From Rhizobium favelukesii (GTDB lineage: Bacteria; Pseudomonadota; Alphaproteobacteria; Rhizobiales; Rhizobiaceae): a DNA stretch of 64,000 nucleotides. The position numbers and the translations under genes are program-made. The first letter of the stretch is position 1. Each line of letters begins with the position of its first letter. Below are positions 1 to 64,000 of the stretch, piece after piece. The DNA is taken from NCBI RefSeq assembly GCF_000577275.2, contig NZ_HG916852.1, positions 3,103,001-3,167,000 of the forward strand, in the 5' to 3' direction. Under the pieces are notes generated by a model. That model was not told the origin of the DNA. It was given only the letters and a program-made list of their open reading frames with translations, and did not search any database.

Positions 1-822
1 GATTGGGCAAGGCAAGGCGTCTTGCAGCTTTGCCGCTGGCTGCCGGGCCGCGAAATCATCTTTGTCGGCGATAGCAGCTTTGCCGTTCATACACTGGCTG
101 CGGCTCTTCCCGACACGGCCACTCTCATCACGCGGTTGCGTCTGGATGCCAGTCTCTTTGCTCCACCAGATCAACGGCACGAACATACGCTCGGGCGACC
201 GGCGCAAAAAGGCAGGCCATTGCCGAAACTGAAAACGCTCCTCAAAGACGCAAAGACCGAGTGGCAGCGCATCGTCGCATCGTCCTGGTACGGCAAGCAA
301 ACCGACAAAACCCTTGATGTCACATCAGGAACCGGCCTCTGGTATCGGCGTGGAACGCCCCCAAGACCAATTCGCTGGGTTCTCGTTCGCGATCCATCAG
401 GCCGTCGTGAACCCCAGGCGTTCATGAGCACCAACGTCAACCTTGAGCCCGCTCAGATCATTGCCTATTTCGTTCGGCGCTGGCAGATCGAGGTCACCTT
501 CGCCGAAACGCGAGCGCATCTTGGCGTGGAAACCCAACGGCAGTGGAACGACAAAGCCATCATGCGCACGACCCCGTCGCTGCTGGCGCTCTACAGCCTC
601 GTCACACTCTGGGCATGCGATCTGCTCGGTCATGGCGTCCTTCCCTATGCCGCCGCCTGGTACAAGAAAACAGAGTTCACCTTCTCCGATGCCATCGGTG
701 CGGTTCGCATGATCCTGTGGGATCAGGATATTTATCGACAGCACCCGCCAGACCCGGACATTCCTGAAACTCAACCAAGCCGCCTCAAGCGGATGACACA
801 AGCACTTTGCTTCGCTGCATAA
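1..822 (+). mobile_element. IS transposase, 5' end outside window
   Basis: This is a DDE-type transposase, the enzyme that cuts and joins the ends of an insertion sequence. The frame is open to base 1, so the N-terminus lies outside the window; the first possible start here (TTG at 22) is probably not the real one. A conserved Asp lies in FVGDSSF and a conserved Glu in the block RRWQIEVTFAE, which is followed by HLGVETQRQW. This arrangement recalls IS701/IS4-like transposases, but I cannot assign the family with certainty. The stop at 820-822 lies directly against a broken glycosyltransferase gene, which suggests the element landed in that gene. I could not delimit the terminal inverted repeat. 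Confidence 0.8.
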
Positions 823-1726
823 TGTACAAAGTCGAGCTCAGCGCCTGTCTCCAGCTGTTGCGCGATCGCAAGCATGGCAACAGGATCTGCTATCTCGCCT
901 GCGAAGGCGGCTCTGGCCTGATCTACACGTCGCTGATCGTGCTGTTTGCGAGGCTCCTTGCCTATCCCGTCTACCTGCACCATCACAGTTTCAGCTACAT
1001 CGATAGGCCGAGGTTGCTGATGCGATCCATCCTGACGCTCGGCGGCCGCCGGCTGCGACACATTTTCCTGTGCGACATCATGCGAGACGACTTCACCGAT
1101 GCTTATGGCCGCCGCACGCAGAGCAGCCTGATCTCCAATGCGGCCCTCGTTGCAGCGCAGGAAGAACGGGACGAGCCGAAGGACCGCAGGCATCTCGTGA
1201 TCGGCATGCTCAGCAATCTCCGCCGCGAGAAAGGGTGGACACCTTTCTTGATCTCGCACGGCAAGCGCGGAATGAGAGCTTGCCGATCAGGGCAATCCTT
1301 GCGGGTCCGGCCGGCGCCAGCGAACGCGCCGCCATCGATGCCGCCGCCGCAGAACTCGGCGATACGCTGGACTATCGCGGCCCGCTATATGACGCCGCGA
1401 AATCGGCCTTCTACCGCGAGGTGGATGTGTTCGTCTTCGCCACGACCCATGGCAACGAGGCGCAGCCGCTGGAGATCTTTGAGGCGAAGGCGGCCGGAAA
1501 CGCGGTCATCTCCTTCGACCGCGGCTGCATCAGGAAGCAGCTCGACGAAAGCGACCTTCTGATTCCCTCGGGCGGCGAGTTTGTACCGACCGCGTTGGCG
1601 TGGTTATCGGCCATGTCACCGGAGCCAGCGCTCGAAACAAGACGGAAGGCGATCCAGCAAGCCTATAAAACCCGCCACGCCAAGGCGCGCGCTGCCATCA
1701 ACTCACTCTTGAATTTCGACGAATGA
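823..1726 (+). pseudogene. Glycosyltransferase (GT4-like) remnant, truncated and frameshifted
   Basis: Two overlapping reading frames together encode the C-terminal part of a family-4-like glycosyltransferase. The first (about 830-1237) includes HHHSFSYIDRP and ends in MLSNLRREKG. The second (about 1237-1726) continues with FLDLARQARNE, RAILAGPAG and the typical donor-site region QPLEIFEAKAAG. The switch at about 1233-1238, in the run aaagggtgg, is a single-base frameshift. The N-terminal domain is missing and the transposase lies in its place. It was probably a surface-polysaccharide enzyme and is now non-functional. A sequencing error could explain the frameshift but not the missing N-terminus. 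Confidence 0.75.
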
Positions 1727-1744
1727 TGACGCGATGCCACGACA

Positions 1745-2398
1745 TCATGATGCGCCAGGCACCGGCTTGACCTTCAGCCCGTCGATGAACAGCTGCTCGA
1801 GAAAGCGCGCCGCATCGTCGAAGCGACCGGCGCCTGCATGGTGCCCGAGCACCGCCCTCACCTGAACGTCGAAGTCGGCATAATGCTGTGTCGTCGACCA
1901 GATCGAGAAAATCAGGTGGTAGGGATCGCACCTGGCGATCTTCCCTGCTTTCGCCCAAGCACGAATAACTTCGGCCTTCTCGTCCACGAGTTCCTTCAGC
2001 GGTCCTTTCAGTTCGTCTTCGACATGCGGCGCGCCCTGCAGCATCTCGTTGGCGAAAAGCCGGCTTTCGCGTGGGAAATCGCGGGCCATTTCGAGCTTAC
2101 GCCTTATGTAGCTGCGGATCTCGCTTTCTGGATTACCCTCGGCATCGAAAGCTCTCAATGGCTCCAGCCAGGTAAAGAGCACGCGGTCGATCAGCGCCCG
2201 GTGCATCGCTTCCTTGGTGCGGAAATAATAGAGCAGGTTCGGCTTCGACATGCCGGCGACTTCGGCGATCTGATCAATCGTGGAACCGCGAAAGCCGCTC
2301 ACCGAAAACACGTCGAGCGCGGCTTCAAGAATCTGCTCTTCCTTCTCTTCCTGAATGCGCGTGCGCCGCTGAGTCCTGGCTGCTCTCGGGATTGCCAT
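1745..2398 (-). CDS. rutR: TetR-family regulator, RutR type
   Basis: This 217-residue TetR repressor has an N-terminal HTH (about residues 20-70, with STIDQIAEVAGMSKPNLLYYF) and a C-terminal ligand domain containing the RutR-like stretches SRLFANEML and FSIWSTTQHYADF. In E. coli RutR senses uracil or thymine and controls pyrimidine degradation. Here it is divergent from a carbamoyl-amino-acid hydrolase and a dihydropyrimidinase, which fits the same role for the reductive pathway. A RutR-like operator lies in the shared intergenic region at 2546-2561. The start ATG (complement of 2396-2398) agrees with the length of the family. The assignment rests on remembered similarity to E. coli RutR plus context. 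Confidence 0.82.
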   Translation of the reverse strand: MAIPRAARTQRRTRIQEEKEEQILEAALDVFSVSGFRGSTIDQIAEVAGMSKPNLLYYFRTKEAMHRALIDRVLFTWLEPLRAFDAEGNPESEIRSYIRRKLEMARDFPRESRLFANEMLQGAPHVEDELKGPLKELVDEKAEVIRAWAKAGKIARCDPYHLIFSIWSTTQHYADFDVQVRAVLGHHAGAGRFDDAARFLEQLFIDGLKVKPVPGAS

Positions 2399-2545
2399 GT
2401 CGATCTTGTTTCCCCTTCAAATTCAACCATTTCACTCAAGATTGAACCGGTATGAGCCGCTCGCCGCAAAAATGGGCAGATGCCGGTGATTTTGTCTGTA
2501 TTTTTCCTGATTTTCGTCTTGAGCCCAGCGCCGGAAGTTGTAATG

Positions 2546-2561
2546 TTTACCAATCGGTCAA
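2546..2561. promoter_or_regulatory. Candidate RutR operator
   Basis: TTTACCA-AT-CGGTCAA matches the RutR consensus as I recall it (TTGACCA-NN-TGGTCAA) at 12 of 14 defined positions. It lies between the divergent rutR (start 2398) and hydrolase (start 2702) genes, 148 bp and 141 bp from the two start codons. The rest of the 303-bp intergenic region shows no gene. Confidence 0.6.
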
Positions 2562-2701
2562 ATTATCGATCAGATGCAAAACAAAGGCAACTGGCGATTT
2601 TCCGGCGCTAACAAAACAAACAAGAGCGCCGAGAAACTGACCACGGGAACAAGCGGGCATGCGCGCTGCATGACCGCGAAAACAGGGTGAGGGCTTTAGA
2701 C

Positions 2702-3955
2702 ATGGTGGCAGCACCAGGCGAGAACATGCGCGTCAACGGGGATCGTCTTTGGGACAGCCTCATGGACATGGCAAAGATCGGCCCGGGCATTGCTGGCGGC
2801 AACAACCGCCAGACCTTGACGGACTCCGATGCCGAGGGGCGCAGCCTTTTCAGGACATGGTGTGAAGACGCAGGCCTGACCCTCGGTATCGACAAGATGG
2901 GTACGATGTTCGCGACCCGTCCGGGCACCGATCCGGATGCACTGCCGGTCTATGTCGGCTCGCATCTCGATACGCAGCCGACCGGCGGCAAATATGACGG
3001 CGTGCTCGGCGTGCTTGGCGCTCTCGAAGTCGTCCGCACCATGAACGACCTCGGCATCAAGACCAAGCATCCGATCGTCGTCACGAACTGGACCAACGAG
3101 GAAGGCGCACGCTTCGCACCGGCCATGCTCGCCTCGGGTGTCTTCGCCGGCGTCCATACACTGGAATATGCTTACGAGCGCAAGGATCCGGAGGGCAAGA
3201 CCTTCGGCGACGAGCTCAAGCGCATCGGGTGGGTTGGCGACGAACAGGTCGGTGCGCGCAAGATGCACGCATATTTCGAGTACCACATCGAACAGGGGCC
3301 GATCCTCGAAGTCGAGAACAAACAGATCGGCGTGGTCACGCACTGTCAAGGCCTCTGGTGGCTCGAATTCACGCTGACTGGCAGGGAAGCCCATACCGGC
3401 TCGACCCCGATGAACATGCGCGTCAACGCCGGGCTCGCGATGTCACGCATCATCGAAATGGTGCAGACCGTGGCGATGGAGAACCAGCCGGGCGCCGTCG
3501 GCGGCGTCGGTCAGGTTTTCTTCACCCCCAACTCGCGCAACGTCCTGCCTGGCAAGGTCGTCTTCACCGTTGACATCCGCTCCCCCGATCAGGCGAAGCT
3601 CGACGGCATGCGCGCCAGGATCGAGAAAGAAGCACCTGACATTTGCGAAGCACTCGGCGTCGGTTGCGCGATCGAGGCGATCGGCCACTTCGCGCCGGTC
3701 ACCTTCGATCCGACGCTCGTTTCGCGCGTGCGCGGTGCGGCCGAACGGCTTGGCTACAGCCACATGAACCTTATCTCGGGCGCCGGCCACGACGCCTGCT
3801 GGGCAGCAAAGGTCGCGCCGACGACGATGGTCATGTGCCCCTGCGTCGGAGGCCTCTCGCACAACGAGGCGGAGGACATCTCCAAGGAATGGGCAGCGGC
3901 CGGCGCTGACGTCCTCTTCCACGCCGTCGTCGAGACCGCCGAAATCGTTGTATAA
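2702..3955 (+). CDS. Zn-dependent amidohydrolase (N-carbamoyl-beta-alanine / N-carbamoyl-amino acid hydrolase)
   Basis: This is an M20-type hydantoinase/carbamoylase-family amidase. It is expected to release beta-alanine or beta-aminoisobutyrate, CO2 and ammonia from N-carbamoyl-beta-amino acids, the last step of reductive pyrimidine breakdown. Metal-ligand motifs are visible: GSHLDTQPTGG, NWTNEEGARF, FEYHIEQGP, and a C-terminal GAGHDA. REAHTGSTPMN marks the dimerisation/substrate region. I chose ATG 2702 (MVAAPGEN) because AGGGTGAGGG lies 8-9 bp upstream; the longer GTG at 2687 falls inside that ribosome-binding site. An intrinsic terminator separates it from the dihydropyrimidinase. Allantoate amidohydrolase is an alternative within the family, but the neighbours favour pyrimidines. 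Confidence 0.85.
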   Translation: MVAAPGENMRVNGDRLWDSLMDMAKIGPGIAGGNNRQTLTDSDAEGRSLFRTWCEDAGLTLGIDKMGTMFATRPGTDPDALPVYVGSHLDTQPTGGKYDGVLGVLGALEVVRTMNDLGIKTKHPIVVTNWTNEEGARFAPAMLASGVFAGVHTLEYAYERKDPEGKTFGDELKRIGWVGDEQVGARKMHAYFEYHIEQGPILEVENKQIGVVTHCQGLWWLEFTLTGREAHTGSTPMNMRVNAGLAMSRIIEMVQTVAMENQPGAVGGVGQVFFTPNSRNVLPGKVVFTVDIRSPDQAKLDGMRARIEKEAPDICEALGVGCAIEAIGHFAPVTFDPTLVSRVRGAAERLGYSHMNLISGAGHDACWAAKVAPTTMVMCPCVGGLSHNEAEDISKEWAAAGADVLFHAVVETAEIVV

Positions 3956-3958
3956 TCA

Positions 3959-3986
3959 AGGGCGGGATCATTCCCGCCTTTCTTTT
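3959..3986 (+). terminator. Intrinsic terminator or attenuator between hydrolase and dihydropyrimidinase
   Basis: A GGCGGGA / TCCCGCC stem (3961-3967 with 3972-3978) and a 4-nt loop are followed directly by TTTCTTTT. It lies three bases after the hydrolase stop and 47 bp before the dihydropyrimidinase start, so it could reduce read-through between two genes of one pathway. Confidence 0.7.
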
Positions 3987-4032
3987 ACCGGCGGACGCAG
4001 AGCCGCGAGCAATCAATGCAAGGGATCTGATC

Positions 4033-5487
4033 ATGAGCACAGTCATCAAGGGCGGAACCATCGTCACCGCGGACCTGACCTACAAGGCGGACGTGAAGAT
4101 CGAGGGCGGCAAGATCGTCGAGATTGGCCCGAACCTCTCCGGCACCGAAACGCTCGATGCGACGGGCTGCTACGTCATGCCCGGTGGTATCGACCCGCAT
4201 GTCCATCTCGAAATGCCGTTCATGGGCACCTATTCCTCCGACGACTTCGAAAGCGGCACCCGCGCGGGTCTCGCCGGCGGCACGACCATGGTTGTGGATT
4301 TCTGCCTGCCGGGACCGGAGCAGTCGCTGCTTGAAGCCCTGCAGATGTGGGACAACAAGACCAGCCGCGCCAACGCCGACTATTCGTTCCACATGGCGAT
4401 CACCGGCTGGAACGAACGCGTCTTCAACGAGATGGAGACGGTCGTCAGGGACAAGGGCATCAACACCTTCAAGCATTTCATGGCCTACAAGGGCGCATTG
4501 ATGGTGAACGACGACGAGATGTTCGCCTCCTTCCAGCGCTGCGCCGAGCTCGGCGCACTGCCGCTGGTTCACGCAGAGAATGGCGATGTCGTTGCCTCGA
4601 TGACCGCCAAGCTTCTCGCCGAAGGCAACAACGGCCCCGAGGCACACGCCTATTCCCGCCCGCCCGAGGTCGAAGGCGAGGCAACCAACCGCGCCATCAT
4701 GCTCGCCGACATGGCCGGTGTGCCGCTCTATGTCGTGCACACCTCCTGCGAGCAGGCGCACGAAGCGATCCGCCGTGCCCGCCAGAAGGGCATGCGCGTC
4801 TATGGCGAGCCGCTGATCCAGCACCTCACGCTCGACGAAAGCGAATATTTCGACAAGGACTGGGACCATGCCGCCCGCCGTGTCATGTCGCCGCCCTTCC
4901 GCAGCAAGCAGCACCAGGACAGCCTCTGGGCGGGCCTGCAATCCGGCTCGCTGTCGGTGGTGGCAACTGACCACTGCGCCTTTACCACCGATCAGAAGCG
5001 CTTCGGCGTCGGCAACTTTGCCAAGATTCCGAATGGCACCGGCGGCCTCGAGGACCGACTGCCGATGCTGTGGACCCATGGCGTGAACACCGGCCGTCTC
5101 ACGATGAACGAATTCGTAGCGGTCACCTCGACCAACATCGCCAAGATCCTCAACGTCTATCCGAAGAAGGGCGCGATCCTCGTCGGTGCCGATGCCGATA
5201 TCGTCGTATGGGATCCGAAGCGCTCGAAGACGATCTCGGCCAAGTCGCAGCAGTCGTCGATCGACTATAACGTCTTTGAAGGCAAGGAAGTCACCGGCCT
5301 GCCGCGCTACACGCTGACGCGCGGCGAAGTGGCGATCGAGGAAAGCACGGTCAAGACCAAGGAGGGCCACGGCCAGTTCGTCAAGCGCGAACCGTTCCAG
5401 GCAGTCAACAAGGCGCTCTCGACCTGGAAGGAGCTTGTGGCGCCCCGCAAGGTCGAACGATCCGGCATCCCGGCGACGGGAGTCTGA
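4033..5487 (+). CDS. hydA: Dihydropyrimidinase (D-hydantoinase)
   Basis: This enzyme hydrolyses dihydrouracil and dihydrothymine to N-carbamoyl-beta-amino acids, the substrate of the upstream hydrolase. The 484 residues are the usual family length. Visible metal-site features are DPHVHLE (His56, His58), the carbamylated-lysine region HFMAYKG (Lys153), LVHAENGD, YVVHTSCEQAH and ATDHCAF. AAGGGATC lies upstream of ATG 4033. The C-terminal part contains GADADIVVWDP, typical of the small beta-sandwich domain. The dihydropyrimidine dehydrogenase genes (preTA/pydA) needed for the first step are not in this window and may lie elsewhere, possibly beyond the insertion sequence. Confidence 0.93.
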   Translation: MSTVIKGGTIVTADLTYKADVKIEGGKIVEIGPNLSGTETLDATGCYVMPGGIDPHVHLEMPFMGTYSSDDFESGTRAGLAGGTTMVVDFCLPGPEQSLLEALQMWDNKTSRANADYSFHMAITGWNERVFNEMETVVRDKGINTFKHFMAYKGALMVNDDEMFASFQRCAELGALPLVHAENGDVVASMTAKLLAEGNNGPEAHAYSRPPEVEGEATNRAIMLADMAGVPLYVVHTSCEQAHEAIRRARQKGMRVYGEPLIQHLTLDESEYFDKDWDHAARRVMSPPFRSKQHQDSLWAGLQSGSLSVVATDHCAFTTDQKRFGVGNFAKIPNGTGGLEDRLPMLWTHGVNTGRLTMNEFVAVTSTNIAKILNVYPKKGAILVGADADIVVWDPKRSKTISAKSQQSSIDYNVFEGKEVTGLPRYTLTRGEVAIEESTVKTKEGHGQFVKREPFQAVNKALSTWKELVAPRKVERSGIPATGV

Positions 5488-5499
5488 TCCTTGACATCG

Positions 5500-5776
5500 T
5501 CACCCCTGTACCAGCCGATCAAGCTCCGGAAGCAGAACGACGCTTTCCTGCTCGTTCGGATCTGTGCGGGCGATGATCGCGGTGCAAGGGGTGCCGCTGA
5601 GGTTGGCAGGCAGCCTTGGCGCGCACGCCGGGCGGAATCGTCATAAGATGCATGCAGATGCCCTTGGCGCCGACCGTCTCGGCCGCGATGCCTTCGAAGT
5701 AGCTGAGCCCTTGCTTGCCGTCATAGGCATGACTGGGACGCACAATGTGACAGATGGGCTTTGATGTCGCGTCCAT
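5500..5776 (-). pseudogene. Cupin-domain protein with internal deletion
   Basis: From an ATG at 5776 (GGAGG 7 bp upstream) the frame encodes a cupin N-terminus: DATSKPICHIVRP, then LSYFEGIAAETVGAKG and MTIPPGVRAKA. The metal-binding cupin barrel should follow, but the sequence jumps out of frame into what reads as a cupin C-terminus (NLSGTPCTAIIARTDPNEQ, then VVLLPELDRLVQG, stop at 5500-5502). The middle of about 80 residues, including the expected metal-binding histidines, is missing. This is a deletion fossil, wedged antisense between the dihydropyrimidinase and the ABC transporter operon. Confidence 0.75.
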
Positions 5777-5805
5777 CGTCATCCTCCATGGACCTTGCCG
5801 GAACA

Positions 5806-6660
5806 ATGAAAACCGCTACTCATACTATCATGCAAACCGCACAAGCGCGGGGAAAACAGGATACACAATCATTGACGCAAGCTGCCTCCGTCGTATCCGC
5901 CAAGGACCTCTGTCTGACCTACGATGCCAGCGATGCTCCTGTGCATGCGCTGACGAACGTCAATCTCGACGTGCGCAAGGGCGACTTCGTCTCCTTCATC
6001 GGCCCGTCCGGTTGCGGCAAGACCACTTTCCTGCGCGTGATTGCTGATCTCGAAAGAAAAACATCGGGTGAAATCACCGTCAACGGCATGACGCCGGAGG
6101 AAGCGCGCAAGGCCCGCGCCTACGGCTATGTCTTCCAGGCACCGGCGCTCTACCCCTGGCGCACCATCGAGAACAACATCGCCCTGCCGCTCGAAATCAT
6201 GGGCTATGCCTTCGCCGACCAGAAGAAGCGCATAGCCGATGCGCTTGACCTCGTGAACCTTTCCGGTTTCGAGAAGAAATTCCCCTGGCAGCTTTCCGGC
6301 GGCATGCAGCAACGGGCCTCCATCGCCCGCGCACTCGCCTTCGATGCCGACCTGCTCCTGATGGACGAACCCTTCGGCGCGCTCGACGAAATCGTTCGCG
6401 ACCACCTGAACGAGGAGCTTCTGAAGCTCTGGGCGCGCACCAACAAAACCATCTGCTTCGTCACCCATTCGATCCCAGAAGCGGTCTATCTCTCAACCAA
6501 GATTGTCGTGATGTCCCCTCGCCCCGGTCGCGTCACCGACGTCATCGACTCGCCGCTTCCCAAGGAGCGGCCGCTGGATATTCGCGAATCGCCCGAGTTC
6601 CTTGAAATCGCCCATCGCGTGCGCGAGGGCCTGAGATCGGGGCACAGCTATGAGCACTAA
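5806..6660 (+). CDS. ABC transporter ATP-binding protein (NitT/TauT type)
   Basis: This ATPase subunit drives an importer with the two permeases and the binding protein that follow. Walker A is GPSGCGKTT, the signature is LSGGMQQR, Walker B is LLLMDEPFGALDE, and the switch histidine is in CFVTHSIPEAVYLS. I prefer ATG 5806 to the longer start at 5761, which would overlap the 5' end of the antisense cupin remnant; ATG 5830 is also possible. The ORF ends 36 bp before the first permease. The closest groups, as I recall them, are SsuB/TauB/ThiZ-like ATPases. Location beside pyrimidine-catabolic genes suggests a pyrimidine or related ring compound as substrate; this is inference. Confidence 0.88.
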   Translation: MKTATHTIMQTAQARGKQDTQSLTQAASVVSAKDLCLTYDASDAPVHALTNVNLDVRKGDFVSFIGPSGCGKTTFLRVIADLERKTSGEITVNGMTPEEARKARAYGYVFQAPALYPWRTIENNIALPLEIMGYAFADQKKRIADALDLVNLSGFEKKFPWQLSGGMQQRASIARALAFDADLLLMDEPFGALDEIVRDHLNEELLKLWARTNKTICFVTHSIPEAVYLSTKIVVMSPRPGRVTDVIDSPLPKERPLDIRESPEFLEIAHRVREGLRSGHSYEH

Positions 6661-6696
6661 GGCATTGGGAGTTAAAACCGGTGCGCGGGGGCGCTC

Positions 6697-7581
6697 ATGA
6701 GGCCAGATACTCTTAAGGATCGGATAGTCCCCGTCCTCACAATCCTGTTGGCATTGATCGCGATCTGGTACGTCGCGGCAGTGCTGATGAATGCCTCCTT
6801 CCAGCGCGACATGGATCAGCGCGCCAACCAGACGCCGGGAACGGTGGAATTCGTCGAAAAGACGCTGTCGCAGCCGAAGCCGCTGCTGCCGGCACCGCAT
6901 CAGGTGGCGCAGAACGTCTTCGAAAATACCTTCCTGCGCAAACTTTCGAGCAACCGCAGCCTGGTCTACCATAGCTGGGTCACGCTCTCGTCGACGCTGC
7001 TGGGCTTCGGCTTCGGCACACTGCTCGGCATCGTGATCGCCGTCGGGATCGTTCACATCAAGGCGCTCGACCGCAGCCTCATGCCGTGGATCATCGCCTC
7101 GCAGACCGTGCCCATCCTGGCGATCGCCCCGATGGTGATCGTCGTCCTCGGCGCGGTCAACATTACCGGCCTCGTGCCGAAGGCGCTGATCTCGACCTAC
7201 CTTTCCTTCTTCCCGGTCACCGTCGGCATGGTGAAGGGGCTGCGCTCGCCGGAGGTGATGTTCCTCGATCTGATGCGGACCTATAACGCCACAGCCGCGC
7301 AGACCTTCTGGAAGCTACGTGTTCCCGCCTCCGTGCCGTTCCTCTTCACCTCGATGAAGGTCGCGATCGCTGCAAGCCTTGTCGGTGCCATTGTCGGCGA
7401 GCTTCCGACCGGCGCCGTCGCCGGCATCGGTTCGAAGCTGCTCGCAGGCTCCTACTACAGCCAGACAATCGATATCTGGGCGGCGCTTGTCGCAGGTTCG
7501 GTGCTGGCAGCAAGCCTGGTCGCCATTGTCGGCCTCGTCGCGAAGATCGTCGATCGGTCGATGGGCGGGAGGCCGGCATGA
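6697..7581 (+). CDS. ABC transporter permease 1 (NitT/TauT type)
   Basis: This is an inner-membrane channel subunit of 294 residues. It has an N-terminal membrane segment (about residues 10-30), a periplasmic stretch, and a BPD_transp_1 domain with about five further segments. The cytoplasmic coupling loop is seen around MRTYNATAAQTFWKLRVPAS. It overlaps the second permease by four bases (ATGA), indicating translational coupling. The roughly 60-residue soluble insert after the first helix (around RDMDQRANQTPGTVEF) is a feature shared with some thiamine-precursor-type permeases. The substrate cannot be told from sequence. Confidence 0.87.
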   Translation: MRPDTLKDRIVPVLTILLALIAIWYVAAVLMNASFQRDMDQRANQTPGTVEFVEKTLSQPKPLLPAPHQVAQNVFENTFLRKLSSNRSLVYHSWVTLSSTLLGFGFGTLLGIVIAVGIVHIKALDRSLMPWIIASQTVPILAIAPMVIVVLGAVNITGLVPKALISTYLSFFPVTVGMVKGLRSPEVMFLDLMRTYNATAAQTFWKLRVPASVPFLFTSMKVAIAASLVGAIVGELPTGAVAGIGSKLLAGSYYSQTIDIWAALVAGSVLAASLVAIVGLVAKIVDRSMGGRPA

Positions 7582-8705
7582 AACAGATGACCTTCTCATG
7601 GCAGGGCGTTGTTGTCCTGGTGCTGGCCGCCATTGCGCTCGTGACGCTGCCGATCATGGGCGCAGGCGCGCCTGAGCCGGTTTCGTCGGCGACCGTTGGG
7701 CTGACGATCGCCCTGATCGTCGCCCTCGCCTTGGTTTCCTTCGCGCCCTTGCCGAAGCTTTATGTTGCCGGCGCTTTGCTGATCGGTGCGCATTGGGCCG
7801 CCTGGGTGCTGCTTTCAAGCGTGACCGGCAACGAGGGCCTGGCGACCAAGTCCCTCTTCCTGCTGATGGCCGCCTGCTGGCTGCTCGCCTGGCGCTGCGT
7901 CACCGAGCTTTCGGAGATGAAGCCGGTCTCGAATTTTGGCCGCTCCTTCCTGCGGCTGCTGATTCCGGCAATCTTCGGCGCCTGGATCCTGATCCTCTGG
8001 GAAGCGCTGACGCGTGGCGCCGGCATCCCCTTCGTGCTGCTGCCGCCGCCGAGCGCCATCGGCGTCAGGATCGCCGGCTCTCTGCTGATTCTGGCCGACG
8101 ACGTGCGTCAGACGATCTTCAAGGCAGTGTTTTCCGGCTACGTCATCGGCTGTGGCGCAGGCTTTGCCGTCGCCGTCCTTGCCGATCGCGTCGCCTTCCT
8201 GCGCCGCGGCCTGCTGCCGATCGGCAACATGGTGTCGGCGCTGCCGATCATCGGCGTGGCGCCGATCATGGTGATGTGGTTCGGCTTCGACTGGCAGTCG
8301 AAGGCGGCCGTCGTCATCATCATGACCTTCTTCCCGATGCTGGTGAACACGGTCGCCGGCCTCGCCGCATCCGGTTCGATGGAACGCGACCTGATGCAGA
8401 CCTACGCTTCGAACTACTGGCAGACGCTGCTGAAGCTCCGGCTTCCGGCGGCGATGCCCTTCATTTTCAATGCATTGAAGATCAACTCGACGCTGGCGCT
8501 CATCGGTGCCATCGTTGCGGAGTTCTTCGGTACGCCGATCGTCGGCATGGGCTTCCGTATCTCCACCGAGATCGGCCGCATGAATGTCGACATGGTCTGG
8601 GCAGAGATCGCCGTTGCGGCGCTGGTCGGCTCGATCTTCTATGGCGTCGTCGCCCTCGCCGAAAGGGCGGTGACTTTCTGGCATCCGTCTATCCGTGGTG
8701 GCTAG
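7578..8705 (+). CDS. ABC transporter permease 2 (NitT/TauT type)
   Basis: This second permease has 375 residues. Its first third is extra hydrophobic helices (four or so segments), followed by a canonical BPD_transp_1 domain with coupling loop MQTYASNYWQTLLKLRLPAA. It is translationally coupled to permease 1 by a 4-bp overlap. Two different permease polypeptides imply a heterodimeric membrane channel. The binding-protein gene follows after 56 bp. Confidence 0.87.
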   Translation: MKQMTFSWQGVVVLVLAAIALVTLPIMGAGAPEPVSSATVGLTIALIVALALVSFAPLPKLYVAGALLIGAHWAAWVLLSSVTGNEGLATKSLFLLMAACWLLAWRCVTELSEMKPVSNFGRSFLRLLIPAIFGAWILILWEALTRGAGIPFVLLPPPSAIGVRIAGSLLILADDVRQTIFKAVFSGYVIGCGAGFAVAVLADRVAFLRRGLLPIGNMVSALPIIGVAPIMVMWFGFDWQSKAAVVIIMTFFPMLVNTVAGLAASGSMERDLMQTYASNYWQTLLKLRLPAAMPFIFNALKINSTLALIGAIVAEFFGTPIVGMGFRISTEIGRMNVDMVWAEIAVAALVGSIFYGVVALAERAVTFWHPSIRGG

Positions 8706-8761
8706 GCGTCGCTTTGTTCCCGCCAATGGGATTGGGGCATAACTTCAGAGGGAAAAAGAAA

Positions 8762-9733
8762 ATGAAAAAACTGATTGTTGCGATGATGGCGAGCGCAATG
8801 TCGCTCGCAGCAGCCCAGGCGATGGCTGCCGACAAGGTGACGCTGCAACTCAAGTGGGTGACGCAGTCGCAGTTCGCCGGTTACTACGTCGCCAAGGACA
8901 AGGGCTACTACGAGGAAGAAGGCCTCGACGTTACCATCAAACCGGGCGGCCCTGATATCGCGCCGGAACAGGTGATCGCCGGCGGCGGTGCTGACGTCAT
9001 CGTCGACTGGATGGGCGGCGCGCTCGTTGCCCGCGAAAAGGGCGTTCCGCTGGTCAACATCGCCCAGCCCTTCCAGAAATCCGGCATGGAACTGATTTGC
9101 CGCAAGGATGGCCCGATCAAGACCGAGGCCGATTTCAAGGGCCATACGCTGGGCGTCTGGTTCTTCGGCAACGAATATCCGTTCTTCGCTTGGATGAGCA
9201 AGCTCGGCCTGAAGACGCAAGGCAGTGCCGATGGCGTAACCGTGCTGAAGCAGAGCTTCGACGTACAGCCGCTGCTGCAGAAGCAGGCCGATTGCATCTC
9301 CGTCATGACCTACAATGAATACTGGCAGGCAATCGATGCCGGCTTCAAGCCCGAAGAACTGACTGTGTTCAACTACACCGCCATGGGCAACGACCTGCTC
9401 GAAGACGGTCTCTACGCGTCTGAAGACAAGCTCAAGGACCCGGCCTTCAAGGAAAAGATGGTCAAGTTCGTCAAGGCTTCGATGAAGGGATGGAAATACG
9501 CAACCGAAAATCCTGACGAAGCAGCAGGAATCGTCGTCGATGCCGGCGGCCAGGACGAAAACCACCAGAAGCGCATGATGGGCGAAGTTGCCAAGCTGAT
9601 CGGCGACGGCACCGGCAAGCTCGACACGACGCTCTACGATCGCACGGCCAAGGCCCTCCTCGACCAGAAGATCATCAACAAGGAACCGACGGGCGCCTGG
9701 ACGCACGACGTCACGGACGCTGCTTCCAAGTAA
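8762..9733 (+). CDS. ABC transporter substrate-binding protein (NMT1/THI5-like)
   Basis: This is a periplasmic solute-binding protein of 323 residues. It has a signal peptide (MKKLIVAMMASAM, then cleavage near AQAMAADK). The mature protein starts with VTLQLKWVTQSQFAGYYVAKD, the typical NMT1/THI5-like opening, followed by KGYYEEEGLDVTIKPGG. Proteins of this group bind thiamine or riboflavin precursors, hydroxymethylpyrimidine analogues or other aromatic nitrogen compounds. The start ATG 8762 is preceded by GAGGGAAA. With the RutR-type regulator and the reductive pathway nearby, a pyrimidine-type ligand is the simplest proposal, but it is unproven. Confidence 0.87.
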   Translation: MKKLIVAMMASAMSLAAAQAMAADKVTLQLKWVTQSQFAGYYVAKDKGYYEEEGLDVTIKPGGPDIAPEQVIAGGGADVIVDWMGGALVAREKGVPLVNIAQPFQKSGMELICRKDGPIKTEADFKGHTLGVWFFGNEYPFFAWMSKLGLKTQGSADGVTVLKQSFDVQPLLQKQADCISVMTYNEYWQAIDAGFKPEELTVFNYTAMGNDLLEDGLYASEDKLKDPAFKEKMVKFVKASMKGWKYATENPDEAAGIVVDAGGQDENHQKRMMGEVAKLIGDGTGKLDTTLYDRTAKALLDQKIINKEPTGAWTHDVTDAASK

Positions 9734-9751
9734 TCAGCGGCTGAAACGACG

Positions 9752-9784
9752 AAACGCGCGGAGCTTCCGCGCGTTTTGCTTTTT
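9752..9784 (+). terminator. Rho-independent terminator of the ABC importer operon
   Basis: An 11-bp perfect stem (AAACGCGCGGA at 9752-9762 with its complement at 9766-9776) has a 3-nt loop and is followed by TGCTTTTTT. It lies 18 bp after the binding-protein stop. Confidence 0.88.
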
Positions 9785-10122
9785 GACGAAAAAGTTCGCG
9801 TTCCATGTCGCATCGGCCATGGCTAGCGCGTCATATGGAGGCGATGGGCGATCAACTATCGGAATGCTTGCATAACCGCTCAGTGATTGATCTGCATCGC
9901 AATGGTAATTATTGTGTTCAAAATGAGGAATTATTTTCTGCCGGGCTTGCACGATGGGCAAATCGCTACCACGTACAAACCGAATTTGCCGGACGAGGGA
10001 CTTCTTAAGTAAGGGTCGGCGAAGGACGCGGAAATACTTTCTGAGAACACCAATACGGGAACCGGCCATTCGCGAGCTGATGACAACGCGCGAGTCTGAC
10101 CGAGCAAACTGGATGACGACGC
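9785..10122. other. Intergenic region before the RND pump
   Basis: No convincing coding sequence is seen on either strand. The region should hold the promoter of the efflux operon. I see no clear TetR-type operator or other recognisable motif, and no divergent regulator gene sits next to the pump. Confidence 0.4.
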
Positions 10123-11313
10123 ATGGCACGCACGCCTGTTAAGATACTTCGCGCCTCAACCCTGCTGATCGCGGCAGCTGTTGCTTCGGCAGCGTTTGCC
10201 CAAGAACAGCCGGTCGCGAAGCCGCAGCAGAACCTGCCGGCAATCGTGGTGACGAAGGCGTCCACCCGCACCCTCGTCGACCGCGTTGTTGCGACCGGTA
10301 CGGTAAAGCCTGTCGAGGAAGTTTACATTCAGCCTCAAGTCGAAGGATTGTCGGTCCGCACGTTGAATGCCGATGTTGGCGACAGGGTTCAAGCCGAGAG
10401 CACGCTGGCGACCCTGAACGACGACGCACTCATCCTGCAGAAGAGCCAGATGCAGGCCACGAAGGCCAAGAACGAAGCGAGCCTTGCGCAGCTTCGCGCT
10501 CAGTTGATCGAAGCTCAGGCCAATGCAGAGCAGGCGCGCCAACAGCAGGCACGCGCCCAGGAAATGGGCAAGAAGGGCACGGTTTCCACGGCGACCGTCG
10601 AGCAGGCGGATGCCGCAGCGGCTTCGGCCAATGCCCGTGTCGATTCCGCAAAGCAGGCGATCCAGGTGGCCGTCGCGGAGATCAGGGTGACTGAGAGCCA
10701 GATCGCGGATGCCGATCTGAAGCTGGCGCGCACCGACGTCAAGACGCCGGTCGGCGGTACCGTCGCAGCCAAGAACGCCAAGATCGGCGCGATTGCACTC
10801 GCGACCGGTGATCCGCTCTTCACGATCATTCGCGACGACAAGATCGAGCTGGTAGCGGAAGTGGGTGAGAGCGACATCGTCAAGGTCCAGCCCGGCCAGA
10901 AGGCCACTCTCTCGCTCTCCGGTAGTCGCGAGAAGGTTACCGGCTCCGTACGCCTGGTTTCGCCAACGGTCGATCCGCTCACACGCCTCGGTTTGGTCCA
11001 TATTTTGATCGATGACTCCAGCAAGGCACGTTCGGGCATGTACGGCAGCGCTGACATAGTCGTGCGCACCACCGAAAACGTGGCGCTCCCGGTCTCAGCC
11101 GTGCTGTCGGGCAATGAGGGATCCTCGGCCCGCAAAGTCGAGAACAGCGTCGTCAAGTTTGCCAAGGTCGAAACCGGCATCCAGGACGGCGCCTATGTCG
11201 AGATCATCAAGGGATTGAAAGCCGGCGACGAGGTCGTAGCCAAGGCGGGCGCCTATGTCCGTGACGGCGACCGCATCACGCCGGTTCGTGAACAGCCACC
11301 GATTTCCAACTGA
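10123..11313 (+). CDS. RND efflux periplasmic adaptor (membrane fusion protein)
   Basis: This adaptor links an RND pump to an outer-membrane channel. It has 396 residues with an N-terminal signal sequence (about residues 1-27, ending in VASAAFAQEQ). Next come a barrel-sandwich half (VDRVVATGTVKPVEEVYIQPQVEG), a long helical hairpin (about residues 100-200, rich in Ala, Gln and Glu), and the second lipoyl half (DVKTPVGGTVAAKNAKIGAIA), followed by beta-barrel and membrane-proximal domains. The RND permease starts 11 bp downstream, so the two form an operon. No outer-membrane factor gene is adjacent; a shared TolC-type protein is likely. Confidence 0.9.
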   Translation: MARTPVKILRASTLLIAAAVASAAFAQEQPVAKPQQNLPAIVVTKASTRTLVDRVVATGTVKPVEEVYIQPQVEGLSVRTLNADVGDRVQAESTLATLNDDALILQKSQMQATKAKNEASLAQLRAQLIEAQANAEQARQQQARAQEMGKKGTVSTATVEQADAAAASANARVDSAKQAIQVAVAEIRVTESQIADADLKLARTDVKTPVGGTVAAKNAKIGAIALATGDPLFTIIRDDKIELVAEVGESDIVKVQPGQKATLSLSGSREKVTGSVRLVSPTVDPLTRLGLVHILIDDSSKARSGMYGSADIVVRTTENVALPVSAVLSGNEGSSARKVENSVVKFAKVETGIQDGAYVEIIKGLKAGDEVVAKAGAYVRDGDRITPVREQPPISN

Positions 11314-11323
11314 GAGACGGCCG

Positions 11324-14300
11324 ATGAACTTTTCAGCCTGGTCTATCCGAAATCCAGTCGCATCGCTTCTGGCGTTTGCACTGCTGCTTTTCGTCGGCAT
11401 CCAGTCGTTCAACAAGCTGCCGATCACGCGTTTCCCGAATATCGACGTTCCGCTCGTTTCCATCGTCGTGACGCAGAGCGGCGCTTCGCCCGCCGAGCTC
11501 GAGATGCAGGTGACGAAGGAGATCGAGGACGCCGTTGCCAGCATAACCGGGATCGATGAGATCCAGTCGACGGTGACAGACGGCCAGTCGCAGACGGTCG
11601 TCATGTTCCGTATGGAAATTCCGACCGAGCAGGCCGTTCAGGACACCAAGGACGCGATCGACCGCATCCGCAGCGACCTGCCGGCCAATGTCGAGGAACC
11701 AATCGTCTCGAAGATCGACGTCGAAGGCCAGGCGATACAGACCTTTGCCGTCTCCTCGCCTGATATGACACTCGAAGAACTCTCCTGGTTCGTCGATGAT
11801 ACCGTCAAACGCGCCCTGCAGGGGCAGGCGGGCATTGGCCGCGTTGACCGCTACGGCGGCGCGGACCGCGAAGTGCGCATCGAGCTCAATCCCGACAAGC
11901 TCAACGCCCACGGCATCACCGCCGCGAGCGTGAACCAACAGCTGCGCGGTACGAACGTCGATCTCGGCTCCGGCCGCGGCCAGGTGGCGGGTAGCGAACA
12001 GGCGATCCGCGTGCTCGGCGATGCCCGAAATGTCGCGGAACTCGCCAACACGACGATCGCGCTGCCGAACGGTCGGTTCGTCAAACTGTCTGACCTCGGC
12101 GCCATCAAGGACACCTATCAGGAGCCAAAGTCCTTCTCGCGCTTCGATGATACGCCTGTCGTCACCTTCGGCGTGTTTCGATCGAAGGGCGCCAGCGAAG
12201 TCAGCGTCGCGGAAACCGTGGCCAAGAGCCTCGAGAAGGTGCGCGCCGAAAACCCCAACGTCGGCATCGAGCTGATCAGCGACTCCGTCTACTTCACCTA
12301 CGGAAACTATGAAGCGGCCATCGATACGCTGATCGAAGGCGCGGTGCTTGCGATCATCGTCGTCTTCCTGTTCCTCCGGAACTGGCGTGCAACGTTGATT
12401 TCGGCAGTCGCATTGCCGCTGTCGGCGATTCCGACGTTCTGGATCATGGACCTGATGGGCTTCTCGCTGAACCTCGTCAGCTTCCTGGCCCTGACGCTCG
12501 CGACAGGTATTCTCGTTGACGATGCGATCGTCGAAATCGAGAATATTGCCCGTCATATCAAGATGGGCAAGACCCCCTATCGCGCGGCAATCGAGGCCGC
12601 CGACGAAATCGGCCTCGCGGTCATCGCAACGACGTTCACGATCATTGCCGTGTTCGTGCCGGTGTCGTTTATGCCCGGCATCCCGGGTCAGTACTTCATT
12701 CAGTTTGGTCTCACGGTCGCCTTCTCCGTCTTCTTCTCGCTCATGGTGGCACGCCTCATCACGCCGATGATGGCTGCATACCTAATGCGTGCGGAAGACG
12801 GCATCGAAGACCATCACGACAATGATGGTCGCTTCTTCCGCGGCTACACGCGCCTCGTGCGCGCCACGACCCGGCGGTGGTGGACCCGCTATGCGACGCT
12901 GATCGCGGCAATCGCCTTCCTCGTCGGCTCCGTCATGTTGCTTGCGCAGGTGCCCGGCAGCTTCCTTCCGCCGGAAGATGCATCGCGCATCGTCCTATCC
13001 GTAGAGCTGCCGCCGAACGCGACGCTCGACGATACCGAAGCGACGACGAATGCGATCTACAAGGACGTGAAGGATATCGATGGCGTTGAAAGCGTCTTCG
13101 TGCTCGGCGGCGCTTCGCCGAAGGGCGACCTCGAACTGCGCCGCGCGACCGTAACATTGACGCTCCATAAGCTCGACCAGAGGCTTTCGAAGAAGCTGGT
13201 CGACGACTTCCTTGGAGCGCTGCCGATCATCGGACCGCACCTGCCCAAGGTGGATCCAAAGGGCCGTGTTCGGCCGCAGTGGGATATCGAGAAGGAGGTC
13301 TTTTCCAAACTCCGCCATATCCCTGATGTGCGCATCTTGAAACTCAACGATCGCGGCGAGCGTGACCTTTCGTTCAACTTCCTCTCGAAGAACGAGAAGG
13401 ACCTGAACGACGCTGTGGGTATCCTGGAATCAAAACTGCGAGCCGATCCGCTGCTGGCGAACGTCAGCGCCGAGGGCGCCCTGCCCCGTCCTGAACTTCA
13501 GGTCCGTCCACGCAAGGACCAGGCTGCCCGTCTCGGCATCACCCCGCAGCAGATCTCCGAGACCATCCGCGTCGCCACCATCGGTGACATTGATGCAGCC
13601 CTCGCCAAGATCAACCTGGACGATCGCCAGATCCCGATCCGCGTACAGGCGTCGCTCGATATGCGCCGCGATCTTGCCGCCCTGCGGGCGCTGAAGATGC
13701 AGACGGCGAGCGGCGGCACCGTGCCGCTCTCCACCGTCGCCGACATCGACTATTCGGAAGGCGTCAGCTCGATCAAGCGCAACAACCGCTACCGCGTCGT
13801 CTCGATCGGGTCCGACCTGCCGCAGGGCGTGGCACTCGACACGGCATCCGCCCGGTTCCGGCAGATCGTCAACGAGGCCAAGGTTCCTCCGACGGTTCAG
13901 CTGGCCGAAAGCGGCGACACGAAGGTGCAGACGGAAATGCAGCAGAGTTTCGTCAACGCCATGTTGATGGGCCTGATGCTGGTGCTGACGGTGCTGATCC
14001 TCCTGTTCAAGGACGTGATCCAGCCCTTCACCATCCTGTTTTCGCTGCCGCTTGCGATCGGCGGCGTGGCAGTCGGCTTGCTCGTCACCCAGAACCCGCT
14101 CTCGATGCCTGTCATGATCGGCATCCTGATGCTGATGGGGATCGTCACCAAGAACGCGATCCTGCTCGTCGACTTCGCCATCGAGATGCGTCATCGCGGC
14201 ATGGAGCGCGTGGAAGCCATGGTCGAAGCGGGCCGCAAGCGCGCCCGCCCGATCATCATGACCTCGATCGCGATGTCGGCAGGAATGCTGCCCTCAGCGC

Positions 14301-14617
14301 TCGGCGTTGGCGAAGGCGGTGCTTTCCGTGCGCCGATGGCGATCGCGGTGATCGGCGGCATCATTGTGTCGACAGTACTTTCGCTGGTCGTCGTGCCCTC
14401 GTTCTTCCTGATCATGGACGATCTGTCGCGCTTGCTTGCCTGGATGTTCGGCCGTCTGGTGGGCAGGAAGGACAAGGAAGACCTGGCAATGTCCCGCGAA
14501 GAGCTCACCCAGGCTGTTGGTGCCCTCGAAGGCCGGGTCACCGCAATCGAGACCCCGGAGGGCAAGCGCGGCAAATCAGGCAATGTCGTGCGCCTGCCGC
14601 CTTTCGCAGCGGAGTAG
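11324..14617 (+). CDS. RND efflux transporter, inner-membrane permease
   Basis: This proton-driven multidrug-type exporter has 1097 residues and about 12 membrane segments in the usual 1+5 / 1+5 arrangement around two large periplasmic loops. The protein begins MNFSAWSIRNPVAS and contains the TM4 motif ATGILVDDAIVEIENIARH with the proton-relay acidic pair. The second half repeats the plan (MIGILMLMGIVTKNAILLVDF). I took ATG 11324 because the first residues match the family start; an upstream in-frame extension would overlap the adaptor gene. It probably belongs to the HAE1-like or AcrB/D/F superfamily. The substrate is unknown. The C-terminus carries a roughly 40-residue polar tail. Confidence 0.92.
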   Translation: MNFSAWSIRNPVASLLAFALLLFVGIQSFNKLPITRFPNIDVPLVSIVVTQSGASPAELEMQVTKEIEDAVASITGIDEIQSTVTDGQSQTVVMFRMEIPTEQAVQDTKDAIDRIRSDLPANVEEPIVSKIDVEGQAIQTFAVSSPDMTLEELSWFVDDTVKRALQGQAGIGRVDRYGGADREVRIELNPDKLNAHGITAASVNQQLRGTNVDLGSGRGQVAGSEQAIRVLGDARNVAELANTTIALPNGRFVKLSDLGAIKDTYQEPKSFSRFDDTPVVTFGVFRSKGASEVSVAETVAKSLEKVRAENPNVGIELISDSVYFTYGNYEAAIDTLIEGAVLAIIVVFLFLRNWRATLISAVALPLSAIPTFWIMDLMGFSLNLVSFLALTLATGILVDDAIVEIENIARHIKMGKTPYRAAIEAADEIGLAVIATTFTIIAVFVPVSFMPGIPGQYFIQFGLTVAFSVFFSLMVARLITPMMAAYLMRAEDGIEDHHDNDGRFFRGYTRLVRATTRRWWTRYATLIAAIAFLVGSVMLLAQVPGSFLPPEDASRIVLSVELPPNATLDDTEATTNAIYKDVKDIDGVESVFVLGGASPKGDLELRRATVTLTLHKLDQRLSKKLVDDFLGALPIIGPHLPKVDPKGRVRPQWDIEKEVFSKLRHIPDVRILKLNDRGERDLSFNFLSKNEKDLNDAVGILESKLRADPLLANVSAEGALPRPELQVRPRKDQAARLGITPQQISETIRVATIGDIDAALAKINLDDRQIPIRVQASLDMRRDLAALRALKMQTASGGTVPLSTVADIDYSEGVSSIKRNNRYRVVSIGSDLPQGVALDTASARFRQIVNEAKVPPTVQLAESGDTKVQTEMQQSFVNAMLMGLMLVLTVLILLFKDVIQPFTILFSLPLAIGGVAVGLLVTQNPLSMPVMIGILMLMGIVTKNAILLVDFAIEMRHRGMERVEAMVEAGRKRARPIIMTSIAMSAGMLPSALGVGEGGAFRAPMAIAVIGGIIVSTVLSLVVVPSFFLIMDDLSRLLAWMFGRLVGRKDKEDLAMSREELTQAVGALEGRVTAIETPEGKRGKSGNVVRLPPFAAE

Positions 14618-14628
14618 CCGCTCAAACC

Positions 14629-14655
14629 AAAAGCCGGGGCAACTCCCCGGCTTTT
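14629..14655 (+). terminator. Rho-independent terminator of the RND operon
   Basis: AAAAGCCGGGG (14629-14639) pairs with CCCCGGCTTTT (from 14645) across a 5-nt loop, and a T-run completes it. It lies 11 bp after the permease stop. Confidence 0.88.
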
Positions 14656-14668
14656 TATTGGCCGACGT

Positions 14669-14682
14669 TTGATCGAGATCAA
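14669..14682 (+). promoter_or_regulatory. FNR/FixK/DNR-type box
   Basis: TTGATCGAGATCAA is a perfect TTGAT-N4-ATCAA palindrome, the consensus of FNR, FixK and NnrR-type regulators. It is centred about 85 bp before ATG 14761 of the Crp/Fnr-family gene. It could mean autoregulation or control by an oxygen/NO-responsive paralogue. Confidence 0.7.
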
Positions 14683-14760
14683 GTTCTGAACCTCGTCTCC
14701 CGGTTACCCTTGCCAAGTATCAGGTAGGGGCGGCACGTGCCGCACCGCAGGGAGAAACAG

Positions 14761-15441
14761 ATGCCCAGAGCTTTGAAACTCAGCAGCGCGCAGCAAGCGA
14801 TGCTTGGTGGTGCGTTGATCGCGTCCAGCCTTGATCGGCATGAGCAAGATGCACTGCTGTCGTGCGCGGTGGCGGTGCGCTACGAGCCGCAGGACGTTCT
14901 CTTCCGTGAGCACGACAAGGCACGCTACTTCTACTGCGTGCTAAACGGCTACGTTCGCCTCTATCGCGGCTCGCAAGACCGCGAAGCGGATATCAGTATC
15001 TGTGAGCCGGGCGACAGCTTCGGAGAATGTCTCGTGCTCGCCGGCGAAGGATATAATTATAGCGCCCAGGCAATGGAACACGCGATCCTTGCCCGCTTCG
15101 ACATCGCGCAGGTCAAAGCGTTGCTCGACCAGCGGCCGCGTATTGGCGGCGCGATCGCGCGCAGCCTTTCGCAGCATTTGCTTTCGACCATGGAATGCCT
15201 GGCGCGGGATCGCATGCAGACAAGCCCGCAGCGCGTCGCGCATTATCTCTTGGCGCACTGCACCAATGAGGGTACGCGGGCCTCCTTGCGCCTGCCGTTC
15301 CAAAAGAGCCTTCTGGCGCGAAAGCTGGGTCTGGCGCCGGAGGCGCTGTCGCGTGCTTTCTCCACCTTGCGCACATCCGGCGTAAGCGTTTGCGGCCGCG
15401 CCATCGCGATCGAGGATATCAATGTGCTAAGGCAGGTTTAG
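14761..15441 (+). CDS. Crp/Fnr-family transcriptional regulator
   Basis: This 226-residue regulator has an N-terminal cyclic-nucleotide-binding fold (about residues 20-130; VLNGYVRLYRGSQDREADISI, CEPGDSFGECLVLAG) and a C-terminal winged helix (about 160-222; KSLLARKLGLAPEALSRAFSTL). It lacks the N-terminal cysteine cluster of oxygen-sensing FNR, so it resembles FixK, NnrR/DNR or CooA-like branches more than FNR. I chose ATG 14761 for the AGGGAGA ribosome-binding site. A perfect FNR-type box lies upstream. Its stop codon abuts that of the convergent ureG with no intervening base. The signal sensed is unknown. Confidence 0.85.
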   Translation: MPRALKLSSAQQAMLGGALIASSLDRHEQDALLSCAVAVRYEPQDVLFREHDKARYFYCVLNGYVRLYRGSQDREADISICEPGDSFGECLVLAGEGYNYSAQAMEHAILARFDIAQVKALLDQRPRIGGAIARSLSQHLLSTMECLARDRMQTSPQRVAHYLLAHCTNEGTRASLRLPFQKSLLARKLGLAPEALSRAFSTLRTSGVSVCGRAIAIEDINVLRQV

Positions 15442-16053
15442 CTATAGGCCGCCCTGTTCCTTCAGGAAGCTTACGATGGAACTGACGCCATCGCCGCGCT
15501 TCATGTCGGAGAAAACGAAGGGCCGTGCCTGGCGCATCCGTGTCGCGTCGCGGTCCATGACATCCAGGTCCGCGCCGACATAGGGAGCCAGATCCTTCTT
15601 GTTGATGACAAGAAGATCCGACTTGGTAATGCCGGGGCCGCCCTTGCGCGGGATTTCCTCGCCCTGGCAGACGGAAATGACGTAGATCGTGATGTCAGCC
15701 AGATCAGGAGAAAAGGTGGCAGCCAGATTGTCGCCTCCCGACTCGATGAAAACGACATCGAGATCGGGGATCCGCTCGTTGAGGCCAGCGATGGCCTGCA
15801 GGTTGATTGTCGCATCTTCACGGATTGCAGTGTGCGGGCAACCGCCCGTCTCCACGCCAACGATCCGATCCGACGGCAGAGCCTGCATGCGCATGAGCGC
15901 TTCGGCATCCTCGGTCGTATAGATGTCGTTGGTGACGACCGCCACCGAATATTCGTCGCGCATCGCCTTGCAGAGCTTGGCGGCCAGCGCCGTTTTGCCG
16001 GAGCCGACCGGTCCGCCGATGCCCACACGCAACGGCCCGTTTCCCGATTTCAT
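15442..16053 (-). CDS. ureG: Urease accessory GTPase UreG
   Basis: UreG is the SIMIBI-class GTPase that powers nickel insertion into urease together with UreD, UreE and UreF. It has 203 residues. The P-loop GPVGSGKT is at about residues 14-21; further motifs are [13 protein letters not shown], the nickel-binding [31 protein letters not shown] and [13 protein letters not shown] 16053 gives the family length; the same frame is open for nearly 200 codons further upstream, but that extension is not UreG-like. It is the last gene of the ureEFG block and lies about 100 bp after ureF. Confidence 0.96.
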
Positions 16054-16156
16054 GTTCTGAACTCCAATAACAGCCGATGATAGCGTGCCGACCGGAGGGC
16101 GGCCACCGGCAAATGACGCAGGTCGTGACGGCTGGCGGCGACCTGCCCGATCCCGG

Positions 16157-16828
16157 TCACGATCGAAAGAGCCGCGTCGACTGCGTCTCGTGGCGCAGCG
16201 ACATGATATCGGCCTGGATGGTCGCCGCTCCAAGATCGTCGAGCGTGGACGTGGCCGACCGCTTCGCAATCCGTGCGATATCGCCTTCAAGGCGCGCCAG
16301 GATGGCAACACCGTCCTTCTGCCCGGCAACGCCGAGACGGATGCCTGCGGAAACCGCCTGCGAGAGATAGGCATGCAGGAATGCCGCAATCGCCCTCTCC
16401 GATGCGACCTTATGCGCACCCGCCACAGCGCCCAGTGCAACCGGATATGCCACGTGTTGCGGCAATCGATCGAACACCTCATCCGGCCAGGCACGGGCGG
16501 CAGCGACAAACGCCTCGCCAAGCAGCATCGTCTCCTGATGACGCTCGCGCGCGCCAGCAAGTGCTTCAGCGAGCTCCGCCAGTTCACCAAGCCGGTCGCG
16601 CTGCCCGTGGCAGCGGTGGCTCTCGGCAAGGAGGACTGCGTCGTTCCACACCACCCCGCGCTCGATGAGGTTCAACGCCCACGTCGCAAGCGAATGAGCG
16701 TCGGTGACCAACCGATCGTGAACGGCCCGCTCCAGACCGCCTGAATAGGCGAAGGAACCGATGGGGAAGGCCGGCGACAGCCACGCCATCAGCCGCAGCA
16801 AGGCCTGCAGGTCGCCATCCTCCGTCAT
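16157..16828 (-). CDS. ureF: Urease accessory protein UreF
   Basis: UreF is a helical scaffold that joins UreD to UreG in the urease activation complex and gates GTP hydrolysis. The 223 residues are typical. The N-terminal block [24 protein letters not shown] is the most conserved part of the family. It starts 6 bp after the ureE stop, indicating co-translation. The ureG start is about 100 bp further on, so all three can be one transcript. Confidence 0.94.
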
Positions 16829-16834
16829 GTTCGC

Positions 16835-17311
16835 TCAATCGTGCGAGTGATGGGCATGATCATTACCGTGCGCGTGTGCGTGGGAATGGTACGCGCCGCG
16901 GGCGGGCTGAAACGGCTCGGCAACCTCCCGGACCGTCGCACCAAGCCCTTCGAGCATGGAGCGGATCACATGATCCCGCAGGATGAGGATGCGGTCTTCC
17001 TCGATCTGTGCGCCGAGATGTCGATTGCCGAGGTGCCATGCGAGTTCGATCAGGTGCAGGCGGTCCCTGCCCTTGACCTCGAAGAGCTTCTCTTCGGCCG
17101 CCACGATCTCGATGAGTTCGCCGTCATCGAGAACCAGCATATCGCCACTTGCAAAAAGCACCGGCTCCTTGAGGTCGAGCATGACCATCTCGCCGGTTTC
17201 GAGATGGAGCAGCTTGCGCCGCAAATGCCGCAGATCGTGCGGCAGAACCACTTTTCCGATCGGGGTGGAGGAGGGTGTGCCGGCAGGCAGGTAGGAAGTA
17301 ACGCGTTGCAT
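16835..17311 (-). CDS. ureE: Urease accessory metallochaperone UreE
   Basis: UreE delivers nickel to the UreDFG complex. It has 158 residues from ATG 17311 (MQRVTSYLP). It has an N-terminal peptide-binding domain, then a metal-binding domain containing [17 protein letters not shown] and [13 protein letters not shown]. The C-terminal tail is histidine-rich ([17 protein letters not shown]), giving extra nickel capacity. The start preferred here omits 12 extra in-frame residues. The gene is not preceded by ureC as is usual; a diguanylate cyclase gene ends 95 bp upstream on the same strand. Confidence 0.94.
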
Positions 17312-17406
17312 GACGTGTCCAATTCGCTTGAGACTGCGACCATGCAAAATCGCCCCGCGCGATGCAAGAAGGAATGCGGCCGGAAGGGTATGCTGCCCGA
17401 CTTTCC

Positions 17407-18255
17407 TCAGGCCAGTCGCGCTTCGTCACAATCCGCGCTCATCGCGCGCGCAGCTGCAGCGTCCTGCGGCAGATGCCTGCGCCAACCCGGATGCAGTCCC
17501 TCGTTCTCATGCACGACACGGTTTCGACCGAGCGCCTTTGCCAGATAGAGCGTCTTGTCAGCGGCTGAATAGGCTCCCGCCTTGCCCCGTCCCCCACCAA
17601 GTTCGGCAATGCCGGCGGAAACCGTTATGGCGACCACGCAATTGTCGGCGGCAATGGGCTTTTCCGCCAAGCGTGCGCAGACCGACTGCACTTTCTCAAT
17701 CCGCTGCGCCTGCGAACCACCGACGACGATCGCGCCGAACTCTTCGCCGCCCAGCCTCGCCGCGACGGAGCGCCCGTCGAAGGCGGCGGCGAGAATAGCG
17801 GACACAGCGACGATCACGGCATCGCCGCAGGCATGGCCGAAACGATCATTGATGGCCTTGAACCGATCAACGTCGAAGATGGCAAGGCAGGCGTCCCCGT
17901 CGGCCCGCTCCAATGCCTCGGTGAAGGCACGCCGGTTAAGGAGACCTGAGAGTACATCGGTACGGCTCAGCTGCTCGAACTCCGCGCGCGAGACGCTGAG
18001 TTGGTGCATCGCGTGACCCGCCACCGACAACACACTGGAAACAGCCCCGCCAATCAGCCACGACAGCACCACGCCATAGACCACACCATCGGCGAGCGGC
18101 ACGGGCAGCACCCCCATCCAGTCGAGCGGCGGCAATATGAGGAGGATCACGACCGACGACAGCGTCACCGCGAGGAAGCTCATCTTGCGAGCGAACACGT
18201 AAATTGTGTGGCGATCCTGAAAATCGCCAAGCTCCGCCTGGAGTGAAATTCTCAT
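17407..18255 (-). CDS. Membrane GGDEF-domain diguanylate cyclase
   Basis: This enzyme probably makes cyclic di-GMP. It has 282 residues from ATG 18255, preceded by AAGG. Two N-terminal membrane segments (about residues 30-75) are followed by a GGDEF domain (about 105-265) with [25 protein letters not shown] and the active-site loop [13 protein letters not shown] is a functional variant. An RxxD inhibitory site is not seen before the motif. It is oriented with ureEFG and ends 95 bp before ureE, without a visible terminator between them, so it may be co-transcribed with the urease accessory genes. Confidence 0.88.
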
Positions 18256-18690
18256 GCGAATCGACCTTCTTGCCCACCGCCAAGCCCATTGCTTAGAGGC
18301 CAACTGCTGCCGAGTTCTTAAGTGAATTGTTAAGATTTGAACGAGTTTAGTGAATTGATCGACGGCGGGAAAATGCCCGAAAACGCGACGTTTTCAATGA
18401 TGAATCGCGCTGCGAGCGCTGGAATTCAAGCAATTGATTTTACAATACTTTTCCAACGACGGTGCTGCGATTGTCCGATTGCGGACAGGACGCCCCAAGG
18501 TGGAACACGTCAAAACGTCAATAGCCTCATCAACTGCATCAGTCGAGAGCGACGCGCCTCCCAGATGGCGCCTGGATACGGATAGGGGGCGCAATACGAA
18601 TGTATCGTGCACTGAGCGCATCCTTGGATTGTGCGCATGGAAAGAATCCCGTAAAAGGATTTAGTGTGCAATCATGATGGAACCGCTACG
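18256..18690. other. Intergenic region between GGDEF and HEPN genes
   Basis: No coding sequence is supported in these 435 bp. At 18318-18333 there is TTAA-N8-TTAA, flanked as CTTAA...TTAAG, about 63-78 bp before the diguanylate cyclase start. The same spacing and flanks occur at 48055-48070 before ctrA. This may be a CtrA-like site, although the consensus spacing is N7. The right half contains only stop-rich sequence. Confidence 0.35.
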
Positions 18691-19626
18691 ATGGACGCGA
18701 TTCTGACTGAAGGCTTTGATGCGGCTTTGACCCTGACCGACCATATCGAGCACCTGCCGGACAGGAAGCGGCGCGAACTGGCGCGCATCATCGAGATCCT
18801 GTTTGCCGAGGTCGAAGCCTTCCAGGCAAGCAAGCTGTCGGCCAAGCGCAATGCCGGCAGGATCCTGATGGTCCTCCTCTATGGATCTTACGCCCGCGGT
18901 GACTGGGTCGAGGATCACTTGAGCGGCTATCGCTCCGACTACGATCTGTTGATCGTCGTCAACAGCAAGACCTTCGCGGAGGAGCAGGAACTCTGGGAAG
19001 GCATCGAGGAGCGGCTGTTGAAGGAGCAGATCGCTCATCACATCGAAACACCGGTCGTGCCGATCGTCCACACGCTGGCTGATGTCAACGACCAGCTTTC
19101 CCGCGGTCGCCCCTTCTTCGTCGACATCGCCAGGGACGGCATCGTCCTCTACGAAGAGCCCGGCCATCCGCTGGCGCAACCGAAGCCGCTGACGGCGGAG
19201 GACGCCAATACGGAAGCGAAAGCTAATTTTGATCAGTGGTTCCCTGATGCCGTCGAATTTTTCGGCATCGCAGAATATTGCGGGGGACGGGGCAACTACA
19301 AACTGGCGGCCTTCAATCTGCATCAATCGACAGAACGGCTATATCATTGCCTGCTGCAGTCCCTGACCCTTTACAGCCCCAAATCCCATCGTCTGAAGGT
19401 TCTTCGCTCTCAAGCCGAAGGGCTGGATATCAGGTTGGTTGAGGCGTGGCCGCGCGACAGCCGGTTTTCACGACGCTGTTTCGAGTTGCTCTCGCGGGCC
19501 TATGTGGAAGCGCGATATTCGTCGAAATACACAATCACCAACGAGGAGCTCGCCTGGTTGGTCGAGCGCGTGAAGGTGCTGCAGGATCTCGTAAAGGCAG
19601 TTTGCATGGAGCGGCTTTCGTTGTAG
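18691..19626 (+). CDS. Nucleotidyltransferase-HEPN fusion protein
   Basis: This 311-residue protein joins a minimal nucleotidyltransferase (MNT) domain to a HEPN domain. The MNT signature is seen as LLYGSYARGDW followed by SDYDLLIVV (Gly65-Ser66, Asp83 and Asp85 by my count). The C-terminal third contains NYKLAAFNLHQSTERLYHCLL and RAYVEARYSSKY, typical of HEPN. In two-gene MNT/HEPN modules the first AMPylates and silences the second, an RNase toxin. Here both are in one chain, and I do not see a clear HEPN RX4-6H catalytic motif, so the role may be different. ATG 18691 is preferred; GTG 18664 is possible. A decayed Abi/HEPN-type gene lies just downstream. Confidence 0.75.
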   Translation: MDAILTEGFDAALTLTDHIEHLPDRKRRELARIIEILFAEVEAFQASKLSAKRNAGRILMVLLYGSYARGDWVEDHLSGYRSDYDLLIVVNSKTFAEEQELWEGIEERLLKEQIAHHIETPVVPIVHTLADVNDQLSRGRPFFVDIARDGIVLYEEPGHPLAQPKPLTAEDANTEAKANFDQWFPDAVEFFGIAEYCGGRGNYKLAAFNLHQSTERLYHCLLQSLTLYSPKSHRLKVLRSQAEGLDIRLVEAWPRDSRFSRRCFELLSRAYVEARYSSKYTITNEELAWLVERVKVLQDLVKAVCMERLSL

Positions 19627-19650
19627 CCGCGAATGGGCGCCTTGGGATCC

Positions 19651-19772
19651 CATCAGGGGTGAGTAGCGGCCTGCACCGTGGCAGAGTGAGGTCGCTAGAA
19701 AACTCTCTGGAGGCCAATCATGCCGATGACAGCAGATCAATCTCACGCGCAGACCGCTACTCACCCCTGATG
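19651..19772. repeat. MITE-like element with terminal inverted repeats
   Basis: A perfect 19-bp inverted repeat, CATCAGGGGTGAGTAGCGG at 19651-19669 and its complement at 19754-19772, bounds 84 bp of sequence. Allowing one mismatch it extends to 24 bp per arm (19651-19674 and 19749-19772). The element contains no gene and lies 24 bp after the HEPN protein stop. No obvious target-site duplication flanks it. A miniature transposable element is the simplest reading; a large hairpin acting on transcription is the alternative. Confidence 0.65.
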
Positions 19773-19884
19773 TGAAGGGATACGAACTGCAACCAATATC
19801 TGTTTTTCTCAAGGCGCTGAAAACCAGCTATCTGCGCGCAACACCACCATTCCTTTTATCGCAGGGAAAAATCGTCGCGGTTGC

Positions 19885-20430
19885 TCATTCGGTCAGGATT
19901 CCCCGGCCTTTCGCTTCTTTGGGCGGCTGGTGCAGCGCGATCGGTTCCGCCGGATAGACCTGCTGGAACCGGCAGTGGGTCTGGCACCAGGCGGCGGCCG
20001 GTGGGGACAGCCAGCCGGTCATTTCCAACATGCTGTCGTAGCGCTTCGGCAGGTTCCACATGATGACCGGCTCGTGATGGGCGATGAGATTCCGCAGGCT
20101 GCGGATTTGCGCCAGCGGGCCGGAGAAATCCTTTCTTCGCAACCCCTTTCCGTCCGGCTTGCGGCCGATCTTGTGCAGGGTTGTCTGCCACAGCGTTTCA
20201 TAGTCCTTGCCGAACATCGCAGTCCAGAAGCTGAATGTCAGGGCGGCGACGATCCGGCCGGGCGTCGGCTCCTTTTTGCCTTCCTCAATATCCTGGATGG
20301 CCTTGGCGAGCTGTTCGGGCTGCCATCCACCGAGCAGCAATCCCTCCTCGTGAAACCAGCTTTCATTGATAGCTTCGGTCATGATGGCATCGGTGCGGTT
20401 CCGCAGCGCCACTTCCAGCATCTGGAGCGG
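19885..20430 (-). pseudogene. Abi_2-like protein, N-terminus lost
   Basis: From about 20427 down to 19885 the frame encodes the C-terminal two thirds of an Abi-like (Abi_2) abortive-infection family protein: PLQMLEVALRNRTDAIMTEA, LTFSFWTAMFGKDYE, and SLRNLIAHHEPVIMW, whose RNLIAHH forms an RX4H HEPN-type motif. The usual N-terminal 60-80 residues are absent. The frame runs upstream instead into the 3' end of an HTH gene in another frame. The HEPN-type active site is preserved, but no proper start is seen. This is probably a deletion fossil. Confidence 0.65.
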
Positions 20431-20800
20431 CGTAGATATTGCTGTTCCAGTCCACGGCAGCCGTCTTGCGCATTTCGCGCCTGATATAGCCAGCCCTCTC
20501 CAGGGCGCGCATATTGTTCTGGATAGTCTTCTCCGTGACATCCATACGATTCGCCAATTCCTTCTTGGCCGGAAACGGCTTGCGCGTCGGCTCGTGCCAG
20601 TAATCCAGGAGCTGGATGATGATGTTCATCTGCATCGCATTGATGCCAAGACGGCGCTGCGCCTGGATCAGGATAGAGGGGATGCCGGCGTAACCGTGGC
20701 TATACACGGCCTTGACCCAGATGCGCTCCGTTGAGGAAGGCTACTTGGCTGCGGGCTTGGGAAAGTTGATGGCTTCTGCATCGGTAGTCGTGGCGCTCAT
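20428..20800 (-). pseudogene. HTH-domain protein with amber stop and lost C-terminus
   Basis: Reading from ATG 20800, the frame starts MSATTTDAEAINFPKPAAK, meets TAG at 20741-20743, and continues without interruption as STERIWVKAVYSHGYAGI, ILIQAQRRLGINAMQMNII and a winged-helix segment KKELANRMDVTEKTIQNNMRALE up to WNSNIY. TAG may derive from a CAG glutamine codon. After NIY the frame runs out of register into the truncated Abi gene (junction about 20428-20435). The family is a plasmid- or island-associated HTH protein. Initiation after the stop could still give a 90-residue domain. Confidence 0.65.
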
Positions 20801-20872
20801 GGTTATTCCGGGTCGCGCTGACGTTCCTCTTCCCCAAGTAAACATATCTTCCGAGACAGCGGCCGCTCACCC

Positions 20873-20891
20873 GTAGCATACGGTAACATAC
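20873..20891. promoter_or_regulatory. 19-bp palindrome, copy A
   Basis: GTAGCATAC-G-GTAACATAC. The right half is a perfect copy of the shared half-site; the left half is degenerate. It is centred 101 bp before the start of the exported protein gene at 20983. It belongs to the set at 27026, 27532 and 29797. Confidence 0.5.
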
Positions 20892-20982
20892 TATCTGCAT
20901 CGGAGCCTTCGCTGCCATGGTGTGTGCGATCTCGCTGCGAAGAGAGCGAGAACCGATCTCGAAACACAAGGGACACAAGCGA

Positions 20983-21381
20983 ATGAAAGTCCTCAAGAGC
21001 ACCGCCCACCTGCTTGCGGCAATCTCGGTTCTGATGCTGGTCTCCGTACCGATCCTCGGTCCGTCACCGGCCGAAGCAGGACGGGCGGCGGCGTGCGGCC
21101 CGAGAGGCTGTGCTGCGGCCGGATGCGGGCCAAGCGGTTGCGCAGCCGGAGCCGTCCGACGTCCTCCCGGTTATCGTCCGGTACCGCACCGCGGCGTGGT
21201 CGTCGTCGCACCGCATCGCTACTGGAGGCCGGGCGGTGCGATTGCCGCGGGTGCTGCGATCGGCTTCGTTGCCGGGGCGACGGCGGCCTCGATCGCCGGA
21301 ACGCCACCCAAGCCCGGCTATTGCTGGTACTACACGACTCCAGCCAAGACGACCGGCTTCTGGGACGTGTGCCCCTCGTAA
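20983..21381 (+). CDS. Small exported protein with Gly/Ala-rich segment
   Basis: This 132-residue secreted protein starts at ATG 20983, preceded by AAGGGA. It has a signal peptide (residues 1-30, MKVLKSTAHLLAAISVLML, cleavage near AEAGR). A cysteine/glycine-rich stretch (CGPRGCAAAGCGPSGCA) follows, then a glycine/alanine hydrophobic segment and a C-terminal GYCWYYTTPAKTTGFWDVCP block. That C-terminal block recurs in small rhizobial periplasmic proteins of unknown function. It is preceded by palindrome copy A. A membrane-protein gene follows after 23 bp. Confidence 0.65.
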   Translation: MKVLKSTAHLLAAISVLMLVSVPILGPSPAEAGRAAACGPRGCAAAGCGPSGCAAGAVRRPPGYRPVPHRGVVVVAPHRYWRPGGAIAAGAAIGFVAGATAASIAGTPPKPGYCWYYTTPAKTTGFWDVCPS

Positions 21382-21404
21382 TACAGCCAGATCGAGAAAA
21401 TCCT

Positions 21405-21875
21405 ATGACGACTTCGCGGGCGCGATATTCGTGGCTGCTGACGACACAGCCGATTGGCTCTGCATCCTTGCTGAGCCAATGCTATCCCCTGTACTCCCGA
21501 ATGCTGGATGATCCAGGGCATGTGCAGGTATACGCCGATACGCCTATGGTTTCGGTTATTGGGCTCAGCATAGCACTGGTGCAATTCGCGCACTGGTATC
21601 GGGCATTCAAGGTTCCCGTGCCGTTCAGGGACGCTAACGTTGTCCTTGGTCAGCTTGTCCTGTTCGCCAGCCGCCTCACCTTCATCATCGCCAGTGCGCT
21701 GTTTTCCTTGGTGCTATTTCGACATCTGCCGGAAGCCGATTTTGGACAGCCCTGGGCCTATGTCTGGCGCGGCCTTCTCCTCCTGGCGGTCTTGTTTTCC
21801 GTTTTCTGTTTCACCACCGAATTGGAGCGCCTCGGGGTGGCGTTTCGCGGACAGGAGAAAACAACAGGCGATTGA
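21405..21875 (+). CDS. Hypothetical membrane protein
   Basis: This 156-residue protein has about three hydrophobic segments (around MVSVIGLSIALVQFAHW, VLFASRLTFIIASALFSLVLF and WRGLLLLAVLFSVFCF). It starts with ATG 21405, 23 bp after the preceding exported-protein gene, and is probably in one operon with it. I do not recognise the family. The polarity of loops suggests an inner-membrane protein. Confidence 0.6.
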   Translation: MTTSRARYSWLLTTQPIGSASLLSQCYPLYSRMLDDPGHVQVYADTPMVSVIGLSIALVQFAHWYRAFKVPVPFRDANVVLGQLVLFASRLTFIIASALFSLVLFRHLPEADFGQPWAYVWRGLLLLAVLFSVFCFTTELERLGVAFRGQEKTTGD

Positions 21876-22001
21876 TTCGGTTCGAATCGCTGCGACGGAC
21901 GTGGCGCGCGCCACCGTCAGCCGTGGCTGGGCCGGTCGCGCAGGCTTGGCCGCCAAGAATATGGCGGCGGCCGAGGCTCGCTCATCGAGCACCGTCCGCA
22001 A

Positions 22002-22021
22002 CAGAACATACCAGATGTTAC
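22002..22021. promoter_or_regulatory. Rearranged palindromic site, copy E
   Basis: CAGAACATACCAGATGTTAC contains AACAT-N5-ATGTT. It is identical at 17 of 20 positions to 29585-29604, and both are followed by GGGC. It uses the same half-site words as the GTATGTTAC palindromes but in opposite order. It lies 58-77 bp before the DUF2147 gene start at 22079. Confidence 0.4.
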
Positions 22022-22078
22022 GGGCTTTCGCCGGCGCCACCGTGTAGTTGTTGAGCGCAGTCACGTGAAGGAGAAGTC

Positions 22079-22417
22079 ATGAAGCGCCTACTCATAGCCA
22101 TCGCGGCATTTGCGGCAATTGCCAACATCGCATATGCACAAGATCCGATTGTTGGAAACTGGAGGACCGAGCTTGGAGATACCGCCGAAATCGCTTCCTG
22201 CGGCAGCGGCTATTGTATCACCCTGAAATCGGGCAAGCACGCCGGCAAGCAGATCGGCACCTTCGGAGGTAGGGACGGCAGTTACGAAGGCAAGATCACC
22301 GATCCGGGTGCCAACAAGACCTATAACGGCTCCGTGACTGTCTCAGGTAACGCGCTAAAGCTGAAGGGGTGCGTGTTGAAGGTCGTGTGTGAAGCGCAAA
22401 CGTGGCCTCGCCTCTGA
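22079..22417 (+). CDS. Exported DUF2147-family protein
   Basis: This 112-residue protein has a signal peptide (MKRLLIAIAAFAAIANIAYA|QD). The mature part starts PIVGNWRTELGDTAEIASCGSGYCI and ends KGCVLKVVCEAQTWPRL, as in DUF2147 proteins, which form a lipocalin-like barrel and whose function is not established. AAGGAGAAG precedes ATG 22079. It is slightly short for the family, which often has an intact Trp-Thr-Arg ending; here the ending is WPRL. Site E lies in its promoter region. Confidence 0.78.
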   Translation: MKRLLIAIAAFAAIANIAYAQDPIVGNWRTELGDTAEIASCGSGYCITLKSGKHAGKQIGTFGGRDGSYEGKITDPGANKTYNGSVTVSGNALKLKGCVLKVVCEAQTWPRL

Positions 22418-22461
22418 GAAGAAAGCCTGGGTGTCCGCCGCCGTTGCCAGCGACGGTCCCC

Positions 22462-24399
22462 TTATTGTGACCGGTTGACCTGCACCATCGGCTGGGCGAA
22501 ATCGATGTCATTTTCGCCAAATGTCTGCATCAGCAATGTGTATGCTTTTCTTCGGATCGAAGTCTGTTCGCCTAGCTTGCAGGTGAACCCTACAGCGACT
22601 TCGATGCCGTACTCGCCGATTTTCTCGACGCCGGTCAGCTTGAGCGGCTTTATGAAAGATGACTTGAATTCCGGATCCGCCTCGAGCTCGACGCCGATAT
22701 CCTTGATGAGTTTGCTCACTTTATCCAGGTCCGTTTTGAAGGGGATATGGAAGCGAAATTTGTCGACTGCCCAGTCACGGCTCGAATTTTTGATTGCGCC
22801 AAGCGTGCCGAAAGGCACCGTAAATATTGGTCCTTGATAATGCCGCAGTCGTACAGATCGTAGGCTAAACGACTCGACGACACCGGCGTAGCTTCCCGCC
22901 TCAATGTATTCCCCGACTCGGAACGCATCGTCCAGTAGATAAAAAACGCCGCTGACAATGTCTTTGACGAGAGTCTGCGAGCCAAATCCAAGAGCAACAC
23001 CCACCACCCCTGCTCCGGCGATAAGCGGGCCGATCTGCACACCCATCTGTGAGAGAACAGTGAGAACGGCCACAGAAAGCAGCCCGGCGGCCAGCGTGTT
23101 GCGGAAAACCGGGAGCAAGGTGCGAATCCGGCTTTGGCGCGCCATCTCGTTCGAGTCGAGCGCTCCTTCGTCGCCGTAATCGCTGAGCTTGCGGGCGATG
23201 TATGCGTTGCCGAGTTGCCAGATTAAGTCGAATACAAGCAGAATAACAACGCTATTGAATACGCCGGCAACGATCGACTGAGCCAGAGCCAGGTGATCGC
23301 CTAACGGCTGAAAATTTTCGTGCCAAACGAAGGCGATCCAATCCGCTGCCGCGATGACGATAACAGCTCTCGCCACCCGAACAAGCATGACGGCTTTCAG
23401 CTCCCTCGTGCCATTGCTGTTCCAGTGAGAAGCCGCGAACGCCGAGGTCAGCTTGTCAGCGACTGACAGCGCGCGTGGCACAACGACAATCATGATACCG
23501 ATCCAAAACAATCCTACGAAGCCACAGCACCAAAGTAGCCAGAGCGAGATCGCAGCACCAATCCTTATTGCGCGAGGCGCTCGGCCCACTGCGGAATTGC
23601 CATCACTTCGAGGCGCGCGGCCTATTGTATCGATCACGATCAGGAGAAAGACTGTCGAAAATATAAGGGCACTCAGCGAACGGACGTTCGATGCGACGCC
23701 GAGCCTCTCGCCAATAGCCGAAAATGCCAATGCCGCCGTCAGCACAGCGACGAGCAGTCGGACGCGAGGATAGACCCTAGCCATCGATGTGGATGCGGCC
23801 ATCGCGAGCCGGTAGAGCGCCATTGCTCCCTGGAAGGCCACTGTCGCCAGAAGCGAGTAGAGAACGACCAACCGCACAAGCGGCGGCCAGGCGACGAGCA
23901 GATACAATAGCGCAGCCGTAGCCGTGAATATCAACAGTGGCATAATCTCGGTGTGGACTCGCTTCAGCAGAGGGTTGGCTGGGAACATGTATGGCGCCGA
24001 ACGACGAATGGATCGGCCCCCGCCAATGGCTGCGATGATCCCGAGCAACAGTATTCCAGGCGCAAGGCCACTGTCGCGCGCCTCTTGCCAAACCGGACGC
24101 GATACGCGGTAGAGTTCGTTGCCAAATAGCGGCACGGCGGAAAGCAGTCCGTCGAGGCGGGTGCGTGATCGGGTCTCCAATTCGTCGATCACCCGCACGG
24201 CTTCTGTAGGCGCGGCTTCCGCAGCCACAACTTGCCTTTGCGCCAACCATGTCTTCACGTCCGCGTCTTCGAGAAGGCGAAGCAGTTCGGTGATCTTTGG
24301 CGGCTCAGCAGGGGTCGTCGCAAGCGCAAAGGCCCCCAACGGAGAACTGCTCCACAAACAAAGGCACAGGTTGAGTAGCAGAATGCGAATGGTGAACAT
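22462..24399 (-). CDS. MscS-family mechanosensitive channel
   Basis: This 645-residue channel has a signal-like N-terminus, a periplasmic stretch, about eight predicted membrane segments and a C-terminal MscS core. The pore helix is recognisable as GPLIAGAGVVGVALGFGSQTLVKD, followed by the beta domain (RVGEYIEAGSYAGVVESFSLRSVRLR) and IPFKTDLDKVSKLIK. It is larger than E. coli MscS (286 residues) and resembles the YbdG/YnaI or plant-like extended types. It should protect against hypo-osmotic shock. It runs convergent with the DUF2147 gene. Confidence 0.9.
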   Translation of the reverse strand: MFTIRILLLNLCLCLWSSSPLGAFALATTPAEPPKITELLRLLEDADVKTWLAQRQVVAAEAAPTEAVRVIDELETRSRTRLDGLLSAVPLFGNELYRVSRPVWQEARDSGLAPGILLLGIIAAIGGGRSIRRSAPYMFPANPLLKRVHTEIMPLLIFTATAALLYLLVAWPPLVRLVVLYSLLATVAFQGAMALYRLAMAASTSMARVYPRVRLLVAVLTAALAFSAIGERLGVASNVRSLSALIFSTVFLLIVIDTIGRAPRSDGNSAVGRAPRAIRIGAAISLWLLWCCGFVGLFWIGIMIVVVPRALSVADKLTSAFAASHWNSNGTRELKAVMLVRVARAVIVIAAADWIAFVWHENFQPLGDHLALAQSIVAGVFNSVVILLVFDLIWQLGNAYIARKLSDYGDEGALDSNEMARQSRIRTLLPVFRNTLAAGLLSVAVLTVLSQMGVQIGPLIAGAGVVGVALGFGSQTLVKDIVSGVFYLLDDAFRVGEYIEAGSYAGVVESFSLRSVRLRHYQGPIFTVPFGTLGAIKNSSRDWAVDKFRFHIPFKTDLDKVSKLIKDIGVELEADPEFKSSFIKPLKLTGVEKIGEYGIEVAVGFTCKLGEQTSIRRKAYTLLMQTFGENDIDFAQPMVQVNRSQ

Positions 24400-24617
24400 T
24401 TAGCCTCGCGCGGCCAACTGGCGCCTTGGTGTAAATCGTTGGGATGAATCGTGATGAATTTCCGTGCCCTCTGGAAAGGAGCCGATGCTTGCCGCCTTAT
24501 CTTATCCGGACCGGTCGGATCCAACGATGCGGCCCAGAGGGTTCGAAGCAAAGCAGATACGAGCAACCTGTATTTCGGCCTATATGCATCCGAAATGCTA
24601 GGTCTGGCCCATGCTCA

Positions 24618-25112
24618 TCATTGAGGACCATCGTCAGAATGCGCGCGCTTTGCTCGCAACATATCGAATCTTCCAACGTCGGTCATGATGTTGACCAGAA
24701 CACTGCCAGTCCATCCGAAGGTGAATAACCCCGACATGCCGATGATCGGTCCGAGCAGACGCCATCGATCTGGCAGAGTGACGTTGCCTTCCCCGAGCGT
24801 CGTGTAGCTCTCCAAAACGAAATAGTAGCTGTCGCGCATCGAGGGGATGATTGAACGCGCATAAAGAGGAACCGACCAGATCAGCGTCTCTGCAAAATGC
24901 AGGATTGCCAAGGCAGCGATCGTCACTGCGAGCACGAGATTCAGGCGCCAGTGCCCTCTGGCGCTCGTGACATGCATCCACGATTTGCTGAATTTCCAAC
25001 TGATGGCCCGGATGCCCACGCCGTGCACGAATATCACCACGATCAGAATGACAGTGCCGACACATATCTCCAGAACCGGGTTTGGAGCCGATAGCAGATC
25101 CACAAGTGACAT
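24618..25112 (-). CDS. Two-TM ion-channel-like protein
   Basis: This 164-residue protein has an N-terminal membrane segment (EICVGTVILIVVIFVHGVGI), a second around LNLVLAVTIAALAILHFAETLIW, a re-entrant loop with ESYTTLGEGNVTLP, and a last helix (LLGPIIGMSGLFTFGWTGSVLVNIM). The layout recalls the ion-channel (Ion_trans_2) pore, but the filter reads TLGEG rather than the potassium signature TVGYG. The ion specificity is therefore unclear. It is flanked by an MscS-type channel and exported proteins. Confidence 0.7.
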   Translation of the reverse strand: MSLVDLLSAPNPVLEICVGTVILIVVIFVHGVGIRAISWKFSKSWMHVTSARGHWRLNLVLAVTIAALAILHFAETLIWSVPLYARSIIPSMRDSYYFVLESYTTLGEGNVTLPDRWRLLGPIIGMSGLFTFGWTGSVLVNIMTDVGRFDMLRAKRAHSDDGPQ

Positions 25113-25199
25113 CCTCGGTAGTCTGGCCGCAGGTGTGGAAGGCTTCTCTCGAGCCTCCCACTGGTCTGTCTCCAGCGCAAATGGTGCGGTTGCGTCGCG

Positions 25200-25895
25200 C
25201 TAGTAACAAGGTGGATAGGGGTAGTATCCGCATGCTGGAGGCGGGTAGTAGGGCCGATTGGCGGCGACCGCGGCTGCGCCGACCGCAGCACCCGCAACCA
25301 CGCCCGCGCCGTAATAGGCGCCAGGATGTGCGTACCAGCCGCCACGCCAGACGGGGGCGCGAAAACCAGCGCCCCCGACGGCGACGCCCCCGTAAGGACC
25401 ACGTGCCGCAAACCAGTCGATGAACAGTGATGCCGGCCCATCCGCTCCGGCGAGATCACCTTCGAGCACAGCCACGTCGAAGGTCAGATTCTCGCCCTCG
25501 AGCTTCGGCATCTTCAGGACGACCACGGCGTCGGCGATGGAATCTCCCTTGGCGCTCAAGACCGAAATCGTCGCATTGGGAGGGTCTTTGGCGAAACTGT
25601 CTGCCCCCTCGCCCCACTGCTTGATGAACTCTGCGGTCAGGACATGCCCCGCAGAACGCACCGGGCGGTCGGCGAACACAATGGAATTTGCTGAGATGCC
25701 GCTCATCGTCAGCTTGCCGTTCTCCAGCTTTGCACCTACGGAGTTGAGCACGGCAAGCGACGGCACCATTTTGGACTTGGTTGCGCCGATGGTCTTCTGC
25801 GCGGGGGCCGAGATGGCGTCTTGCGCGCCGACCGGTGAGGTGAAAGCGAGGCTCGCGGCGACCGCGATGATGCAGGTGTGAGAGATCCTAAGCAC
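25200..25895 (-). CDS. Exported protein of unknown function
   Basis: This 231-residue protein starts from GTG 25895, with GGAGG 7 bp upstream. The signal peptide is about residues 1-24 (cleavage near GAQDA). The middle part is soluble (VLTAEFIKQWGEGADSF, VLKMPKLEGENLTFDVAVLEGDL). The C-terminus is Gly/Ala/Tyr/Pro-rich and ends ACGYYPYPPCY, suggesting a wall- or surface-exposed tail. I do not recognise a named domain. It precedes an OmpA-like gene and follows it in transcription by 29 bp, so the two probably share a transcript. Confidence 0.68.
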   Translation of the reverse strand: MLRISHTCIIAVAASLAFTSPVGAQDAISAPAQKTIGATKSKMVPSLAVLNSVGAKLENGKLTMSGISANSIVFADRPVRSAGHVLTAEFIKQWGEGADSFAKDPPNATISVLSAKGDSIADAVVVLKMPKLEGENLTFDVAVLEGDLAGADGPASLFIDWFAARGPYGGVAVGGAGFRAPVWRGGWYAHPGAYYGAGVVAGAAVGAAAVAANRPYYPPPACGYYPYPPCY

Positions 25896-25924
25896 TATTT
25901 GTCCTCCGGTGGGCCACGAGGCCT

Positions 25925-26494
25925 CTACTTCAAAAGTCCAAGATTGATCAGTTGAACGCGCCTGTTATCGGCAGCCTCCGGGTGGCCGGCGTCGATCGGC
26001 CATTCTTCGCCCGCGCCAACGGAAAAGAGGCGATCGGGTGAAATTGCGAACGTCGTCGCCAGCGCCTCGTTGATCGCGTCGGCGCGTTTCTGGCTGAGCT
26101 CGAGGTTGTGTCTGGCCGATCCCGTCGCGCTGGAATGCCCGACGATAAGGAACTTGTAGCGGAACAGATCCGGGTGATGCAGTGCATCTGCGATCAGGCC
26201 GACGGTGCGGTAGGATTTCGGCTCGATGGCGGTGGAGTTGTTTTCGAAATCGATCTCGACGATCAGCTGCGAAAGCTCTGCGAGCTTGCTCCAGTTGGGG
26301 AGTGCTGCAACGCCCTTCCCGACGTTGGCGTTTGCCTCCTCCACGAGCAGGGCGACGTCGACGGCAGGGGCTGCCGACCTGACCTGTCCCAGCGTGCTCA
26401 TGATCTGACTGTTGTCGAGCTGTTGAGCGGACGCGATGCAGGGAGCCAGCAGCAGGCCGAGTGCGAGTGAGACGCTAAGGCGACGAACGAACAT
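25925..26494 (-). CDS. OmpA-family protein
   Basis: This 189-residue exported protein has a signal peptide (MFVRRLSVSLALGLLLAPCIASA) and a C-terminal OmpA-like peptidoglycan-binding domain. The domain is recognised by IDFENNSTAIEPKSY, FLIVGHSSATGSARHNLELSQKRADAI and EAADNRRVQLINL. ATG 26494 is preferred over a longer in-frame start. There is no outer-membrane barrel, so it is a short peptidoglycan-associated protein. The gene lies 26 bp downstream of the cysteine-rich protein gene and is co-oriented with it. Confidence 0.85.
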   Translation of the reverse strand: MFVRRLSVSLALGLLLAPCIASAQQLDNSQIMSTLGQVRSAAPAVDVALLVEEANANVGKGVAALPNWSKLAELSQLIVEIDFENNSTAIEPKSYRTVGLIADALHHPDLFRYKFLIVGHSSATGSARHNLELSQKRADAINEALATTFAISPDRLFSVGAGEEWPIDAGHPEAADNRRVQLINLGLLK

Positions 26495-26520
26495 TTTCTT
26501 TTCCCCGGTTCGGATCAAGT

Positions 26521-26946
26521 TCAACGCCATCCAGCGTCGGTGATTGCCTGGTTGCATGCCTTGCTGTCGACGCGTTTGGTTTCGACGAGGCAGGAAAGGA
26601 TATTCCCGTCGCCCTTCACGCTGTTGCAGTATTGAGAGACATCATGCTGGCAGACCTTGAACACCGACGCCTGCGCTTCCCGGCGCTGGGCGATCGATGT
26701 GAGCACGCTGCCAAGCGTCGAAGTGCAGGTCGGCGAAACCTTTGCGGCATTTTTCTCAAGGCAGGCCTGGATCCGGCCCTGCCCAAGGTTCTCGCCATTG
26801 CAGAACTTCTTGATGTCGTTTCCGCAATCCTTGGCAAGAACTGTCACCGCATCGGCGTAGCTGATTGTGTCCGCCCAACTAGTCGCCGCTAAAGTGAGGA
26901 AGGCGGCTAGCGCCGCTCCTCCAAAGACGCCAATTCTCTTCGACAT
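26521..26946 (-). CDS. Cysteine-rich repeat (GLG1-type) exported protein
   Basis: This 141-residue protein has a signal peptide (MSKRIGVFGGAALAAFLTLA, cleavage near SWADT). It then carries two cysteine-rich repeats: CGNDIKKFCNGENLGQGRIQ with CLEKNAAKVSPTC, and CQHDVSQYCNSVKGDGNILS with CLVETK. These resemble the PF00839-like cysteine-rich repeat. Function is unknown. It begins an apparent operon with the OmpA-like gene and the next exported protein. Palindrome copy B lies 80-98 bp upstream of the start. Confidence 0.8.
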   Translation of the reverse strand: MSKRIGVFGGAALAAFLTLAATSWADTISYADAVTVLAKDCGNDIKKFCNGENLGQGRIQACLEKNAAKVSPTCTSTLGSVLTSIAQRREAQASVFKVCQHDVSQYCNSVKGDGNILSCLVETKRVDSKACNQAITDAGWR

Positions 26947-27025
26947 AGTGTATCCCATCCTGGAGCGATTGATCGGAGAAGGTGTTTCCGGAGACATCCG
27001 TCGCGCGTCGGGATCAGAAAGGGAA

Positions 27026-27044
27026 GTATGTTACGGTAACAAAC
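27026..27044. promoter_or_regulatory. 19-bp palindrome, copy B
   Basis: GTATGTTAC-G-GTAACAAAC. The left half is perfect and the right half has one mismatch. It lies 80-98 bp upstream of the cysteine-rich protein start (minus strand, 26946), similar to the spacing of copy A to its gene. Confidence 0.55.
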
Positions 27045-27066
27045 GATAGCAACACTGGTAGCTTCG

Positions 27067-27345
27067 TCACTGTCGAGGTCGGGTGAACGGTACGACATGA
27101 GCTTGGTCCAGGGCCTGCTCGATCTCGATCTGAAGGCTGCCGACGAGCTCGGTGTACTCGCCGATACGTTCGTCGCGGTCTGGGCCGGATGACCGTTCCC
27201 ATTCCAGTTTCTCGCTGCTGGCAGTGGCGAAGTCGTCGCACAGGTCGCGAAACCCCTCGCTCCGCGCGGCGAGCTCTTCGATCGCCTTGGCGCGCGGTTT
27301 GAAATACGCCTTGGCGAATTCGACACCCTTTTCCATCTGATCCAT
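27067..27345 (-). CDS. Small helical hypothetical protein
   Basis: This 92-residue acidic protein is predicted to be mostly helical (KGVEFAKAYFKPRAKAIEEL, EYTELVGSLQIEIEQALDQ). There is no signal peptide and no recognised domain. Its 3' end lies just upstream of copy B. The intergenic region before it holds palindrome copy C, 187-205 bp away. Codon use looks ordinary, which is the main reason to count it as a gene. Confidence 0.5.
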   Translation of the reverse strand: MDQMEKGVEFAKAYFKPRAKAIEELAARSEGFRDLCDDFATASSEKLEWERSSGPDRDERIGEYTELVGSLQIEIEQALDQAHVVPFTRPRQ

Positions 27346-27531
27346 CCCTATGCCGCCTACAGCAGGCGACCGCCCTTAACCGTACGCTGCCGCAGCAAAC
27401 CTTCATGCCACCAGGCAAACTCAAAAAGGCGGAGCCCGCTTGCCGGAACCTGCGCCGCAGTCGATCCGTAGTCAGAACAGGTACTCGCGCAAGGGCACCG
27501 GCCACAGTGACCTGTGATCTTGGAAGCGCAA

Positions 27532-27558
27532 GTATGACACCGTAACATACGGCGTATG
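27532..27558. promoter_or_regulatory. 19-bp palindrome, copy C, with an extra half-site
   Basis: GTATGACAC-C-GTAACATAC (27532-27550), then GGC and a further GTATG (27554-27558), so that CATAC-GGC-GTATG forms a second, overlapping dyad. It sits in the 385-bp gap between the divergent small helical protein (start 27345) and the TPR protein (start 27731). No gene is supported in the rest of that gap. Confidence 0.5.
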
Positions 27559-27730
27559 ACGACCGTGGGCTCTTGTCACGATCGCCTGCTAGAATAGGAA
27601 CAAGCACGGGGGGCAATAGATACGGCGCGAGTCTTGCTCGTGGACGACGCATAATTTCTGCGTTAGGTTTTATTTTGCAGTTGCAATAAAAGTTCTGGTA
27701 GCATCCCTCAAGAGCGGGTGAGGAGAAAGC

Positions 27731-29548
27731 ATGGAGAATGAGATGCAGGAGCGGCGCGGTCATGCGCCGTCGCCCACGCGCGCGCCCCCGAACGCCGATG
27801 ATATTCGCGCTCAGCTCGCGCGCATTCTCAGCAGCGAAGAATTTCCACAAGTGGGTCGCAGCGTTTCGTTTCTGGTTTATGTGACCGAAGAAGCGCTTGC
27901 CGGCCGCAGTGATCGGATCAAGGGCTACAGCATTGCCATCGAGGTCTTCAAGCGCCCAGAGGGGTTCACGCAGGATGATCCTGTCGTCCGGATCGAGGCC
28001 GGGCGGCTGCGTCGCGCCCTCGAGCGTTACTATCTGGTCGCAGGACAGGACGATCCTGTCAGGATAGAAATTCCAAAAGGCGGCTACGCTCCATCGTTCA
28101 CATGGAGGGCGTCTGCGGATTCCGCAGGTAGCAATGAAAAACCGTCAGTCAATGCGTCTGGATGGCGGTTCTTCCTGTCAGTGCGAAGCATTGTGCCGAT
28201 GGCCGTTGGAGCAGCATTGGCGATTGGTGTCGTCACGATGGGGTTGGTATTATCTGCGCATATAACTGTGCAACCGAAGAGTTCGCCAGCGATCGACGGC
28301 CCTACCCTGGTGATCGCGCCATTCGTCAGCTTCAGGAACGACCCTCAGGCTGCACTCTACGCAACAGGTCTGACTGAGGAGTTATTGACTGCCCTCCCCC
28401 GCTTCAAGGAGATCAAGGTCTTCGGTCGTGAGACGTCGAAATCCCTGCCACCTGAGACGGAGGCGGCACTGGTCCGTGATGAACTCGGTGCCCGGTTTCT
28501 TCTCAAGGGTGCCGTTCGCGTTTCCGGCAATGCTGTTCGCGTTACGGCGCGACTGCTTGACACCGACACCAACGAGATCCTTTGGTCCCAGACCTATGAC
28601 GACAAAATTCAGACGCGCGATATGTTCGCCATCCAATCGGACGTTGCAAACAAGGTTGCGACGGCGGTAGCGCAACCATACGGAATCATCGCGCGGGCCA
28701 TCGTTGCCAAGCCTCCGCCGAGCGATCTCGGGAGCTATGGTTGCACCCTTCCCTTCTATGCCTACCGTGCTGAGCTAAGCGCCATTCGGCATGCCGAGGT
28801 GCGAGAGTGTCTCGAGAGCGCGGTCGCCCGCTTTCCAACCTTCGCGACAGCCTGGGCGATGCTCTCCATCATCTATCTGGACGAGGACCGTTTCAAGTTC
28901 AATCCGAGCAACGACGCATCGTCGCCGCTAGATCGCAGCCTACAGGCGGCCCGCCGTGCCGTTCAACTCGATCCCGGCAACGCCCGAGCCCAGCAGGCAC
29001 TCATGACCGCGCTGTTCTTCATGCAGAATGTACCGGAGGCTCTCCGTGTCGGCGAACAGGCGCTATTGACCACCCCGAATGATACCGAATTGCTTGGCGA
29101 GTTCGGAACCCGTGTTGCAATGAGTGGAGCGTGGCAGCGTGGAGCAGAGTTACTGGATCAAGCCATTGCCCTCAACCCGGGTGGCGGCGGCTACTATCAT
29201 GGAACCCGTGCGCTCGCCGCCTACATGCTGCACGACGACAAGACCGCAGTCATTGAGATCAGGCAGGCGGACCTCCAGAAGTTTCCTCTCTTCCACGCCG
29301 TTGCCGCCATCATCTACGCCGATGCGGGGATGATGGAGGACGCGCGTCGGGAAGCCGCTCGTTTCAACGAGATGCGCCCGGATTTCATCCGCAACATCGT
29401 CGCTGAACTCAGATCCCGTAATATCCAACCTGACGATCGGGCAAGAATGATTACCGATATCAGAAAGGCGGGATTGCCAGCCGAGGACGAAGTGCGGTCG
29501 ACCATGCTGGCGCCGACCGATGGCTCTGTTGAAGTTTGGCCACGCTAA
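27731..29548 (+). CDS. TPR protein with TolB-like domain (adenylate-cyclase-like architecture)
   Basis: This is a 605-residue protein. The N-terminal domain (about 25-120; DIRAQLARILSSEEFPQVGR, PVVRIEAGRLRRALERYY) is common to rhizobial cyclase-like and winged-helix regulators. One membrane segment follows (about 155-178; VPMAVGAALAIGVVTMGLVL), then a TolB/FlgO-like domain (ALYATGLTEELLTALPRF, ARFLLKGAVRVSGNAVRVTA) and TPR repeats (about 390-570). No cyclase catalytic domain is seen. It may be a signalling or envelope-stress protein of the region. RBS-like GAGGAGAAAGC precedes ATG 27731. Palindrome copy C is about 180 bp upstream. Confidence 0.78.
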   Translation: MENEMQERRGHAPSPTRAPPNADDIRAQLARILSSEEFPQVGRSVSFLVYVTEEALAGRSDRIKGYSIAIEVFKRPEGFTQDDPVVRIEAGRLRRALERYYLVAGQDDPVRIEIPKGGYAPSFTWRASADSAGSNEKPSVNASGWRFFLSVRSIVPMAVGAALAIGVVTMGLVLSAHITVQPKSSPAIDGPTLVIAPFVSFRNDPQAALYATGLTEELLTALPRFKEIKVFGRETSKSLPPETEAALVRDELGARFLLKGAVRVSGNAVRVTARLLDTDTNEILWSQTYDDKIQTRDMFAIQSDVANKVATAVAQPYGIIARAIVAKPPPSDLGSYGCTLPFYAYRAELSAIRHAEVRECLESAVARFPTFATAWAMLSIIYLDEDRFKFNPSNDASSPLDRSLQAARRAVQLDPGNARAQQALMTALFFMQNVPEALRVGEQALLTTPNDTELLGEFGTRVAMSGAWQRGAELLDQAIALNPGGGGYYHGTRALAAYMLHDDKTAVIEIRQADLQKFPLFHAVAAIIYADAGMMEDARREAARFNEMRPDFIRNIVAELRSRNIQPDDRARMITDIRKAGLPAEDEVRSTMLAPTDGSVEVWPR

Positions 29549-29584
29549 AGACTTGTCGAACGCGTTCCGGGGACAGTTGGGGCA

Positions 29585-29604
29585 CAGAGCATACGCGATG
29601 TTAC
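29585..29604. promoter_or_regulatory. Rearranged palindromic site, copy F
   Basis: CAGAGCATACGCGATGTTAC matches 22002-22021 at 17 of 20 positions, and the flanking GGGC/CTTTC is also similar. It uses the half-site words in reversed order compared with copies A-D. Confidence 0.4.
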
Positions 29605-29796
29605 GGGCGCTTTCTGCCTTCCGACTGTAGTCATTAGCGGTCCTGGACGACTTCACAAGTCGTTGAGCGGGCTCGCTGATTTCGCTGGCAAAGGCAACCG
29701 TAACGTAGAGGTCGGTCGGCCTTATTCCCCGTGGAATAGCGAGACCAACCGGGGCGGTAGTTTCCCCCGGCGGCTCGGAGCGGCTCGTTTACGGGG

Positions 29797-29815
29797 GTAT
29801 GTTACAGTAACGTAC
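29797..29815. promoter_or_regulatory. 19-bp palindrome, copy D
   Basis: GTATGTTAC-A-GTAACGTAC. The left half is perfect and the right half has one mismatch. Intergenic, upstream of the DUF1254 gene. Confidence 0.55.
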
Positions 29816-30159
29816 TTGCCAACGATCACAATTGCCAAGACGTTCTCAACGCGGGGGCTTACCAATCCTTCGTCGCGCATCTTGGCCCATCAATTTTTAG
29901 GCGTGAGATGAACTGAGGGCCTAACTTGGCGTCTACCTTGCCGCGACCCTTCACCAGTAGGGCGTTACTCGTGCCCGGAGCTCGATCGGCGCACCTTAAT
30001 CGAGCTCCGCTGATAGCAACAAATTGCACTGCAAGGGAAGTGTCATGGAGAGCCAAAAGGCGACATCAAGCGGGGGTTGGGGACCATCCGCAGTCGCGTA
30101 ACCTTCTCCTATCACTTATGCCCGTCGCTTGACGGCTGCGAACCAAAAGGATTTTCCAG

Positions 30160-31614
30160 ATGCTTACAAAACGTGATCTGCTCCGATCTGCAGCGATGGC
30201 CGCACTCGTCGCGACGACGGCGAAGGCCGACCTGACCTCCCCCCTGGTCATTGATCAGAACAACGCCGAATGGCCCAGGCTGTTGGAGGCCAAGGACATC
30301 GCTGAGGAAGGCTTCATCTACGGCTTACCGCTCGTGATGAACTATGCGGTCATGCAGGAGTATGCCGTAGACAAGAACTCGGGGCAGTTCAAAGCGCCGT
30401 TCAACGAAATTTATAATATGCATCACGTCGCTACCCCAGCTGACACGGCAATCATCACGCCAAACAGCGACACCCCATATTCGATCCTCTGGCTGGATCT
30501 GCGCGCCGAGCCGATGGTGATATCGGTGCCGGCGATCGAAAAGGAACGCTACTACTCGGTCCAGTTCATCGACGGCAACACCTACAATTTTGGCTACATC
30601 GGCACGCGCGCCACAGGGAGCGAGCCGGGCGACTATCTGGTGGTCGGACCCGATTGGAAGGGTGAAACGCCAACCGGGATCGAGAAGGTCTTCCGGTCCA
30701 CGACGCCCTTCACACTCGCTGCTTTCCGTACCCAACTCTTCAACGCCGACGACATGCCGAACGTCGAGAAAGCTCAGGCCGGCTACAAGGCGCAGCCGCT
30801 TTCTGCGTTCCTGAAACAACCCGCTCCACCCGCCGCACCCAAGATCGAGTTCGTTCCTGCCACCACCGCCGGGATCAAGGATAACTTCTTCCAGTATCTC
30901 GACGCAGCCCTGCAATTCGTCCCCGAGACGCCGAAGGACAAGGCGATCCGTGCAAAACTTGCGAAGATTGGCATCGGTCCGGGAAAGACCTTCGCGTTCA
31001 AGGATCTATCGCTCGAACACAAAGCCGAAATCCTGGTGGCGATGAAGCAGGGTAATGACAAGGTCGACAAATGGTTGGCCAGCGGCAACAAGAGCATCAA
31101 CGGCTGGAACGTCGGCTCGTTCTTTGGCGACGAGGCCTTCTACAACGGCGATTGGGCGATGCGGGCCGGCGCCGCCAAAGGGGGTATCTATGGCAACGAT
31201 GCCGTCGAAGCGATGTACCCCTATACCCGAACGGACGCCACCGGTGAGCCGCTCGACGGCAGCAAGCACAAGTACACCATCACCTTCCCACCCGGCCAGT
31301 TGCCGCCGGTGAATGCGTTTTGGTCCGTTACAATGTACGACGGCAAGAGCCAGCTCCTGGTCAAGAACCCGATCAAACGCTACCTCATCAACTCGCCGAT
31401 GTTGCCGGCGATGAAAAAGGGTACGGACGGCTCGTTGACGCTGTACATTCAAAAGGACAGCCCCGGTGCGGACAAGGAAGCAAATTGGCTGCCGGCGCCT
31501 GACGACAAGATCTATCTCGTGATGCGCCTGTACTGGCCGAAGACCAAGGCGCCGTCGATCCTGCCGGCCGGCAAAGGCAGCTGGCAACCCCCAGGTATCA
31601 TTGTGGCCCGATAG
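30160..31614 (+). CDS. DUF1254/DUF1214 exported protein
   Basis: This 484-residue protein has an N-terminal signal (MLTKRDLLRSAAMAALVATTAKA), then a DUF1254 domain (YGLPLVMNYAVMQEYAV, TPNSDTPYSILWLDLRAEP, YYSVQFIDGNTYNFGYIGTR). A C-terminal DUF1214 domain follows (GNDAVEAMYPYTRTDATGEP, PVNAFWSVTMYDG, DGSLTLYIQKDSPG). Such proteins are widespread in rhizobia and have no established biochemical role. ATG 30160 gives the right signal peptide. It lies at the end of the accessory segment and converges on the urease structural operon. Confidence 0.88.
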   Translation: MLTKRDLLRSAAMAALVATTAKADLTSPLVIDQNNAEWPRLLEAKDIAEEGFIYGLPLVMNYAVMQEYAVDKNSGQFKAPFNEIYNMHHVATPADTAIITPNSDTPYSILWLDLRAEPMVISVPAIEKERYYSVQFIDGNTYNFGYIGTRATGSEPGDYLVVGPDWKGETPTGIEKVFRSTTPFTLAAFRTQLFNADDMPNVEKAQAGYKAQPLSAFLKQPAPPAAPKIEFVPATTAGIKDNFFQYLDAALQFVPETPKDKAIRAKLAKIGIGPGKTFAFKDLSLEHKAEILVAMKQGNDKVDKWLASGNKSINGWNVGSFFGDEAFYNGDWAMRAGAAKGGIYGNDAVEAMYPYTRTDATGEPLDGSKHKYTITFPPGQLPPVNAFWSVTMYDGKSQLLVKNPIKRYLINSPMLPAMKKGTDGSLTLYIQKDSPGADKEANWLPAPDDKIYLVMRLYWPKTKAPSILPAGKGSWQPPGIIVAR

Positions 31615-31629
31615 TTTTCCCGTTCTGAT

Positions 31630-31663
31630 GAAAATAGCGCTTCCGGCATCGTGTCGGAGCGCT
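31630..31663 (-). terminator. Probable terminator of the ureDABC transcript
   Basis: On the minus strand the arm AGCGCTCCG pairs with CGGAAGCGCT (one bulge) and is followed by ATTTTC. It lies about 205 bp after the ureC stop. If used, it would end the ureDABC message before the accessory segment, so ureEFG would need another promoter. Confidence 0.45.
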
Positions 31664-31867
31664 CGTGGACCGGAGGATCGGCGACATTCCCCCTAAACGG
31701 TCGAACGGATTTGGAGCATCATGACACTCTTTGTGGATCCCCAAATTCCGGCGTGGCCGCCTATCGAAGCGAAATCCAGCACACGTCATCGGGCTCAATG
31801 CCGCAGTACGAAGAACAGCGCGACGTGAGGAGCGACCGGCGCCTTTGCACCGGCCGCGCCGGATCAA

Positions 31868-33577
<1,710 letters not shown>

Positions 33578-33580
33578 ATG

Positions 33581-34219
33581 TCAGGCTCCTTGGGAGGAAG
33601 AAAGAGACGGTTCAACTGCGTAGCGCACCAGCCGGCCATTGGCGATATAGCTGTCGACGAGTTGCCTTTCGGCGACGAAGGGATGCCCTTCCCAGCCCGC
33701 ATGGCCGAAGCCGGCAAGACCGATTTCGGCATCCGGAAAGCGACGGAAGGTTTCGGCAATCGCGATAAGCCCGGTGCTCGGCACGACGTAAGGCTCGGGG
33801 TGGAACGCGGTCAGCGCCTCGTCCACCGCTTCATGAATCACTTTCTCAACGACCACATGCCGTTTGCCCGCTTCCTCGCAGAAGGCTTTGAACTTGCTCG
33901 TATAATCGTCGCAGAAGTCGTCGAGCTCGGGATGGGAAACGGCCAATGGCGCCCGCATGGCGGAAAATTTTTCAGGATCGCGCACGCACCAGATCTCGGA
34001 GGCCTCCACGACGCACGGCAGCACCCGCCAGCTCGCCGCCTCCGTCATCGCCTTGCCCGGCCTGCCCGTATTGCAGACGGCAACGGCATCTGTCCGGCCA
34101 GGGCTTGCGGCATAGGACCGGCACTCATTGAAGCGGATGACAAAGCCCGCAGCGGCGATCGCCGCGCGTCCCTCCTTGCTCACGTCACCATTGCCGACGA
34201 TCATGATCCTCTGTCCCAC
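33581..34219 (-). CDS. Rhizobial urease-operon accessory protein
   Basis: This 212-residue protein (from GTG 34219; ATG 34204 is an alternative) contains MIVGNGDVSKEGRAAI near the start, EPYVVPSTGLIAIAETF, and GLAGFGHAGWEGHPF. It is of the type annotated as a urease operon accessory protein in rhizobia and looks like a glycosyltransferase-family-29-like (sialyltransferase-like) fold. No role in nickel insertion is established. It sits between the LprI-like gene and ureC with intervals of 1-3 bp, so it is certainly co-transcribed. Confidence 0.75.
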   Translation of the reverse strand: MGQRIMIVGNGDVSKEGRAAIAAAGFVIRFNECRSYAASPGRTDAVAVCNTGRPGKAMTEAASWRVLPCVVEASEIWCVRDPEKFSAMRAPLAVSHPELDDFCDDYTSKFKAFCEEAGKRHVVVEKVIHEAVDEALTAFHPEPYVVPSTGLIAIAETFRRFPDAEIGLAGFGHAGWEGHPFVAERQLVDSYIANGRLVRYAVEPSLSSSQGA

Positions 34220-34220
34220 G

Positions 34221-34631
34221 TCAGTTGCCCAATGCGTCCGAGAGCTCTTTCAGCTCCTTCGTGCGCTTGTCCGTCAGGTTGGCGAGGCAGCCCGCAACCA
34301 GCATCGGCTCCATCGACCCGCCTCGCGCTTGAAAGCCCTCGGCTTGGCATTCGGCGTCGCGGTAGGAGATCCAGGCCCGCTGCGCGGTAAGCAAGGCCTT
34401 CTCTGCGCCGCGGTCCTTCTCTTCCAAGTTCGTGTCGACGTCCGCCGTCTGCGCGCGCGTCTTCTTCCATTGCTCGTTCAGCGCCTTGTCTGCCGTGTCG
34501 TAGCGATCCTGCTCGCAGCTTGTCATCTCCATCTGCGTCTGCGGGTTCTTGCAGTCCGTCTGCTGCGCAAACGCTCCCGAAGCGGCAGCCATACCGCCCG
34601 CCAGCGCCAGCAGGCCGATCGTCCAATGCAT
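34221..34631 (-). CDS. LprI-like (DUF1311) exported protein
   Basis: This 136-residue protein has a signal peptide (MHWTIGLLALAGGMAAASGAFA|QQ). The mature domain is of the lysozyme-inhibitor LprI / DUF1311 type, with CKNPQTQMEMTSCEQDRYD, LNEQWKK and AQRAWISYRDAECQAEGF. In LprI the conserved cysteines form disulfides. It is placed inside the urease operon between ureB and the accessory gene, tightly spaced (1 bp). The connection with urease is unclear. Confidence 0.85.
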   Translation of the reverse strand: MHWTIGLLALAGGMAAASGAFAQQTDCKNPQTQMEMTSCEQDRYDTADKALNEQWKKTRAQTADVDTNLEEKDRGAEKALLTAQRAWISYRDAECQAEGFQARGGSMEPMLVAGCLANLTDKRTKELKELSDALGN

Positions 34632-34652
34632 CTCTTTCCTCCCGGATTTTCG

Positions 34653-34958
34653 TCAGAGCTTGCCCATGACGAGCTGGCGGAAGCCGTAGACCTCGCGCTT
34701 GCCCGAGAGCGGGATCAGCGTCACCGAGCGCGTCTGACCAGGCTCGAAGCGGACGGCCGTTCCGGCCGGAATGTCGAGACGCATGCCTTGCGCTTTCTCC
34801 CTGTCGAAGGAGAGACCGGCATTGGTTTCCGCGAAATGATAATGGCTGCCGACCTGTACCGGGCGGTCGCCGGTGTTGGCGACGTCAAGCGTCACGGTCG
34901 GCGCGCCGACGTTCAGCTCGATCTCGCCACTTGCAGTGATGATTTCTCCTGGGATCAT
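34653..34958 (-). CDS. ureB: Urease beta subunit UreB
   Basis: This is the small non-catalytic urease subunit, 101 residues from ATG 34958 with GAGGAG upstream. Typical features are [16 protein letters not shown], the HYHFAETN loop and [10 protein letters not shown]. It assembles with UreA and UreC as a trimer of heterotrimers. Confidence 0.96.
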
Positions 34959-34968
34959 GTTTTTCTCC

Positions 34969-35223
34969 TCACGCGGCCTTGACGGGCGCACAACCCTCGG
35001 CCTTCAGGACACGTTTTGTCGATGCCGGGTGCTTGGCGAGCATCGCGGCCGGCCGAACCGGGCGACGCACGAGGTCCCCGCCGCAATTCGGGCAGGCGCC
35101 ACCGAGACCATCAGCGACGCAATCGGCGCAGAACGTGCATTCGAAGGTGCAGATCATCGCCTCGGCGCTGTCGGGCGGCAGATCCTTGTCGCAGCATTCG
35201 CAGTTGGGTCGCAGTTCGAGCAT
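34969..35223 (-). CDS. DUF1272 zinc-ribbon-like protein in the urease operon
   Basis: This 84-residue protein has paired cysteines ([35 protein letters not shown]), typical of DUF1272, which probably binds zinc. The family has no assigned function. Here it is between ureA and ureB, 10 bp from each, which is unusual for a urease operon and suggests either a metal-related role or simple hitch-hiking. Confidence 0.85.
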
Positions 35224-35233
35224 TGCCGCCTCC

Positions 35234-35536
35234 TCAGCGGATCGGTTCGTGCACCGTCACAAGCTTCGTTCCATCCGGGAACGTCGCTTCGACCTGCACG
35301 TCATGGATCATCTCGGCAACGCCTTCCATCACCTGATGACGACCGATGACATGGGCACCGGCCTCCATCAGCTCGGCGACGGGCCGTCCGTCTCGAGCTC
35401 CTTCGACGACGAAATCGGTGATGAGCGCGATCGCCTCCGGATGGTTGAGCTTAACGCCCCGCTCCAGCCGCCGCCGCGCGACCATCGCCGCCATCGAAAT
35501 CAACAGCTTGTCTTTTTCTCTCGGTGTGAGGTTCAT
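35234..35536 (-). CDS. ureA: Urease gamma subunit UreA
   Basis: This is the smallest structural urease subunit, 100 residues. It has [41 protein letters not shown], and [18 protein letters not shown]. Complete and of normal length. It follows ureD by about 130 bp. Confidence 0.97.
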
Positions 35537-35669
35537 CGTGCATCCATCTGCTTGAACAAAGCATGATGCCGAAAGGTGTGAAGCGGTTTTCGGACAACAT
35601 CATGCTCTACTTCTTTAATTGAGAACGGGATTCAGATTTCAGGTCGAAACGACCGGAAATCATCTGGCT

Positions 35670-36491
35670 CTAGAGATTCCAGACTTTCGGTACCGGCGCT
35701 CCATTGCGCAAGGTCGAAATGATCGGGATCAGGATTTTTCTCAAGGCGAAGCCATCCGGCGCCGAGAGGCGCACGACGAGCTTGCCGGCCCAACTGCTGG
35801 CACCACCCATATGTCCTTCGAGCAAGGGACGCGCGGCGCTGAGATAGGCGTCCGCGAGCGGCCCGACATAGAGGACCGTCGCGAAGGCAACCTTGCCGCC
35901 GAGCACCGCATCGGCCCGGGTTAGCAAGGCAACGTCGCCCATGAGCTGGAGGTCCTCCGCGTGGCAGAGCTTGCCCCCCTTGCGGATGCGCCAGCGGTCA
36001 CGGAAAAGCCCGGTTTCGACGGCCTCCCCCATCGCCTTGCGGCCGAGCAGGATCGCCTCGACGGCAAGGAACTCCGAATCGTCCTCAAGGTCGACGTCGA
36101 GCCGGCGAAACAGCGACGAGCGATCGAACAGAATGGTTTCCTGCGGCAACCAATCCACCCGCGCCTTGGCGCCAACAGAAATGGTCGTGTTGACCTCGGC
36201 CGTAGCTGACGATGCCTTGTAGATTTTTTCGCAGGCCTGTGTGGTGACATCGATGCGCGTGTCGGGACCGGCATCGATGCTCCAGTTCATCCGGTCGCCG
36301 CCCGTCAGGCCACCTGCCGTATTGATGATGACGGCTTCCATGGAGGAATCGAACGTATCCGGCAGGCGAATCTTCGCCGCCCCTTCCTGATAGAGCTCTC
36401 GCAGCCGCGTGCGACCGTCGAGCGCCTTTGCAGCCAGATGCCCGCGCCCCTCGGCCCTCTGCGGTCTCGTGGCTGCCGCGGCGTTCGTCAT
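35670..36491 (-). CDS. ureD: Urease accessory protein UreD
   Basis: UreD (UreH in some bacteria) binds apo-urease and provides the tunnel for nickel transfer from UreG. It has 273 residues from ATG 36491, preceded by GAAGGGGATGGA. Typical blocks are [41 protein letters not shown] and [10 protein letters not shown]. It is the first gene of the ureDABC block. Confidence 0.95.
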
Positions 36492-37007
36492 TCCATCCCC
36501 TTCCAGCGCCTCGCCGCTTATTGCGGCCGTTCTCATTGATGTCTCTAAACGATTACAAGCAATTCCTGTGCCGTGCCGACCCGGAGTGTGGCTGGCCACA
36601 TAAGGCAAGCTCCCCTTGGCGCGCTGCCGGCAAAAGCGGCATTTGCCTAATGGACCAGCACGATCTCAAACCGTAAGACAACGGCGCGCCGCCAGCACGA
36701 TCTTGTCGCGATCCATGATGTAGACCTAGTCCAAAAACCGAGAGACTGCTCGACCAGCAGGGTCGCCATGACGGTGCTGTCGCGCGCATAGCTGATCGCC
36801 AAGAGTTCGGAGGAAGTTGCATTGATCCGCACAGCGACAGGGCGCGATATTGCCCGGATCGTCGAGATACGGGCCAACGTTTACGAAACCATTCTATCCG
36901 TTCCCTCCAAGGTCACACTTGACGGTCTCCGTTGACCACCGCGACGGCAAATTGCTTTTTGAGCTGAAGCTCCAGCCCGACGGCAGTTCGCCAGGCGTGG
37001 CCGAGAC
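36492..37007. other. Intergenic region upstream of ureD
   Basis: No intact gene is supported in these 516 bp. The minus strand carries short fragments with some protein-like character (LLVEQSLGF, and in another frame VYIMDRDKIVLAARR) interrupted by stops and frameshifts. This suggests a decayed coding sequence that I cannot assign. The ureD promoter should lie in this region. Confidence 0.4.
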
Positions 37008-37979
37008 TCAGGCAACGCGATCCGGTGGCGATCTGCCTTCAAAGAAGGCGGTGATGTTGTCGACGACCTTCATCCCCATGGCTGTGCGCGTTTCCTCCGT
37101 TGCACTACCGAGATGTGGCAGCAAAACGACGTTGTTCATGGCTTTCAGTGCATCCGGTACATGCGGCTCGGCCTCATACACGTCGAGCCCCGCACCGCGA
37201 ATGACACCGTTCTTCAACGCATTGGTCAGCGCTGCCTCGTCGACGACATCGCCGCGAGCCGTATTGATCAGGAACGCGCCCGGCTTCATCGCGGCAAGCC
37301 GCGCAGCATTCATCAGGTGCCGGTTCTCTGCTCCACCGGGGCAATGCAAGGACACGAAATCGGACAGCGCCAACACGTCCTCGACCGTCGGCAATTGCCG
37401 CGCGCCGTAGCGCGCCGCTTCCGCCTGTTCGACCGGCGACCTGTTGTAGAAGACCACCTCCATCCCGAAGCCGAAGTGGCAGCGCTGTGCAAACGCCTTG
37501 CCGATGCGTCCAAAGCCGATGATGCCGACGGTCTTGCCGGTAACCTTCGTCCCGATCATGTGCGTCGGGCACCAACCGCCCCACTCACCGGCACGCACCT
37601 GGCGCTCGCCCTCACCGCCGCGTCGGGCGACCGTCAGAAGCAGCAGCATGGCGATATCAGCCGTGCAGTCGGTCAGCACACCGGGGGTGTTCGTCACGAC
37701 GATACCGCGGTCCTTGGCGGCGTTGATATCGATATGATTGTAGCCGACCCCAAAATTGCCGAGTATGCGCGCGCGCGGCATCGCCACGTCAAAAACGCTC
37801 GCCGGCAACTTGTCGGAGACGGTCGGCAAAACAGCGTCATAGTCTCCGATCGCCTTGTTAAGCGCCTCCACACTCATCGCCGCATCGTCGAGATTGAATG
37901 TTGCATCAAACCGTTCCGAAAGAATGCGCTCGACGGCTGACGGCCACTGGCGCGTGACGAGAATGCGTGGCTTGGACAT
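37008..37979 (-). CDS. 2-hydroxyacid dehydrogenase (glyoxylate/hydroxypyruvate reductase type)
   Basis: This is an NAD(P)-dependent D-2-hydroxyacid dehydrogenase of 323 residues from ATG 37979. The Rossmann motif is VGIIGFGRIGKAFA; the catalytic set includes Arg and Glu in INTARGDVVDEAA and AGLDVYEAEP, and His in LLPHLGSATEETR. NFGVGYNHIDINAAKDRGI and VTNTPGVLTDCTADIAM are substrate/cofactor regions. Family members reduce glyoxylate or hydroxypyruvate. It lies downstream of livK, separated by a terminator, and is probably transcribed on its own. Confidence 0.9.
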   Translation of the reverse strand: MSKPRILVTRQWPSAVERILSERFDATFNLDDAAMSVEALNKAIGDYDAVLPTVSDKLPASVFDVAMPRARILGNFGVGYNHIDINAAKDRGIVVTNTPGVLTDCTADIAMLLLLTVARRGGEGERQVRAGEWGGWCPTHMIGTKVTGKTVGIIGFGRIGKAFAQRCHFGFGMEVVFYNRSPVEQAEAARYGARQLPTVEDVLALSDFVSLHCPGGAENRHLMNAARLAAMKPGAFLINTARGDVVDEAALTNALKNGVIRGAGLDVYEAEPHVPDALKAMNNVVLLPHLGSATEETRTAMGMKVVDNITAFFEGRSPPDRVA

Positions 37980-38048
37980 GGCGAGTTGTTCCGGATGCTG
38001 TGATTGGCTTCCTAGCCAGTAGCGCAAAAAGCGCGAGGGGCCAAACGC

Positions 38049-38076
38049 AAGAAGCCCGGTCTTGCGACCGGGCTTC
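38049..38076 (-). terminator. Terminator after livK
   Basis: A 10-bp stem, GAAGCCCGGT (38051-38060) with ACCGGGCTTC (38067-38076), has a 6-nt loop and lies about 30 bp beyond the livK stop. The T-tract after it on the minus strand is weak (TTGCGTTT). Confidence 0.6.
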
Positions 38077-38106
38077 CTGAAACCGCACCAAAGTGGGGAT
38101 GAACCC

Positions 38107-39231
38107 TTACTTGGCGTCCTGCGGGAAGTAGCTATACTTGCCGTCCGGACCCTTCTTCCACTCGTACATGATGTAGCCTGGAAGCTTCGGGTCGCCCTTT
38201 TCGTCGAACGACATGTCGCCGAGAACGGTCGGGAACGGGCCCTTTGCCTTCATTGCAGCAGCAACAGCTTCAGCATCGTTCGAACCGGCAGCCTTTGCTC
38301 CACCAGCGATCGACTGCAACGCGGCGTAGGAGTAAAGCGTGTAAGCTTCCGGGTTGAAGCCCGCAGCCTTGAACTTCGCCACGAGGTCCTTGTTGGCCGG
38401 GTTCAGCGTCGGATCAGGACCGAAGGTGTTCAGCGTACCGGCAACAGCGTCACCAGCGATCGATGCCAGTTCGTTCGAAACGATACCGTCACCGGAAACG
38501 AGCGTCGCCTTCAGGCCCTGGTCGGCAGCCTGGCGGATGATCAGACCAGCTTCGGTGTGGAGACCACCCCAGTAGATGATCGTGACGCCGGCTTCCTTCA
38601 TCTTGGCGATCAGGGCCGAGAAGTCCTTGTCACCGACGTTGATGCCTTCGTAGAGGACTTCGGTCGTGCCAGCAGCGTTCAGAGACTTCTTGGTTTCGTC
38701 AGCCAGACCCTGGCCGTAAGGCGTCTTGTCGTGGATGACGGCGATCTTGGCGTCCTTAAAGTGGTCGGCAAGATACTTGCCGGCGATTGCGCCCTGCTGG
38801 TCGTCACGACCGCAGGTACGGAACGTGTTCCAGAGGCCACGCTCGGTGAACTTCGGGTTCGTAGCGGCCGGGGTGATTTCGAGCATGCCGTTTTCAGCGT
38901 AAACTTCGGAAGCCGGGATCGAAACGCCCGAGTTGAAGTGGCCGATAACGAACTTGACGCCGTCAGCAGCAAACTTGTTCGCAACCGAAATGCCCTGCTT
39001 CGGGTCGGAGACGTCGTCGCCGAGTACGACCTTGATCTGCTCGCCGTTGATGCCGCCCGCAGCGTTGATGTCAGCAGCGGCCTGCTCTGCGCCCTTCTGG
39101 AGCTGAGCGCCGAATGCAGCGTTCGGGCCGGTCAGCGGACCAGCAACGCCAACGATGATGTCGGCCCATGCGTTGCCGCTGAAGGCGACCATCGCCGTCA
39201 GAGCTACAGCCGACAGGAGAGACTTTTTCAT
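38107..39231 (-). CDS. livK: Branched-chain amino acid ABC binding protein LivK
   Basis: This is a periplasmic leucine/isoleucine/valine-type binding protein of 374 residues. The signal peptide is [24 protein letters not shown]; the mature part begins [20 protein letters not shown]. Other typical blocks are [38 protein letters not shown] and [16 protein letters not shown]. It is the last gene of the liv set, 119 bp beyond the DUF6867 gene, with its own terminator. Confidence 0.93.
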
Positions 39232-39350
39232 TCTATTACTCCCAATTTTCTAGCGGGTTCCGTTCCACTACCCAGCGCATTACCCACTTTACTGCGCCAG
39301 GAAACTTGTTCCACTCCGAGGGGCAATCTGTCCCTAGATTCAACCGGCTG

Positions 39351-39704
39351 TCAATGTTTTGCCTTCCAGGAGAAGGGGGACGTCTTTTCGTATAGCCAGT
39401 AGTAGTTATTGACCATCTGGTTGGTCCGGCGATAGCGATAGCCGGCCGTCGAGAAGATCGAAAGAAGGACCAGGTCGATCACGTAGTAAAAGACGCTGAG
39501 AACCGGTCCATTAAACAGCGCATGATGCAGGAACTGCATCGCTCCAGCGAGAAGCACGGTGTAAGCGATGACCAACGGATAGTCGCTCCAGCTGTCAGCC
39601 GCGGCCTTGCCTGCCCGCCACGCAGTCCAAAATCCGATCAGCACGACGAAAAGCCGAATGGCGCTGCGCACGCCTGTATCGCCTTCAAAGAAAAGTCCCT
39701 GCAT
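39351..39704 (-). CDS. DUF6867-type membrane protein in the liv cluster
   Basis: This 117-residue membrane protein has three or four helices (AIRLFVVLIGFWTAWRAG, YPLVIAYTVLLAGAMQFLHHALF, VFYYVIDLVLLSIFST) and an aromatic-rich C-terminus (MVNNYYWLYEKT). Such proteins recur between livF and livK in rhizobia, which suggests an accessory role in the transporter, though none is established. It is 24 bp downstream of livF. Confidence 0.78.
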   Translation of the reverse strand: MQGLFFEGDTGVRSAIRLFVVLIGFWTAWRAGKAAADSWSDYPLVIAYTVLLAGAMQFLHHALFNGPVLSVFYYVIDLVLLSIFSTAGYRYRRTNQMVNNYYWLYEKTSPFSWKAKH

Positions 39705-39728
39705 ATCAAAGTCTCCCCTTCGTCATGC

Positions 39729-40457
39729 TCAATGACGTCCGCCTTCGAGATAGGCGGCACGCACTTCCGGATTTGCAAGCAGCTCCATACCGGAACCGCT
39801 CATTGTGACCTTGCCGTTGACCATGACATAGGCACGGTCCGACAAGCGCAGGGCTGCAAAAGCGTTCTGCTCCACGAGGAAGACGGTTAGCCCTTCTTCC
39901 TTGTTCAACTTCTTGATCGCTTCGAAAATGCCCTTGACGATCAGCGGCGCGAGACCAAGCGAGGGCTCGTCGAGAAGCAGCAGCTTCGGACGCGCCATCA
40001 GCGCGCGACCGATCGAGAGCATCTGCTGCTCGCCTCCCGAGAGCGTGCCGCCGCGCTGGCCTTGGCGCTCCTTGAGGCGCGGGAACATCGCGAAGACTTT
40101 CTCAACGTCCTGGCTAAAATATTTCAGGTTGTCGAGGCCAGCGCCCATCTGGAGATTTTCCATGACGGTCATGCGCGGGAAAATGCGCCGCCCCTCCGGC
40201 GACTGGGCGATGCGCAGCCGTGCGATCTCGTGCGTCGGCAGACGCGTGATGTCTTGGCCATCGAAGATCACCGAGCCGGTGCGTGCCTGTGGGCTTCCGC
40301 AAATTGTCATCATCAGGGTCGACTTGCCGGCGCCGTTGGCACCGATCAGACTGACGATCTCGCCGCTATGGACCTCGACATCAATTCCGGCCAGGGCCCG
40401 GATGTTGCCATAATAGGTTTCAACGCCCTGAACGTTTAGAAGTGGCTGACCAGTCAT
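39729..40457 (-). CDS. livF: Branched-chain amino acid ABC transporter ATPase LivF
   Basis: This 242-residue ATPase has Walker A GANGAGKST, signature LSGGEQQML and Walker B LLLLDEPSLGLAP. The short length and the C-terminal FLVEQNAFAALRLSDRAYVMVNGKV are diagnostic of LivF. It overlaps the livG stop by 1 bp (translational coupling). Confidence 0.95.
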   Translation of the reverse strand: MTGQPLLNVQGVETYYGNIRALAGIDVEVHSGEIVSLIGANGAGKSTLMMTICGSPQARTGSVIFDGQDITRLPTHEIARLRIAQSPEGRRIFPRMTVMENLQMGAGLDNLKYFSQDVEKVFAMFPRLKERQGQRGGTLSGGEQQMLSIGRALMARPKLLLLDEPSLGLAPLIVKGIFEAIKKLNKEEGLTVFLVEQNAFAALRLSDRAYVMVNGKVTMSGSGMELLANPEVRAAYLEGGRH

Positions 40458-41335
40458 CAGTGCGAGCCTCCTTCGAGGTTCTCTACGGCTGCAATCACTT
40501 CTTCCACTTCCTCGTCCTCGACACCGAGATAGGCTGCGATAACCCGCGGGTCCTGCTTCACGTCATCAGGCGTGCCGTCGGAAATCTTCTGGCCGTATTC
40601 CAGCACGACGACATGGTCGGAAATTTCCATGACCACCGACATGTCGTGCTCAATCAGCAAGATCGACGTGCCGCTGTCAGCACGAATGCTGCGCAGCAGC
40701 GCGTTCAGCACAGCCGACTCTCTTGGATTGAGGCCAGCGGCGGGCTCATCGAGGCACAGAAGCTCCGGTTCGGTGCACATGGCGCGCGCGATCTCAAGCC
40801 GGCGCTGTGCGCCGTAGGGCAGATCACCAGCGGGGTCATCGGCACGATCGATGAGATCGGCCTTCTCCAGCCAGTGGCGCGCCAGTTCAATGGCGTTCTT
40901 CGCCTCAGCCCGATATGGCCCGATGCCCACCAGGCCCATCACTGTATACCCGGACGCCTTCATCAGCTTGTTGTGCTGGGCGACGAGCAGGTTTTCGAGA
41001 ACCGTCAGACCGGAAAACAGCCGTATGTTCTGGAACGTGCGGGCAACCCTGGCCTCCTTGGTGATCCGGAAATCCGGAAGGCGTTCAAGCAGGAACTCCT
41101 TGCCGCTCTTCTGCTTCAGCGTGATCATCCCCATCGTCGGCTTGTAAAAACCTGTGATGCAATTGAAGACCGTCGTCTTGCCGGCGCCGTTCGGGCCGAT
41201 CAATGCGGTAATGTCGCCACGCTTGGCTTCAAATGAGAAGTCGTTGATCGCCATCAGGCCGCCGAACTTCATCGACAGGTGCTCGACCTTGAGCAAAGTA
41301 TCGCTGGTCATGTTTGTTTCCTGAGGGCTCATCAA
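40457..41335 (-). CDS. livG: Branched-chain amino acid ABC transporter ATPase LivG
   Basis: This 292-residue ATPase has Walker A GPNGAGKTT, signature AQRRLEIARAM and Walker B LLCLDEPAAGLNP. The insertion with VARTFQNIRLFSGLTVLENLLVAQH is typical of LivG. ATG 41335 overlaps the livM end; ATG 41311 (MTSDTLLKVEHLSM) is a credible alternative that gives a shorter protein. The C-terminus has an acidic extension (EDEEVEEVIAAVENLEG). Confidence 0.94.
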   Translation of the reverse strand: MMSPQETNMTSDTLLKVEHLSMKFGGLMAINDFSFEAKRGDITALIGPNGAGKTTVFNCITGFYKPTMGMITLKQKSGKEFLLERLPDFRITKEARVARTFQNIRLFSGLTVLENLLVAQHNKLMKASGYTVMGLVGIGPYRAEAKNAIELARHWLEKADLIDRADDPAGDLPYGAQRRLEIARAMCTEPELLCLDEPAAGLNPRESAVLNALLRSIRADSGTSILLIEHDMSVVMEISDHVVVLEYGQKISDGTPDDVKQDPRVIAAYLGVEDEEVEEVIAAVENLEGGSH

Positions 41336-42726
41336 CCATGGCCCTCCTTGGTAAAGCTGCCGGAAACTGCCTTGCGCTCCTTGAGGAAGGCTGTCGGTTC
41401 ACGCGACCCTACGAAGCCGCGCGGTTTGATCAGCATTACGACGACCATCGCCAGACCGAACAACAGCATGCGGTAGAGCTCAGGCGTGAAGTCAGGTCCG
41501 AAAATCGCTTTCAGGAAGGCCATCTCACGCAGCAGTTCCGTGCCGCCGACCATGACGATTGCGGCGATCGCGATCCCCGTCAGCGAGCCCATGCCGCCGA
41601 GAACGACGATGGCAAGGATAACTGCCGATTCCAGGAAGACGAACGATTCCGGGGAAACGAAGCCTTGGCGGGCGGCAAAGAAGGAGCCGGCGAAGCCGCC
41701 GAACATGGCGCCCGTCGCAAAGGCCGTGAGCTTCGTCGTCACCGTGTTGATGCCAAGCGAGCGGCAGGCGATTTCGTCCTCGCGCAGGGCTTCCCACGCG
41801 CGGCCGATCGGCATCCGGCGCAGGCGGATCGTCACATAGGCGGTCAGCATGCAAAGGGCCAGGATCAGGTAGAAAAGGAAGATCTTGTAGTAGGCCGAGG
41901 AAATCGGCAGGTGAAAGAGCTTCGCGAAGCCGCCGGCGCTCGCATCGAAGGGAATACCGAAAAGCGTTGCCTTCGGAATGCCCGAGATACCGAACGTTCC
42001 CTTGGTGAGATCCGTCCAGTTGATGATCACCAGGCGAATGATTTCACCGAAGGCCAGCGTTACGATCGCCAGATAGTCACCACGCAGTCGCAGAACCGGG
42101 AAGCCCAGAATGACACCCCACAGCGCAGCCAGAATACCGGACAGAGGCAGGAGCACCCAGAACGACAGGCCGAAATAGCTGGAAAGAAGCGCGTAAGAAT
42201 ACGCCCCGATCGCGTAGAAGGCGACGTAGCCGAGATCGAGCAGTCCAGCCAGACCGACGACGATGTTCAGCCCCCAGGCCAGCATCACATAGATCAGGAT
42301 CTGGATACCAAAGTTATCCACCCACTTCAGCGAGCCCTGTGGACCGGCGACGGCGTAGATGAACACGGGATAGAGCAGTAGCGCGACAAGGGCGATCTTC
42401 AGGAAGTGCGTGTGGAAGAAGCCTTTTTCAGTCGAGATATCCAGCTCGCCACTGCGCGCCTTCGCCAACTTGCGCGCATCGAGATGCGGCCTCAAAAAGA
42501 CGACCGTCAGGAAGCGGCCGACGGCGGCAATCGCCACGAAGATGGCAAGAAGGCCCCAGCGCTGGACGATGATCAGTTCGTTGGAGATGTTCTGGTCGGT
42601 CTTCAGGCCGACGTAGAGCACGAACATGCCGAATGAAATGAGAGCCGCGAACAGAGCTTCTTTAATACCCTTCTGAACAAGTCCGGCGTTTGCGGACTTG
42701 TCAGCGGAACGTACAGCATTTTCCAT
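41332..42726 (-). CDS. livM: Branched-chain amino acid ABC permease LivM
   Basis: This 464-residue permease is longer than E. coli LivM and has an N-terminal extension of about 150 residues with extra helices. The conserved core includes GLNIVVGLAGLLDLGYVAFYAIGAY and RLRGDYLAIVTLAFGEIIRLVIIN, then REDEIACRSLGINTVTTKLTAFA. It is 4 bp downstream of livH. Confidence 0.94.
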   Translation of the reverse strand: MENAVRSADKSANAGLVQKGIKEALFAALISFGMFVLYVGLKTDQNISNELIIVQRWGLLAIFVAIAAVGRFLTVVFLRPHLDARKLAKARSGELDISTEKGFFHTHFLKIALVALLLYPVFIYAVAGPQGSLKWVDNFGIQILIYVMLAWGLNIVVGLAGLLDLGYVAFYAIGAYSYALLSSYFGLSFWVLLPLSGILAALWGVILGFPVLRLRGDYLAIVTLAFGEIIRLVIINWTDLTKGTFGISGIPKATLFGIPFDASAGGFAKLFHLPISSAYYKIFLFYLILALCMLTAYVTIRLRRMPIGRAWEALREDEIACRSLGINTVTTKLTAFATGAMFGGFAGSFFAARQGFVSPESFVFLESAVILAIVVLGGMGSLTGIAIAAIVMVGGTELLREMAFLKAIFGPDFTPELYRMLLFGLAMVVVMLIKPRGFVGSREPTAFLKERKAVSGSFTKEGHG

Positions 42727-42730
42727 GACG

Positions 42731-43633
42731 TTAAACCTTCTCGACTTCCGGCCGACCCAGGATACCTGTCGGCTTGAAGATCAGCACGAAAGCGAGGATG
42801 GCGAATGTCGCCACATCCTTGTACGCGATGGTGAAGTAAGCCGACCACAGCGACTCGATGAGACCGATCATCAGTCCACCGAGAACAGCGCCCGGCAAGG
42901 AGCCGATACCGCCAAGAACAGCCGCGGTGAACGCCTTCACACCCGGTACGAAGCCGTCGTTGAAGTTCACGACGCCATAATACATCAGATACATCGTGCC
43001 TGCGACCGCAGCGAGCGCCGCACCCATGATGAAGGTAACGGAAATCGTCTGATCGACATTGACGCCCAGCAACGCCGCCATCTTACGATCCTGCTCAGTT
43101 GCACGCTGAGCGCGCCCGAGCGACGTATGATTGACGAGATACCAGAACAACGTCAGCAGCACAGCCGTGATGATGATGATGACGATCTGTTTCAGCGAAA
43201 CGGAGATACCGGCGACATTGTAGACAGTGCTGACCAGCGGCGGAATCGGCTTGTTGCGCGGCCCCTGGGTCACCTGGATGAAGTTCGACAGCGTGATCGA
43301 CATGCCGATCGCGGTAATAAGGGGCGCCAGGCGGAACGATCCGCGCAGCGGACGATAGGCAACGCGCTCGATCGTCCAGTTCCACAAACTCGTCATCAGC
43401 ATCGCAACGACCAGCATCGCCAGCAGCAAAACCGCAACCGGAAGGCCCGCGAACATGGACGTGAGGACGAGAAAAACGATCAGGCCGGCAAAGCCGCCAA
43501 GCATGAAAATATCGCCGTGAGCGAAGTTGATCATGCCGATAATGCCGTAAACCATCGTATAGCCAATAGCCACAAGGCCATAGATGGATCCAAGAGTCAG
43601 CCCATTAACGAGCTGCTGGACAAAATATTCCAT
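42731..43633 (-). CDS. livH: Branched-chain amino acid ABC permease LivH
   Basis: This is a 300-residue permease with about eight helices and the LivH signature LTLGSIYGLVAIGYTMVYGIIGMINFAHGD. QRATEQDRKMAALLGVNVDQTI is the coupling loop. It is the first gene of the liv operon (livH-M-G-F-DUF6867-livK), read on the minus strand. Confidence 0.95.
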   Translation of the reverse strand: MEYFVQQLVNGLTLGSIYGLVAIGYTMVYGIIGMINFAHGDIFMLGGFAGLIVFLVLTSMFAGLPVAVLLLAMLVVAMLMTSLWNWTIERVAYRPLRGSFRLAPLITAIGMSITLSNFIQVTQGPRNKPIPPLVSTVYNVAGISVSLKQIVIIIITAVLLTLFWYLVNHTSLGRAQRATEQDRKMAALLGVNVDQTISVTFIMGAALAAVAGTMYLMYYGVVNFNDGFVPGVKAFTAAVLGGIGSLPGAVLGGLMIGLIESLWSAYFTIAYKDVATFAILAFVLIFKPTGILGRPEVEKV

Positions 43634-44047
43634 ATGTCATTTCCCCTGGATGCAAGCCGGTTCAGCCAGCATCTCTTGTTATTAGAGCCTTTGATGAGCC
43701 CTTGATTAAGGATTTCATACCGCTTTCAAACCAAAAGGGAAGTGCAAAATCGCAAAGCCCCAAAGTTCTTTGTCGTTTTGGTGAAAATGACTTTTTTGCG
43801 TTCAAGAATTCGCTTTTTTCAGCATACTGAGCCTAAGAAAGCGCTTTTTGACTGGAAACGGCCCAGCTAAGCCAGAACCACCCCCCGACGACCAGACGCT
43901 GCAGCCTATGTCCGCAGCTGAACGTCTCTCCCGGAAGTGTTCAACGGCAGACCATGCGCGGGATAAGATTCCCATGGCCGCGAGAATTGCCTATATAAGG
44001 TAAGGCGCTTTGCGTCGGCGCAACACGTGACATCCGGAAGGCGAGCA
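43634..44047. other. Divergent promoter region between liv operon and cysQ
   Basis: These 414 bp are AT-richer than their surroundings (T-runs near 43780-43830) and hold no coding sequence that I support. They should contain the liv promoter (minus) and the cysQ promoter (plus). I see no clear operator. Confidence 0.45.
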
Positions 44048-44842
44048 ATGCTCGAAACATTTGAGCGCGCCGCTCTGGAAGCGGGCAAGGCCATCATGCA
44101 GGTTTACCGGGAGGGATGCCCGTCGGCCAGGAAGGCAGACAACAGCCCGGTCACGATTGCCGACGAGCGAGCCGAGCGCATCATCATCGCACAGCTTGAA
44201 GCCGCCTTCCCCAAGACGCCGATCATCGCTGAAGAATCGGTGGCAGCCGGCAACGTGCCTGTGATCGGCAGGTCCTTCTTTCTTGTGGACCCGCTCGACG
44301 GTACTCGGGAATTCATCGACAAGCGGCCCGAATTTACCGTCAATATTGCCTACATCAGCGACGGGCGCCCTGTCGCCGGAATCGTCTATGCCCCTGCCCT
44401 TGGCGTCGCCTTTGCCGGGGAAAACGACAAGGCCGAGAAGCTCCTTGTCGATGACCATTTTCAGGTGACCCAGCGGACTGTCATCCGTGTGCGCCCGCAA
44501 CCGGCCGACCGGACGGCGCTGGCAAGCAGATCTCACAACAGCCCCCAGACAGACGTCTTTCTTGCGGCAAATGCGATCGCGCAATGCACCAATATCGGCT
44601 CTTCGTTGAAATTCTGCATGCTGGCTGAAGGCCTGGCCGACGTCTATCCGCGCTTCACGCGCACGATGGAGTGGGATACGGCCGCCGGCGATGCGGTGCT
44701 GCGCGCCGCGGGCGGCTCGACAGTCACGCTGGACGGGTTGCCGCTGACCTACGGCAAGACGTCACAGGCGCATGACAGCGACTTCGCCAACCCGAACTTC
44801 ATTTCCTGGGGCAGTGCCAGATCCGCGTTGGAGCGGGCATAG
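44048..44842 (+). CDS. cysQ: 3'(2'),5'-bisphosphate nucleotidase CysQ
   Basis: CysQ hydrolyses adenosine 3',5'-bisphosphate formed during sulfate assimilation. It has 264 residues from ATG 44048, preceded by GGAAGG. The inositol-monophosphatase-type metal motifs are visible: EESVAAG, DPLDGTREFI and WDTAAGDAVLRAAGG. PVTIADERAE is a further family block. The next gene on this strand is far away, so it is monocistronic. Confidence 0.93.
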   Translation: MLETFERAALEAGKAIMQVYREGCPSARKADNSPVTIADERAERIIIAQLEAAFPKTPIIAEESVAAGNVPVIGRSFFLVDPLDGTREFIDKRPEFTVNIAYISDGRPVAGIVYAPALGVAFAGENDKAEKLLVDDHFQVTQRTVIRVRPQPADRTALASRSHNSPQTDVFLAANAIAQCTNIGSSLKFCMLAEGLADVYPRFTRTMEWDTAAGDAVLRAAGGSTVTLDGLPLTYGKTSQAHDSDFANPNFISWGSARSALERA

Positions 44843-45359
44843 CCGCGTCGAAAAAACGCGCAAAGTCAGCGACACGTGCGCTTTGCCGTTCACGCTCCGT
44901 CTGCGGGCATCTAGGATTCGCGGTGAATGAAAACGCGCCGGGCGCCAGTCCGGCGATTCCTGGAGCTGCAAACCGTGTCCGACCAGACAAAAAATCTCGC
45001 CCTGCCCGACATATTCCCATCTCAGGCCCAGGCAGGGCGGCTTCTCTCTCGGCGCGACTGTTCCATCCGGCACCGGCAACCGCCTGCCTATTTCGGAGAC
45101 GGGCTTATAACTCTTGCTGCTGACGACAACCACATTGTCCTCTTCTGGGCACGAGGCCGTACTCGAGGCAAATGGGGCCACAACACTGACATCCATCGTC
45201 GGCCCCGTTGCAGCCTCCGCGGCACGCCATACCGCCTTCCCAATGGCGTATGACGGAGACTGGCTGGCGCTCCTGCATCAGGGGCAGCGCGCAGTATGAG
45301 TTCGCAGCCGCAAAGACCGAACGTTCGGCAATGATGCTGTCGATCAGGTCGATGGGCGC
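44843..45359. other. Intergenic region between cysQ and the LuxR gene
   Basis: Several short frames are open in these 517 bp, but none has a recognisable motif, a good ribosome-binding site or consistent coding character. I see no RNA gene. Possibly it holds a decayed gene; nothing is assigned. Confidence 0.35.
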
Positions 45360-46100
45360 CTAGAGGAGGCGGTAGCGGAATGCGCGGGCAATTGCCTGCA
45401 TGCGATTGACGGAATCGAGCTTTCGCATTGCGCTCTTCAAGTAACCGACAACCGTATGCGCGGAGAGGTCAAGAATAATCGCGATCTCTTCGCTACTCTT
45501 TCCCGCGGCCGACCAGCGCAGGCATTCGATTTCCCGGCTGCCGAGGCTTTCGGTAGGTTTCTCCACAGGGTTCTGCTGCCCGAATAGTTCCAGGAATTCC
45601 ATCGCCCGAAAGACCTGCTCCATCACCTCCGCACGCGTGAGGCGCGCGCGCTCACCCGAGAATGCGAAGATGTACTGCCGCAGGTGCATATCATGCAGTG
45701 CAAACGCAAACGTGGTCTTCAACCCATGGACTGTGAAGAGGCCCGCAAGCCGCTGGTTCTCCTGGTTTGCCGCCGTGCTCTCGAACGACGCCTTATCGCA
45801 GAGGACCGGCATTGCTGTCTTCTTGAGAGCTGAGACCAGCTTACAGCAATAGAAGAGATCAACCTCCTCATAGAAATCGATGAGCTCTTGTGGCCAGTTG
45901 CAGGCAAGACAGTTGCTGGCGAAGCCGCTGCGATCTCCACGTGGAAATTCCGCCAGCAAGTAGTGGTTGAGTCCCGTCTCCCTTGCCATCTCGGCCACGC
46001 AATCATTGAGCCGTTCCGCGGACATGTCCTGCCCAGACGTGATCCGCGAGAAAACAGCATCATCCGCGCCGTCGCGGACGACGCGTTCTTGTCTCTTCAT
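45360..46100 (-). CDS. LuxR-family regulator with autoinducer-binding-like domain
   Basis: This 246-residue regulator has an N-terminal domain of the autoinducer-binding type (about residues 25-165; GLNHYLLAEFPRG, CNWPQELIDFYEEVDLFYC) and a C-terminal LuxR HTH (about 183-243; LGSREIECLRWSAAGKSSEEIAIIL, AHTVVGYLKSAMRKLDSVNRMQAIARA). No luxI-type synthase is adjacent, so it is a LuxR solo or orphan. The region also resembles VisN/VisR-like motility regulators in general plan, and the motility-linked ctrA cluster follows, but that is weak evidence. Confidence 0.85.
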   Translation of the reverse strand: MKRQERVVRDGADDAVFSRITSGQDMSAERLNDCVAEMARETGLNHYLLAEFPRGDRSGFASNCLACNWPQELIDFYEEVDLFYCCKLVSALKKTAMPVLCDKASFESTAANQENQRLAGLFTVHGLKTTFAFALHDMHLRQYIFAFSGERARLTRAEVMEQVFRAMEFLELFGQQNPVEKPTESLGSREIECLRWSAAGKSSEEIAIILDLSAHTVVGYLKSAMRKLDSVNRMQAIARAFRYRLL

Positions 46101-46501
46101 TCTCTTGTCCCTCGGCGGCTAGCTCCGGCTCAGTTTCTTCATTTGCCGACCCGAAAGTGGCCGCGCGGCGTCTGGGAAAAGCAAAAGACCCCGTATCAAA
46201 AGGATACGAAGCAAAAAGCCTTAGTCATTCCGGACACTACAATAGGAACGGAGACGAATTCTTGCGCTCACAACTATGTTGCGGCGCTTATAAATTGGCG
46301 ATTATCAATTCCACCAACCATTACGCATGGCTCCTATGCGCTGACCACAAATTTACGCTGGGGAAGGCTGCGCGGGCGCAAATCGCTTCTTGGGAAGCCG
46401 ACGCCTAAATTTCTTATCAAAGTGTTACGATGCGCTTAGGCAATTCTTAAATGTGACAAGCTAGAGTGGCTGCCGTGGTCTTGAGTTGTGTAGAGAGTCC
46501 A
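46101..46501. other. Intergenic region before sciP
   Basis: These 401 bp hold no gene that I support. A small dyad, GTATC-AAAAG-GATAC, occurs at about 46191-46205. TTAG-N7-TTAA (46436-46450) is a CtrA-like box, and GAGTC (46495-46499), a CcrM-type GANTC site, lies just before the sciP start. Confidence 0.45.
46436..46450 (+). promoter_or_regulatory. Candidate CtrA box before sciP
   Basis: TTAG-GCAATTC-TTAA matches the CtrA consensus TTAA-N7-TTAA with one mismatch and the exact spacing, about 52-66 bp before ATG 46502. In Caulobacter sciP is activated by CtrA, so the position is meaningful. Confidence 0.55.
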
Positions 46502-46777
46502 ATGACCGAAATGATACGTCCCCGAGTAAAATATGTCATCGGCCCCGATGGCAGCCCGCTGACGATTGCGGATCTGCCGCCGCCGAATACACGGCGCTGG
46601 GTGATCCGCCGCAAAGCTGAGGTTGTAGCGGCGGTCCGTGGTGGCCTGTTGAGCTTGGAAGAAGCCTGCGAGCGTTACACGCTGACTGTCGAAGAGTTTC
46701 TGTCCTGGCAGTCTTCCATCAACAGCCACGGCCTTGCCGGTTTACGCACCACGCGCATCCAGCAGTATCGCCACTGA
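46502..46777 (+). CDS. sciP: CtrA inhibitor SciP (DUF1153)
   Basis: This 91-residue DNA-binding protein of the DUF1153 family corresponds to SciP, which in Caulobacter represses CtrA-activated transcription in the swarmer stage. It contains KYVIGPDGSPLTIADLPPP and the HTH segment RWVIRRKAEVVAAVRGGLLSLEEACERY, then LTVEEFLSWQ. ATG 46502 is the family start; a longer frame from 46466 is not needed. A CtrA-like box and a GANTC site precede it. The ctrA gene lies 1.5 kb downstream. Confidence 0.93.
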   Translation: MTEMIRPRVKYVIGPDGSPLTIADLPPPNTRRWVIRRKAEVVAAVRGGLLSLEEACERYTLTVEEFLSWQSSINSHGLAGLRTTRIQQYRH

Positions 46778-47076
46778 CAAGCCCTTCCTGGGCAACGAAT
46801 TCTACGTTTCGGGCCGCTTGCATTTCCTGAGGGACATAGACAGACGGCCCGAAATCGTTGACGCAGCCAGTAGATGGCCTGCTTCAACCCGCTGCTACAA
46901 GCTTCACCGCGAGTTCCGTGCCCCATAGACCACTTGGCAGGAACTCGATCGGTGACGCCGGAACAGCACCCGGGGACATTTCCCCTCAGCCCATCGAACA
47001 CAGTGTCCTCACCGACCGGCTTGGCGTCGCCAGCATGACATGCGAGTTTCCATCAACAGCATACTGTTGATGAGGA
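46778..47076. other. Intergenic region after sciP
   Basis: I see no gene or motif that I can support in these 299 bp. Confidence 0.35.
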
Positions 47077-47364
47077 ATGGCAATGGACATCAAGAACGAA
47101 GAAAATCCCTCCGGCGGCCGCTACGTTGCAAAGGTGGAAGGCCACGAGGCCGAAATGACCTACTCCCGCGCCTCGCCGAAGCTCGTCATCATTGACCACA
47201 CCGGGGTTCCCGATGCGCTACGCGGCAAAGGCGTTGGCCAGGCACTTGCTCTGCACGCGGTCGAGGAAGCACGCAAGGGGGGATGGAAGATCTTCCCGCT
47301 ATGCCCGTTCTTCAAGGCGCAGGCGCAACGCCACGAGGAGTGGCACGACGTCGTCAACGGCTAG
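47077..47364 (+). CDS. Small GNAT-family N-acetyltransferase (YjdJ-like)
   Basis: This 95-residue acetyltransferase of the short GNAT type (YjdJ-like) contains MTYSRASPKLVIIDHTGVP, the acetyl-CoA loop LRGKGVGQALALHAVEEARK, and PLCPFFKAQAQRHEEWHDVV. ATG 47077 or 47083 could be used. The substrate is unknown. A terminator follows directly. Confidence 0.88.
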   Translation: MAMDIKNEENPSGGRYVAKVEGHEAEMTYSRASPKLVIIDHTGVPDALRGKGVGQALALHAVEEARKGGWKIFPLCPFFKAQAQRHEEWHDVVNG

Positions 47365-47378
47365 AGCCGCGCAACGCC

Positions 47379-47426
47379 AAAAGCCATGTATGACGGACGC
47401 GACAGCCCATCATGCATGGCTTTTTT
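47379..47426 (+). terminator. Terminator after the small GNAT gene
   Basis: AAAAGCCATG (47379-47388) pairs with CATGGCTTTT (from 47415) across a 26-nt loop, and TTTTTT follows. Confidence 0.65.
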
Positions 47427-47468
47427 CGAGGCGATGCCCAAGCGCCAAACGGCGCCTGTTTCCTGCCC

Positions 47469-47819
47469 TTAGGCTCTTGCCCGGACTGCGCCGTCGCGCT
47501 CTTCCAGCGCGGCTGCACGTGCGTATTCCGCCTGCATCTCTTCGAGCGCTTGTTCGAGCGACTCTTCCTGCATCTTCAGTTCCTTGATCGAGACCTGAAG
47601 ATTGTCCGCGCGCTGGCGTGCTGCCTTTGCGAAGGTCGGATAGGCGAAGTGATTCGGGTCGGAAATGCCGGACTTCTTTTCTTCGACGACGATCTGGCTC
47701 TCCAGATCCTTCGTCATCCGATCAAATTCGGACATCATCATCTGCAATTGCTGCAGTTGGCGACGTTTTTCGTTCACCTGAAACTCCTTCAGACGAACTA
47801 GGCTCTCACGCGACTTCAT
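47469..47819 (-). CDS. fliJ: FliJ-like coiled-coil protein
   Basis: This 116-residue protein is almost wholly a coiled coil (KSRESLVRLKEFQVNEKRRQ, LQQLQMMMSEFDRMTKDLES, QEESLEQALEEMQ), like FliJ, the flagellar export chaperone that binds the FliI ATPase. I chose ATG 47819 because GGAG lies 8 bp upstream (ATG 47825 is too close to it). It is divergent from ctrA, with a shared 441-bp region. fliI is not beside it. The assignment rests on coiled-coil form and position; a generic helical protein is possible. Confidence 0.65.
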   Translation of the reverse strand: MKSRESLVRLKEFQVNEKRRQLQQLQMMMSEFDRMTKDLESQIVVEEKKSGISDPNHFAYPTFAKAARQRADNLQVSIKELKMQEESLEQALEEMQAEYARAAALEERDGAVRARA

Positions 47820-48025
47820 ACGCATTACTCCAGTGATGCGAGACCCCTGCTCCACTTAAACCGCCCCTGCGGGCCGTTTTGACGCGGCCTGCCAAAAAAT
47901 TTCCGTCGGTATTAACAAAAACCTACCGTTGGTAACCTTTCGTTTACGGGCATCGTTAATGATAGTGCCGATGATTTAAGGGTCGGTAAACACAACTACG
48001 CGATTTCCGATACCGTTTCATTGGT

Positions 48026-48155
48026 GAGTCGAATGAATCGCTTACCGGCCGTTCTTAATGTAAAACTTAAGAATCTGGCTTTGCGAATTTTCGTTGGAAA
48101 ACAGCGGAATGGACAAAATATTTAATAAATTCGTTACCTCTTGCCAGAGTGAATC
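48026..48155. promoter_or_regulatory. Cluster of four GANTC methylation sites before ctrA
   Basis: GAGTC (48026-48030) and GAATC (48035-48039, 48071-48075, 48151-48155) are four CcrM recognition sites within 130 bp of ctrA upstream DNA. CcrM methylation state and GcrA control ctrA transcription in Caulobacter. The whole region 47820-48260 is AT-rich and gene-free. Confidence 0.75.
48055..48070. promoter_or_regulatory. Candidate CtrA site in the ctrA promoter
   Basis: TTAA-N8-TTAA within the dyad CTTAA...TTAAG, about 190-206 bp before the ctrA start. Spacing is one base longer than the usual N7. A further half-site GTTAACC occurs near 48163-48169. Confidence 0.45.
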
Positions 48156-48260
48156 AGAATTTGTTAACCATTTCGTGGCAGCTTCCAAATCACGCAGTTG
48201 ACATATTCGGTATCGCGTAGGGGGCCAGACCACCTTTCGGCGGCGGTAAAGGGGATAAGA

Positions 48261-48962
48261 ATGCGGGTACTACTCATCGAAGATGATAGCGCGACAGCGC
48301 AGAGCATCGAATTGATGCTCAAATCAGAAAGTTTTAACGTCTACACCACCGATCTCGGTGAAGAAGGCGTGGATCTCGGGAAGTTGTATGATTACGACAT
48401 CATCCTTCTCGATTTGAACCTTCCCGACATGTCCGGATATGAAGTGCTGCGCACTCTGCGCCTGTCCAAGGTCAAGACACCGATCCTCATTCTGTCCGGC
48501 ATGGCCGGTATTGAAGACAAGGTTCGCGGTCTCGGTTTCGGCGCCGACGACTACATGACCAAGCCGTTCCACAAGGACGAACTGGTCGCGCGCATTCATG
48601 CAATTGTCCGTCGTTCCAAGGGCCATGCCCAGTCGGTCATCATGACCGGCGAACTGATCGTCAACCTCGACGCCAAGACCGTCGAAGTTGGTGGCCAGCG
48701 CGTGCACCTGACGGGCAAGGAATACCAGATGCTGGAGCTGCTTTCGCTCCGCAAGGGCACCACGCTCACCAAGGAAATGTTCCTGAACCACCTCTATGGC
48801 GGCATGGACGAGCCGGAGCTGAAGATCATCGACGTCTTCATCTGCAAGCTGCGCAAGAAGCTGGCAAATGCTGCCGGCGGCGCGAACTACATCGAAACCG
48901 TCTGGGGCCGCGGCTACGTTCTGCGCGAGCCGGATGGTGCCGAGTACGCCGAAACCGCCTGA
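48261..48962 (+). CDS. ctrA: Cell-cycle master regulator CtrA
   Basis: This is an OmpR-class response regulator of 233 residues that controls DNA replication, division and motility genes in alphaproteobacteria. The receiver domain has Asp7/8/9-type acidic residues (LLIEDDSA), phospho-acceptor Asp51 (IILLDLNLP) and Lys in MTKPFHKDE. The winged helix carries [50 protein letters not shown] and VWGRGYVL. The C-terminal AETA ending fits the ClpXP-recognised hydrophobic tail. ATG 48261 is preceded by GGGGATAAG; a longer in-frame start is not used. Confidence 0.98.
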
Positions 48963-48989
48963 CGTTTCATCCCCTTTGCCAAGACTAAA

Positions 48990-49060
48990 AAAATCCCGTC
49001 CTTTGTGGCGGGATCTCTGTCTCTGTTTTCGATATGGAAAAAGCCGCCCAGAGGCGGCTT
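48990..49060. terminator. Terminators between ctrA and the convergent receiver gene
   Basis: Two hairpins: ATCCCG / CGGGAT (48993-48998 with 49009-49014) and AAGCCGCC / GGCGGCTT (49041-49048 with 49053-49060). On the minus strand both are followed by T-runs, so they mainly stop the 49085-49447 gene. On the plus strand the first can also fold after ctrA, though without a T-run. Confidence 0.65.
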
Positions 49061-49084
49061 CGATCGGCTGACGGATGCCGGCAA

Positions 49085-49447
49085 CTATGCCGCGATGGCG
49101 CGGTTGCCGAAAACGGCCGTCAGTATCTTGCGGTCGAACGGCTTGAGCAGAAAATCGGTGGCCCCTGCCCGCTTGCCCATCATCAGCTTCTTGAGATCGG
49201 CCTCGACCACGCAATAGTAGATCTTGACCGCCTTGCCGCCTTCCATGCCGCGAATGGTCGAGATCAACTCGAGCGCGCTGTCCATACCGGAATCGACGAT
49301 GAGGTATTCGGGGAGTTGAACCTGGCAGTTGGAGACGGCTTCGGCAGCGCTCGAGGCTTCGCTGACCATGAAATCAAGCTCGGAAAGGATGCGCTTCCCC
49401 ACCTTCCGAACGACGTCAGATGAATCGGCGATCATAAACCTCTGCAT
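49085..49447 (-). CDS. Single-domain response regulator near chpT
   Basis: This is a receiver-only protein of 120 residues from ATG 49447. Asp52 (YLIVDSGMD) is the likely phospho-acceptor and LLKPFDRK holds the conserved Lys, but the acidic pocket (IADSSD) is simpler than usual. It lies downstream of chpT on the same strand, with 110 bp between them. It may act like CpdR or DivK in the CckA-ChpT-CtrA relay, but the sequence does not prove which. Confidence 0.82.
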   Translation of the reverse strand: MQRFMIADSSDVVRKVGKRILSELDFMVSEASSAAEAVSNCQVQLPEYLIVDSGMDSALELISTIRGMEGGKAVKIYYCVVEADLKKLMMGKRAGATDFLLKPFDRKILTAVFGNRAIAA

Positions 49448-49557
49448 GTCTGCTCCTTGCCCCAGCTTCTGTCGCGGCTGGCCTATTACCGCCAAAGATA
49501 GAAACATTAGGCTAAGGATTTATTACTCGGCGAGCCGAATCGCCGTCGAGGCCTCCA

Positions 49558-50205
49558 TCAAGCTGCGACGACGTCAGCGGTAAAGGTCAGTTCTTCGGTG
49601 GTCGCGCTGTGGCCGAGTTCCATGCCGCATTCATCGGCAAGCAGCACCGTATAATATGGCTGAATCGTGTGAGCATCGATGGCTTCCTCGATCTCCCCGG
49701 TCGAAATCTCCACGAATTTCGGCGGCAGGCGCATCAGCTTGCCCTTCGCGACGATCTTGAATTTTGCGTCGAGCTCGGGGTTCTCCAGCGTGATTTCAAG
49801 GATGCCGCCACGTGGAATCGACGAATAGGCCACGAGAAAGAGATTGAGCAGCAGCTTGACGCGGTTCTTGGCGATAATCGCGCGCGGGCCGCTCCAGGTA
49901 ACCTCGGTCTTCTTTTCGGCGGCCGCGAAATCCTTTGCCGCGCGTTCGGCTTCACCGGTATCGATCGAGGCACCGACCGAACCGGAAGCACCGAAGGCAA
50001 GCCGGGCGAACTTCAGACGGACAGACGCGTTGAGCGCGCTTGTCCTGATAAGATCCATCGCATCGGCATCGGCGCCGCCTTCGTCCAGAAGCTCCAGACC
50101 ATTGTTGATTGCGCCGACCGGCGAGATGACGTCGTGGCAGACGCGGCTGCACAAAAGCGCGGCTAGGTCGGGGCCGGTCAGGGTGAGGTTTGGATTCTTC
50201 GACAT
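49558..50205 (-). CDS. chpT: Histidine phosphotransferase ChpT
   Basis: ChpT carries phosphate from the CckA kinase to CtrA and CpdR. It has 215 residues from ATG 50205 (GGAG 7 bp upstream). The phosphorylated histidine lies in CSRVCHDVISPVGAINNGLELL (His24), followed by a degenerate ATPase-like fold (KFARLAFGAS, RVKLLLNLFLVAYSSIPRGG). The close linkage to ctrA, sciP and the receiver gene supports the assignment. Confidence 0.93.
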   Translation of the reverse strand: MSKNPNLTLTGPDLAALLCSRVCHDVISPVGAINNGLELLDEGGADADAMDLIRTSALNASVRLKFARLAFGASGSVGASIDTGEAERAAKDFAAAEKKTEVTWSGPRAIIAKNRVKLLLNLFLVAYSSIPRGGILEITLENPELDAKFKIVAKGKLMRLPPKFVEISTGEIEEAIDAHTIQPYYTVLLADECGMELGHSATTEELTFTADVVAA

Positions 50206-50307
50206 CATCGTCTCCAGGGGCGGCAGGTTCATTCCGCCGTCTATCTTGCGTCATCAAAATTGCGCGAAGTTTGCGCCGTACTCGGCGCCATAATGACACC
50301 ATATTTG

Positions 50308-50324
50308 GTAAACCGATTGTTAAG
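50308..50324. promoter_or_regulatory. Candidate CtrA box before the eipA-type gene
   Basis: Reading the minus strand: CTTAAC-AATCGG-TTTAC, i.e. TTAAC-N6-TTTAC, one mismatch from TTAAC-N6-TTAAC. It is about 70-90 bp before ATG 50395 and 105-120 bp before the divergent chpT start. The eipA gene of Brucella is reported to be CtrA-regulated. Confidence 0.5.
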
Positions 50325-50394
50325 ACCATACGCGCAAAATGAATGAAACGCCGGAAACGGCTCATCGTACCGACCATGATGAACGGATGACACC

Positions 50395-50991
50395 ATGCGC
50401 TCCAATTTCCTCGGAAGATTTTCCGCCATCTGCAGGCTCTTCGTTGCGCTGACACTTTCGCCTCTCATGCTTGTTCCAACACAGGCATCGGCGCAGCAAT
50501 CCAACAGCGGCCAGTATTCGATGCAGGAAATCGTCGACGCTGGACACTCGTTCTTCGGCTCGACGAGTGGTGGGCTGGCCAAGGTGATCGAAGCGGCCTT
50601 TCAGAAATATGGCCTTCCGAATGGTTACGTTCTCGGCCAGGAAGGCTCGGGCGCCTTCATCGCCGGCCTCACTTACGGCGAAGGTCAGTTGAATACAAAG
50701 AATGCCGGCGAGCATCCGCTCTACTGGCAAGGTCCCTCGCTCGGGATCGACTATGGTGGTCAGGGCACACGCGTCATGATGCTGGTGTACGACCTGCCTT
50801 CGACCGACGCCATCTACGCGCGCTTCGGCGGCGTCAGCGGTCAGGCCTTCGTTATCGCCGGCTTCGGCATGACGCTTCTCAAGAACAACAATGTCCTTGT
50901 CGTACCGATCCGCACCGGTGTAGGCGCTCGCCTCGGATTGAACGTCGGCTACCTCAAGGTCACGCCGGATCCGACCTGGAATCCCTTCTGA
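50395..50991 (+). CDS. eipA: DUF1134 / EipA-type envelope integrity protein
   Basis: This 198-residue exported protein has a signal peptide (about residues 1-34, LTLSPLMLVPTQASA) and a DUF1134 domain, the EipA family of Brucella that forms a small beta-barrel-like fold and supports envelope integrity. Conserved blocks: HSFFGSTSGGLAKVIEAAFQ, LTYGEGQL, GIDYGGQGTRVMMLVYDLP and GVGARLGLNVGYLKVTP. It is divergent from chpT. Confidence 0.85.
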   Translation: MRSNFLGRFSAICRLFVALTLSPLMLVPTQASAQQSNSGQYSMQEIVDAGHSFFGSTSGGLAKVIEAAFQKYGLPNGYVLGQEGSGAFIAGLTYGEGQLNTKNAGEHPLYWQGPSLGIDYGGQGTRVMMLVYDLPSTDAIYARFGGVSGQAFVIAGFGMTLLKNNNVLVVPIRTGVGARLGLNVGYLKVTPDPTWNPF

Positions 50992-51110
50992 TTTCCATCT
51001 GCGCCAGCGAACTCTCGCTCGCCGTTACCTTTCCGCCACTTGCCCTACGCGTCAGGTCCGCTTAATCATGGTTCTGACGCAAATCAACTTTTGGAAGCCG
51101 TGGCCGCGCC

Positions 51111-52271
51111 GTGATCGAATATGCTCTCTTGTTCGGATTGGGCTTTCTGACAGCAGCGTTCCTCGTCTTCCTGGTATCGCCTGCTGTCCACCGCCGCATC
51201 GTCTGGTACACGGAAAACCGGATGCGCGCGACCATGCCGCTCAGCCCGCAGGAAGTGCGCGCGCAGAAGGATATGGTTCGAGCCCTCTATGCCGCCGAGA
51301 ACGCCAAGACGACACAGCATCTGCTGCGCGAGCGCGAAAAGTCGCTGGCGCTGCAACTGAAGCATGACTCGCTGGCACTCGATGCAGGACGGTTTGCCGC
51401 CGAGATCGCCGGACTGCAGGCCCAGATCAGCGATATGAGTGTCGAGGCTGCGGAACAGCGCTCGCACCTGCGCAAGGACGAGAACTACATCAGCCAACTG
51501 AAGACGAGCCTTCACATCGCCGAGAAGGCAAGCGCCGCCAAGGAAGGCGAGCTCGATGCCCTTCGCATGCGCCTCAACAAGCTTGCGGAGCAAGCCGACA
51601 ATCTCAAGATCGATTTGGCAGCGCGCGAGACCGAAATCGAGAGCATGACATTCAAGGCGAACGCAGTCCGCGTCGAGCGCGACAATCTAAGCCAGGACGT
51701 TGGCCTGCTGCAGAAGCGCGCCAAGGATGCCGAGCAGACACTGGCCCAGCATGAGCACGCCGTCATCAGGCTCGAAGACCAGGCAGGTCGCGATGCCGCG
51801 TCGGCGGCCGACAAGGACACCCTTCTCGGACGCCGTCAGCAGGAAATTGCCAAGCTGAAGGAACAGATCAAGGCGGCGAACGCCGAACTGCGCAAGGCAA
51901 ATAGTGCATTGCGCAACGCTGGTCTTCAACCCGTAGCTGCAGATGCGGTTTCACAGGAGCGGGCAACCGGGGAAACGATGGCAACCGAACTCGAGACAGC
52001 AGCGATTGCAACGCGCCTGAGCGAAGAGGTGCGCAAGCGCAGCGCCGCCGTCTCAAAGCAACTTCTGAAAGCGAAATCCGACGCCAGCCACGATGGTGCC
52101 ATACGCGAAGAGATCGCCGGCATTGCGGCAAGCATGGTTGCGCTGACCGCTATGAACGAAGGCCCGTCTTCGCCGATCCGCGACCTTCTGCCCGATGCCC
52201 CCGACAATCAGGACGGCGAGCGCATCAACCTCGCGCAACGCGCGGCGACGATCCTGTCCGAGCCGGGCTGA
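51111..52271 (+). CDS. Membrane-anchored coiled-coil protein
   Basis: This 386-residue protein starts at GTG 51111, with one N-terminal membrane segment (YALLFGLGFLTAAFLVFLVSP). It then has a basic arm and a long coiled coil (about residues 55-300, Ala/Glu/Lys/Leu-rich). The C-terminus (SPIRDLLPDA) is polar. No known domain is recognised. Its design recalls polarity or structural tethers, but function is unknown. It converges on the next gene with only 2 bp between stops. Confidence 0.72.
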   Translation: MIEYALLFGLGFLTAAFLVFLVSPAVHRRIVWYTENRMRATMPLSPQEVRAQKDMVRALYAAENAKTTQHLLREREKSLALQLKHDSLALDAGRFAAEIAGLQAQISDMSVEAAEQRSHLRKDENYISQLKTSLHIAEKASAAKEGELDALRMRLNKLAEQADNLKIDLAARETEIESMTFKANAVRVERDNLSQDVGLLQKRAKDAEQTLAQHEHAVIRLEDQAGRDAASAADKDTLLGRRQQEIAKLKEQIKAANAELRKANSALRNAGLQPVAADAVSQERATGETMATELETAAIATRLSEEVRKRSAAVSKQLLKAKSDASHDGAIREEIAGIAASMVALTAMNEGPSSPIRDLLPDAPDNQDGERINLAQRAATILSEPG

Positions 52272-52273
52272 CA

Positions 52274-53092
52274 TCAAATCAGTTTCGCGGCCGATGACAT
52301 GGCGAAGAGAGCAATGCCCGTTGCCGTCGCCACATTGAGGCTGTCCAATCCCGCCGATTGCGGGATACGCGCGCTGTGGAAGCGCTCCAGGACAGCAGGA
52401 GGCAGGCCCTCGCCTTCTGTGCCCACAGCCAGCGCCATACGCTCCGTCGGGGGGATAGCTCGGATGTCGGCCTCGCCACGCGGCGAAAGCGTCCAGATTG
52501 CAAATCCATTCGCCGCAAGCCGTGTCAGCACGTCGAGCCCAGTTCCCTTCCGCTCGTAGGGAACACGGAGTACCGAGCCGACTGAGACGCGCAATGCCTT
52601 GCGATAGAGCGGATCACACGACGTCTCATCAAGAAAGATGGCATCCGCCTTGAAGGCGGCCGCATTACGGAACATCGACCCGGCATTGTCATGGTTGGAA
52701 ATACCGCAGCCGACAAGGACGAGCGACCGTTCGGGCAGCCGGTCGATAAGCTCGGTTTCGACCACCTCTCGCCTGCCAAGCGCCAACACGCCGCGATGGA
52801 GATGAAACCCGACGATCCGGTCCAGCACCTCCGCCGCCGCGACATACACCGGTACGTCGTGCGGTAGCCTCTCGAGTATCGGAGCGACACCATCGACACG
52901 GTTCCTGAGCAACAGCACCTTTTCGGTCACAAAGCCGCCACCCTGGCTAGCCTCCACCAGCATGCGAAGGACGACCGTGCCCTCCGCGATGAAGCGGTTC
53001 TGCCGGCCGGTCAGATCGCGCTCGCGGATGTCGCGAAAATCGGCGATACGAGGATCGTCCGCACTCTCGATGGCAACGAGGCGAGAAGCCAT
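52274..53092 (-). CDS. SpoU/TrmH-type RNA 2'-O-methyltransferase
   Basis: This 272-residue protein has an N-terminal RNA-binding substrate domain (RFIAEGTVVLRMLVEA) and the knotted SPOUT domain: LVGCGISNHDNAGSMFRNAAAF (motif 1), SCDPLYRKALRVSVGSVLRVPY (motif 2), ALAVGTEGEGLP, and the motif 3 segment RIPQSAGLDSLNVATATGIALF. It is likely to modify rRNA or tRNA ribose with SAM. ATG 53092 gives the usual length. The exact target cannot be told. Confidence 0.9.
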   Translation of the reverse strand: MASRLVAIESADDPRIADFRDIRERDLTGRQNRFIAEGTVVLRMLVEASQGGGFVTEKVLLLRNRVDGVAPILERLPHDVPVYVAAAEVLDRIVGFHLHRGVLALGRREVVETELIDRLPERSLVLVGCGISNHDNAGSMFRNAAAFKADAIFLDETSCDPLYRKALRVSVGSVLRVPYERKGTGLDVLTRLAANGFAIWTLSPRGEADIRAIPPTERMALAVGTEGEGLPPAVLERFHSARIPQSAGLDSLNVATATGIALFAMSSAAKLI

Positions 53093-53096
53093 TGCC

Positions 53097-53483
53097 CTAG
53101 CCGCCGTTAATCGTCACATCAGCGACAATGCGTCCTGACTTGATATCGACGACGAGGGACTTCATGATTCCGTCGGCGGTTGCCCCAAAGAACATGATCT
53201 GGCCTCCTGACAGCGACGACGACTGAATGACGAAGCCCGGCGGCAACGTGGCCGTCACAGACACAGGCGCATCCGACGGCACACCCGCCGATGTCACGGC
53301 TGTTGGTTCCTTCGCGGGAGCCCGCATCGTCTTGTAGACAACGGCGCCGAAGACAGCCATAAGGCTCACGAACATGATGATGCCTGAGACGATCTGCAGG
53401 CGGATCATCTTGCGCCGGACACGTTCCATCGCCGGATCCAGGGGCTTTTCGTCCTGATCGTCTTCTGGCTGGATATTCGTCAT
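53097..53483 (-). CDS. Conserved rhizobial single-pass membrane protein
   Basis: This 128-residue protein has a charged N-terminus, one membrane segment (IVSGIIMFVSLMAVFGAVVY) and a small periplasmic domain (SVTATLPPGFVIQSSSLSGG, LVVDIKSGRIVADVTI). I think it is a DUF6476-like protein. It is 4 bp upstream of the methyltransferase and probably co-transcribed. Divergent from the pseudouridine synthase. Confidence 0.7.
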   Translation of the reverse strand: MTNIQPEDDQDEKPLDPAMERVRRKMIRLQIVSGIIMFVSLMAVFGAVVYKTMRAPAKEPTAVTSAGVPSDAPVSVTATLPPGFVIQSSSLSGGQIMFFGATADGIMKSLVVDIKSGRIVADVTINGG

Positions 53484-53526
53484 ATGTGGCGTTCCGTTCT
53501 ATAAAATAATTCGGAGAAGAAGCGTC

Positions 53527-54561
53527 TTGAGCGACCCCTTTAAACAAGCATCCGGCATTAGAAAAGTCCTGACTGCCGACGAGAACGCCGAAGGCCGTCT
53601 TGACGCGTGGATGACCGGGCAGCTTGGTGAAGAGTTTTCGCGCAGCCGCGTCAAGGCGCTGATCAAGGAAGGCCAGGTTTCTGTGGCCGGCAAAGTCATG
53701 GCCGACCCGCAGAAAAAGGTGCGTCCGGGCGATACCTTCGAGATCGTGCTGCCCGAGCCGCAGGATCCGACGCCTCAGGGCGAAGATATCGCGCTCGATA
53801 TTCTGTTCGAAGACGATGACATCATCGTCATCTCCAAGCCGGCCGGCCTTGTGGTGCACCCTGCGGCTGGCAATTGGACCGGCACGCTCGTCAACGCGCT
53901 GATCTATCATTGCGGGGACAGTCTTTCCGGCATCGGCGGTGTCCGCCGTCCAGGCATCGTCCATCGGCTGGATAAGGACACCACGGGCGTAATGGTCGTC
54001 GCCAAGAACGACATCTCTCATCGTCATCTGTCACTGCAATTCGCCGATCACGGGCGGACCATGCCGCTGCAGCGCGCGTATCAGGCGATCGTCTGGGGCC
54101 GTCCTCGCTCGCTTAACGGAACGATCAATGCCCCGCTGGGCCGCGCCGTCGGCGATCGTACGCGCCGAGCCGTCAAACGACCCGAGACGCAGGATGCCGA
54201 CGAGGCGATCACGCACTACGAAGTACTCGAGCGCTTCCACGAGAACCCCGACGCGACATCGCTCGCCTCTCTTGTCGAGTGCCACCTTGAAACCGGCCGC
54301 ACGCATCAGATCCGCGTGCACATGGCGCACATCGGCCACCCACTGCTTGGCGACACCGTCTACGGAGCAGGTTTCAAGACAAAGGCAAACCTCCTTCCAG
54401 ATACCGCCAGGAAGACGGTAAATGCCTTCGCAAGGCAGGCGCTCCACGCCTACATGCTGCAATTCGAGCATCCCCGCACAGGCGAAGTCATGCACTTCGA
54501 GGTGCCGCTGCCGCAGGACATGGAAGAGCTGGCAACGGCCCTGCGCGCCTCCTCAGAGTAA
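53527..54561 (+). CDS. rluD: RluD-type pseudouridine synthase
   Basis: It modifies uridines in 23S rRNA (helix 69 in E. coli RluD). It has 344 residues with an S4 RNA-binding domain (about 25-85; AEGRLDAWMTGQL, SRVKALIKEGQVSV) and the catalytic RsuA/RluD domain, whose HRLDKDTTGVMVVAK contains the nucleophilic Asp. CHLETGRTHQIRVHM and GHPLLGDTVYG follow. The start is TTG 53527 with GGAGAAG upstream. rpoH follows after 160 bp. Confidence 0.92.
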   Translation: MSDPFKQASGIRKVLTADENAEGRLDAWMTGQLGEEFSRSRVKALIKEGQVSVAGKVMADPQKKVRPGDTFEIVLPEPQDPTPQGEDIALDILFEDDDIIVISKPAGLVVHPAAGNWTGTLVNALIYHCGDSLSGIGGVRRPGIVHRLDKDTTGVMVVAKNDISHRHLSLQFADHGRTMPLQRAYQAIVWGRPRSLNGTINAPLGRAVGDRTRRAVKRPETQDADEAITHYEVLERFHENPDATSLASLVECHLETGRTHQIRVHMAHIGHPLLGDTVYGAGFKTKANLLPDTARKTVNAFARQALHAYMLQFEHPRTGEVMHFEVPLPQDMEELATALRASSE

Positions 54562-54586
54562 CGCCTTCGTGAAGCGGCGTGTGGCC

Positions 54587-54615
54587 TTGAACCCCTGTTT
54601 AGCCATACTTATCTG
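54587..54615 (+). promoter_or_regulatory. Possible rpoH promoter
   Basis: TTGAAC, 17 bp, TATCTG forms a sigma-70-like promoter about 107 bp before the rpoH start. CTTGAA with CCATACTT in the same stretch also recalls a heat-shock promoter, but the spacing is short. Low certainty. Confidence 0.35.
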
Positions 54616-54721
54616 TACATTGACTTAGTGCGGGCTCGGATAGAGCCGCACGTCCCGGTTCGCCTTTCGACGCAGGGGCGCGTTCCATTGGGAACCGGAA
54701 TTCAGATAGGAGGGTGCTCTT

Positions 54722-55630
54722 ATGGCCCGAAATAACTTGCCGTCCATTACCGCCGGCGAAGCCGGTCTCAATCGCTATCTCGACGAGATCCGCAAGTTCC
54801 CGATGCTGGAGCCGCAGCAGGAATATATGCTGGCGAAGCGCTATGCGGAACACGGCGATCGCGAAGCGGCACACAAACTCGTCACCAGCCACCTGCGCCT
54901 CGTTGCGAAGATCGCCATGGGCTACCGCGGCTATGGCTTGCCGATTGGCGAAGTCGTCTCCGAAGGGAACGTCGGCCTGATGCAGGCCGTCAAGAAGTTC
55001 GATCCGGAACGCGGTTTCCGTCTTGCCACCTATGCTATGTGGTGGATCAAGGCTTCGATCCAGGAATACATCCTGCGTTCTTGGTCCTTGGTGAAGATGG
55101 GTACGACCGCCAACCAGAAGCGGCTTTTCTTCAATCTGCGTCGCCTCAAGGGCCGTATCCAGGCTATTGACGACGGCGATCTGAAGCCGGAGCACGTCGC
55201 TGAGATCGCCACGAAGCTGAACGTCTCCGAGGAGGAGGTCGTTTCGATGAACCGTCGCCTGTCGGGCGACGCGTCGCTGAACGCACCGATAAAGGCCTCG
55301 GAAGGCGAATCCGGCCAATGGCAGGATTGGCTCGTCGACGACCATGACAGCCAGGAAGAAGTTCTGATCGAGCAGGACGAACTCGATACGCGCCGCCGTA
55401 TGCTGGCGAAAGCGATGAGCGTTCTGAACGACCGCGAGCGCCGCATCTTCGAGGCGCGTCGCCTTGCGGAAGAGCCGGTAACGCTGGAAGACCTCTCGTC
55501 CGAGTTCGACATCAGCCGCGAACGCGTTCGTCAGATCGAGGTCCGCGCCTTCGAAAAGGTCCAAGATGCCGTGCGCAAGGAAGCGCTCGAACGCGCCAAG
55601 GCCGTTCGGGTTGTCGAAGCCACGGCCTAA
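54722..55630 (+). CDS. rpoH: RNA polymerase sigma-32 factor RpoH
   Basis: This heat-shock sigma factor has 302 residues, the rhizobial RpoH1 length. It has region 2 (HLRLVAKIAMGYRGYGLPI, GNVGLMQAVKKFDPERGFRL, ATYAMWWIKASIQEYI), the RpoH box (NQKRLFFNLRRLK) and region 4 with DLSSEFDISRERVRQIEVRAFEKV. ATG 54722 is typical. A strong terminator follows. Confidence 0.97.
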   Translation: MARNNLPSITAGEAGLNRYLDEIRKFPMLEPQQEYMLAKRYAEHGDREAAHKLVTSHLRLVAKIAMGYRGYGLPIGEVVSEGNVGLMQAVKKFDPERGFRLATYAMWWIKASIQEYILRSWSLVKMGTTANQKRLFFNLRRLKGRIQAIDDGDLKPEHVAEIATKLNVSEEEVVSMNRRLSGDASLNAPIKASEGESGQWQDWLVDDHDSQEEVLIEQDELDTRRRMLAKAMSVLNDRERRIFEARRLAEEPVTLEDLSSEFDISRERVRQIEVRAFEKVQDAVRKEALERAKAVRVVEATA

Positions 55631-55652
55631 GGCACAAATTCTCTGCAAATGA

Positions 55653-55688
55653 AAAGGGCGGGACCAGATGGTCCCGCCCTTTGTTTTA
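55653..55688 (+). terminator. Terminator between rpoH and the convergent gene
   Basis: A 13-bp perfect stem (AAAGGGCGGGACC at 55653-55665 with its complement at 55670-55682) has a 4-nt loop and is followed by TGTTTT on the plus strand. It may also serve the gene ending at 55703. Confidence 0.9.
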
Positions 55689-55702
55689 GCCTCAATCGGC
55701 AA

Positions 55703-58126
55703 TCACTGGCTGGTCGATACGTCGCCGAAAGCAGCCCATTCCTTGATCGCGGCGTTGAACGCCTCCCCACCTGTGGCGCCCTTCTGCATCGTCAGAAGCG
55801 CGCGGCGGCCGTTGCGATAGGTGATCGGAATATCGATCCAGTCGCGGCTTGCAAGAAGTTCGAGGTTCGCCTTGCGCGCATCCGGATAGTCGTTGAGTGC
55901 AATCATGTGGAAATCGTCGGTGATCTTCGCCGGCACGGCAATCAGCGCGTCGCCACGATCCTGCTCGGTGCGCTTCAGGGAAATGCGCTGAACACTCTCG
56001 ATGGCTCCGCCTTCGAAATTCGGCGGCAGCGAGAAGACGACCTCGACGATGTGGCTCGCCGGCAGAGACGGATCGGAATTGCGTTTGAACGTCAGCTGCG
56101 CCGACAGATTGCGTTCCGGAACGGTTACGGTCGCCTGTACGGTCGCTTCCTGCCTGCCGTCCGAGCCTGCCTCGTGCTGGAGGGTCCAGACGACCGAGCC
56201 CTGGATGGCGGTCGGCGAGCTCTGGCCGATCCGCTCCTCGTAAAGGAACATCTTCTCGGTGGAACCGAGCGGCGCGGCCTGCGTCGCTGCTCCGGCCGCC
56301 GGCGGCGTCGCCGCTGGCGCGGTGGCAGCCGGGGCGCTTGCTGCTTGCGTCGCTGAGGTCGCTGGCGGCGTCGTATCGGCCGAAGCAACGTTCTGCTCGG
56401 CTACCGACTTTCCTTCCGCCGTCGGCGTTCCCGGAACGGAGGCGGGGCCGCTGTCGACCTCGGTACCATCGGCAAGAAGCCGCTGGTTGAACTTGTTGTT
56501 GACGGAAGCGCCGTCATTCACGGAAGCAACTTCCTTGTTTGCTTCAGCCGGCTTTGCGTCACTGGTCTGCGGCGTTGCCGTATCGGGCTTGGCAGGGGTC
56601 TGCTCATTCTTCGCGCTCTGCGAAGGAGCGGCGCTGACAAGGTTCTTCACCATTGACGACAGCGCATCCCGATTGGTCCAAGCGGCATATCCGCCGCCGC
56701 CGACCACGCCCAGCGCAACGAGGATCGTCACGATGGAGCCGATGCCGAAGCGGCGGCGCTTCGGTTCCATACGGAGGTTTTTGCCCTGGAATTTGGCAGC
56801 AACGGCGCTGTCGAGATCGGCGGCAGGAACGCCGTCATCATCCTCGGCAACGACGCCACGATTGTCGTATCCGCGAAGCGGCCTTGCCTCTTGCCAGGCT
56901 GGATTGGCTTCCGGTGCAGCTTTTGCTGTCGGCGTCCCATGAACTTCCGAGAAGAGATCGCCGTCATCGAAATGGGCGGTGATCGGGATCTTCTTGCCAT
57001 TTTCGATCGGTGGCAGGTCGTCGAAGGCTGCAGCCTCCCAGGAGAAGCCCTCGTTCGCGGCGGGCATCTTCACGCCGGCCGGCGTGTGGTCGATGCCTGC
57101 AATGACGTCTTCGAACGCGCGGGCCGCTTCACTTGCGGTAGCAACTGGCGCTGCTTCGGAAAACTGCCTGAGTTCTTCGAGCGCCCAGTCCGTCTGCGCA
57201 TCCTTAGCCGGCGGTGCAGGCGTTTCCTCGACGGGCTCTGCCCATACCGGATCGAAATGTCCGGCGGCATCCGCGTGGAGCGGCTCCTCCTGGCTGCGAT
57301 CCACGAATTCTTCCGGCGGACGATCCAGCCCAAAGACCGGTTCGACCAGGCGGTTGGTCAGATCGTAGTCGCGCGCAATCGGCTGCAGAGCCGGTTCCTC
57401 GTGGGGCGGCGCGGCCGGTCCGACAATGGGCTCCTCAGGTGCGCCAACGGGCTCCTCAGGTGCGCCAACGGGCTCCTCAGGTGCGCCAACGGGCTCCTCA
57501 GGTGCGCCAACGGGCTCCTCGTGACCGTCGTGATCCTCGTGAACAACCTCTTCGGAATGAGCGGCATGCCCATGCTCGACAGGCTCGGCTTCGCTGACAG
57601 GAGCCGGCGGCTCTTCATGCGCCCAATGTGCGTCCTGCTGCTCGGCATGTTCCGGCACAGCAGCGACAGGCTCCTCATGATAAGGGGCAGGTTCTTCGTG
57701 ATAGGGAGCGGGCTCTTCGGTCGGCTCTTCGTCGGCAGGCGCAGAGCCTTCGGCTGCCACACGGTCTTCGTGGACCGGCGTCTCGTGCGCCGGTTCCTCA
57801 GCTGCTGCCTCGCTGGCAAGCCGTTCGGGAGCGGTTGCTTCCCGGTCATTGCCGGCGTCAGCGCTTGCCTCGACCTCAGGCCCGGCCGCGAGCGCAGCAT
57901 CGTCGACTGGAACGGCCTCGGCATGCTCCGCTTCGACTTCGCCGATTGCAGCTTCGAGCTTTTCAAGCTGTCGTTGCAGCATCGCTTCCGGCGGGCGCGG
58001 TTTCATATTCTCGAGCTGCCGCTGAACAGCACCGCGAGCGCGCTCGTAGACTTTCACCCGCATCTCGGGAGTATTTTCAGACAGGCCGTCAACCGCCCGC
58101 CGGATCACTGCGATAAAATCCGCCAT
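55703..58126 (-). CDS. Large acidic single-pass membrane protein with repeats
   Basis: This 807-residue protein starts from ATG 58126 (MADFIAVIRRAV). The N-terminal 80 residues are helical. A Pro/Glu-rich, negatively charged region (about 80-300) contains a tandem GAPEEPV array and a double AEEPAPYHEEP-like repeat. One membrane segment (about 455-480; IGSIVTILVALGVVGGGGYAAW) follows, then an Ala/Thr/Pro linker and a C-terminal domain (about 620-807; MFLYEERIGQSS, SHIVEVVFSLPPNFEGGAI, FHMIALNDYPDARKANLEL). I do not recognise the family, although the C-terminal part is conserved in rhizobia as I recall. Its position beside purA and rpoH is typical. Confidence 0.75.
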   Translation of the reverse strand: MADFIAVIRRAVDGLSENTPEMRVKVYERARGAVQRQLENMKPRPPEAMLQRQLEKLEAAIGEVEAEHAEAVPVDDAALAAGPEVEASADAGNDREATAPERLASEAAAEEPAHETPVHEDRVAAEGSAPADEEPTEEPAPYHEEPAPYHEEPVAAVPEHAEQQDAHWAHEEPPAPVSEAEPVEHGHAAHSEEVVHEDHDGHEEPVGAPEEPVGAPEEPVGAPEEPVGAPEEPIVGPAAPPHEEPALQPIARDYDLTNRLVEPVFGLDRPPEEFVDRSQEEPLHADAAGHFDPVWAEPVEETPAPPAKDAQTDWALEELRQFSEAAPVATASEAARAFEDVIAGIDHTPAGVKMPAANEGFSWEAAAFDDLPPIENGKKIPITAHFDDGDLFSEVHGTPTAKAAPEANPAWQEARPLRGYDNRGVVAEDDDGVPAADLDSAVAAKFQGKNLRMEPKRRRFGIGSIVTILVALGVVGGGGYAAWTNRDALSSMVKNLVSAAPSQSAKNEQTPAKPDTATPQTSDAKPAEANKEVASVNDGASVNNKFNQRLLADGTEVDSGPASVPGTPTAEGKSVAEQNVASADTTPPATSATQAASAPAATAPAATPPAAGAATQAAPLGSTEKMFLYEERIGQSSPTAIQGSVVWTLQHEAGSDGRQEATVQATVTVPERNLSAQLTFKRNSDPSLPASHIVEVVFSLPPNFEGGAIESVQRISLKRTEQDRGDALIAVPAKITDDFHMIALNDYPDARKANLELLASRDWIDIPITYRNGRRALLTMQKGATGGEAFNAAIKEWAAFGDVSTSQ
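57428..57520. repeat. 21-bp tandem repeat inside the acidic protein gene
   Basis: Four exact tandem copies of a 21-bp unit (57428-57448, 57449-57469, 57470-57490, 57491-57511) plus a 9-bp partial copy. Each unit encodes seven residues (GAPEEPV in register). Identity at DNA level suggests recent expansion, a probable VNTR. Confidence 0.9.
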
Positions 58127-58186
58127 TCGAACTTTCTCTAAGAGTGCGGTCCGCCCTGCGAACCGCACAAATAATGACCCGCGACC

Positions 58187-59485
58187 TTAATCCTCAAACG
58201 GATCGGTCACAAGTATCGTGTCGTCACGCTCGGGACTTGTAGACAAGAGAGCGACAGGCGCCCCGATCAACTCTTCGACCTGGCGGACATACTTGATCGC
58301 CTGGGCCGGCAGGTCGGCCCAGCTGCGCGCGCCGACAGTGGATTCCTTCCAGCCTTCAAGCGTCAAATAGATCGGTTCGACGCGAGCTTGCGCGCCTTGG
58401 CTGGCCGGAAGATGATCGATCTGCTCGCCGTCCAGCTTGTAGCCGACGCAGATCTTCAGTTCGTCCAGGCCGTCGAGAACATCAAGCTTCGTCAGCGCGA
58501 TCCCGGTAATGCCGTTCGTTGCAACCGACTGGCGCACCAGCGCCGCATCGAACCAGCCGCAACGACGCTTGCGGCCGGTAACCGTGCCGAATTCGTGGCC
58601 CTTTTCGCCAAGGAACTGGCCGATGTCGTCATGCAGCTCGGTCGGGAACGGCCCCTCGCCGACGCGCGTCGTATAGGCCTTGGTGATGCCGAGGATGTAA
58701 CCGAGCGATCCCGGGCCCATGCCCGAGCCGGCCGCAGCCTGACCGGCAACGGTGTTCGAGGACGTCACGAACGGATAGGTGCCATGGTCGATGTCGAGCA
58801 AGGTGCCCTGCGCGCCTTCGAAGAGGATGCGGGCGCCCTTGCGGCGTTCCTTGTCGAGGAAAAGCCAAACGGTATCGCGGTAGGGAAGCACGCGGTCGGC
58901 AATCGACGTCAGCTCGGTCATGATCGTGTCGTGGCTGACCTCGGCGACGCCAAGGCCGCGGCGCAGTGCATTGTGGTGCGTCAGGATGCGGTCGACCTTG
59001 CCCGGCAGCGTATCGAGATCGGCGAGATCCATCACGCGGATCGCACGGCGGCCAACCTTGTCTTCATAGGCCGGACCGATGCCGCGGCGTGTGGTACCGA
59101 TCTTCGTGCCGCTGTTGGACGCTGCATCTTCGCGGAAGGCATCGAGCTCGCGGTGCAGCGAAAGAATAAGGGTCGCGTTGTCGGCAATGCGCAGGTTCTC
59201 GGGAGAAATCTTCACGCCCTGCTTTTCCAGCTTCTCGATCTCGGCGATCAGCGCATGCGGATCGACGACGACGCCGTTGCCGATTACAGCCATTTTGCCG
59301 GGACGCACGACGCCGGATGGCAAGAGCGACAGCTTGTAGCTGGTCCCATCGATGACCAGCGTATGGCCTGCATTGTGTCCGCCCTGATAGCGCACAACGA
59401 TGTCCGCACGTTCCGAAAGCCAATCGACAATTTTGCCTTTGCCTTCGTCACCCCATTGCGAACCGACCACGACTACGTTCGTCAT
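58187..59485 (-). CDS. purA: Adenylosuccinate synthetase PurA
   Basis: PurA makes adenylosuccinate from IMP, aspartate and GTP in AMP synthesis. The 432 residues are the usual length. Key motifs: [63 protein letters not shown], and C-terminal [14 protein letters not shown]. All active-site loops look intact. Confidence 0.98.
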
Positions 59486-59682
59486 TCACGTCTTCCTGTT
59501 AAAGGCGGATTTAACCGCACCCTTCTCAAACCCGCGCATCTATAATGCTTTGTTACCGGGAAAGCGACCCTGTTATGCCGCCGGAATCGGCTTTTTACGT
59601 GACAAATCAGCCATCATCGGGCTATTGGCCGATCATACCCTGAGGTTGAGAACCGCATCGCCGCCATCTGAAAGAATCGCCT

Positions 59683-60600
59683 GTGCAGGTCGCCGCTTAT
59701 ATTTCTCTCGTCGTCGCAGCGCTGTGCTGGGGCGCAAACGCGGTGGCGGGCAAGCTCGCGCTTGGGCACGTCAGCCCGATGATGCTGACGTTTCTGCGCT
59801 GGTTCCTTGCAACAGCACTGATTGCCGCCGTTTCGTTACCGCAATTGAAGCGCGACTGGCCGATTGTCCGCAGGAATTTGCCGCTGCTCTTCTTTTACGG
59901 CGTCATCGGGTACACGCTCTTCAACGCCATGCTTTACTCGGCCGTCAAGTATACGACCGTGATCAACGTCGCGATCGAGCAGGCCGGCATTCCGATGCTG
60001 ATCTTCCTGCTGAATTTCGTCTTCTTCCGCACAGGCGTCTCTACTGCGCAGGTCGTCGGCTTCGCCATGACACTCGGGGGCGTCGCATTGACCGCCGCGC
60101 ATGGCGACCTGACGACCCTGCTGCGGCTTGACCTCAATCGCGGCGACGGCCTCATGCTGATTGCTGTCGCCGCCTACTCGGTCTATACGATTTTTCTTCG
60201 CTGGAAGCCGCCGCTCGACTGGCGCACATTGATGGCCATCCCCGCGCTCGGCGCGACGCTGACCGCCGTGCCGCTTCTCATTTGGGAGGGCAGCCAGGGC
60301 GCCGTTCGGCTGCCTGACAGCAAAGGCTGGCTGATCGCCTTCTACACCGCGATCTTCGCCTCCCTGCTCGCACAGATCCTTTACATCAAGGGGGTTGAGG
60401 CGATCGGCGCAAATCGCGCCGGGCTCTTCATCAACCTCGTTCCGGTCTTTGGCACGCTGTTGTCGGTCGCCCTGCTTGGCGAGCAGCTGCAGGCCTTTCA
60501 CTTGATTGCGCTTGCGCTTGCATTGGGCGGCATCGCCATTGCCGAAAAAGGCCGCCCTGAGCGAGCTGTCTCGACGGCGCCTGCTTCGCCTATGGATTAG
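59683..60600 (+). CDS. EamA/DMT-superfamily transporter
   Basis: This 305-residue membrane transporter has ten helices made of two EamA repeats (VAALCWGANAVAGKLALGHVSP; LIAFYTAIFASLLAQILYIKG). It resembles RhaT/YdcZ-like drug/metabolite exporters. GTG 59683 is the start. The substrate is unknown. It ends overlapping the stop of the convergent GNAT gene by 4 bp. Confidence 0.88.
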   Translation: MQVAAYISLVVAALCWGANAVAGKLALGHVSPMMLTFLRWFLATALIAAVSLPQLKRDWPIVRRNLPLLFFYGVIGYTLFNAMLYSAVKYTTVINVAIEQAGIPMLIFLLNFVFFRTGVSTAQVVGFAMTLGGVALTAAHGDLTTLLRLDLNRGDGLMLIAVAAYSVYTIFLRWKPPLDWRTLMAIPALGATLTAVPLLIWEGSQGAVRLPDSKGWLIAFYTAIFASLLAQILYIKGVEAIGANRAGLFINLVPVFGTLLSVALLGEQLQAFHLIALALALGGIAIAEKGRPERAVSTAPASPMD

Positions 60601-61442
60601 CCGAGCTCCAGCGTCGTTACGCCGAAGACGTTCTTGAGCGCAACGTTTGGCGCTGTTCCCCGATACATCCGGGCGGTTTCGAAGACAGGCGCCAAGCCCA
60701 TGCTCTCGGCAAGCTCAACCGCCTCCCCATTGCTGGTCGGAATATCGATGAAGACCTTCGCTCCCTTGGCATGCGGCGTGAGGGCCGAAAGCAAGGCTGC
60801 GGCGCTATCCTTGTCGGCTGCAAACAGCGGGCCGATCTTGTAGCCTTCATAACAACGGCGGATCGTCCCGTACCCACGGATCTTGCCACTCTTGCGCACC
60901 ACAGCCGAGTGCCGGTCCTTGCGCGTTGCACACCACGACGCCACAAACGCCGGCCGCGGAGCCGGAAAGATCGTCGCGTCATAGCGCAGCAATCCGTCAA
61001 GCTTGCCTGAGACGGCTTGCGCGACCAATGTCGATTCCGGCACGGCTGATATCACGCCACCGTAGCGAACCGTCCGATAGGCCTCTTCGAAACCGGCCTT
61101 GCGGTAATTGTCTTGCTGCGCTGGGACACCGTCCAGGCCGATGCTGCGGCCTTCCGCAGACGCCATGCCGGTATTCCAGATGGCTTTGCCGTAGCCCCTG
61201 CCCCGAAAATCCGGATGGACGATATAAAGCCCGAGGAACGCAAAATCCTCGCCATATTTGACGACGGAAATCGAGGCGACCGGCACCTCCCCCAACACGC
61301 CAACGAAAAAACCGGATGGGTCCGCATCGTGGAAGGCATTGGAATCGTCGAGGCCGGGATTCCAGCCCTCCTGACGTGCCCATTCAAGCACTAGCTCCAA
61401 CTCACCGGGTCGCATCGGGCGAACGGCAAACTCCGAATTCAT
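60597..61442 (-). CDS. Two-domain GNAT acetyltransferase
   Basis: This 281-residue protein has an N-terminal GNAT domain (about 5-140; the acetyl-CoA loop is VHPDFRGRGYGKAIW) and a C-terminal second GNAT-like domain (about 150-275; KSGKIRGYGTIRRCYEGYKIGPLFA). This arrangement is found in DUF1248-like acetyltransferases. The substrate is unknown. Convergent with the EamA permease. Confidence 0.85.
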   Translation of the reverse strand: MNSEFAVRPMRPGELELVLEWARQEGWNPGLDDSNAFHDADPSGFFVGVLGEVPVASISVVKYGEDFAFLGLYIVHPDFRGRGYGKAIWNTGMASAEGRSIGLDGVPAQQDNYRKAGFEEAYRTVRYGGVISAVPESTLVAQAVSGKLDGLLRYDATIFPAPRPAFVASWCATRKDRHSAVVRKSGKIRGYGTIRRCYEGYKIGPLFAADKDSAAALLSALTPHAKGAKVFIDIPTSNGEAVELAESMGLAPVFETARMYRGTAPNVALKNVFGVTTLELG

Positions 61443-61819
61443 GCGGCATCCCTAAATCAGATCGACCGCAAGTACGCACTCGCGGGACAAACAAGAATGA
61501 AAGTCTAACAGCCGTAAAGCCAGCCGGCAGCGAAGAAACATGTTCATGGCTGAGGCGATCTGCATCGATCGTCATGAAGCACGACCCGAAATTCTTCGCA
61601 TCGCAGTATCATGGAACAGGGAGATTACAATCTCAAGGGAATTACTTAAGACAACATGAAGGCACGGCAAATTCCCAGTAACGGCCACGTGAGGGCAACC
61701 AATTTTTGCTTTGCGCCAAGATCGTCCACGTACGACTGGGAACAGTTCGCATACCCGAGTTTCAGAGTCATAAGCTTCGAAACCGGCCGTCGCGTTCGCA
61801 TGATGCCGAGATGGACGCC
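61443..61819. other. Intergenic region
   Basis: No coding sequence or motif that I can support is present in these 377 bp. Confidence 0.35.
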
Positions 61820-62302
61820 CTAAGAGATGGCGATGACCTCAAGCTCTTGACCGGCTACACTGACGACATCACCAATCGTTTTGCCGATGAGGGTCCTTGC
61901 CACCGGGGATACGAAGGAAATCGAGCCAGCTTTGGGATCAGCTTCGTCCTCTCCCACCACCCGATAGGTCTGTACGCGTCCATCGTCACGGCCGAAGGTC
62001 ACGGTGCTTCCAAAGGCGACGTTGTCGAATGAAGTCGGGTCAGGGATAACCTGCGCCGTGCGAACGCGTGCGGCCAAGTAGCGTAAATCCCGTAGTGGGT
62101 TTGCTGCCTGCCGCCGTCGTTCATTCACGTCCTCTATGGTGCTCGCGGCATCGTAGGCTTCGCGAGCTTGCTGGAGCTGCAGTTCCAAAGCCTTCAACCC
62201 CGCTTCCGTAACAAGGTTCGGATGCGGCGAAATTGGACGGTCAGGCAAAAGCGTTTCCGACGCAGCTTCGGCACTTTCTTCTTTGACGAAGGCAACACTC
62301 AA
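61820..62302 (-). CDS. GreA/GreB-type elongation factor
   Basis: This 160-residue protein starts at TTG 62302, because GGAG lies 8 bp upstream and the upstream frame extension is not family-like. It has an N-terminal helical hairpin (VTEAGLKALELQLQQAREAYD) and a C-terminal FKBP-like domain (DPTSFDNVAFGSTVTFGRDD, TYRVVGEDEADPKAGSISFVSPVARTLIGKTIGD). It should bind RNA polymerase and stimulate transcript cleavage. It may be a second copy besides the housekeeping greA. Confidence 0.85.
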   Translation of the reverse strand: MSVAFVKEESAEAASETLLPDRPISPHPNLVTEAGLKALELQLQQAREAYDAASTIEDVNERRRQAANPLRDLRYLAARVRTAQVIPDPTSFDNVAFGSTVTFGRDDGRVQTYRVVGEDEADPKAGSISFVSPVARTLIGKTIGDVVSVAGQELEVIAIS

Positions 62303-62560
62303 TTTCGAAACTCCGCTTTGGTGCTCTCTGTGGTCTTGGAGCGCATGAACGATAGTCCTGAATGATCGGAACCACGCATATCCAGCAACAGTGCGGCGAC
62401 ACCGACTGGATGGTGGCAGCCGCAATCGATCATATACCATCTTATCCGATGGTCACAGCGCCCACCGGAATATCACAGCCACAGATAAGCCTATTGGAGT
62501 ATCACCCTCCGCATTCGAATGGGGCTGTCGGATGGCCAAGGGCCATTCGACAGGAGCCAC

Positions 62561-63172
62561 TTAATGATACGGGTCGAAGAACCTGTGAATGGCGTCGATT
62601 TCGTTCTGTCGGATATCGTGCCCACCTGCATGCCACTCGGTCGTGACAAGAGCATTCTGGGCTTCGAAGTAGTCGGCCAAAGCCCTCGTGACGGGCGCAG
62701 GGCTGATCGGGTCGCGCTCACCGGCGGTGATCAATATCTTGCGCCTAGCCAGTGCGGTGTTCGCCTTCGGCTGAAATGGGATCAGCGGATGCATCAGCAC
62801 CGACGCATCGAACAGTCCCTTATCGATCAATACGTTGGCAAGAATATTTGCTCCGTTCGAGAAGCCAAGTCCGAGGATATCGGTGGCCTCATGTTCTTTC
62901 GCCAGCGTTGCGACATAAGCGGCCATCTTCTCCGTTGCTCGGGCAAGATCCGTCATGTCGTAGACGCCCTCGCCAGTGCGTTTGAAGAAGCGTGCCGAAC
63001 CAAACTCCGAGACGTCGCCGCGCGGCGAGACAATCGTCGATTCCGGCAATAGGCGCCGCGCGAAATCGAAGAACTGGTTTTCGTCGCCGCCCGTTCCGTG
63101 CAGCACGAACAGAATGGGCTTTCCGGGTGCACCGGCCTGCAGCCGGTGCGCATAGCTGTTATCGGTCATCAT
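62561..63172 (-). CDS. Alpha/beta hydrolase (MhqD/carboxylesterase-like)
   Basis: This 203-residue esterase has the nucleophile elbow GLGFSNGANI (GFSNG), LHGTGGDENQFFDFA at the oxyanion region, Asp in TAGERDPISP and His in WHAGGHDI. It resembles the phospholipase/carboxylesterase family with MhqD, whose gene in Bacillus is paired with a ring-cleaving dioxygenase. Here the dioxygenase is 8 bp upstream on the same strand, in agreement. Confidence 0.88.
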   Translation of the reverse strand: MMTDNSYAHRLQAGAPGKPILFVLHGTGGDENQFFDFARRLLPESTIVSPRGDVSEFGSARFFKRTGEGVYDMTDLARATEKMAAYVATLAKEHEATDILGLGFSNGANILANVLIDKGLFDASVLMHPLIPFQPKANTALARRKILITAGERDPISPAPVTRALADYFEAQNALVTTEWHAGGHDIRQNEIDAIHRFFDPYH

Positions 63173-63180
63173 GCTTCCCC

Positions 63181-64000
63181 TTAGGCTTCAAGCGGCTGCA
63201 AGTGCTGCTCGATGAGGGCACGCAGGTGTTGGTGCTGCTGCGGCAGCTTCAACGCTTCGCCAAGATGTGCGGTGTCCTCGTCACGGTTGAATCCGGGCTC
63301 GTTCGTCGCAATCTCGAACAGGATGCCGCCCGGGGTCCGGAAGTAAATCGCCCAGAAATAATCACGGTCAATGACAGGCGTAACCTGATAGCCGGTGTCC
63401 ATCAATGCCTTGCGTACTTCGAGCTGCTTCTCTCGGTTTTCTACGGCGAAGGCCACGTGATGAACGGAACCTGCACCGGGCAAAGCGCGCGAAACGTTCG
63501 GCATCGTTTCAAGATCGACGAGATGCGCGCCGTTGCCACCAGGAATGGTCAAGCGTTTCACGCCATCGCGTTCTTCCTGGACGTCGTAGCCCATGAACTT
63601 GAGCAGTTCGGACGTAGCACCGTCATCGCGCAACCGCATGGCAACCGAGTGGAAACCGCGGATCGCGTGATCCTCGCTGATGCCGCCGTGCGTCCAGGGC
63701 AGGCGATTGTCATCGTTGACTTCGACAAGCGCAAAACCGTCGCCATCAGGACCGGCAAAGTTCAGGCGCTTTTCGCCGAACGTTTCCTCGGTTTTCAGGC
63801 CGGTGATGTTCAGCTTGCTCAGGCGATCGCTCCAGAAACCGATCGAACCCTGCGGGACCGAGAAAACGGTGGTTCCGACTTCGCCGGTTCCAGGGCGACC
63901 TTGCGCCATCTTCGGGAACGGGAAGTAGGTCATGATGGTGCCGGGCGCACCGGTTTCGTCGCCATAATAGAGGTGATAGACGTCAGGCGCGTCGAAGTTC
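63181..64000 (-). CDS. Ring-cleaving dioxygenase (MhqO-like), 5' end outside window
   Basis: This is a VOC-superfamily dioxygenase with two halves. The frame is open to the window edge (upstream residues include APDVYHLYYGDETGAPG before MTYFPFP), so the N-terminus is missing. It has HAIRGFHSVAMRLRD and VHHVAFAVENREKQ, YFWAIYFRTPGGILFEIAT with the metal-binding His and Glu. It is likely to act on hydroquinone or catechol-type compounds with the adjacent hydrolase. A regulator such as MhqR is not in view. Confidence 0.88.
   Translation of the reverse strand, partial: NFDAPDVYHLYYGDETGAPGTIMTYFPFPKMAQGRPGTGEVGTTVFSVPQGSIGFWSDRLSKLNITGLKTEETFGEKRLNFAGPDGDGFALVEVNDDNRLPWTHGGISEDHAIRGFHSVAMRLRDDGATSELLKFMGYDVQEERDGVKRLTIPGGNGAHLVDLETMPNVSRALPGAGSVHHVAFAVENREKQLEVRKALMDTGYQVTPVIDRDYFWAIYFRTPGGILFEIATNEPGFNRDEDTAHLGEALKLPQQHQHLRALIEQHLQPLEA

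Follow-up and report, generated by a model that had tools for sequence, protein, structure and literature searches.

The question raised by this locus is what four similar short elements, scattered between the genes of one segment of the Rhizobium favelukesii genome, are for and which protein reads them. The initial annotation of the window (the whole stretch of 64,000 nucleotides that was analysed) placed copies of a 19-bp palindrome at 20873, 27026, 27532 and 29797. These coordinates proved exact, and in a pattern scan of the window the copies differ from GTATGTTAC-N-GTAACATAC by three, one, two and one mismatches, respectively. With at most three mismatches allowed, the palindrome matches four places in the window and none in 100 dinucleotide shuffles (4 matches vs 0 expected), and at this threshold it also holds that the window contains no further palindrome copies. 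Occurrence at background frequency in a genome-wide motif scan had been named as the outcome that would speak against the element; the 7.57-Mb genome contains 10 places at no more than three mismatches and none that match the reversed control pattern, and a uniform genome density would predict 0.08 sites per 64 kb. A search for the exact palindrome in 394 genomes of the family found a match in only 3 and was too strict a criterion to be useful.

Comparison of sites across genomes shows that the conserved element consists of two 9-bp boxes, GTAnnnTAC, located 10 bp apart. The boxes are mostly inverted, which produces the palindrome first described, and sometimes direct or everted, the spacing being constant while the orientation varies. 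Description as a single 19-bp palindrome thus suits most copies but captures one of several two-box arrangements, and the copy at 20873..20891 (plus strand) is better read as a direct site, GTAGCATAC-G-GTAACATAC, in front of a gene for a Gly/Cys-rich exported protein; homologues of this gene have direct sites in all seven listed cases. The remaining copies match the inverted pattern, to which no strand is assigned: 27026..27044 before a Cys-rich gene, 27532..27550 between the divergent genes for a TPR protein and a 92-aa protein, and 29797..29815, directly followed by TTG, before a DUF1254 gene. Two everted (type II) sites on the plus strand had been missed, one at 22003..22021 (core AACATAC-CA-GATGTTAC at 22005-22021) and one at 29586..29604 (core 29588-29604), just 3' of the TPR gene, both with TAG at offset 23. 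They are the only two places in the genome (22005 and 29588) that match the everted pattern with GGG appended when one mismatch is allowed.

The position of the elements relative to promoters is informative about their likely role. A −10-like hexamer is often found at a fixed distance downstream, starting 23 bp past the operator end, and a good −35 is mostly absent (GGG follows 27 of 52 everted sites and TTG 10 of 67 others). The element would thus touch the −35 region with its centre near −45, the arrangement of a promoter that needs an activator. Distances to the genes were described as 80–110 bp before the start codons, which is true only if internal ATGs are the real starts and does not apply to the called ones. 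Site centres lie 40 bp from the called start behind 20873 (where the ORF has probably been called in the wrong frame), 38 bp from the start of the Cys-rich ORF for 27026, 190 and 196 bp from the starts of the divergent TPR and 92-aa genes, respectively, for 27532, and 354 bp from the DUF1254 start for 29797.

The genes next to the sites recur in other genomes, the frequent neighbours being the TPR gene itself and genes for the 92-aa helical protein, HlyD, DUF900, DUF1254, Cys-rich and FGE proteins. In the window, putative targets on the plus strand are the small Gly/Cys-rich exported protein (20983..21381; no Pfam hit; 7 sites before homologues), a DUF2147 protein 58 bp behind an everted site (22079..22417; PF09917, E 1.8e-11) and the DUF1254/DUF1214 exported protein (30160..31614; 14 sites before the family). 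On the minus strand, the Cys-rich repeat protein (26521..26997; PF00839, E 2.9e-13; 12 sites before the family) is the putative target of the 27026 site, and the OmpA-like gene (25925..26557; PF00691, E 3.2e-19), adjacent to it in relatives, is probably in the same operon. The cluster further includes, also on the minus strand, an exported Gly-rich protein (25200..25895) whose orthologues adjoin OmpA-like and Cys-rich genes in four loci, an Ion_trans_2 channel protein recognised by Pfam (24618..25112; orthologues in three loci) and an MscS-type channel (22462..24399; homologues in four regulator loci). These sequence comparisons give good support to the proposal that the element is the operator of an envelope-gene regulator, namely through co-occurrence, recurrent targets, promoter register and clade-specific variants; they do not show a link to stress.

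As to the regulator, no obvious cognate DNA-binding protein was thought to be encoded beside the sites. That statement fails on two counts: the TPR protein, which had been counted among the targets, carries a predicted OmpR-type winged helix, and 20363-20707 encodes a clear HTH_36 domain. Our main reading, to which we assign a probability of roughly 0.73, is that the sites serve as operators for a one-component activator tethered to the membrane and encoded among them, the 605-aa TPR protein (27731..29548, plus strand), with a predicted N-terminal winged-helix-like domain, one transmembrane helix and TPR. The proposal draws on co-occurrence and structure prediction. In a genus sample of 148 genomes, sorted by whether they encode a close orthologue of this protein, only weaker homologues or none at E<=1e-60, sites were found in 44 of 45, 26 of 59 and 1 of 44 genomes, respectively. 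Moreover, two paralogous clades of close relatives have related but different elements. A search for dyads in upstream regions yielded no operator in clade B and, in clade C, nothing clearly above composition; direct scanning found sites for B1, for 4 of 7 B2 loci and for 2 of 16 further B loci. Many distant paralogues lack a site, which, like the weakness of the fold matches, counts against the proposal. Four pattern matches in viral contigs have no relative of the regulator among them.

Other proteins might read the sites. An unlinked regulator, e.g., a TetR-like protein or a member of another family that binds palindromes, with the TPR protein merely one of its targets, is unlikely. In its favour, 20 of 41 sites in 15 selected genomes lie more than 25 kb from any strong homologue of the TPR protein, dimers of this kind typically bind 19-bp palindromes, and DNA binding by the TPR protein is a prediction. 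However, the presence and absence of sites track the TPR protein, the elements vary with its close paralogous clades, and among the 30 neighbour families listed those scanned with Pfam include no standard DNA-binding family. The boxes also change orientation at fixed spacing, which is unusual for a rigid symmetric dimer. The HTH_36 protein has a clear domain match (E 1.6e-10; also DnaD_N, E 2.7e-9) and starts about 166 bp from the 20873 site, but no relative was found by tblastn at E<=1e-3 in 140 other regulator- or site-bearing loci; the TPR protein is therefore preferred, and a local regulator of the HTH_36 type is very improbable. Slightly less improbable, though still quite so, is that the 92-aa protein (27067..27345, minus strand) is a DNA-binding partner or co-regulator. 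Its family is the second commonest beside sites (behind 37 of 192), its gene diverges from that of the regulator, and a similar-looking small gene adjoins a clade-C regulator as judged by eye; against this, the protein is predicted to be a helical hairpin without a wing, VIA-align relates it to assorted helical proteins and Pfam gives no match.

Two further alternatives concern the sites themselves. That the TPR protein is a repressor whose sites block RNA polymerase is rather unlikely. In its favour, the sites touch the −35 region and autoregulated operators are often repressed; yet the operator ends 23 bp before the −10-like hexamer and a good −35 is mostly missing. Because this hexamer stands in fixed register downstream, activation is likelier than repression. 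The clustering of the copies in one segment could point to chance or to a mobile or terminator-like repeat, but the zero counts expected by chance and obtained with reversed controls leave this a negligible probability, and a terminator or mobile repeat was rejected on account of flanks that vary between sites and of the recurring hexamer.

The preferred regulator, the TPR protein, has a distinctive predicted architecture. Its DNA-binding-like domain (residues 16-125; 27776..28105, plus strand) is delimited by an AlphaFold2 model and VIA-align. The model of residues 16-140 (pLDDT 88.9) contains helices and a two-strand wing, the predicted elements H28-41, H50-56, H69-88, E95-98 and E107-110 forming a helix-turn-helix followed by a β-hairpin wing; the N-terminal four-stranded β-sheet of OmpR-type proteins is absent from it, with a helix (7-19) in its place. 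The closest folds found by VIA-align, all weak matches, are SaeR, PhoB, VicR, PrrA and PhoP, and the fold predicted for the domain is that of an OmpR-like winged helix. In the recognition helix, R79 is invariant and L78 nearly so among 27 sequences (numbering of the aligned piece), with R74 and L73 as their counterparts in OmpR proteins of the same genome. Neither Pfam nor NCBIfam matches the domain significantly: residues 1-136 give only two hits, PF15150 at E 0.055 and PF23801 at E 0.17, neither of which reaches the cut-off, and PF00486 is absent at E<=5 from these residues and from five full-length relatives. Foldseek returned no significant match to the model, and three matches in a profile search of solved-structure sequences (E 0.4-1.5) were taken as chance. 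A membrane helix is predicted by Kyte-Doolittle hydropathy at residues about 154-176 (28190..28258, plus strand), and the TPR recognised by Pfam lie behind this single hydrophobic stretch; a TolB/FlgO-like middle region gives weak matches only, in relatives.

In the proposed mechanism, the N-terminal domain, taken to be cytoplasmic and a divergent winged helix of the OmpR/PhoB type, would bind as a pair to the two boxes, one helical turn apart. With the operator touching the −35 region and the hexamer 23 bp past its end, the bound pair would recruit RNA polymerase, as in class II activation. The TPR part, presumably periplasmic, may sense an envelope condition, and the regulator would control its own gene, through the site at 27532, together with a recurring group of genes for the envelope and periplasm, some of them unlinked.

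This organisation resembles several known systems. As in the ToxR-like receptors CadC and ToxR, a DNA-binding domain, a membrane helix and a periplasmic sensor would be combined in one chain, and the conserved Leu-Arg of the ToxR recognition helix described in PMC8517210 is found in the Rhizobium regulator as well. Two CadC domains occupy a pair of half-sites in head-to-head orientation, with a ratio of 2:1 on longer DNA and of 1:1 on the quasi-palindromic 17-mer alone (PMC5430869). Unlike these receptors, the Rhizobium regulator has no PF00486 match and no N-terminal β-sheet in the model, has a presumed periplasmic part made of TPR and an operator of two boxes at a strict spacing of 10 bp, and has relatives with tandem domains. 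OmpR/PhoB response regulators provide the closest, though weakly matching, folds in VIA-align and have half-sites about one helical turn apart, as with the boxes described here, but the Rhizobium protein has a predicted membrane helix, no receiver domain was found in it, and its boxes stand mostly in inverted rather than tandem order. HilA-type regulators likewise combine a winged helix, here predicted, with TPR; the weak match to NF009037 of NCBIfam (residues 250-544, E 0.0061, far below cut-off) spares the DNA-binding part, and the predicted membrane helix is a further difference. Class III adenylate cyclases with TolB/TPR C-termini have the C-terminal part in common with the regulator. Several homologues in the same genome align with it only from about residue 150-190 onward, and we read their N-termini as cyclases, whereas no cyclase domain was found by Pfam and NCBIfam in the window protein and the relatives scanned.

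Many relatives of the regulator are nevertheless named adenylate cyclase in databases. Such filing of a probable gene switch under an enzyme name suggests that a regulatory circuit has gone unnoticed in rhizobia and related bacteria. The N-terminal part matches 1729 of 2535 candidate proteins at E<=0.001, and the named proteins among the 120 matches listed belong to rhizobia and close kin, many of them called adenylate cyclase. In a literature search covering mostly papers that need no subscription, no account of this operator and regulator was found. The titles listed for GTAACATAC include none on rhizobial regulation, queries on ToxR-like and TPR regulators returned known systems, those on TolB-like, TPR and winged regulators with Rhizobium only a paper on Leptospira, and nothing was found on DUF1254 with arylsulfatase in Rhizobium, on DUF1254, DUF1214 and FGE, or on Trans_reg_C, TPR and TolB. 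A broader proposal, which we hold tentatively and at slightly less than even odds, is that the regulator represents a large family of membrane-tethered activators that has escaped recognition, with many members misnamed as adenylate cyclases, in which a sheet-less OmpR-like domain, in some members in tandem, reads two quasi-palindromic boxes one turn apart, inverted, direct or everted, in one −10 register. If true, a protein family would gain a role in DNA binding, an operator and a list of targets, and the otherwise unexplained envelope families DUF1254, DUF2147, DUF3300, DUF3604 and a sulfatase with its activating enzyme would be joined in one candidate regulon. Flexible membrane tethering may allow the boxes to be read regardless of orientation, and the paralogous clades with related operators offer a natural set on how a tethered winged helix tolerates such changes. 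Some relatives do carry two of the N-terminal domains in tandem, which was considered as a cause of the everted arrangement; an everted pair lies just 3' of the gene in 3 of 4 tandem-domain loci, yet in many non-tandem loci as well.

The 19-bp palindrome represents a real, conserved operator. Its four copies (at 20873, 27026, 27532 and 29797) lie exactly where the initial annotation had placed them, the window is otherwise free of matches at three or fewer mismatches, and 100 shuffles of the window yielded no match to the palindrome pattern. Across the 7.57 Mb genome the motif scan proposed at that stage found ten places (≤3 mismatches) vs none for the reversed control. Three of the six sites outside the window precede sulfatase genes, and the others precede a formylglycine-generating-enzyme (FGE) gene, a gene of a family that matches DUF3302 below the cut-off, and a small gene without Pfam match.

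Deduplicated counts over 2.1 Mb of related loci give 111 occurrences of the strict form GTAnnnTAC-N-GTAnnnTAC. At each of 24 other gaps these boxes are found 0–5 times, and gap 1 with five control words yields 0–1. Pairs of the directional box GTAACATAC (≤3 mismatches) at gap 1 are inverted in 190 cases, everted in 35 and direct in 27, and the runner-up gap, 12 (about two turns), has 20 pairs in total. From this excess at gap 1 it follows that the unit is a pair of boxes separated by one helical turn. The palindrome originally described is the commonest arrangement of this pair, but the site at 20873 is instead direct, and direct order is found in each of the seven examples shown upstream of this gene's homologues (L113, L114, L142, L155, L176, L190 and L216). 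A slight surplus of box pairs at gaps 10–13 (19–22 bp apart) hints at extra boxes two turns off.

The everted form, AACATAC-NN-GATGTTAC, was discovered by tracing half-sites and occurs at 66 distinct places at ≤2 mismatches (reversed controls, 0). Followed by GGG and with one mismatch allowed, it is present in 16 of 148 genomes of the genus, every one of them among the 45 that encode a close orthologue of the TPR protein, the proposed regulator at 27731–29548 (Fisher 6e-10, relatedness ignored). The window holds two such sites that the initial annotation did not note: 22005–22021, without mismatches and 58 bp before a DUF2147 gene, and 29588–29604, with one mismatch and directly 3' of the TPR gene. 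These are the only places in the genome that match the everted pattern followed by GGG with one mismatch allowed, and both have TAG at offset 23.

This offset recurs among the 52 everted sites that remained after deduplication of 75 occurrences and were oriented by their own asymmetry: TA stands at offset 23 in 37 and at most six times at every other offset shown, TAG at 23 in 27, and T at 28 in 65%. Of the 192 non-everted sites, 86 have a recognised gene on a single side, and in the 67 kept after deduplication A is found at 24 in 46% and T at 28 in 52%; T at 18 is likewise high (51%), and TTG immediately follows the operator in 10. The preferences of both forms, at positions picked post hoc, therefore point to a −10-like hexamer at 23–28 (TAGnnT in everted sites), which some sites lack and which, judged by eye, is not evident at 20873 and 27532. 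If this hexamer is the −10, the operator centre would lie near −45, the position of a class II activator. Given this spacing, and with a good −35 mostly missing at the sites, we infer that activation is more likely than repression. The best-known tethered analogue of the proposed regulator is CadC, of which, according to PMC5430869, two domains bind two half-sites head to head.

The regulator of the sites is probably the neighbouring TPR protein, the predicted binder. Sites (≤2 mismatches) are present in 44 of the 45 genomes with a close orthologue (G158 being the sole miss), in 26 of the 59 whose homologues are all weaker, and in 1 of 44 without a homologue at E≤1e-60, in a hand tally that scored at most eight candidates per genome and whose tests ignore relatedness; in the one exception, G117, the best homologues reach 7e-43. 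The 80 top-ranking of 305 loci retrieved with the regulator's domain, from genera including Rhizobium, Ensifer, Phyllobacterium, Pararhizobium, Agrobacterium, Ochrobactrum and Mesorhizobium, contain 152 sites at ≤3 mismatches (control matches, 0), spread over 71 loci. A motif-free dyad search upstream of the regulator returned GTAT-N6-GTAA as the commonest dyad (40 of 72 regions vs 14 for the best shuffled dyad). Of 41 sites in 15 genomes selected partly for oddness, 21 have a strong homologue within 25 kb, and the stretches that close to such a homologue total at most 1.3 Mb. A second DNA-binding protein is encoded on the minus strand at 20363–20707, about 166 bp from the site at 20873, and contains an HTH_36 domain (E 1.6e-10); because tblastn yields no relative at E≤1e-3 among 140 other loci with regulators or sites, it is an unlikely partner of the motif conserved at those loci, and its presence only very slightly lowers confidence in the overall account.

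Further evidence on the TPR protein as regulator comes from its paralogous clades, in which close relatives have elements akin but not identical to the clade-A operator. GTA[GA][CT]ATACCGTATGCTAC stands directly 3' of the regulator gene in all seven B1 loci, and GTAATATAC-N-GGAACATAC lies 85–93 bp upstream of the domain in four of the seven B2 loci; among 16 additional B loci scanned, two have GTATTTTACCGTATCATAC and 14 no element. Forms near GNWTGTTAC-N-GTAACAWNC occur in 8/8 close clade-C loci (seven distinct sequences) and in two of six remoter ones, in one of these only kilobases away, and are absent from the other four. These misses mean that the co-variation rule is established for close groups only. 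At L206 (G066:C231) the operator persists before a partial regulator copy, and partial copies are also found at L024 and L101 (own genome C61:327313-327537).

Putative targets were taken as genes within 450 bp downstream of a site, called with a simple in-house gene finder. The 192 distinct sites most often neighbour members of the regulator family (53), followed by the 92-aa family (37), an HlyD-type family (20), DUF900 hydrolases (15), DUF1254 (14), Cys-rich proteins (12), FGE (12), DUF3300 (10) and two families of sulfatases (9 and 6); 14 sites are without a nearby gene call and 20 lie within one. By hand count, a recurrent family (DUF1254, DUF3604, DUF900, DUF3302-like, Cys-rich, FGE, 92-aa and others) adjoins the site in 12 of 20 retrieved stretches, mostly far from strong regulator homologues; the remaining eight hold a regulator fragment (1), a SulP-like gene (1) and other or no genes (6). 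The 92-aa family (27067–27345 and homologues), second most frequent beside sites, is a conserved predicted helical hairpin and is perhaps a co-regulator.

In four of the five relatives whose full sequence was read, the N-terminal DNA-binding-like domain is present twice (P0003, 726 aa; P0006, 757; P0027, 698; P0014, 469). Such tandem chains are encoded at four loci (L135, L138, L173 and L180); the inverted site is absent from all four, and an everted pair directly follows the gene in three. Many proteins of the regulator family are named adenylate cyclase in databases, and those scanned have no cyclase domain. At L020 (own genome C59:979112-980589), a TPR homologue has a Trans_reg_C winged-helix match ahead of it in another reading frame, which places the C-terminal part of the regulator beside a standard OmpR-type domain.
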